Below, one piece after another: positions 1 through 23,506 of a stretch of DNA of 23,506 bases. Where the stretch lies: positions 1 to 23,506 of the IMG/VR virus record IMGVR_UViG_3300030329_001213; one strand, written 5' to 3'. This stretch comes from a virus. Position 1 is the first letter of the stretch, and every line of letters starts with the position of its first letter. A program made the position numbers and the translations under genes. The notes below the pieces were generated by a model that worked only from the letters and a program-made list of their open reading frames with translations, did not search any database and had not been told where the DNA came from.

Positions 1-457
1 TTTTACCTTGTCTGTATGCCAAGCTGGAAGCATCATACATCTTGAGGTGTGGCATCATACCTGTAGACTTCTCATCTGCAGAACGAATACCAAACCCAAT
101 ACCAACGCCACCACCATACATAGATAGCCAGTTAGTCTCTGATAGATTATTAACCAGCCCTTCTGCTGTATCTTCAATGTAGTTTAGATAGCATGAAATA
201 GGTAAGCCACGTTTTGACTTTCCATAAGAAAGTATTGGAGTAGAATAAGATAACCAATGTCGTGAGGCATATTCATATAACCTTTGTGCGTGTTCGTTGT
301 TGGAAGAAAAAGTTTTAGATACAAAAGCAAATCTCTCTTGTGGAGAGAGTTCGTTATCCATCATATAGGATTCTTTTAATCTTGCTATTCCAAGTTGATC
401 AAATAAGTTGTCCCTTTCTGGATTAATTGTAATACCAAGATGGGTCATTTGGGGCAT
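1..457 (-). CDS. nrdA: Ribonucleoside-diphosphate reductase large subunit, N-terminal part (cut by window edge)
   Basis: The large (R1) subunit of class I ribonucleotide reductase makes deoxynucleotides from ribonucleoside diphosphates, here for phage DNA synthesis. The 152 visible residues contain STPILSYG (72-79), the LPISCYLN segment with Cys89 matching the redox-active cysteine of R1, and the glycine-rich GGGVGIGFGIRSADEKS (115-131). The last visible residues, AYRQGK, match the conserved stretch before the next catalytic segment. The start ATG at 457 has AGGAG 7 nt upstream. The reading begins close to the catalytic barrel, so the ATP-cone regulatory domain of E. coli NrdA appears to be absent. 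That suggests less dATP feedback inhibition (inference). It follows the DUF3310 gene closely and continues beyond the left edge. The small subunit is not in view, so class I rests on sequence resemblance. Confidence 0.88.
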   Translation of the reverse strand, partial: MPQMTHLGITINPERDNLFDQLGIARLKESYMMDNELSPQERFAFVSKTFSSNNEHAQRLYEYASRHWLSYSTPILSYGKSKRGLPISCYLNYIEDTAEGLVNNLSETNWLSMYGGGVGIGFGIRSADEKSTGMMPHLKMYDASSLAYRQGK

Positions 458-460
458 TTA

Positions 461-754
461 TTATTCTCCTTTGCCATATTCCATTTCTAATATCATCTGT
501 GCATAGTGAATAACTTTACGAATATCTTTTTCACCATCACCTTTTGTTCGATGTCGGGTAATATACTTAACAACATTGCCTTCAAGAAAATCTAACCCGT
601 TAGAATAAATATATTCTACGGGTTGTATTTTACAATCTTTATAATGATTGCCACCTATCTGTTGGGCTAATGCTGTTTCTTTTTTTATTAATTCAACTTG
701 CTCTCTATCTTCTTTTAATCTTTTTAAAATGTAGTTATCTCTTGATTCTCTCAT
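461..754 (-). CDS. DUF3310 family protein
   Basis: A 97-residue protein (from ATG 754) whose C-terminal 60 residues form the DUF3310 signature: GGNHY, then QPVEYIYSNGLDFLEGNVVKYI, then RH...G..KDI.K..HYA. DUF3310 is common in T7-like and other phages and is part of the T7 gp1.7 nucleotide kinase, but most members have no demonstrated activity. The N-terminal third is charged and probably helical. The reading frame is open up to an ATG at 811. I prefer ATG 754 because 811 lies far inside the well-supported small membrane gene at 735-917. Neither start has a good ribosome binding site, so coupling to the overlapping upstream gene is likely. Its position just before nrdA fits a role in nucleotide metabolism (inference). 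Confidence 0.8.
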   Translation of the reverse strand: MRESRDNYILKRLKEDREQVELIKKETALAQQIGGNHYKDCKIQPVEYIYSNGLDFLEGNVVKYITRHRTKGDGEKDIRKVIHYAQMILEMEYGKGE

Positions 755-917
755 GACAGGACTGTATCCATTTTGAAAAATGATTTGTAAAAGTACATGG
801 TATAATCGCATGTATAATGAGTATTGATATCATACAAATACCTTCTAATGCAAGCCTTAATGCAAACCAAAAATGTTCCCAATAAGTCATATTAATTTTT
901 TTTAAGTGCTTGTTCAT
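735..917 (-). CDS. Small single-pass membrane protein
   Basis: A 60-residue unrecognised protein. A hydrophobic stretch at about 17-42 (FALRLALEGICMISILIIHA) would span the membrane once, and both ends carry basic residues. The start ATG at 917 is well supported by AAGGAG a few bases upstream. It overlaps the end of the preceding gene (stop at 892) and the start of the DUF3310 gene, as is usual in this packed cluster. No function can be assigned. Confidence 0.6.
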   Translation of the reverse strand: MNKHLKKINMTYWEHFWFALRLALEGICMISILIIHAIIPCTFTNHFSKWIQSCHERIKR

Positions 918-1254
918 TTTTTCTCCTTTTTAAAATAAGTTTTAATTTACTTCTAACTTCTTCTTTGCTATCTGAATTAATAACATATGATGCAAAGTCT
1001 CTAACCTTGGTAGGATTAAGACCAGCATAATCACATATAAATTCAAAGTTCTGACTTGTTACACCAATAGATGCAAAGAACCAAGCTGTAGCTTCTTCTC
1101 TAATAAGTGTTATACTTGTTCTTTCATTGCTAACTTTAGGTCGAGTAGCATCTAATAAAGCTTGACATATAACGGATATAAACAAGATATTATCTGTTCT
1201 TGAATTAGCTTCTTTTTGTAGTTCTATTATATTATCTAAATCTTGTTGGTTCAT
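892..1254 (-). CDS. Hypothetical phage protein, 120 aa
   Basis: Not recognised. The protein is mixed alpha-helical: an N-terminal segment rich in Q, E and N, a middle segment (about 50-95) with LIREEATAWFFASIGVTS and FEFICDYAGLNPTKVRDFASYVI, and a lysine-rich tail. The middle part looks like a folded helical domain, possibly DNA-binding (a guess). The ATG at 1254 is used as start; a TTG at 1260 is also in frame. There is no clear ribosome binding site, and the start lies inside the end of the GIY-YIG gene, so coupled translation is likely. Confidence 0.7.
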   Translation of the reverse strand: MNQQDLDNIIELQKEANSRTDNILFISVICQALLDATRPKVSNERTSITLIREEATAWFFASIGVTSQNFEFICDYAGLNPTKVRDFASYVINSDSKEEVRSKLKLILKRRKNEQALKKN

Positions 1255-1660
1255 TTTCAAATTCTTGTACTGGCCTGTAGAATTTACCTCCTACATAATT
1301 ATTATAATAAGCTGGTTCATCTGTGCCTTCTAGTTTAGAAGATAAAACATTATATTTCATTTGATAATATAACTCATAATACTTTAAACTTCTTTTATTT
1401 TTAAACTCTGCTATAATTTCAAACTTAAAATTTCTTTTACCTAACTTCTTAATATCTTCTAATAATAATTTAGAAGATCCCATATAAGTAATCCAATTAG
1501 TTTCTCGCTTGGTTGTTTTTGAGCTACCCTTTTTTCTTTTTATTCTATGCCAATATTGTTTACATCCTACATAAGCCTTTCCTGTTTTTTTATTTGTTAT
1601 AAGATAAACAAATCCAAAGTGTGATTTTGGATCAGGTTTAGTAGTATACTTCCAGTGCAT
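1232..1660 (-). CDS. GIY-YIG family endonuclease
   Basis: A 142-residue protein with a GIY-YIG nuclease core. The two signature half-motifs appear as FVYL (17-20) and AYVGCKQY (29-36), followed by a basic segment (HRIKRKKGSSK) and the region RNFKFEIIAEF...YYELYYQ, where Glu96 is the candidate metal-binding glutamate. Free-standing GIY-YIG proteins in phages include homing endonucleases of the Seg type and resolvase-like enzymes. No extra DNA-binding repeats are visible, so the role is open. The ATG at 1660 lies 2 nt after the stop of the upstream nuclease gene. The only purine-rich site is distant (GGAGG about 14 nt away). Lysine content is high. Confidence 0.78.
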   Translation of the reverse strand: MHWKYTTKPDPKSHFGFVYLITNKKTGKAYVGCKQYWHRIKRKKGSSKTTKRETNWITYMGSSKLLLEDIKKLGKRNFKFEIIAEFKNKRSLKYYELYYQMKYNVLSSKLEGTDEPAYYNNYVGGKFYRPVQEFENEPTRFR

Positions 1661-1662
1661 AG

Positions 1663-2517
1663 TTATTTAGTTATTTCCTCCACATCGGGAGTCTTTGCAA
1701 CTTGTACCAAATGTCTTTGACCATTTGAATACTTAAATGTACGAATGCCTTGGCCTTGGTTAGCATCAGCCCAACACAACTCCTTGTGTCTACAATAAAC
1801 ACAACCAACAGATAACTTATAATTACCAGACTTCCCATCAGGTATAGCATCATAACACCTATCAGGTATAGTGTTTCTTGCCACAATTTCTTTAAGTTTC
1901 TTAACCCTGTTTGTAGCATTTATCATCTCCATTGAGTGAACAGGTGTTAAGCAGATCTTACCTGTAGATTTATCTATAGCAAGAAAAGCTGCTTTATCTA
2001 TGCCATTGGCTTGAGCATAAGCAGATATCTGTGCTATGTAACCAAAGGGATCATCTTCTGCTATACTATTATACTTAAATTTTTCAAAACTTCTACCAGA
2101 AGCAGACTTACAATCAACCAAAACCCCATCAATAATTGCATCCTGATGACCACGTACTCCTTCTACTGATACTTCTTTTTGCTGTGCCTCTACTGTATGA
2201 CCAGCAACTTGAGCACATAATAATAACAGTTCTTCTAATATATAACCATAAAGGAACTTAATTCTTGTGCTTGGGGGTAAACTTTCTTCAGTTGTTTTTG
2301 TATTAACATCATACCACAATTGCCTGTTTGGTTTACCAATAGCAGATAATCTAAGACTACCTTCTCTTGGTTTACTATACATAAATTCTTTTATATGAAC
2401 TTTAATCATATTACCAAATTTATCTATGAGTTCATCTACTTCTTTTTCATCTCTTTCTATAGGAGTAAGATTAAAAAGATCATAGATATCTTCTACAATT
2501 GTTTCAATTTGTTTCAT
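1663..2517 (-). CDS. PD-(D/E)XK exonuclease, RecB/Cas4-like
   Basis: A 284-residue nuclease that probably acts as the phage 5'-3' exonuclease or recombination nuclease next to SSB, DNA polymerase and endonuclease VII (inference from context). Visible active-site elements are GHQDAIIDG (123-131, Asp126), VDCKSAS (134-140, Asp135 and Lys137 forming D-x-K) and GYIAQISAYA (159-168, the Q-x3-Y motif of RecB-like nucleases). Cys221, Cys239, Cys242 and Cys248 near the C-terminus resemble the cysteine set of iron-sulphur or zinc-binding Cas4/AddB-type enzymes, though the N-terminal cysteine position (near GKPNRQLWY) is not a cysteine. The start ATG at 2517 directly follows the U-tract of the SSB terminator and has no Shine-Dalgarno site. 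It would be translated from readthrough RNA. Confidence 0.85.
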   Translation of the reverse strand: MKQIETIVEDIYDLFNLTPIERDEKEVDELIDKFGNMIKVHIKEFMYSKPREGSLRLSAIGKPNRQLWYDVNTKTTEESLPPSTRIKFLYGYILEELLLLCAQVAGHTVEAQQKEVSVEGVRGHQDAIIDGVLVDCKSASGRSFEKFKYNSIAEDDPFGYIAQISAYAQANGIDKAAFLAIDKSTGKICLTPVHSMEMINATNRVKKLKEIVARNTIPDRCYDAIPDGKSGNYKLSVGCVYCRHKELCWADANQGQGIRTFKYSNGQRHLVQVAKTPDVEEITK

Positions 2518-2553
2518 ATAAAAAAGGGGATGTTATAATTTTATAACACCCCC
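2518..2553 (-). terminator. Intrinsic terminator after SSB
   Basis: The minus-strand RNA forms a stem with TGTTATAA paired to TTATAACA (2531-2538 with 2541-2548) and a GGGG/CCCC base, followed by a run of U encoded by 2518-2525. It lies between the SSB stop and the nuclease ATG at 2517, so it limits expression of the downstream genes relative to SSB. Confidence 0.8.
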
Positions 2554-2571
2554 TATCCTTTCACACATTTA

Positions 2572-2589
2572 AAGAGGAGTTATAACCTC
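2572..2589 (-). other. Small hairpin after the SSB stop
   Basis: AGAGG and CCTCT (5-bp stem, 8-nt loop) lie immediately downstream of the SSB stop codon, in front of the terminator. It may help stabilise the 3' end of the SSB message. The stem is short, so this is tentative. Confidence 0.3.
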
Positions 2590-3065
2590 TAGTTACCAAA
2601 TGGGATATCCTCTGATGCAAATTGTTCGGCAGCTTCATTAACATAGCCTCCTTCAACAACATCAAAATCTTTATCACCGTACTCAATTAACTCAACTACT
2701 TGAACTGCTGCAAGGTCTGCTGACATACCAGACTTACCTGCATAGTTCCACTCATAGGGAAGGGCTTTAACAGTTACTACGCTGCCATTCCCAATAAGTT
2801 TCTTATCCCAAGGATTGTTTTGGGAATCTACTACAGTAGGTGCTTGACGAGGGCCATTCTTACCCTGCACCTTACGTTTTAAAGTAACGAACTCTCCACG
2901 CTCGTCTTCTTTGTTGCGTACTTTCAATCCAGCTTCTTCGACTAGAGCTTTGTTGGAAGCATCCAAACAAAGATCTACCTGCCAAGCAGGTTCAAATGTA
3001 CTATTGGGTTCTACAACAGAAGCCCAATAACATTTACCAGTTAAATATAGTGGTTGAATAGCCAT
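2589..3065 (-). CDS. Single-stranded DNA-binding protein (T7 gp2.5-like role)
   Basis: A 158-residue protein placed between DNA polymerase/endonuclease VII and the exonuclease, where phages of this type encode SSB. It opens with a beta-rich segment (PLYLTGKCYWASVVEP, AWQVDLCL), has a basic middle (LKRKVQGKNGPRQAP), and a segment NGSVVTVKALPYEWN...AAVQVVELIEY typical of the OB-fold of phage gp2.5-like proteins. The C-terminus is acidic and ends ASEDIPFGN, nearly the D-D-I-P-F tail with which bacterial SSB recruits partners. In T7 gp2.5 the acidic tail contacts polymerase and helicase. The start ATG at 3065 has AAGGAG 6 nt upstream. A strong promoter lies directly upstream and a terminator directly downstream, so the gene is likely transcribed as a short, abundant RNA. 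Confidence 0.8.
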   Translation of the reverse strand: MAIQPLYLTGKCYWASVVEPNSTFEPAWQVDLCLDASNKALVEEAGLKVRNKEDERGEFVTLKRKVQGKNGPRQAPTVVDSQNNPWDKKLIGNGSVVTVKALPYEWNYAGKSGMSADLAAVQVVELIEYGDKDFDVVEGGYVNEAAEQFASEDIPFGN

Positions 3066-3086
3066 ATGTTTCTCCTTGTGTTTAGT

Positions 3087-3102
3087 GCTACACTATCGTA
3101 GC
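3087..3102 (-). promoter_or_regulatory. Small inverted repeat in SSB leader
   Basis: GCTAC (3087-3091) and GTAGC (3098-3102) form a perfect 5-bp inverted repeat in the untranslated leader between the SSB promoter and its ribosome binding site. It could be an operator half-site pair or a leader hairpin; it is too short to decide. Confidence 0.3.
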
Positions 3103-3136
3103 TGTTGATATGTTTATCTACTACTTCAACGTAAAC

Positions 3137-3165
3137 AGTATAAACTATTTAATTGAAGATGTCAA
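3137..3165 (-). promoter_or_regulatory. Sigma70-type promoter for SSB
   Basis: On the minus strand TTGACA (3165-3160) is followed after 17 bp by TATACT (3142-3137), close to the bacterial housekeeping consensus. Transcription would begin near 3130, about 65 nt before the SSB ATG. The -35 box overlaps the stop codon of the endonuclease VII gene. Confidence 0.75.
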
Positions 3166-3641
3166 TTATTATTTTCAAATTTTTCTAAATAATTTAAAGC
3201 CCTCCTTACATTATCAATATCATCACTTAACCAACCAAGAGCAGAGTTGCATTTATTGCAAAGCCACCCTTTAAATTCTCCAGTGTCATGATCATGATCT
3301 AAAGCCCAAACAGCATGATTATTTCGTAGCCTTCCTGAGTAATTAGTTTGTTCATGAAACTCTCCTTTCTTTGAAAGACATATCGGACATACATAATCTT
3401 CTGGTGGTTCTGGAGTTATTCTCTTTAAATAGCTTCTTATTTTATAATCTTTTTTAACGCATTCTTTACATTGAGTATATAGTCTAGTAGTTCCATCTAA
3501 TCTTATTGATTTATTACCATAACAATTTAATGGGAGATCTCTTTTACATGTAATACAATTACGTAATTCTTTATCTGTATTAAAAAAAACTTCATCTGTA
3601 AAGAGATTTAATTGGTCTTCCTTTAATGTGTCATTGCCCAT
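3162..3641 (-). CDS. Recombination endonuclease VII family protein
   Basis: A 159-residue HNH/His-Me nuclease of the T4 endonuclease VII family, which resolves branched DNA such as Holliday junctions before packaging. The catalytic core WALDHDHDTGEFKGWLC spans 112-128, and CPIC (85-88) with CNKC (128-131) supplies the structural zinc site. An extra N-terminal zinc-ribbon-like module (Cys29, Cys32, Cys58, Cys61) precedes it. In T7-like phages this role is played by gp3 endonuclease I, so this is probably the functional replacement (inference). The ATG at 3641 overlaps the end of the DNA polymerase gene by 19 nt. The adjacent SSB promoter overlaps its stop codon. Confidence 0.9.
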   Translation of the reverse strand: MGNDTLKEDQLNLFTDEVFFNTDKELRNCITCKRDLPLNCYGNKSIRLDGTTRLYTQCKECVKKDYKIRSYLKRITPEPPEDYVCPICLSKKGEFHEQTNYSGRLRNNHAVWALDHDHDTGEFKGWLCNKCNSALGWLSDDIDNVRRALNYLEKFENNN

Positions 3642-5257
3642 GTTGTTCCAACCTTATAATCACAATCTAATTCACATTTAACTTTAAGTGTTTTCTGTGT
3701 TTGTCTTATAGCTTCTTTAGTTAAAGAACAAAACTTATTTACATGGGGTATAGCTACTTCAAATTGATATTCATCATGAATTGAAGCAACCAACCTCACA
3801 TCTAGGCCAGCTTTCATGACTCGTTCCATGATATGAACAAGCCATTGCTTACATATTATAGCACCAGCACCCTGAAGTAAAGTGTTTAATGCAGCATGTT
3901 CTGACCTAATATGTAATAGTCTGCCATCCAATGCAGGAATAGTACCATCTTTAGACCACATAACTACATGTTCTTTTAGTCTTTTTAATGCTGGCATATT
4001 ACTTAAAAACTTATTAATTAATATTTGTCCTTGTTTAGAACTGCCACCAACTACTTTACCTATCTTTGTAGCACCAGCACCATAAAGAAAAGCATAGATA
4101 AAAGTCTTTGCTTGATCTCTAGTCTGTAATCCAGCAGCTTGCATGTTGGCTGTATGTACATCACCACTAACAACTTCATTAGTAAATGCAACATCATTCA
4201 TGTAGTGTGCCAAGCATCTCAGTTCAAGACCACTGGCATCTACGCCTACCAAGCGATATTTAGATTGATCATCCACTGTCCATAAGCCCCTGCACTCTCT
4301 GCCGTAAGGACTAGAGATAGAGGGAACTTGTGCCATATTAGGTACTGCATGTGCCATCCTTCCTGTTATGGTACGTAATGTCATTACCCTACCACGTACA
4401 CGACCATCTTCTTGGCATTCATTGATCCAAGATTTTAATAGTCCAGTTCTTTTTTGTAATAAGAAATACCTGTTAAACATTTTAGCTTCGGTCATATTAA
4501 TTGTAGATAGAACTGTTTCATTAATAATTATATTACCTTTATCTGTAAATTGTTTAGGCTTCCATCCACGTTTCATTAAACGATCAGCTATCTGTTGTCT
4601 ACTTCCTATATTAAATGGTATTTCTTTTGTCTTTGTTTTTAATTCTACTATAGTAGGTTCAAATTCTTCTTGAGCTTTTCTTTCTAACTCATTAAGTTCA
4701 TCCTGTAATTGAGCTTGCAGAATCATGGCTTCTTCTAATTTAAAAGAGAAGCCATTCTTCTGCTGCTTATCAATTATTGCACGAACCTTACATTCTAACT
4801 CATAAGCTTTCTTATTAAATTCTTTTCCTTCTTCTTCCAACTCCAGTGCAACCAACCTAGTAAGTTCCGTATCACGTTTACAGTACTCCAACATGTCTTC
4901 ACTGTATTCTTTGAAGTCATCGCATTCTCCTTTAGCACACTTTAATTTATTACCCCAAGCTTCAAGAGAATGACCTCCTTCTCTGATAGGATTGTATAAT
5001 TGAGATTCAATTAAAGTATCTCGTATTTGATTTAATTTAATATTAGAACCTGTTAAGCGATTAAGGACAGGAGCATCGAAGCTAATACCATTGTGCATTA
5101 CAAAGGTATTTATCTGCTGCGACCAACTAGCAAACTCCGAACACTCCTGCCCTACCCACGCTTTAACTTTATTACTTTTATAACTCCTTGCTACGATACA
5201 ATGTATCTTGGTTGCGTTTAAACTATCTGTTTCAATATCAACTATAGCTGTTGTCAT
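3623..5257 (-). CDS. DNA polymerase, family A, T7-type with 3'-5' exonuclease
   Basis: The replicative polymerase, 544 residues (T7 gp5 has 704). The proofreading domain keeps Exo I DIE (7-9), Exo II HNGISFDAP (55-63) and Exo III YCKRD (125-129). The polymerase domain has motif A VDASGLELR (339-347), motif B RDQAKTFIYAFLYG (380-393) and motif C IHDEY (493-497). All catalytic carboxylates are present. Motif B carries Tyr388 at the position of E. coli Phe762 and T7 Tyr526; in marine phage surveys this residue type has been linked with lytic lifestyles. The short length suggests a reduced thumb or a missing thioredoxin-binding loop (inference). The start ATG at 5257 overlaps the upstream stop as ATGA. 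Confidence 0.95.
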   Translation of the reverse strand: MTTAIVDIETDSLNATKIHCIVARSYKSNKVKAWVGQECSEFASWSQQINTFVMHNGISFDAPVLNRLTGSNIKLNQIRDTLIESQLYNPIREGGHSLEAWGNKLKCAKGECDDFKEYSEDMLEYCKRDTELTRLVALELEEEGKEFNKKAYELECKVRAIIDKQQKNGFSFKLEEAMILQAQLQDELNELERKAQEEFEPTIVELKTKTKEIPFNIGSRQQIADRLMKRGWKPKQFTDKGNIIINETVLSTINMTEAKMFNRYFLLQKRTGLLKSWINECQEDGRVRGRVMTLRTITGRMAHAVPNMAQVPSISSPYGRECRGLWTVDDQSKYRLVGVDASGLELRCLAHYMNDVAFTNEVVSGDVHTANMQAAGLQTRDQAKTFIYAFLYGAGATKIGKVVGGSSKQGQILINKFLSNMPALKRLKEHVVMWSKDGTIPALDGRLLHIRSEHAALNTLLQGAGAIICKQWLVHIMERVMKAGLDVRLVASIHDEYQFEVAIPHVNKFCSLTKEAIRQTQKTLKVKCELDCDYKVGTTWAMTH

Positions 5258-5718
5258 ATCTTATTAATGAGACAAGCATCCTCCACATTAATATGAAAGA
5301 ACTTCTCACCCTTCCTTATATTTCTATTAGATACTTCTTTAACTTCACAGTCAACTAAAATATTAGCGTCAATGTGCCATGCCTGTTTACAATCATTTCT
5401 AAATACTAAGAATGTAAATAAAGCATCAGGATATTCTTTCTTCCACTTATCAACAAGTCTTTTCTTTCGATAAGGTATTCTGATTTCTTTCCAAGTAGAA
5501 GGCCATGTTCCTTTCCAAGAATATTTAATTTCTACTTCATATAAATGATGGATCTCAGTAATGGCTTTACAAATAATATCAAAGTCTTTTCTTTCAGACG
5601 TATCAATTGTAGTATAATTCATATCTTTAATGTATTTAAGAGTAGCTCGTTTTGCATCTCTATCTGCTACTTGGTAAAGACCTCTATCAAATACTTTACG
5701 TGATCCTATTTCATTCAT
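5254..5718 (-). CDS. Putative PD-(D/E)XK nuclease-like protein
   Basis: A 154-residue unrecognised protein. KDFDIICKAITEIHHLYEVE (44-63) followed by IK gives an Asp47...Glu63-Ile-Lys65 pattern as in PD-(D/E)XK nucleases. A following hydrophobic strand (ALFTFLVFRND) and a Trp-rich linker also fit that fold. This is pattern recognition only; no close family is recognised. It sits directly upstream of DNA polymerase with an ATGA overlap and its own start overlaps the small basic gene before it (stop at 5711), so it is translated with the replication genes. Homing, recombination or a host-DNA-degrading role are all possible. Confidence 0.7.
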   Translation of the reverse strand: MNEIGSRKVFDRGLYQVADRDAKRATLKYIKDMNYTTIDTSERKDFDIICKAITEIHHLYEVEIKYSWKGTWPSTWKEIRIPYRKKRLVDKWKKEYPDALFTFLVFRNDCKQAWHIDANILVDCEVKEVSNRNIRKGEKFFHINVEDACLINKI

Positions 5719-5830
5719 GGTTTTTATCCTTGCGATTATATTTTTTCTTATTTAATACTACACGTTGTCTATACTTAGGATTCTGTAAAGACTTAGCATA
5801 GATGTTTTTTTTCTTTTTTGTATCAGTCAT
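5711..5830 (-). CDS. Small basic protein, 39 aa
   Basis: The short frame starts at ATG 5830 with AGGAG 8 nt upstream and ends overlapping the next gene's ATG by 8 nt. It reads MTDTKKKKNIYAKSLQNPKY and then continues with many lysines and arginines. A lysine-rich peptide of this size may bind nucleic acid, but no family is recognised. The ribosome binding site and the fit into the overlapping chain are the main evidence. Confidence 0.55.
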   Translation of the reverse strand: MTDTKKKKNIYAKSLQNPKYRQRVVLNKKKYNRKDKNHE

Positions 5831-5848
5831 TGGTCAACTCCTATTTAA

Positions 5849-6010
5849 TTAATATAAATCATACTCATCGTTATCATAGATAAGTTGTTGTTTATATTGT
5901 GCTTTCTCTTTTGGACTTTCCAGACCTAACCATTCTTGGTAGGTAGGAAACTCTTGCCCACAAGCCTTGGCTTCTTCTTTTAAATAAAGATAGTCATCTA
6001 TTGTAGTCAT
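5849..6010 (-). CDS. Small acidic protein, 53 aa
   Basis: An open frame from ATG 6010 to TAA at 5849. The peptide includes TTIDDYLYLKEEAKACGQEF and ends in an acidic, tyrosine-rich tail (DNDEYDLY). The start forms an ATGA overlap with the stop of the upstream gene, and AAGGG is the only ribosome-binding-like site. Not recognised; real by position and by coupling to its neighbours. Confidence 0.55.
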   Translation of the reverse strand: MTTIDDYLYLKEEAKACGQEFPTYQEWLGLESPKEKAQYKQQLIYDNDEYDLY

Positions 6011-6171
6011 TGTTCAACCCTTTTTGCTAATTCTAATATCTCTTTAGATGTATATATAAACGCCCAATCTTCTCCTATAATATCATCAGCTATTTCCCTA
6101 GCCACTTCATAGTTGTCACAATCATCAAGAAATAAACATTCCCCTAAATAATCAAACGCATAATATTTCAT
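6007..6171 (-). CDS. Small protein, 54 aa
   Basis: ATG 6171 is preceded by AGGAG and overlaps the upstream stop as ATGA; the stop overlaps the next ATG the same way. The peptide begins MKYYAFDYLGECLFLDDCDN and has an amphipathic C-terminal helix (SKEILELAKRVEQ). Such beta-strand-then-helix phage proteins are common but have no assigned function. Confidence 0.6.
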   Translation of the reverse strand: MKYYAFDYLGECLFLDDCDNYEVAREIADDIIGEDWAFIYTSKEILELAKRVEQ

Positions 6172-6362
6172 TGGTCAACTCCTGTTACTTTTAATTTTTT
6201 TATTTCATCCCAAACTGTTTCTAATAATTTATCTTCAGCAATACTAATATAATCTAGTACAGAATGATTGTCTCCTAAGATACAACCTACTCCCTCAAAT
6301 ACTTCAACTAATTTACAACGTAACTTTTCTAATTCATCTACTCTTTTTTCTTGGTCAGTCAT
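6168..6362 (-). CDS. Small helical protein, 64 aa
   Basis: A 64-residue, probably all-helical protein with heptad-like leucines in the first 25 residues (VDELEKLRCKLVEVFEGVG). GGAG lies 7 nt before ATG 6362, which abuts the stop of the upstream gene. The 3' end overlaps the next start as ATGA. No family recognised. Confidence 0.65.
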   Translation of the reverse strand: MTDQEKRVDELEKLRCKLVEVFEGVGCILGDNHSVLDYISIAEDKLLETVWDEIKKLKVTGVDQ

Positions 6363-6670
6363 TAGTTATCTCCTAATATAATTACACAATCACCAGTTGT
6401 TAACTCACGAATATAAGTTTCACCATTTTCTTTATACTCTTCTGTTGGATAAGCTACAACACTCACTTCTTTTTCGTCGTTCGACCAATCCCATGAATAA
6501 TTAATGGAATAAATCTCATCGTTTTCTTTATCATAAATGTCTATCCAAGTATCAGCTTCAAGCAGAGCTTCACTATTTTTAGCATTATCTAAACCAAAAG
6601 CTATCTCTTTCTTGATATCGTTAATAACAGCCTTCAAACATTCCTTTTCAAATTCTGGCCTTAGTTTCAT
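6362..6670 (-). CDS. Hypothetical protein, 102 aa
   Basis: An acidic protein with an N-terminal helix (EFEKECLKAVINDIKKEI) and a strand-rich second half containing IYSINYSWDWSNDEKEVSVV. It resembles small phage proteins with a mixed alpha/beta fold, but I recognise no family. GGAG precedes ATG 6670, and the gene overlaps the previous stop by 4 nt. Confidence 0.68.
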   Translation of the reverse strand: MKLRPEFEKECLKAVINDIKKEIAFGLDNAKNSEALLEADTWIDIYDKENDEIYSINYSWDWSNDEKEVSVVAYPTEEYKENGETYIRELTTGDCVIILGDN

Positions 6671-6930
6671 TTGTTAGCTCCTAATTTACAACCATCCATT
6701 AACCTATCTCTAATCCATAGAAAATCATATCCTAAATTATAGTGAAGAGGGAACAAATAAAACTTTTTATTTTTTTGAACGATATGTTCCCAGTCACCAG
6801 ACTCTGTACTAAGATAAGAAAAACCACTTTCATGGAGTTCAATACAGTCGGCTTCGATCCAGCATTGACGAACAGTAAGTTCTTCTTCAGAAGATAATAA
6901 TTCATCTCGTAGTTGAATATATAAACTCAT
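6667..6930 (-). CDS. Hypothetical protein, 87 aa
   Basis: Unrecognised, rich in aromatic residues (six tyrosines, four tryptophans or more including DWEHIVQ and YDFLWIRDR). The start ATG at 6930 has GGAG 7 nt upstream; the stop overlaps the following ATG as ATGA. The gene lies in the chain of short genes between primase-helicase and DNA polymerase. Confidence 0.66.
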   Translation of the reverse strand: MSLYIQLRDELLSSEEELTVRQCWIEADCIELHESGFSYLSTESGDWEHIVQKNKKFYLFPLHYNLGYDFLWIRDRLMDGCKLGANK

Positions 6931-6940
6931 TAGTCATCTC

Positions 6941-7042
6941 CTATCCTATAGTAAACCCAGTTGATTTTAAATATATTAATAACAAAACAGCTACTACAAT
7001 ACCAAGACATACTATATATCCAGTTAAAGGGTTGTTAAACAT
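6941..7042 (-). CDS. Small membrane peptide, 33 aa
   Basis: The frame begins at ATG 7042 with GGAG 7 nt upstream and encodes a hydrophobic core (GYIVCLGIVVAVLLLIYL) flanked by short polar ends. It is one predicted membrane span and little else. The start overlaps the last base of the primase-helicase stop. Function unknown; it could be a holin-like or host-membrane peptide, which is speculation. Confidence 0.55.
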   Translation of the reverse strand: MFNNPLTGYIVCLGIVVAVLLLIYLKSTGFTIG

Positions 7043-8697
7043 TAATTATCTCCTTCAAAAGGATTATTAACTTCACTCATTCTACCACTATCTTTATCAT
7101 AGTTCAAGTAGCAAGCAACACCTGTATCACCTGTATATCTATTCTTGAGAATACGTATTGTTGTTGTATTAGCTTCCATAGGATCATCAGCTTGTTGATT
7201 ACGTTCCAAGGCTATGACTGCATCAGATAGATGTGCAATAGAAGCAGAGCCACGTAGATGTGAAAGAGATACTTCACGTCCATCTTCATGACCACGATCA
7301 CCACTTGGCCTACGTAGGTGGCTTACAAGCAACAGAGAGATACCTGTTTCTTCTACAAGAGAACGTAACTTGGTCATAAGAATATCAATAGACTTACGTT
7401 CATCACCATTATCTTCTTGCCCTGATACTAAAATAGAAAGATGGTCTAGGATAATCCATTTACATCCAAGCCCTCGTGCCATGTATCGAACACGAGATAG
7501 TATTTCATCATTGGATATAGAACCAAAGTGATCAAAGGCAAAGAACCTTTTAGTTCCTATGGTTTTATCTTGCCACTCACGTAACTGTTCAGGTGTAAAC
7601 TGATCACGTACTTCTCTAATATACAATCGAGCATTGGCTTCAACACTCATAATATTAAATGCAGTATTGCGTACACTTTCTTCCATTGCTAAGACACCAA
7701 TGTTATCTGATGTTTCACTCATGAGATGGTGCATTAGTTCACGCATGATACTTGATTTACCCATACCAGCACCACTTGTAAATGTTATTAGCTCACCAGT
7801 ACGCATACCATAAGTCTTTTCATTAAGACCTTGCCAAGGATATAAACAAGTCTCACAATAGTTTTCATCATAAAGTTTATCGCCAAGGTCATGTAGATTA
7901 ATTATACCAGCAGGTGTAAATGGTTTAGCAGCCCACCATGCTTTCATAAAATCTTCTGCTTTATTAGCCATAAGATATTCATTAGCATCTTTAAGATCCA
8001 TAGACATAATCTTACATTTATTTGGTTCAAAAACTTGTACAAGATCTTGAGCAGCTTGCTTACCTGCTTTATCATTATCAAAACAGATTACTATATTATC
8101 AAATTGATCAAGATACTCAAACGATTGTTTGCAATTAGCAACAGCAGATGCAGCCCCATTCTTCAGGGATACACAAGGCCACTTCGATCCCATCATTTGA
8201 TATGCACTCATGGCATCTACTTCGCCCTCGCATATTGTTATGTACTTACCCTTCTGAGTAAATACATTTTCTCCAAACAGCCCTGCTTTTGATAGCCCAC
8301 CTTCAGACCAAAACTTTTTCTCTTTAACACCACGAATTTTATTACCTATGTGTTCACCATTTCTATCATAATATTTATAACAATGATGTGTAACTTCCCC
8401 TAAGTTTTTCTTAATCATGGTGCCATATAATTTAGCAGTAGCTACATTAATCTTTCTATTATCTATTTCACTATACTCACATTGCTTACTGGAATCGCTT
8501 GCTTTTCCTCCTACTTCAGAGGATATATTAATAATTTTCTTATTGGTCATATTCATGGTAACATTTTCCTTTGGTGGTTTATAAGTTTTACAGCTAAAAC
8601 AATACGTATGTCCATCAGGATAAGTGTAGTTTGCATCTGAAGAATTACATTCAGAACATGGGCCGTGTTTTCCTGATCCCATTTCGTTTGGTCGCAT
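7042..8697 (-). CDS. DNA primase-helicase, T7 gp4-like
   Basis: A 551-residue bifunctional enzyme that primes and unwinds at the phage fork. Domains in order: an N-terminal zinc-binding module with Cys14, Cys17, Cys33 and Cys36; a TOPRIM primase domain with ICEGEVDA (155-162, Glu158) and CFDNDKAG (205-212, Asp207 and Asp209); and a DnaB-type RecA helicase domain with Walker A SGAGMGKSS (308-316), catalytic Glu340 in LAMEE, Walker B IILDH (415-419), LLVSH (456-460) and the C-terminal LRGSASIAHLSDAVIALERN. All key residues are present. The ATG at 8697 has AAGGAG upstream and lies within the end of the preceding small gene. Together with the family A polymerase and SSB it completes a T7-type replisome. 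Confidence 0.95.
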   Translation of the reverse strand: MRPNEMGSGKHGPCSECNSSDANYTYPDGHTYCFSCKTYKPPKENVTMNMTNKKIINISSEVGGKASDSSKQCEYSEIDNRKINVATAKLYGTMIKKNLGEVTHHCYKYYDRNGEHIGNKIRGVKEKKFWSEGGLSKAGLFGENVFTQKGKYITICEGEVDAMSAYQMMGSKWPCVSLKNGAASAVANCKQSFEYLDQFDNIVICFDNDKAGKQAAQDLVQVFEPNKCKIMSMDLKDANEYLMANKAEDFMKAWWAAKPFTPAGIINLHDLGDKLYDENYCETCLYPWQGLNEKTYGMRTGELITFTSGAGMGKSSIMRELMHHLMSETSDNIGVLAMEESVRNTAFNIMSVEANARLYIREVRDQFTPEQLREWQDKTIGTKRFFAFDHFGSISNDEILSRVRYMARGLGCKWIILDHLSILVSGQEDNGDERKSIDILMTKLRSLVEETGISLLLVSHLRRPSGDRGHEDGREVSLSHLRGSASIAHLSDAVIALERNQQADDPMEANTTTIRILKNRYTGDTGVACYLNYDKDSGRMSEVNNPFEGDN

Positions 8698-8842
8698 TTA
8701 GTTTCTCCTTTTTAATTGAATATAAGGACATGCTTGATCTTAACATGTAACATAAGTTATCTCTTTCTTCAAGAGATTCTTTTGCTTCATGCTTGGTTTT
8801 AAACTTACCAATTATTTGATCTTTATATGAGACTACCCACAT
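8651..8842 (-). CDS. Small protein, 63 aa, start at hairpin base
   Basis: An unrecognised protein whose first part (MWVVSYKDQIIGKFKTKHEA) has the strand-helix look of a small phage protein, followed by a basic tail. It overlaps the primase-helicase start by 47 nt. The ATG at 8842 has no Shine-Dalgarno site and touches the base of the hairpin at 8843-8896. It is either controlled by that structure or the true start is internal. The tail overlapping the primase gene lowers confidence. Confidence 0.45.
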   Translation of the reverse strand: MWVVSYKDQIIGKFKTKHEAKESLEERDNLCYMLRSSMSLYSIKKEKLNATKRNGIRKTRPMF

Positions 8843-8896
8843 GATGAGGATTAAATCTCCCGGATCACAAGGGATGAGGGAGATTTAATCTTCATC
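8843..8896 (-). other. Conserved-loop hairpin, copy 1
   Basis: A perfect 13-bp stem (8849-8861 with 8878-8890), extended by six more pairs including one G-U to 8843 and 8896, encloses a 16-nt loop. The loop (8862-8877, plus strand) contains ATCACAAGGGA. No U-tract follows on the minus strand, so it is not an ordinary terminator. The same loop layout recurs at 12,396-12,443. It separates the stop of one small gene from the start of the next. Confidence 0.75.
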
Positions 8897-9070
8897 AAAA
8901 GTCTCCTTCCACAGGTTGTTAACAAAGTCTTCTTTGTCTTTCATGATTTGATTAATTTCTATTTTGGCAAAGTGTTTTGCTTCTTTAATATTATATCCTT
9001 CTTCCTTGTATTCTTTAACAAGGTTCTTAAATAATAAAGCTCTATCTTTTTGCCAAAAGTTTTTAGTCAA
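8885..9070 (-). CDS. Small helical protein, 61 aa (TTG start)
   Basis: The best start is TTG at 9070, immediately after the previous stop (TAG at 9071), with GAAGGTAGAG upstream as a loose ribosome binding site. The protein is charged and helical, with KEYKEEGYNIKEAKHFAKIE and a C-terminal FVNNLWKETFDED. Similar short, lysine- and glutamate-rich proteins occur in many phage early regions with no known function. The stop lies within the right arm of hairpin copy 1. Confidence 0.6.
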   Translation of the reverse strand: MTKNFWQKDRALLFKNLVKEYKEEGYNIKEAKHFAKIEINQIMKDKEDFVNNLWKETFDED

Positions 9071-9259
9071 CTAAGTATCTCTACCTTCTTTAAGTTCAGC
9101 CCATAAATTATTTGGACTTACTTCTTTTTTTATTTCAGACAACTCTCTCTTTAATTGTTTAATTGTTTCTCCTTGACGTTTATTAAGTGTTCTCAATGTA
9201 TTTATATTTTTATTTAATTGATTAACAATAATATTGTATTCTTTAATGCAGTCTGTCAA
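9071..9259 (-). CDS. Small coiled-coil protein, 62 aa (TTG start)
   Basis: Starts with TTG at 9259, supported by AAGGAG 9 nt upstream; there is no in-frame ATG nearby. Residues about 8-48 form a likely coiled coil (NQLNKNINTLRTLNKRQGET and IKQLKRELSEIKKEV). It overlaps the upstream gene by 17 nt. No function can be given; a small oligomer is likely. Confidence 0.6.
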   Translation of the reverse strand: MTDCIKEYNIIVNQLNKNINTLRTLNKRQGETIKQLKRELSEIKKEVSPNNLWAELKEGRDT

Positions 9260-9446
9260 TTAGAATATCTCCTTCTTCTGAACCTTCAGGCATCTCCATA
9301 CCAAGATCTCCTAAAAATTTTACAGCTTCTCCTTTAGTATTAAATTTTATAGGAAATCCTTTAGCACTTGTTAGTATGTCGAACCTATCAAAAACTTCTA
9401 TATCTTCATGAGCTTCGTTCATAATGTTTTGTACTATAATAAACAT
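9243..9446 (-). CDS. Hypothetical protein, 67 aa
   Basis: The start is taken as ATG 9446, which overlaps the upstream stop as TGATG, a re-initiation arrangement. The N-terminus is hydrophobic (MFIIVQNIMNEAHED), followed by a KGEAVKFLGDLGMEMPEGSE segment and an acidic end. No family recognised. Confidence 0.6.
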   Translation of the reverse strand: MFIIVQNIMNEAHEDIEVFDRFDILTSAKGFPIKFNTKGEAVKFLGDLGMEMPEGSEEGDILIDRLH

Positions 9447-9697
9447 CAAACACTAACCAACCAATCATTTTTATCAGATTTTTCACGACATGATGGACAC
9501 CTCATTGATGCCCATGAGAAGTTGTGTACTAATTCTAGCTCACTACATACAGGACAGATAATAATTTTACCTTTCTTACCAGCCCTTGTATAACGATCAA
9601 CATTTTTAAATCCATCTTTATAAATGTTTAACTTTGACTTACCATTCACATTAATCTTTAGTGCATTAAATAACCATTCAAAAAAATCTTTTTTCAT
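9446..9697 (-). CDS. Small zinc-ribbon protein, 83 aa
   Basis: Contains two Cys pairs, CPVC (about 48-51) and CPSC (about 67-70), forming a probable zinc ribbon, preceded by a basic region (RAGKKGKIIICPV). Zinc ribbons of this kind in phages bind nucleic acid or protein; no specific family is recognised. The start ATG at 9697 overlaps the previous stop (9694) as ATGA. The downstream neighbour is coupled by TGATG. Confidence 0.68.
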   Translation of the reverse strand: MKKDFFEWLFNALKINVNGKSKLNIYKDGFKNVDRYTRAGKKGKIIICPVCSELELVHNFSWASMRCPSCREKSDKNDWLVSV

Positions 9698-9885
9698 TTT
9701 TTAAATCTCCTTCTACGAACAAACTTACCCATGTCTCTCTCAGTAAAACATATTTCTTTTTCAATAGCTGTTCTTATTGCAATTAAACATTTTATTTTTT
9801 CAGAAAAATCCATTGCATTAAATTCTTTTTTCATAATCAATACAGGAATTTCATTTTCTTTAGACACTTCCATGACAACAGACAT
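9694..9885 (-). CDS. Small basic protein, 63 aa
   Basis: ATG 9885 has AAGGAG 7 nt upstream and shares its A with the upstream stop (TAATG). A methionine-rich N-terminus is followed by an amphipathic helix (FSEKIKCLIAIRTAIEKEI) and a strongly basic C-terminus (GKFVRRRRFKK) that could bind nucleic acid. Not recognised. Confidence 0.62.
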   Translation of the reverse strand: MSVVMEVSKENEIPVLIMKKEFNAMDFSEKIKCLIAIRTAIEKEICFTERDMGKFVRRRRFKK

Positions 9886-10052
9886 TACTTATCTCCTTGT
9901 TCTTCAAGACCATTGAGAAAACTATTTATATCAGATAGTTTAATATCAGTCAATTGATTTACTTTGATACCTGAAAAAGTTACTACTGATACTACATAAT
10001 CTGCTAACATTTTAGGTATGTCTCCATAGGATTTAAAATTATAATGAGTCAT
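9885..10052 (-). CDS. Small protein, 55 aa
   Basis: An open frame from ATG 10052 (ATGA overlap with the upstream gene) to TAA at 9885 (TAATG overlap with the next). It begins MTHYNFKSYGDIPKMLADYV and ends with NSFLNGLEEQGDK. Overlaps on both sides make it convincing as a gene although no motif is recognised and the ribosome binding site is weak. Confidence 0.58.
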   Translation of the reverse strand: MTHYNFKSYGDIPKMLADYVVSVVTFSGIKVNQLTDIKLSDINSFLNGLEEQGDK

Positions 10053-10252
10053 AATAATTTCTCTTGCTTATCTTCAGCTACAGGTTCTTCATTAATCTTT
10101 AATATACATTTACCATCTTTGGCATATAAATATATTATATCATAATATTTACCATCTTGCAACTCAACATATAACATTTTATTTAGATCTGCAAGTCTAT
10201 CTTTATTATAAGATATTAAAGCACTTATTACATTAGAAGAAGTGATTGACAT
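10049..10252 (-). CDS. Small protein, 67 aa
   Basis: The frame stays open to 10,321, but that extension would run through the tRNA-like element. ATG 10252, with AAAGGA about 8 nt upstream, is the supported start. The protein has an N-terminal helix (NVISALISYNKDRLADLNKM) and strands with DGKYYDIIYLYAKDGK. Not recognised. Confidence 0.62.
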   Translation of the reverse strand: MSITSSNVISALISYNKDRLADLNKMLYVELQDGKYYDIIYLYAKDGKCILKINEEPVAEDKQEKLL

Positions 10253-10277
10253 ACTAATTTCCTTTCGATAAATAAGA

Positions 10278-10370
10278 TAGAAGGGAGGGGAATCGAACCC
10301 CTCATTACAGGCCATCACCACCTGCTATTCCTTAGTGATGCTTCCAGAATATAAACTCTCCAGACCTTCC
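10278..10370 (-). ncRNA. tRNA-like element (canonical T-arm and acceptor, non-canonical middle)
   Basis: The minus strand has a textbook T-arm, AGGGG-TTCGATT-CCCCT (10302-10286), followed by CCCTTCT and a discriminator A (10278). A matching 5' strand GGAAGGT lies at 10370-10364 and pairs at six of seven positions including one G-U. The 93-nt length fits a type II tRNA. However, I cannot place a normal D-arm or an anticodon loop with U33; instead the middle forms an 8-bp hairpin (CATCACTA with TGGTGATG, 10340-10313). CCA is not encoded. It fills a 126-nt gap in a region where genes otherwise overlap. It could be a degenerate tRNA, a tRNA mimic, or a tRNA-derived attachment-site remnant. Confidence 0.45.
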
Positions 10371-10378
10371 AGTATTCA

Positions 10379-11296
10379 TTAAGCTGCTTGTAACATTTTC
10401 CAATCGTCAGAGTCAAGCATTTTTCTTACAGCATCTTCACGATTAACTCTTTTGTTATGCTGTTTACTTTCTCTCTTGCCATCATCAACATGGGTTGACC
10501 ATGCAGTTGCTGCTTGATATGCAGTCCACAAAGAACCTTTCATTTGTGTACCATACTTTTCGTATAGTCCTCGACCATGTACATGTTGATTTTCTTTATC
10601 AAAGATCTTCATAAGATTAGATAATACAATTTTATTACCTACATTCTTACGTTTAACATTATCCAATCGTTTGGCTAATGTATTGGTAAATAAAGATATA
10701 GCTTTATCTCTACTAAGCTCAGTATTATACCATCGTTTCATTTCACTTAGACCATCACCTGCTATATATTCAGATGCTGCTTTTATCTTTGCACCAAAAG
10801 AAACAGGACTGAAGTTCTTGGTATGTCTACCATATACATAAGCTAACTTATTACCATTAACTAAAGTATTGAAACAAAAAGCTCTGAACAAACCCATCAT
10901 ACCATTGTTCGCCCATGTTCTGTTATGACTTGTACGAAAGACAAACTGTGGTATAACTAAACCTTTACCATCTATGTTCTGTGCATGTGCTGGAAACTTG
11001 GCAATTAATTCCATTTTATTTCCACGATCATATACATTGGTTTGAAATTCTGCATCAGTAAGATCCAGACCAGCTAGGTTTAAAGCTTCTTCAATCTGAT
11101 CTACAATCGTAAGATATTGTACAGGTTCATAGCTCTCGGTAACAACAGCCATTAATTCTTTTGTATCTTTACGTCGAAGACCCATACCAATATCAGGACT
11201 CATCTCTTCATTATAAAGTACATGTTCAGGAGTTTCATTTACAAACTCTAAAGGGAATTTCTCAACTTGAAAATTTAGTACATCACGATTAAACAT
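10379..11296 (-). CDS. DUF932 phage/plasmid-like protein
   Basis: A 305-residue member of DUF932 (TIGR03299, phage/plasmid-like protein), recognised from MGLRRKDTKELMAVVTESYEPVQ, FQTNVYDRGNKMELIAKFPA, and VFRTSHNRTWA followed by FRAFCFNTLV. The family is widespread on phages and plasmids, often near replication or recombination genes; no enzymatic activity is established. The start chosen is ATG 11296, with AAGGAG 7 nt upstream; the frame extends to an ATG at 11,347 inside the preceding gene. It overlaps that gene by 8 nt. The tRNA-like element follows its stop. Confidence 0.85.
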   Translation of the reverse strand: MFNRDVLNFQVEKFPLEFVNETPEHVLYNEEMSPDIGMGLRRKDTKELMAVVTESYEPVQYLTIVDQIEEALNLAGLDLTDAEFQTNVYDRGNKMELIAKFPAHAQNIDGKGLVIPQFVFRTSHNRTWANNGMMGLFRAFCFNTLVNGNKLAYVYGRHTKNFSPVSFGAKIKAASEYIAGDGLSEMKRWYNTELSRDKAISLFTNTLAKRLDNVKRKNVGNKIVLSNLMKIFDKENQHVHGRGLYEKYGTQMKGSLWTAYQAATAWSTHVDDGKRESKQHNKRVNREDAVRKMLDSDDWKMLQAA

Positions 11297-11483
11297 CTTC
11301 TTCTCCTTTTGGACATTCTTGGTTAATAATTCTAACAGGTCTTTCATTACTATAAAAACAAGTTAACTTCATTTCTTCTCCTTGGTCAGTTATAATTGAA
11401 ACATCTACCCAGTTACAGCCTTTCTCTGAGTACTGATCTTTTGTAAGAATAATATCTTTTACTTTGTGAAAGTTAAGATCCAT
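11289..11483 (-). CDS. Hypothetical protein, 64 aa
   Basis: A small strand-rich protein with VDVSIITDQGEEMKLTCFYS in the middle. ATG 11483 has AAGGA about 7 nt upstream. Its last codons overlap the ribosome binding site and start of the DUF932 gene, suggesting coupled expression. Not recognised. Confidence 0.6.
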   Translation of the reverse strand: MDLNFHKVKDIILTKDQYSEKGCNWVDVSIITDQGEEMKLTCFYSNERPVRIINQECPKGEEDV

Positions 11484-11507
11484 ATTAAATTCCTTATTTA
11501 GAGTTTA

Positions 11508-11705
11508 TCAAACTAATTGTACACTTATTGTATTAGAATAGTCAAGCTTTACCTCACTTTCATTTTCATATTGATATGTTGGTTCATAGTATTCAAGCTC
11601 ACCAGTGCCTTCACATTCACGACATTGATCTGGTATAGTTTTGTATCCGTAAAGTTTTCCAGCACCATTGCAATCCTCACATTCTTTTACAATAACCCAA
11701 GTCAT
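11508..11705 (-). CDS. Small DnaJ-type zinc-finger protein, 65 aa
   Basis: Two copies of the CxxCxGxG motif are present: CEDCNGAG (about 9-16) and CRECEGTG (about 28-35). This is half of the four-repeat zinc-finger domain of DnaJ (Hsp40), with no J domain. Stand-alone mini-fingers like this occur in phages and are thought to bind protein or nucleic acid; the client here is unknown. The C-terminal half is acidic and tyrosine-rich. ATG 11705 overlaps the upstream stop as ATGA. Confidence 0.72.
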   Translation of the reverse strand: MTWVIVKECEDCNGAGKLYGYKTIPDQCRECEGTGELEYYEPTYQYENESEVKLDYSNTISVQLV

Positions 11706-11887
11706 TTATATGTGTCCCTTGTTACTGTTATTTTCCATTTCCATTCGCCTTTAATGGGTTCATCAGATGTAACTATCTGACATTGATTAAATTCTTTTAC
11801 TCCTTTCAATCTTTTTAATATTATTTCACCAATAGTTAGTTGATCATCACGATCAAAGCCATCACTAAGTGTGATTTGTTTTACCAT
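11702..11887 (-). CDS. Small protein, 61 aa, paralogue A
   Basis: The start is ATG 11887, just past the upstream stop; the longer frame to 11,947 would run back through the upstream gene. The core DDQLTIGEIILKRLKGVKEF and the C-terminal WKWKITVTRDT are closely shared with the gene at 12079-12234, so the two arose by duplication. No domain is recognised. The core looks like one helix flanked by strands. Confidence 0.62.
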   Translation of the reverse strand: MVKQITLSDGFDRDDQLTIGEIILKRLKGVKEFNQCQIVTSDEPIKGEWKWKITVTRDTYK

Positions 11888-11888
11888 A

Positions 11889-12077
11889 TTAATGCTCAAC
11901 TTCTTTTCCTTTACATGTTTTAATAACCCACAATCCTTTGATATCATTAAGAAAACTCATGTCTTGATTGTTGTCAACCATACATTGTAGTGCTTCTTGT
12001 AATGTCATATCCCATCGGTCACTTATTAACCATTCGAGTTGATCCCAACCTTTAATTACTACAGTTCTATTACTCAT
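11889..12077 (-). CDS. Hypothetical protein, 62 aa
   Basis: ATG 12077 has GGAG 6 nt upstream. The protein contains WDQLEWLISDRWDMTLQEAL with several tryptophans and a helical centre; no family recognised. It lies between the two duplicated genes, separated by 1 nt on each side, and may have been part of the same gene set that expanded. Confidence 0.62.
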   Translation of the reverse strand: MSNRTVVIKGWDQLEWLISDRWDMTLQEALQCMVDNNQDMSFLNDIKGLWVIKTCKGKEVEH

Positions 12078-12078
12078 A

Positions 12079-12234
12079 TTAATCTCCCTTTGTTACTATT
12101 ATTTTCCACGACAATTGAAATTTATCATGATTAAAATCTTCTATACCTTCTAATCTTTTTAATATTATTTCACCTATAGTTAATTGTTCATCATCGTTAA
12201 AACATTCTTGGATTAAATCTAGTCTTTCTAACAT
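12079..12234 (-). CDS. Small protein, 51 aa, paralogue B
   Basis: An open frame from ATG 12234 (GGGAG upstream) to TAA at 12079. Its DDEQLTIGEIILKRLEGIEDF and WKIIVTKGD match paralogue A at 11702-11887 almost residue for residue. The N-terminus differs (MLERLDLIQECFN). Similarity to the neighbour supports both as real genes. Confidence 0.65.
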   Translation of the reverse strand: MLERLDLIQECFNDDEQLTIGEIILKRLEGIEDFNHDKFQLSWKIIVTKGD

Positions 12235-12235
12235 A

Positions 12236-12379
12236 TTAATCTCCCTCTTCATACCTAGCTAATGCCATATCAGTTGCTGCATGTTCAGCTTCACCTTTGC
12301 TCATACCATTTCCTATTAATTCTTCATAAGCTTCCTCCCAAAAACGCATTAATCTTTCTTCATTCCACATACAAGACAT
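12236..12379 (-). CDS. Small protein, 47 aa
   Basis: ATG 12379 has AAGGA 7 nt upstream; a second ATG at 12384 is out of frame and gives only 11 codons. The peptide is helical and acidic (MRFWEEAYEELIGNGMSKGE, then AEHAATDMALARYEEGD). It follows hairpin copy 2 by 16 nt. Not recognised; length and ribosome binding site are the evidence. Confidence 0.55.
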   Translation of the reverse strand: MSCMWNEERLMRFWEEAYEELIGNGMSKGEAEHAATDMALARYEEGD

Positions 12380-12395
12380 ATCATTTCCTTTCAAG

Positions 12396-12443
12396 ATCTA
12401 TATAATCCCCCATATCACAAGGGAGGTGGGGGATTATATAGAT
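12396..12443 (-). other. Conserved-loop hairpin, copy 2
   Basis: A perfect 16-bp stem (12396-12411 with 12428-12443) closes a 16-nt loop, 12412-12427, that contains ATCACAAGGGA at the same loop position as copy 1 (8843-8896). Stem sequences differ between the copies while pairing is kept. No U-tract follows on the minus strand. The ribosome binding site of the next gene starts a few bases downstream. Confidence 0.78.
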
Positions 12444-12456
12444 TGTTATTATTATA

Positions 12457-12678
12457 TTAATTTCTTCTCCATTTTACATCACTCATACCAAGTGTCAACC
12501 TTGATGGTTCTTCTTCATTAAAAGATGAACCTATTATAGTACATAGTGATTTACTATATACTATTTCATAAGGTTCACCATAATCATCAAAGTATGATTC
12601 TAATATTACATCATTGAGTGCTTTCTGTTTAGCTGCCCAATTATATGTTAAGATCCAACTACCTTTATCTGTTAACAT
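12457..12678 (-). CDS. Hypothetical protein, 73 aa
   Basis: A protein with SWILTYNWAAKQKALNDVIL, an acidic YFDDYGEPYEIVYS stretch and a basic end (DVKWRRN). ATG 12678 overlaps the upstream gene by 14 nt; the ribosome binding site is weak, so coupling is likely. Not recognised. Confidence 0.62.
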   Translation of the reverse strand: MLTDKGSWILTYNWAAKQKALNDVILESYFDDYGEPYEIVYSKSLCTIIGSSFNEEEPSRLTLGMSDVKWRRN

Positions 12679-12847
12679 ATTTAGAACTTTCTTTTACTAC
12701 ATAACAAAATTGTTTTTGACAACTTTGATTAGCCCATTGACGCATTACTTCCTGATACTTTGTAGAATTATCAAAGTCAGATAACATAAAGTCTTTAAAC
12801 TCTTTATCATTAGCAGGAATATCTTTGGTCATATTAATTATTTTCAT
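12665..12847 (-). CDS. Hypothetical protein, 60 aa
   Basis: The start is ATG 12847 with GGAG 7 nt upstream. The frame is open to 12,895, but that extension reads through the terminator hairpin and is not used. The peptide begins MKIINMTKDIPANDKEF and contains WANQSCQKQFCYVVKES. Not recognised. It is the first gene after a strong terminator, so it depends on readthrough or a promoter I cannot identify. Confidence 0.62.
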   Translation of the reverse strand: MKIINMTKDIPANDKEFKDFMLSDFDNSTKYQEVMRQWANQSCQKQFCYVVKESSKYVNR

Positions 12848-12862
12848 AGGTAACTCCGTAAT

Positions 12863-12898
12863 AAAAAAAGAGAGTAAGTACCCGAAGGTACTCACTCT
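12863..12898 (-). terminator. Intrinsic terminator with UUCG tetraloop
   Basis: On the minus strand AGAGTGAGTACC, the loop TTCG, and GGTACTTACTCT form a 12-bp stem with one G-U pair, capped by the extra-stable C(UUCG)G tetraloop. A run of seven U encoded at 12863-12869 follows. It ends the transcript of the gene at 12926-13276. Confidence 0.88.
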
Positions 12899-12925
12899 AG
12901 GTTGATCTAAGTATCGGGAGATTAC

Positions 12926-13276
12926 TTAGATAATTTCATATGGAATATCACTTCCTGTATCCCCAATAGTATTGTTACGAGATGGAACATTACTATGTAC
13001 ATTCACAAGCTTATCCATATCTCTTACTGGAAAGTCACTAGGTAAGTTTCTAATACCATCAGTCACTATTGCTTCATGACCTACTATAATATCAGTACCT
13101 TTCACAGTATAAAACTTTACAATACCAAAGCCAGCTTCTTTTACTTTAGCGAAGTTAGCTTTCATAGCATTACGATCACCCGTATTAGGCATTTCTTTCC
13201 ATTCAGGTTTCTTTGCCTTATGATCATAATATTTCCACACTTGACTACTCATAATATTTGTATACGAAAAAGACAT
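12926..13276 (-). CDS. Hypothetical protein, 116 aa, with structured leader
   Basis: A protein with an N-terminal YYDHKAKKPEWKEMPNTGDR, a basic helix (MKANFAKVKEAGFGIVKFYT) and a strand segment TDIIVGHEAIVTDGIRNLPS. I recognise no family. GGAG lies 8 nt before ATG 13276. It is insulated: a structured leader sits upstream (13298-13377), a hairpin with a U-run precedes that, and a UUCG terminator follows the gene. That arrangement suggests individually regulated expression (inference). Confidence 0.7.
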   Translation of the reverse strand: MSFSYTNIMSSQVWKYYDHKAKKPEWKEMPNTGDRNAMKANFAKVKEAGFGIVKFYTVKGTDIIVGHEAIVTDGIRNLPSDFPVRDMDKLVNVHSNVPSRNNTIGDTGSDIPYEII

Positions 13277-13297
13277 AATATGTCTCCTATAATTGTA

Positions 13298-13377
13298 CTG
13301 CTATCATCCCCTAGCAGCATGGGGGTGTGTGTGCCGAGCATCGCCCGACTCATTGGAGAAGGGGCGATGTAAGGCAC
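13298..13377 (-). promoter_or_regulatory. Structured leader RNA, riboswitch-like candidate
   Basis: Two hairpins lie in the leader of the gene at 12926-13276. The larger pairs GTGCC with GGCAC (13331-13335, 13373-13377) and CATCGCCC with GGGCGATG (13339-13346, 13362-13369) across a symmetric 3x3 internal loop. The smaller pairs CTGCTA with TAGCAG (13298-13303, 13312-13317). Its minus-strand loop GGGGATGA can pair with the upstream CCCCC (13321-13325), giving an H-type pseudoknot. It does not match any riboswitch consensus I know. The RBS is about 10 nt downstream. Confidence 0.55.
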
Positions 13378-13393
13378 AGGAAAGGGAAGCTCC

Positions 13394-13414
13394 AAAAACT
13401 CATCAGTAATGAGT
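13394..13414 (-). terminator. Weak intrinsic terminator
   Basis: ACTCAT and ATGAGT (13398-13403, 13409-13414) form a 6-bp stem with a 5-nt loop, followed on the minus strand by a short U-run. It overlaps the stop codon of the small membrane protein gene. The stem is short, so termination would be partial. Confidence 0.4.
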
Positions 13415-13615
13415 GTGGTGTCTACTCCTCCATAGGTGGTGTAGTATTACAACAGATAATGCTATTAATATTAACCCAATTGTTAATTGTAACAGTCCAA
13501 ATATATCATAGTATACTGTACCAATTGATGAGAATACTCCTGCTGTTGATAACAGGAATAATGTACCCATTATAAATGCTATTAAAGCTATTACAATTAA
13601 TTCTAATTTCGTCAT
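13403..13615 (-). CDS. Small membrane protein, two spans
   Basis: A 70-residue protein with two hydrophobic segments, about 4-26 (LELIVIALIAFIMGTLFLLS) and about 38-62 (FGLLQLTIGLILIALSVVIL), and a short basic, histidine-rich C-terminus. Phage holins have this size and layout, but it lies in the early arm and no endolysin is near, so that assignment is not supported. The ATG at 13615 shares a base with the upstream stop (TAATG), with AAGGG upstream. Confidence 0.65.
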   Translation of the reverse strand: MTKLELIVIALIAFIMGTLFLLSTAGVFSSIGTVYYDIFGLLQLTIGLILIALSVVILHHLWRSRHHTHY

Positions 13616-14073
13616 TATTCTACCCTTTCTTTAGCTGTTCCTAACATTTCATTAGCTAATTCCAATGCTCTATTCGGTGTGTAACAGTATTGATAAGCAT
13701 CTTTCTGTTTAACATAATTCTTATACTCTACCACTCTCACTGGTATTTTAAACTCTTTGGCTATATTAATCATATGTTTACTACCTTTTGATATACCATC
13801 CCAGAATACTACACAACCATCAGCTTGTGCTGCCATAACAGTGTTACGTTTATACCCTGCTGATTTACCATACCTATCCCAATCAGCTTCTATTATCACT
13901 ATGTCTAAAGATTTTCGTTTAGCATACTCTCTACCAAGAGTATCAGCACCTCTTGCACCACCAGATATAATACATACATCTGATTTATTAATTAAAAGCT
14001 TATCTAATTTATACTCTAACAGATTATAATCTACAAACTCACGACTACCAGCTACAATTACTTTGAATGACAT
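13615..14073 (-). CDS. DUF2493 / SLOG-fold nucleotide-binding protein
   Basis: A 152-residue Rossmann-like protein of the DUF2493 group in the SLOG superfamily, related to DprA and YspA-type proteins. Signatures are KVIVAGSREFVDY (4-16), IISGGARGADTLGREYA (35-51), a conserved WDRYGKSAGYKRNTVMA (65-81) and the hydrophobic strand CVVFWDG. SLOG domains bind nucleotides or nucleotide-derived ligands; phage members have no settled function and may bind signalling nucleotides. AAGGATGGAGCC precedes ATG 14073. A long hairpin lies just upstream of this site. Confidence 0.85.
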   Translation of the reverse strand: MSFKVIVAGSREFVDYNLLEYKLDKLLINKSDVCIISGGARGADTLGREYAKRKSLDIVIIEADWDRYGKSAGYKRNTVMAAQADGCVVFWDGISKGSKHMINIAKEFKIPVRVVEYKNYVKQKDAYQYCYTPNRALELANEMLGTAKERVE

Positions 14074-14086
14074 GGCTCCATCCTTT

Positions 14087-14129
14087 CTTAAAAAATGCCA
14101 AGTTCACTTGTCTGAAGGCATTTTTTAAG
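14087..14129 (-). terminator. Long hairpin with U-rich arm
   Basis: CTTAAAAAATGCC (14087-14099) and GGCATTTTTTAAG (14117-14129) form a perfect 13-bp stem with a 17-nt loop. On the minus strand the descending arm contains six U. It could act as a second terminator after the 14216-14241 one or as a leader hairpin of the DUF2493 gene, whose ribosome binding site follows directly. Confidence 0.5.
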
Positions 14130-14200
14130 GAAGAAAAAGAAAGAAAAGAAAGAAGAAGACAGGCTAGGTCGTATTAATTGTATAGTGGATAAAAGCGTCG

Positions 14201-14247
14201 AAAAAAAAAAGCAAGGGGGACGATGCAAGAACACCGTCCCCTGTTGC
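14201..14247 (-). terminator. Strong intrinsic terminator
   Basis: GGGGACG and CGTCCCC (14216-14222, 14235-14241), extended by GCAA with TTGC at the base, are followed on the minus strand by a run of ten U (14201-14210). The gene at 14249-14608 ends directly before it, so it caps the first leftward transcript. Confidence 0.88.
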
Positions 14248-14248
14248 A

Positions 14249-14608
14249 CTACCGTTGTATGGCAAATACCCTGCCAGAAGTATCAAACTCATGAGCCTTA
14301 CCATGGAATGAAATACCACTCATGTTAGACGCTTTTAACTCAGTGAACCATCCAAGCATAGTGCCATTGGCCATGACGTGTTGCTCTTGAACACATAGGC
14401 CATACTGTCTACACAGCGTCCAACGGGCTGCTGCAATGCTCTTCTTTTCAACATTGTCGGTAATTTTATCTAAGCCAGCGTATAGCTCATACATTACCAA
14501 GGGCTTAACCTTGGCAGGTAAACCGAGTACTGACCTTGCAGCCTTAGCCTCTGCACTACGACCGTTGAAGAAGGGTACAATATGAGATGGAATAATAAAG
14601 ATTCGCAT
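14249..14608 (-). CDS. Hypothetical protein, 119 aa (first leftward gene)
   Basis: Start chosen at ATG 14608, with GGAG 7 nt upstream; an open extension to 14,698 crosses a perfect inverted repeat and is unlikely to be coding. The protein contains an N-terminal strand (MRIFIIPSHIVPFF), a helix (SAEAKAARSVLGLPAKVKPL), AAARWTLCRQYGLCVQEQH and TELKASNMSGISFHGKAHEF. I recognise no family. Base composition is less AT-rich than its neighbours. As the first gene of the leftward arm, with its own terminator, it is a candidate host-takeover or regulatory gene (inference from position). Confidence 0.72.
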   Translation of the reverse strand: MRIFIIPSHIVPFFNGRSAEAKAARSVLGLPAKVKPLVMYELYAGLDKITDNVEKKSIAAARWTLCRQYGLCVQEQHVMANGTMLGWFTELKASNMSGISFHGKAHEFDTSGRVFAIQR

Positions 14609-14647
14609 AACAAACTCCAAGTTGGTTAAAGGAAGGAACCTCACTAA

Positions 14648-14690
14648 GAAGAAATGTGGCGAGGTCACGAGCCAACTGACACATTTCTTC
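14648..14690. repeat. 11-bp perfect inverted repeat in leader
   Basis: GAAGAAATGTG (14648-14658) and CACATTTCTTC (14680-14690) are exact reverse complements with 21 nt between. The repeat lies in the presumed leader of the first leftward gene and could form a leader hairpin or an operator. Confidence 0.6.
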
Positions 14691-14814
14691 GGAATCATCT
14701 TGTCTCATTACTTGACTCGTCACCAGATACGGTATATCATCATGTAGTGTAGGTTACAAGTATGGTCTAATAATGTTCAATTACTCAGTACTTTCAATAG
14801 CTTAGATAAAATGT

Positions 14815-14884
14815 GTATATACTAGAACAACTCTTTCCTCCACCTTATAAAGAATAAGCTGGATGAAAATGTTCTAGTATATAC
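14815..14884. repeat. 15-bp inverted repeat (possible cruciform)
   Basis: GTATATACTAGAACA (14815-14829) and TGTTCTAGTATATAC (14870-14884) are perfect reverse complements 40 bp apart. The spacer itself contains TCCA-C-CTTAT paired with ATAAG-C-TGGA, so the whole block could extrude as a nested cruciform. The arm contains the TATATACTAGA box that recurs at 14982. Confidence 0.75.
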
Positions 14885-14898
14885 TCGTTACTTGCTAA

Positions 14899-14972
14899 TT
14901 TTTTCCGTAGGGAACCCATCGGGAGGACTTCGAAGGAACTGAGAAGGTCCGATGGGTACCCGGAGGAAAAAA
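14899..14972. repeat. Long interrupted hairpin in control region
   Basis: TTTTTTCC (14899-14906), GGG (14910-14912) and CCCATCGG (14915-14922) pair with CCGATGGG (14949-14956), CCC (14959-14961) and GGAAAAAA (14965-14972), giving 19 pairs around two symmetric internal loops. There is no U-tract on either strand, so it is not a standard terminator. Confidence 0.72.
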
Positions 14973-14983
14973 TACGCTTCTCT

Positions 14984-15010
14984 AGTATATATATAAACCA
15001 CCACTGTCAA
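14984..15010 (-). promoter_or_regulatory. Leftward early promoter candidate
   Basis: On the minus strand TTGACA (15010-15005) and TATACT (14989-14984) have the same boxes as the SSB promoter. The spacer is only 15 bp, so strength is uncertain. The -10 box lies within a TATATACTAGA copy, so a regulator binding that box would block it. Confidence 0.45.
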
Positions 15011-15061
15011 ATATTCTCAAAAAATCAAGGGTTTATCCTCAAAAAAACCAATCGGCTATCA

Positions 15062-15087
15062 TTAAAGTTACTTTAAAGTTACTTTAA
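15062..15087. promoter_or_regulatory. Tandem palindromic operator candidate
   Basis: The 15-bp palindrome TTAAAGTTACTTTAA occurs at 15062-15076 and 15073-15087, overlapping by 4 bp, with centres 11 bp apart, about one DNA turn. It lies 24 bp upstream of the -35 box of the TerL promoter, a suitable place for a regulator binding one face of the helix. Confidence 0.6.
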
Positions 15088-15110
15088 TTATATTTATTTT
15101 ATTTTTTTAT

Positions 15111-15139
15111 TTGCATAATAGAGTTTTATAGTGTATAAT
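15111..15139 (+). promoter_or_regulatory. Promoter P1 for TerL
   Basis: TTGCAT (15111-15116), a 17-bp spacer and TATAAT (15134-15139). The -10 box ends 7 nt before the TerL ATG at 15147, so the message would start at or next to the ATG and be essentially leaderless. It belongs to a family of three related promoters. Confidence 0.75.
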
Positions 15140-15146
15140 AGTAACT

Positions 15147-16691
15147 ATGGAGATTATAGAGAATACTAATGAGTATCTACAACCATTTATTAACTTAAAA
15201 GGATTGTTAGAAACAAAAATAAACCAAGAAGCTAATACTGACTTCATTACATTTGTCAGAATGATGGCTCCTATGTTAGTTTCTGATTGGAAAATGGGTC
15301 GTCATATTGAACTCATCTCCAATAAACTAAAAGATCTGGAATCTGGTAAGATAAAACGGCTGATGGTCTTTCTTCCACCACGATCATCAAAGTCTGTTAT
15401 CTGTTCTAAACTCTTTCCTGCATGGTATATTGGTAGGAATCCTGAACATGAGATACTAACTGTCTCCCATAGTGATCAATTATCCTCTGATTTTGGTCGA
15501 TCTGTACGAGATGTGGTCAATACAGAGGAATTTCAGAAGATATTCAGGGGTGTCTCTCTCAGAAGTGACGTAAGGGCTGCAGGTAAGTGGAAGACAAACC
15601 AGAATGGGACGTACTATGCTGCTGGTGTACGCTCTCAAATAGCTGGTAGGGGCGCACATATTGCTATATTGGACGATGTGATGTCTGAAGAAGACGCAAT
15701 CAGTGCATCAGGTAGGAGATATATTAAGGAATGGTATCCTGCTGGTCTTAGAACTCGTATCATGCCCAATGGTGCTATTGTTATTATCAATACACGCTAT
15801 CATTTTGATGATCTCTGTGGTTGGTTGCTAAAACAACAGGAGAATATGGGAGAGTTTGAAACAATCCCATGGGAAGTAATTAGAATACCTGCATGGCTGG
15901 ACGAAGAAGCATCGCAATTGCTAAACCTCCCTGTAGGATCTAGTTACTTTCCCGAATGGAAGAGTGATGATATCCTGAAAATGGACGAAAGTGAAATAAA
16001 AGCCAGTAATGGTAGCCGATACTGGAATGCTCTCTACATGCAAGACCCCACACCAGAAGAAGGTGGTATTATAAAGAAAAGATGGCTTAAACATTGGGAT
16101 TATGAAGAGCCTCCTACCTGTGATTTTATAATACAGACCTATGATACTGCTTTTTCTACCAAGACTACGGCTGATTACAGTGTTATACAAACATGGGGTA
16201 TATTCTGCATGTATGATCAGGATGAAAGTGGCGTAGAGGACTTTACCCCCAACTTAATCTTATTGGGAAATATCAGAGGTAGGTTTGAATATCCAGAACT
16301 AAGGAAACTTGCACAGAAACTCTACAATGAACACAGACCAGACGTGTGTATGGTGGAGAAGAAGGCCAGTGGACAGTCTCTAATACAGGATATGAGAAGG
16401 GGTGGTCTGCCTGTACTGGAATATAATCCAGATAGAGATAAGGTATCCAGAGTATATGCAGCTTCACCCATCATAGAAGCTGGTAGAATGTGGATACCAA
16501 GTAATAAAAAATGGTCAGATGAACTGATTGAAGAATTACTAAGGTTTCCCAATGCAGCACACGATGACCAAGTAGATGCTATGACAATGGCTATACATTA
16601 TATGAAAGAATCTTGGCACCTGACACACCCTGATGATCCACACTATGATGAAGAAGTAACAGAGAAGAAAAAAACTTATTGGACCTTCTGA
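15147..16691 (+). CDS. terL: Terminase large subunit
   Basis: A 514-residue packaging motor (ATPase plus nuclease) that pumps DNA into the procapsid. The ATPase domain has a Walker A-like FLPPRSSKS (75-83, with Ser81 where many have Gly) and Walker B IAILDD (172-177). The nuclease domain has acidic residues in QTYDTAFS (Asp333), VEKKASG (Glu404) and HDDQVDAM (472-479), with SRYWNALYMQDPTPEEGG before it, as in the TIGR01630 type C-terminal domain. No Shine-Dalgarno site precedes the ATG, and the promoter lies so close that the transcript would be leaderless. No small terminase is recognisable in the window. Confidence 0.95.
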   Translation: MEIIENTNEYLQPFINLKGLLETKINQEANTDFITFVRMMAPMLVSDWKMGRHIELISNKLKDLESGKIKRLMVFLPPRSSKSVICSKLFPAWYIGRNPEHEILTVSHSDQLSSDFGRSVRDVVNTEEFQKIFRGVSLRSDVRAAGKWKTNQNGTYYAAGVRSQIAGRGAHIAILDDVMSEEDAISASGRRYIKEWYPAGLRTRIMPNGAIVIINTRYHFDDLCGWLLKQQENMGEFETIPWEVIRIPAWLDEEASQLLNLPVGSSYFPEWKSDDILKMDESEIKASNGSRYWNALYMQDPTPEEGGIIKKRWLKHWDYEEPPTCDFIIQTYDTAFSTKTTADYSVIQTWGIFCMYDQDESGVEDFTPNLILLGNIRGRFEYPELRKLAQKLYNEHRPDVCMVEKKASGQSLIQDMRRGGLPVLEYNPDRDKVSRVYAASPIIEAGRMWIPSNKKWSDELIEELLRFPNAAHDDQVDAMTMAIHYMKESWHLTHPDDPHYDEEVTEKKKTYWTF

Positions 16692-16692
16692 T

Positions 16693-16721
16693 TTGCATTT
16701 AGAGTAAAAGTATGATATAAT
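16693..16721 (+). promoter_or_regulatory. Promoter P2
   Basis: TTGCAT (16693-16698), 17 bp, TATAAT (16716-16721), with TG one base before the -10 box (extended -10). The sequence from AGTATG... to TAATAGTGTA is nearly the same as in P3 at 22387. It lies in the short gap after TerL and drives the next gene. A run of about 12 T follows the start site. Confidence 0.8.
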
Positions 16722-16748
16722 AGTGTAAGTAATTTTTTTTTTAGGGGA

Positions 16749-18032
16749 ATGCTGGTGGCTACAGATATATATGATGTATTGGCTGGACAAACAGCTTTAG
16801 ATGTCTTTCACCAAGATCTTTACCCTTCTGGTGATTCTGAAACCAGAGGAGGAATGTATAGTCGTGCCAAAGGATATGGTGGTCTAGCACAGCTTGCCAA
16901 TGCCTATTTGCAAATGGCAGGATTACCCCCTACACAGGAAAACTATAATATGGCATTTAAAGCTTTAGGGGCTGGTGCTGCTATACCTGTAACACAGGAA
17001 GTTCCTGAAGGCAAGAGTGTTATGACAGCTTATTTTGACAGGCTACTTGGTCGTACACCAAAAGAAGAAGAAAAGAAAGAAACATTAAAAGAAATAATGT
17101 TGGAAGATGAAAGTAGTGAACCTGATTTTGATACTACAGGATATCCTTATGATCCGACTGATTGGAGAGATATAACAAGAGAATCACAGAATTTATATAC
17201 TGCTTATGGTCCTATGGATTTTTTCGGTAAAGCCCTTGGTATACCCGGAGGATTTGGAGCAAGCTCTGAAGAAAATAAAGAAAGAGAAAAAAAAGCAAGA
17301 GAAGTTGAAGAACTAATGTATACCAAAGAAGTAGTAGATGCTTATGAAAAAGCACAAAAAGAAAAGGGTACAACTTTCTCTCCTACAGGTATGCTAGAAA
17401 AAGTAGGTGAATTTCTAACAGGAATGGCAGATCCTGCTAGAAATTTATATAATGAAGAAAGACAAGCTGCTTTAACAGATGCTTTTGGAAAAGCTATTGG
17501 ATTTGATGATAAAGCTTATGAAGGATTTACTGCTGCAGATATTGCCAGAGAAGGTGAAATAGATTTAGAAACAAGTGCAGCAGAAGCTCAATTAAATAAA
17601 GAACAAGCTGCAGCAAGAGCAGGAGTTCCTGTTGATGTTTATGATCAATTAATGTCACAAAGACAATTTGATGGTGTTGGTAGTGCAGCAGATCTTGATA
17701 GAGATATGGAATATGAAAGCTTTGGTGATTGGATACAAGCACTTGCAAATTCTGCAATAACAGGTCAATATGGTAGTTCAAGAAGAGATGTAGCACAAGC
17801 TGCTATAGATGCAGAAAAAGCAAGGGCTGCTGATAGAGGAGATGAAGCTAGAGATACTAGTAAAAATAAAGCGAGTAGATCTGAACAAGCTACTAAAGAT
17901 CCTTCTGGAATAGCTGCTAGAGAAGCAGAAGATAAAGTTAGTGGTGGTGATAGTGATGTTAGTCAAGATACAACCGAAAAAGATACTGAAGAAGTTGATC
18001 TCGGTGGTGGGTATACAGATTCAGATGATTAA
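16749..18032 (+). CDS. Unknown virion-region protein, 427 aa
   Basis: Not recognised. It is rich in Ala, Glu, Asp and Lys, with an N-terminal folded-looking part (ATDIYDVLAGQTALDVFHQD and GYGGLAQLANAYLQMAGLPP), a middle charged helix (ENKEREKKAREVEELMYTKE) and a disordered acidic C-terminus ending DLGGGYTDSDD. Between TerL and portal one expects a head-related or internal protein. The frame opens at ATG 16749, but AGGGG lies directly against it; GTG 16755 has the proper 7-nt spacing and may be the real start. It has its own promoter (P2). Confidence 0.75.
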   Translation: MLVATDIYDVLAGQTALDVFHQDLYPSGDSETRGGMYSRAKGYGGLAQLANAYLQMAGLPPTQENYNMAFKALGAGAAIPVTQEVPEGKSVMTAYFDRLLGRTPKEEEKKETLKEIMLEDESSEPDFDTTGYPYDPTDWRDITRESQNLYTAYGPMDFFGKALGIPGGFGASSEENKEREKKAREVEELMYTKEVVDAYEKAQKEKGTTFSPTGMLEKVGEFLTGMADPARNLYNEERQAALTDAFGKAIGFDDKAYEGFTAADIAREGEIDLETSAAEAQLNKEQAAARAGVPVDVYDQLMSQRQFDGVGSAADLDRDMEYESFGDWIQALANSAITGQYGSSRRDVAQAAIDAEKARAADRGDEARDTSKNKASRSEQATKDPSGIAAREAEDKVSGGDSDVSQDTTEKDTEEVDLGGGYTDSDD

Positions 18033-18044
18033 GGGGAATAAATT

Positions 18045-19055
18045 ATGAAACCAATGTATGAAATATTCTATAGAGCTTTAGGGGGTAAAGTTCAAAGTAA
18101 AGATGGATTGTCTAATCTAGTTCAACGGCAAACTGGTGGTGCTGCTGCTCCAAATTTTCTTACTATGCAATCACCCGGTCAACTACCTTTACCTTATCCT
18201 TTTCCTCCAAGACCAGAGCCTAAACCTATAATGCCACCCCCACCTCCACCAGAGCCTCCTAAACCCACATATGATCCTGTGCGTGAAGCAGAAGCAGAAA
18301 GACGTGCTAGAGAATTACAGGCAATAAAAATAGGTAAGCTAGATGAAGCTCCTCAAACAAGAGCAGAGCGTGAAGCACTACAAGCTAGTGGTGGTTTTTA
18401 CAGAGATGAAGAAGGGGCAGTCAGAGATGCAATGGGTAATATACAAGAAGATTTTGGATTTGATTATGTAGCTCCTCCAGAACCCGGTAGACCTGATCCA
18501 GTTAATACACCAGATACACCTGCTCCTGTACCAGAGCCTGAACCTTTTAAACTTGATACAACACCTTTACCACCGGGATTAGTACGTAATCCAGAAACAA
18601 ATGAAATAACTGTAGACCCCGAAGGAGCTAAAAAATTCAGAGGAGGTTCTGGTTGGGAATATGAAGATTCTTGGGAAGACTTACAAATGGATAGTCCTTG
18701 GCGTGATTTTGATGAACAAAGATATTTAGCAGATGCTTATGGTGAAGCTTATGAAATTACTGGTCTTGGTAGAGGTGATTTAGGAGGAGGTTGGAGAATT
18801 GAAAGAACTGATCCTAGTCCTATCTGGAATCCAGCAAACTCTCCTAGTGGATATAACTATGCTTTAAAAGGTCCAGAGAAAACATTCTTACCTAAACCTG
18901 TGACATTACCTGATATGCCAAATAATCCAATTTATCAACCTATGGTACCTATGATGGGACAACAACTACAGCCTACAGGTCTACAAGGTTTAAATCAAAA
19001 TATGCAGGGATTTGGTATGCAAAGTCCTAGACCCTTTGGACAAAAGGTATATTAG
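18045..19055 (+). CDS. Unknown proline-rich protein, 336 aa
   Basis: Not recognised. Residues about 44-74 are a proline tract (PLPYPFPPRPEPKPIMPPPP and more), and further proline-rich stretches occur around 145-185 and 275-300. The C-terminus is rich in Gln, Met and Gly (MMGQQLQPTGLQGLNQNMQG). Little regular structure is expected. The ATG at 18045 follows a GGGG-rich site 13 nt after the preceding stop. Its place beside the portal gene suggests a virion or assembly component, but this is inference. The gene after it starts 2 nt past its stop. Confidence 0.75.
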   Translation: MKPMYEIFYRALGGKVQSKDGLSNLVQRQTGGAAAPNFLTMQSPGQLPLPYPFPPRPEPKPIMPPPPPPEPPKPTYDPVREAEAERRARELQAIKIGKLDEAPQTRAEREALQASGGFYRDEEGAVRDAMGNIQEDFGFDYVAPPEPGRPDPVNTPDTPAPVPEPEPFKLDTTPLPPGLVRNPETNEITVDPEGAKKFRGGSGWEYEDSWEDLQMDSPWRDFDEQRYLADAYGEAYEITGLGRGDLGGGWRIERTDPSPIWNPANSPSGYNYALKGPEKTFLPKPVTLPDMPNNPIYQPMVPMMGQQLQPTGLQGLNQNMQGFGMQSPRPFGQKVY

Positions 19056-19057
19056 AA

Positions 19058-21607
19058 ATGGCAACAGAACGTAATCCTTTTGATATGATTGCTGAAGCAG
19101 AGACTAATGTTATTGCAATGGTTCCTGAAGAACAGTCCAATATTTCTATTGAAGTTGATCCTTCTGATGGTGGTGTTATTGTAGACTTTTCTTCAGAAGA
19201 AGCAATGATGGAACCTTCAGAAGAAATCAGTGAATGGTATGGTGATCTTTGTGATAAATTAGAACCTGAAATTTTACAGGAAATATCTTCAGATGTTATA
19301 GAAAATTATAATGCAGATAAAGATAGCAGGGCTGAATGGGAGTCTATGTTTGAAAGAGGCTTTGACCTTCTTGGTCTAAAGCTGGAAGAAGGCTCAGAAC
19401 CATTTCAAGGAGCATGTACGGCTGTACATCCACTTCTGATTGAGTCGGCTGTTAAGTTTCAATCCAAAGCTGCTGGTGAATTGTTTCCTTCTTCTGGTCC
19501 TGTAAAAGCACAGATACTTGGTGCTGCAACACCTGAAAAGGAAATGCAAGCCAACAGGGTTCAAAACTTTATGAACTATCAGCTTACAGAACAGATGCCA
19601 GAGTACTTTGATGAATTTGAAAGAATGCTTTTTCATCTTCCCCTCATAGGTTCAGCATTTAAAAAGATTTATTATAGTTCAACATTGAAGCGACCTGTAT
19701 CAGAATTTATACCAATAGACCAGTTCTATGTGTCTTACTATGCAACTGATCTTAGGAATGCAGATCGCTATACACATGTAATACATAAAAGTCCAGTAGA
19801 TATGAAACTGGATATGATGGCTGGTGTCTATAAAGATATTGATCTTCCAGCACCGTCACAGCTTTCAGCAAGTGGCTTTGCAAGTAAGATTGATAATATT
19901 CTTGGACTTACACCTTCATATGATTCTGATCCACAGTATGTAATACTGGAACAACATTGTTATATGGATATTGAAGAAGAAGGTATACCATCTCCATATA
20001 TTGTGACTGTAGAAGAACAGTCAAGAGAAGTTTTAAGTATTCGTAGAAACTATAAGCAGGACGATCCAAACAGAGAAAAACGAAATCATTTCGTTCATTA
20101 CAGGTTTGTACCGGGCTTTGGATTCTACGGATTGGGCCTGATCCACTTTCTCGGTAATCTCACCATGTCGGCAACTGCTGCGATGCGCTCCCTAATTGAC
20201 GCTGGACAGTTCGCCAATTTACCGGGAGGATTCAAGGCAAAGGGAGTACGGATGGTTGGAGACAACGATCCAATCGCCCCCGGCGAGTTCAAGGAGGTCG
20301 AAGCAACTGGTATTGATTTATCTAGGGCTATAGTTCCCCTGCCCTATAAAGAGCCTTCCTCAACGCTCTTCCAGATGCTTGGGTTTGTGACTGCTGCTGG
20401 TCAGAAGTTTGCAGATAGTACTGAGCAAGTTATCTCGGATGCTGCCTCCTATGGACCCGTGGGTACGACAATGGCATTGCTAGAAGCTTCTAGTAAGTTT
20501 TTCTCTGCAATCCATAAGAGATTACATAAATCACAGAAAGATGAATTTAGAATACTGGCACAGATAGATCATGATTATCTTCCTAATAAATATCCTTATG
20601 AAGTACCGTTTGAAGATAGAAGTATATTTAAAGCTGATTTCGATGGACGAGTGGATATTATACCTGTATCTGATCCTAATATTCCTTCTAATGCCCATCG
20701 TATGATGTTGGCAAACATGGCTTTGCAAATGGCACAGCAATCCCCACCGGGAATGTTTAACATTGAAGAACTCAATAGGACTATTCTCAATGCAGCCAAC
20801 ATGCCTAATATAGAACAGATATTACCACCCAAGATTGAGCCACAACCCCTTGATCCTGTATCTGATATCATGGCAGTAACCAAAGGCTTACCTATTGCAG
20901 CTTTTCCGGGTCAGAATCATGATGCCCATATACAGGTAAAGATGGCTTATCTTCAAGATCCTGCTAATGGGGCTAATCCTATTATGGCTAGAATTAAACC
21001 TGTACTTGAATCCAATATACAAGAACATTCTGTAATGAAGTATCAAGAACAAATGAATGGTGTTACAGAACAGATGATGCAACAGGCACCTCCAGAACAG
21101 GCACAAAATCCACAAGCTATTGAAATGGCAATGGGACAGGCTGCACAACAAGTTATGCAAGCCAATCAACAACCACAACAACCAACACCAGAACAACAGC
21201 TTGTCATGCTTGAGCAAGAGAAGGTTAAACTACAGCAACAGAAACTGCAATCAGATACGGCTGTTAATGCTGCTGAACTTGAACTCAAGGAAAAAGAAAT
21301 TGAACTCAAAGAAAATGAACAAATAATTAATATGCTTGAGTCTGGTGCTACTGATAACTTTAAACGTGAAAAAGCTGAAGCAGATAGAGAAGCTAAAAAA
21401 GAATTGACAGCAATGGATCAGCTTGCTAAAATAAAACTTGAAGAAATGAAAGATGATAAAGATATAGAAAAGACAAAATTAAATACATTAGCAAATTTAT
21501 CAGCAGAAGAAATGAAAGATAAAAAAGATAGAGAAAATACAGAGCTTAATATTTTATCAAAACTAGCAGTTGAAGAACTTAAAAAGGAGAAAAAAGATGA
21601 TGACTAA
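19058..21607 (+). CDS. Portal protein
   Basis: An 849-residue portal candidate that would form the dodecameric ring for DNA entry. Support: position after TerL, size, and segments typical of large phage portals (ACTAVHPLLIESAVKFQSKA, EFIPIDQFYVSYYATDLRNA, FYGLGLIHFLGNLTMSATAA and the VTAAGQKFADSTEQVI helix). The C-terminus is Gln-rich (about 665-735) and then a charged coiled coil with a 22-residue repeat (about 787-849). A 370-bp part of the gene near 20105-20475 has much higher GC than the rest. The stop overlaps the next gene. There is no clear ribosome binding site (ATTAGAA before ATG). Confidence 0.85.
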   Translation: MATERNPFDMIAEAETNVIAMVPEEQSNISIEVDPSDGGVIVDFSSEEAMMEPSEEISEWYGDLCDKLEPEILQEISSDVIENYNADKDSRAEWESMFERGFDLLGLKLEEGSEPFQGACTAVHPLLIESAVKFQSKAAGELFPSSGPVKAQILGAATPEKEMQANRVQNFMNYQLTEQMPEYFDEFERMLFHLPLIGSAFKKIYYSSTLKRPVSEFIPIDQFYVSYYATDLRNADRYTHVIHKSPVDMKLDMMAGVYKDIDLPAPSQLSASGFASKIDNILGLTPSYDSDPQYVILEQHCYMDIEEEGIPSPYIVTVEEQSREVLSIRRNYKQDDPNREKRNHFVHYRFVPGFGFYGLGLIHFLGNLTMSATAAMRSLIDAGQFANLPGGFKAKGVRMVGDNDPIAPGEFKEVEATGIDLSRAIVPLPYKEPSSTLFQMLGFVTAAGQKFADSTEQVISDAASYGPVGTTMALLEASSKFFSAIHKRLHKSQKDEFRILAQIDHDYLPNKYPYEVPFEDRSIFKADFDGRVDIIPVSDPNIPSNAHRMMLANMALQMAQQSPPGMFNIEELNRTILNAANMPNIEQILPPKIEPQPLDPVSDIMAVTKGLPIAAFPGQNHDAHIQVKMAYLQDPANGANPIMARIKPVLESNIQEHSVMKYQEQMNGVTEQMMQQAPPEQAQNPQAIEMAMGQAAQQVMQANQQPQQPTPEQQLVMLEQEKVKLQQQKLQSDTAVNAAELELKEKEIELKENEQIINMLESGATDNFKREKAEADREAKKELTAMDQLAKIKLEEMKDDKDIEKTKLNTLANLSAEEMKDKKDRENTELNILSKLAVEELKKEKKDDD
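21422..21604 (+). repeat. 22-residue repeat in portal C-terminus
   Basis: Three units follow each other: LAKIKLEEMKDDKDIEKTKL(NT), LANLSAEEMKDKKDRENTEL(NI), and a shorter LSKLAVEELKKEKKDDD. The repeated LxxLxxEEMKDxKDxExTxLN pattern suggests recent internal duplication of a coiled-coil segment. Confidence 0.65.
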
Positions 21608-21767
21608 AGGTAAAGGATATCCTGATCATGTGAAGGATACTTCCAAGACTTATGGAGATCCATTTAAAAAAGATGTTTGGGGTGGTCGTAGTATGCGAAG
21701 CGCACTCAATGAATGGGATGGATTTTCGTATGAAATGCCAAAACCCACTAAAGGTAAAGAGAAATAA
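21597..21767 (+). CDS. Small protein, 56 aa
   Basis: ATG 21597 (or the ATG just after, 21600) has AAGGAG 7-10 nt upstream and overlaps the portal stop by 11 nt. The peptide is basic and glycine-rich, with GYPDHVKDTSKTYGDPFKKD and GGRSMRSALNEWDGFSYEMP. Not recognised; probably a small head-region protein. Confidence 0.65.
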   Translation: MMTKGKGYPDHVKDTSKTYGDPFKKDVWGGRSMRSALNEWDGFSYEMPKPTKGKEK

Positions 21768-21773
21768 CTTTTA

Positions 21774-21962
21774 ATGGAAATTTGGGATGAAGTAGTCCAA
21801 GAGTTTAATTTTGAAATTGAAAGATTAAGAACATCTCTAGGACAAGGTGCAGCAGAAGACTATGCCCACTATAGACAAATTGTAGGTTCTATATCTAGTT
21901 TAGAGTGGGGTAGGGAAAATTTAACTGAAATTATCAAGAAAAGGATGTATAACGAGGATTAA
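21774..21962 (+). CDS. Small helical protein, 62 aa
   Basis: A short helical protein (EVVQEFNFEIERLRTSLGQG, then AEDYAHYRQIVGSISSLEWG). The AHYRQIVGSISSLEWGRENL pattern recalls small proteins that many phages encode near the portal gene, whose role is not established. The ribosome binding site is weak. The stop abuts the next ATG. Confidence 0.68.
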   Translation: MEIWDEVVQEFNFEIERLRTSLGQGAAEDYAHYRQIVGSISSLEWGRENLTEIIKKRMYNED

Positions 21963-22385
21963 ATGAGACAGGTGCAGATGGGTAATGCGTTAAAAAACGA
22001 TGAGTGGATTGACGCAGAAGAGAAAGATATTGAAAGTTTACCACAATTACCGGGCTTTCATGTATTAATAAAACCAGTATCAGTAAAGAGTAAAACAAAA
22101 GGAGGTATATTTATACCAGATTCTACTAAAGATGACATTAGTTATCTAACAACAGTAGGTGAGGTAATTGGATTAGGAGAGTTAGCCTATAAAGATGTAG
22201 ATAAATTTCCTAATGGTGCTTGGTGTAATGTAGGAGATTTTGTATGTTATGGTAAACATGCTGGTACAAAACTTTTTTATCAAGGTGTTAGACTAATATT
22301 ACTTTTTGATGATCAAATAATTATGAGAATAGATGATCCTAAAGATCTTGATCCAACATTTAATTTAGGAAAAGGATCAGGATGA
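21963..22385 (+). CDS. GroES-like co-chaperonin
   Basis: A 140-residue co-chaperonin that would cap host GroEL during folding of phage proteins, most likely the major capsid protein (as T4 gp31 does). The Cpn10 fold is visible: FHVLIKPVSV (32-41), a mobile loop SKTKGGIFIPDST (43-55) whose GGIFIP matches the GroEL-binding IVL-type tripeptide, TTVGEVIGLG (63-72), GDFVCYGKHAGTKL (91-104) and LILLFDDQIIMRI (111-123). It has N- and C-terminal extensions compared with the ~97-residue bacterial protein. GAGG lies before ATG 21963, in direct contact with the previous stop. Confidence 0.88.
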   Translation: MRQVQMGNALKNDEWIDAEEKDIESLPQLPGFHVLIKPVSVKSKTKGGIFIPDSTKDDISYLTTVGEVIGLGELAYKDVDKFPNGAWCNVGDFVCYGKHAGTKLFYQGVRLILLFDDQIIMRIDDPKDLDPTFNLGKGSG

Positions 22386-22386
22386 C

Positions 22387-22415
22387 TTGCATTACAGTAA
22401 AAAGTATGATATAAT
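22387..22415 (+). promoter_or_regulatory. Promoter P3
   Basis: TTGCAT (22387-22392), 17 bp, TATAAT (22410-22415), with an extended -10 TG. Sequence from CAGTAAAAAGTATGATATAA onward is nearly that of P2. It overlaps the end of the co-chaperonin gene and drives the scaffold-like gene and presumably the capsid gene. Confidence 0.82.
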
Positions 22416-22471
22416 AGTGTAGCAATTAATTTATACGTAAGGCGTTTGTCTCGTAAACAACGGAGAATATA

Positions 22472-23416
22472 ATGGCAGAAGAAGACAATTGGGGTACGGT
22501 AGAAATACCTAATACTCAGAATGAAGATAAAGTTGAATATGAAATTGAAGAGGAAAAAGCTTCTGAACAAGTAGTTCAAGAAGAAGAACCAAAACCAGAG
22601 GTTAAAGAAGAAGAACCTAAAGAACTTGAAGGAATTGAAACTTCTGGAGCGCAGAAAAGAATTAGACAGCTTGTTCGACAACGAAAAGAAAGAGAAGAAC
22701 AGTTAGCTGCTGTAATGCAGCAAAATGAGGAATTAACTCAAAAGCTTCAAAGTAAAGAAAGTGAAGTTCAAAATATTAGTAAAAGAACACTTGATCTTTC
22801 TGAAAAACAATTAACAGATAAATTAAAATTAGCTGAATCAGTTTATCTTGAAGCATTTGAAGAAGGGGATAATAAAAAAGTACTTGATGCTCAGAAAATG
22901 CTTAATGAAGCACAAGTAGATTTAAAAGCAGTTAATAGTGCTAAAGCAAATTATGAAAGGCAAGCTCAGAGAAAACCAGTTGAAACACAACCACAACCAC
23001 AATCACAACAAGCAGCCTCTCCTGTAACAGATCCCAAGGCAGAAGAGTGGGCTTCCAATAATGATTGGTTTGGTAAAGATAATGTTATGACTGCTGCTGC
23101 TCTTGCTATAGATGCAGAATTAAAAGAAGAAGGTTTTAGTCCAAACGATAATGAATTTTATCAAGAAATTGACAATAGAGTTAAAGCAGCTTTTCCACAC
23201 AAGTTTGGAGAAGTTCAAGAACGTATGCAGGAAACTACGTCAAGTCCTGCTCAAGTGGTGTCGGGGAGTACTCGCTCCTCTCCGAGTTCTAAAAACAAAG
23301 TTAAGCTCACGCAAGAAGATATGAGATTAGCTCAAAAATGGAATATACCCCTTGAAACGTATGCAGCCGAAAAGCTTAAAGTAACAAAAGCTGACGGCGA
23401 GTATACAGATATTTAA
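22472..23416 (+). CDS. Scaffold-like protein, 314 aa
   Basis: A highly acidic, helical protein (KVEYEIEEEKASEQVVQEEE) with a long coiled coil at about 65-150 (VRQRKEREEQLAAVMQQNEE...), a Gln-rich linker (about 172-185), and a C-terminal folded part with EWASNNDWFGKDNVMTAAAL. Composition, the coiled coil and its place after portal and before a presumed capsid gene fit a scaffolding protein that shapes the procapsid. The assignment is by position and features, not by family match. GGAG lies 8 nt before ATG 22472, and P3 lies upstream. Confidence 0.75.
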   Translation: MAEEDNWGTVEIPNTQNEDKVEYEIEEEKASEQVVQEEEPKPEVKEEEPKELEGIETSGAQKRIRQLVRQRKEREEQLAAVMQQNEELTQKLQSKESEVQNISKRTLDLSEKQLTDKLKLAESVYLEAFEEGDNKKVLDAQKMLNEAQVDLKAVNSAKANYERQAQRKPVETQPQPQSQQAASPVTDPKAEEWASNNDWFGKDNVMTAAALAIDAELKEEGFSPNDNEFYQEIDNRVKAAFPHKFGEVQERMQETTSSPAQVVSGSTRSSPSSKNKVKLTQEDMRLAQKWNIPLETYAAEKLKVTKADGEYTDI

Positions 23417-23436
23417 TAGTAGCGTGGGAGAACATA

Positions 23437-23506
23437 ATGAATACAACACGAAATGAAACACGTAGTGACAGTTTGAGAGAACAGAATACAAGAGAAGAAG
23501 ATTGGA
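23437..23506 (+). CDS. Start of next gene, possible major capsid protein (cut by window edge)
   Basis: An ATG at 23437 with GGGAG 6 nt upstream opens a frame that runs to the window end: MNTTRNETRSDSLREQNTRE, then EDW. Only 23 residues are visible, too few to recognise. The major capsid protein commonly follows the scaffold gene, so that is the first candidate by position. Confidence 0.5.
   Translation, partial: MNTTRNETRSDSLREQNTREEDW

What the first reader, a model, noticed from the sequence alone, without database searches (positions are those of the whole stretch)
8843..12443. Two hairpins with different stems but the same loop
Hairpins at 8843-8896 and 12396-12443 each have a long perfect stem and a 16-nt loop, and both loops carry ATCACAAGGGA at the same position. 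The stems differ in sequence (…AATCTCCC against …AATCCCCC with different lower parts) but pairing is preserved in both, which is covariation between two copies in one genome. Neither is followed by a U-tract. Each sits directly before a small gene. This looks like an undescribed structured RNA or a binding site recognised through its loop.
Basis: seen in the sequence. Interest (0 to 1): 0.78.

Follow-up and report, generated by a model that had tools for sequence, protein, structure and literature searches.

The report
Loop-conserved RNA hairpins between phage genes
In a group of uncultured marine viruses of bacteria, the short gaps between small genes carry long RNA hairpins whose stems change freely but always keep pairing while the loop stays recognisable, so they look like an undescribed signal that the virus's messenger RNA uses at gene boundaries.

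Summary
Two more hairpins (13330-13378, 14081-14135) sit at gene boundaries of the same operon; one shares the loop pattern, the other belongs by position. At all four boundaries, related IMG/VR phages (downstream proteins 41-87% identical) have a hairpin. At the third, the stem sequence is entirely different and only the loop pattern NCYYYNNYGA remains.

Searching outward gave two linked classes. Class A (17 copies) has covariation score 0.396 against 0.120 shuffled. Class B (38 copies) has 0.540 against 0.152, and a further scan found 71 distinct class B hairpins. In class B a tandem-GA core (GA-GUAUCUUAC-GA) caps a variable, paired stem. They act on the gene strand: 11 G-U against 1 A-C pair, and SD plus start codon downstream in 44/64 copies against 1/64 on the other strand. 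No U-tracts, no Rfam match, absent from the cultured pelagiphages searched.

Best reading: an RNA signal at gene boundaries, recognised partly through its loop, serving mRNA processing, stability or translation start. The mechanism is inferred. Closest known by position: mycobacteriophage ESAS repeats.

The parts
8842..8897 (-). Hairpin 1 (class A): 20-position stem, 16-nt loop; stop codon of the upstream gene lies in the 5' arm, ATG of the downstream gene overlaps the last base; GGGAG (possible SD) is in the 3' arm
8865..8874 (-). Loop core of hairpin 1, UCCCUUGUGA (pattern NCYYYNNYGA)
12396..12443 (-). Hairpin 2 (class A): 17 perfect pairs; 13 nt after the upstream stop codon, 16 nt before the next ATG
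12415..12424 (-). Loop core of hairpin 2, UCCCUUGUGA
13330..13378 (-). Hairpin 3: same loop pattern (TCTCCAATGA at 13350-13359) on a wholly different stem; placed in the family by loop and orthologous position (L019, L111, L228, L037); model R2 does not score it
14081..14135 (-). Hairpin 4 (probable member): 19-position stem directly before the SLOG-family gene; its loop deviates, but the orthologous site in L228 holds a standard class A hairpin
8651..8842 (-). Small gene (63 aa) after hairpin 1; homologues 65-77% identical in L092, L093, L094 also follow a hairpin
12236..12379 (-). Small gene (47 aa) after hairpin 2; homologues in L094, L019 and L037 (64-87% identical) also follow a hairpin
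12926..13276 (-). Gene (116 aa) after hairpin 3; homologues 41-71% identical in L019, L111, L228, L037 also follow a hairpin
13615..14073 (-). YspA/cpYpsA-related SLOG-family gene (152 aa) after hairpin 4

Best explanation
The two hairpins belong to a multi-copy family of cis-acting RNA elements at gene boundaries in the early (replication) operon of a clade of uncultured marine tailed phages. Shown by sequence: each is a long helix on the mRNA strand with a conserved loop, either NCYYYNNYGA or a tandem-GA-capped loop; in class B it usually starts at or near the stop codon of one gene and ends shortly before the ribosome-binding site of the next; natural selection keeps the pairing and the loop, not the stem sequence. 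Inferred: the helix, marked by its loop, is bound by a trans-acting RNA-binding protein or nuclease (phage or host) and works as an intercistronic processing, stability and start signal, so that each small gene of the polycistronic message gets its own protected, separately regulated 5' end. It is not a transcription terminator and not a DNA element.
For: Compensatory pairing: class B 92.2% of cells paired, 166 double-change cells against 46 shuffled; class A 93.8%, 70 against 24. Models find many copies in relatives; R1 finds none in 594 kb of other phage DNA; the tandem-GA scan gives 168 hits (71 distinct) in relatives, 0 in controls, 0 in shuffled sequence. RNA of the gene strand: G-U 11 to A-C 1 in unfiltered outer-stem positions, SD plus start within 45 nt in 44/64 on the same strand, 1/64 on the other, 155/1280 at random. 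Boundary placement: loop inside an ORF of at least 60 aa in 3/64 against 719/1280 random; stop codons cluster at the base of the 5' arm. Orthologous boundaries keep a hairpin while the stem is replaced. A U-tract follows 0 of 71 class B copies.
Against: No binding partner or nuclease was identified; a gene-content comparison gave only families that look like neighbours or structural genes. Several near relatives by terminase and the cultured phages HTVC023P, HTVC027P, HTVC103P and HTVC115P show few or no such hairpins, so the element is not essential across the wider group. Loops vary between genomes and sometimes within one genome, which weakens the idea of one strict recogniser. In hairpin 1, but not elsewhere, the SD lies in the stem, so the effect on translation may differ by site. 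About a third of class B copies had no SD plus start detected within 45 nt downstream.
Confidence: 0.5

Rival explanations
1. Plain mRNA processing and stability helices: the stems are RNase III substrates or exonuclease barriers between cistrons, as in T7 early RNA; the loop is conserved only because it caps the helix well (tandem G-A pairs, tight turn).
For: Stems of about 15-25 pairs at cistron boundaries; class B helix with a mismatch (often A-G) at one stem position; no U-tract.
Against: A generic RNase III site needs no conserved loop, yet the loop is the best conserved part in class A. The class B core is partly fixed by the search pattern, so only its recurrence in the unfiltered scans counts.
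Confidence: 0.27
2. Translational coupling device: the hairpin blocks or spaces ribosome loading until the ribosome finishing the upstream gene opens the lower stem.
For: Stop codons at or inside the 5' arm and start codons shortly after the 3' arm; in hairpin 1 the only SD-like sequence is in the 3' arm.
Against: In most copies the SD is outside the helix and free; loop conservation is not explained.
Confidence: 0.12
3. DNA-level element (protein-bound inverted repeat, cruciform, replication or recombination site, or small mobile palindrome).
For: Multi-copy inverted repeats; one boundary holds the hairpin in L092 and a different structured stretch in the window although the flanking proteins are 99-100% identical.
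Against: Strong strand bias of G-U over A-C pairs and fixed orientation to the downstream start; stem sequences differ, which speaks against recent mobility of one sequence and against homologous recombination through the stem.
Confidence: 0.06
4. Intrinsic transcription terminators or attenuators.
For: Stable helices with GC-rich tops between genes.
Against: 0/71 class B copies have at least 5 T in the 8 nt after the stem; neither window hairpin is followed by a U-tract; the terminator scan flags three other sites in this region, not these hairpins.
Confidence: 0.04

Closest known systems
Extended start-associated sequences (ESAS) of cluster K mycobacteriophages (PMC3203893) and Microbacterium cluster EF phages (PMC7302621)
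   Same: Imperfect inverted repeats in the short gaps just upstream of the ribosome-binding sites of small non-structural genes, many copies per genome, function unknown; several of those checked in TM4 fold as hairpins. The AnnaSerena ESAS is described as centred on GTAGAG, which also occurs in the class B core (AGTAGAGTAT); possibly coincidence.
   Different: ESAS repeats have a consensus stem sequence and a variable spacer and are tied to a 13-bp SAS; here the stem is variable and the loop is conserved, and no SAS-like sequence was seen. Model R1 finds nothing in the TM4 stretch searched.
RNase III processing sites between T7 early genes (own knowledge)
   Same: Long hairpins between early genes of one polycistronic message, not terminators.
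   Different: No family-wide conserved loop is known there; cleavage here is untested.
18-bp inverted repeats of Microbacterium cluster EG phages and 17-bp repeats of cluster O mycobacteriophages (PMC7302621, PMC4351075)
   Same: Multi-copy inverted repeats; those of EG lie in short intergenic regions 14-22 bp upstream of start codons.
   Different: One fixed palindromic sequence with a 2-3 nt spacer and no covariation reported; cluster O repeats are not start-associated and often lie inside genes.

Membership tests
Rfam families (release 15) | Match at or near the gathering score | tested here: not met
   Window and four class A/B loci searched at relaxed E-value; only chance hits to miRNA and snoRNA models, none on the two window hairpins
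ESAS/SAS of cluster K mycobacteriophages | Inverted repeat directly upstream of the ribosome-binding site of small genes | tested here: met
ESAS/SAS of cluster K mycobacteriophages | Conserved 17-bp repeat sequence with variable spacer | tested here: not met
   Stem variable, loop conserved
ESAS/SAS of cluster K mycobacteriophages | Adjacent 13-bp SAS (GGGATAGGAGCCC) | not tested
   No such motif was noticed in the downstream sequences printed, but no search for it was run
Intrinsic terminator | U-tract after the stem | tested here: not met
   0/71 class B copies; none after the window hairpins
RNase III processing site | Cleavage by RNase III within the helix | not testable with these tools
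   Needs biochemistry or end mapping
CsrA/RsmE site | ANGGA in the loop of the transcribed strand | tested here: not met
   AGGGA is on the non-gene strand; the gene-strand loops are pyrimidine-rich, and relatives' loops lack it
Mobile palindrome (REP/MITE-like) | Near-identical copies at non-orthologous places | tested here: not met
   Copies differ in stem, and class A copies stay at orthologous gene boundaries

The most novel reading that the evidence does not exclude
A phage RNA regulon: one trans-acting RNA-binding protein or phage-modified nuclease reads a common loop on otherwise freely diverging hairpins at many cistron boundaries, and so sets processing and translation of early genes one by one.
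Probability: 0.35. Interest if true: 0.75.

Novelty: new variant of a known kind. Interest (0 to 1): 0.6.

Why it matters
Start-associated inverted repeats in phage genomes were described in 2011 and their function is still unknown (PMC3203893). This family is a cleaner case: stems diverge so far that selection on pairing and on the loop can be seen separately, which argues for action as RNA and for recognition of the loop. It turns 'repeats upstream of starts' into a testable RNA hypothesis, and it shows that uncultured marine phages hold strongly covarying RNA families that Rfam does not cover.

Tried and rejected
The exact loop pattern in IMG/VR gave 9 hits, none a matching hairpin, so the exact 11-mer is not the family signature. 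Megablast of the window and distant blastn of the hairpin 2 region found no annotated phage, and blastn of a class B hairpin gave only chance matches. R2 also hits loci that had been fetched with the same stem pattern; those are by construction and are not used as evidence or as a control. Cultured pelagiphages HTVC023P, 027P, 103P and 115P lack the family. Gene-content comparison for a trans-acting factor gave no convincing candidate. No match to the class B core pattern in 84,980 prokaryote genomes, so the host was not identified this way. A first count of coding strand around class B copies (the 31/71) used only long ORFs and is misleading in this region of small genes; it was replaced by the test.

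Full report
Observation. The window is a 23.5-kb virus record with DNA polymerase, primase-helicase, terminase and portal genes. The region 8,000-14,700 is a run of small genes on the minus strand. The two hairpins are real and far more stable than shuffled sequence. Because the genes lie on the minus strand, the transcribed loop is UCCCUUGUGAU.

More in the same window. A loop-pattern comparison shows a third hairpin (13330-13378; loop TCTCCAATGA) and, by position, a probable fourth (14081-14135). Each of the four lies between two genes.

Relatives. Terminase and primase searches fetched many related IMG/VR contigs. At the four boundaries the downstream proteins of the window are 41-87% identical to proteins that also follow a hairpin in L092, L093, L094, L019, L111, L228 or L037. 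At the third boundary the stems are TGTGCCTTACATCGCCC (window), GTGTCTCAGAAGCCCC (L019) and AGCAATCCCTCACT (L111): no common sequence, yet all pair, and the loops TCTCCAATGA, TCCTCGGTGA and ACTTCTACGA fit one pattern. At the fourth, L228 has a standard class A hairpin where the window has one with a deviating loop.

Class A statistics. Seventeen copies aligned give 93.8% paired cells, 17 of 24 pairs with double changes and a covariation score of 0.396 against 0.120 for shuffles (0/500) and at most 0.086 for slid partners. A regular-expression test for the loop pattern with a stem found 14 distinct hairpins in 2.26 Mb of relatives, 0 in 653 kb of other phage DNA, 0 in shuffled sequence and 1 with the loop read backwards. 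The pattern was derived from some of the same copies, so the comparison is descriptive.

Class B. Relatives more distant in this region carry a second form: distal CTAATTAA/TTAATTAG-like stem, a stem position often holding an A-G mismatch, a variable helix, AGTA/TACT, tandem GA, and GUA-UCU-UAC. The pattern search found it in 60 stretches. Positions 16-20 from the outer end are paired in all or all but one of 52 copies with three to four pair types at most of them. The 38-copy alignment gives a score of 0.540 against 0.152. The innermost part was fixed by the search pattern and must not be counted; unfiltered scans still recover the same cap and variants such as GAACTATAGTGA, where the inner pairs change together. 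Some class B loops (GA-ACTCTTACGA) also fit the class A pattern, which links the classes. Model R1 finds many copies in relatives and none in 594 kb of unrelated phage contigs. Hairpin-bearing genomes of 47-60 kb have up to about ten hits, one site sometimes being hit on both strands.

Strand and position. In outer-stem positions that were not used for detection there are 11 G-U and 1 A-C pairs. SD plus start lies within 45 nt downstream in 44/64 copies on the same strand, 1/64 on the other, 12% at random places; loops lie inside ORFs in 3/64 against 56% at random. Stop codons of the upstream gene cluster at the base of the 5' arm. This indicates RNA acting at cistron boundaries.

What it is not. 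No U-tract; terminator-like sites in this region lie elsewhere. No Rfam match. No match to the class B core pattern in 84,980 prokaryote species genomes. Not found in the cultured pelagiphages searched. A candidate trans-acting gene did not emerge.

Mechanism. Conserved loop on a freely changing helix, repeated at gene boundaries, is the pattern expected of a recognised RNA signal. I judge intercistronic processing or stability combined with control of the next start most likely (about 0.5), plain RNase III-type helices next (0.27), translational coupling 0.12. None of these steps has been shown.

Known relatives. The closest described elements are the ESAS repeats of cluster K mycobacteriophages and of Microbacterium EF phages, of unknown function; several TM4 examples fold as hairpins just upstream of the SAS. 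They share place, not build: there the stem is conserved and the spacer varies. A search of the literature library for pelagiphage together with hairpin or repeat terms found no description of this element.

Limits. The host is unknown: terminase is 40-42% identical to HTVC023P-type pelagiphages and primase 48% to HTVC115P, which suggests but does not show a SAR11-like host. Several close relatives by terminase show few or no hairpins, so presence is patchy.

Noticed in passing
window 10280-10375 (-): A tRNA-like stretch (T-arm-like GAGGGGUUCGAUUCCCCUC and a possible 7-bp acceptor) that ARAGORN does not call; the same boundary in L092, between proteins 99-100% identical, holds a class A hairpin instead.
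   Followed up: partly
window 2525-2554: Hairpin AGGGGGTGTTA/TAACATCCCCT followed by a T-run directly before an ATGAAACAAATTGAAAC start; similar hairpins precede the corresponding start in many relatives (L094, L111, L113, G001, G002, G009), with or without a T-run.
   Followed up: no
window 14810-15108: Non-coding stretch between the two divergent gene blocks with several strong inverted repeats (14810-14889, 14898-14973, 15041-15108); candidate promoter or replication region.
   Followed up: no
window 13300-13325 (-): A second small hairpin (CCCCCATGCTGCTAGGGG) follows hairpin 3 and has a counterpart at the orthologous site in L019 and L111.
   Followed up: no
L316, L330, L351 and others: A family of about 65-96 aa proteins (..GxPIRVxHPxGxFKVIRNADxLPE) present in 9 of 11 hairpin-bearing and 0 of 5 other genomes compared, but absent from the window; probably part of the same early module.
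   Followed up: partly
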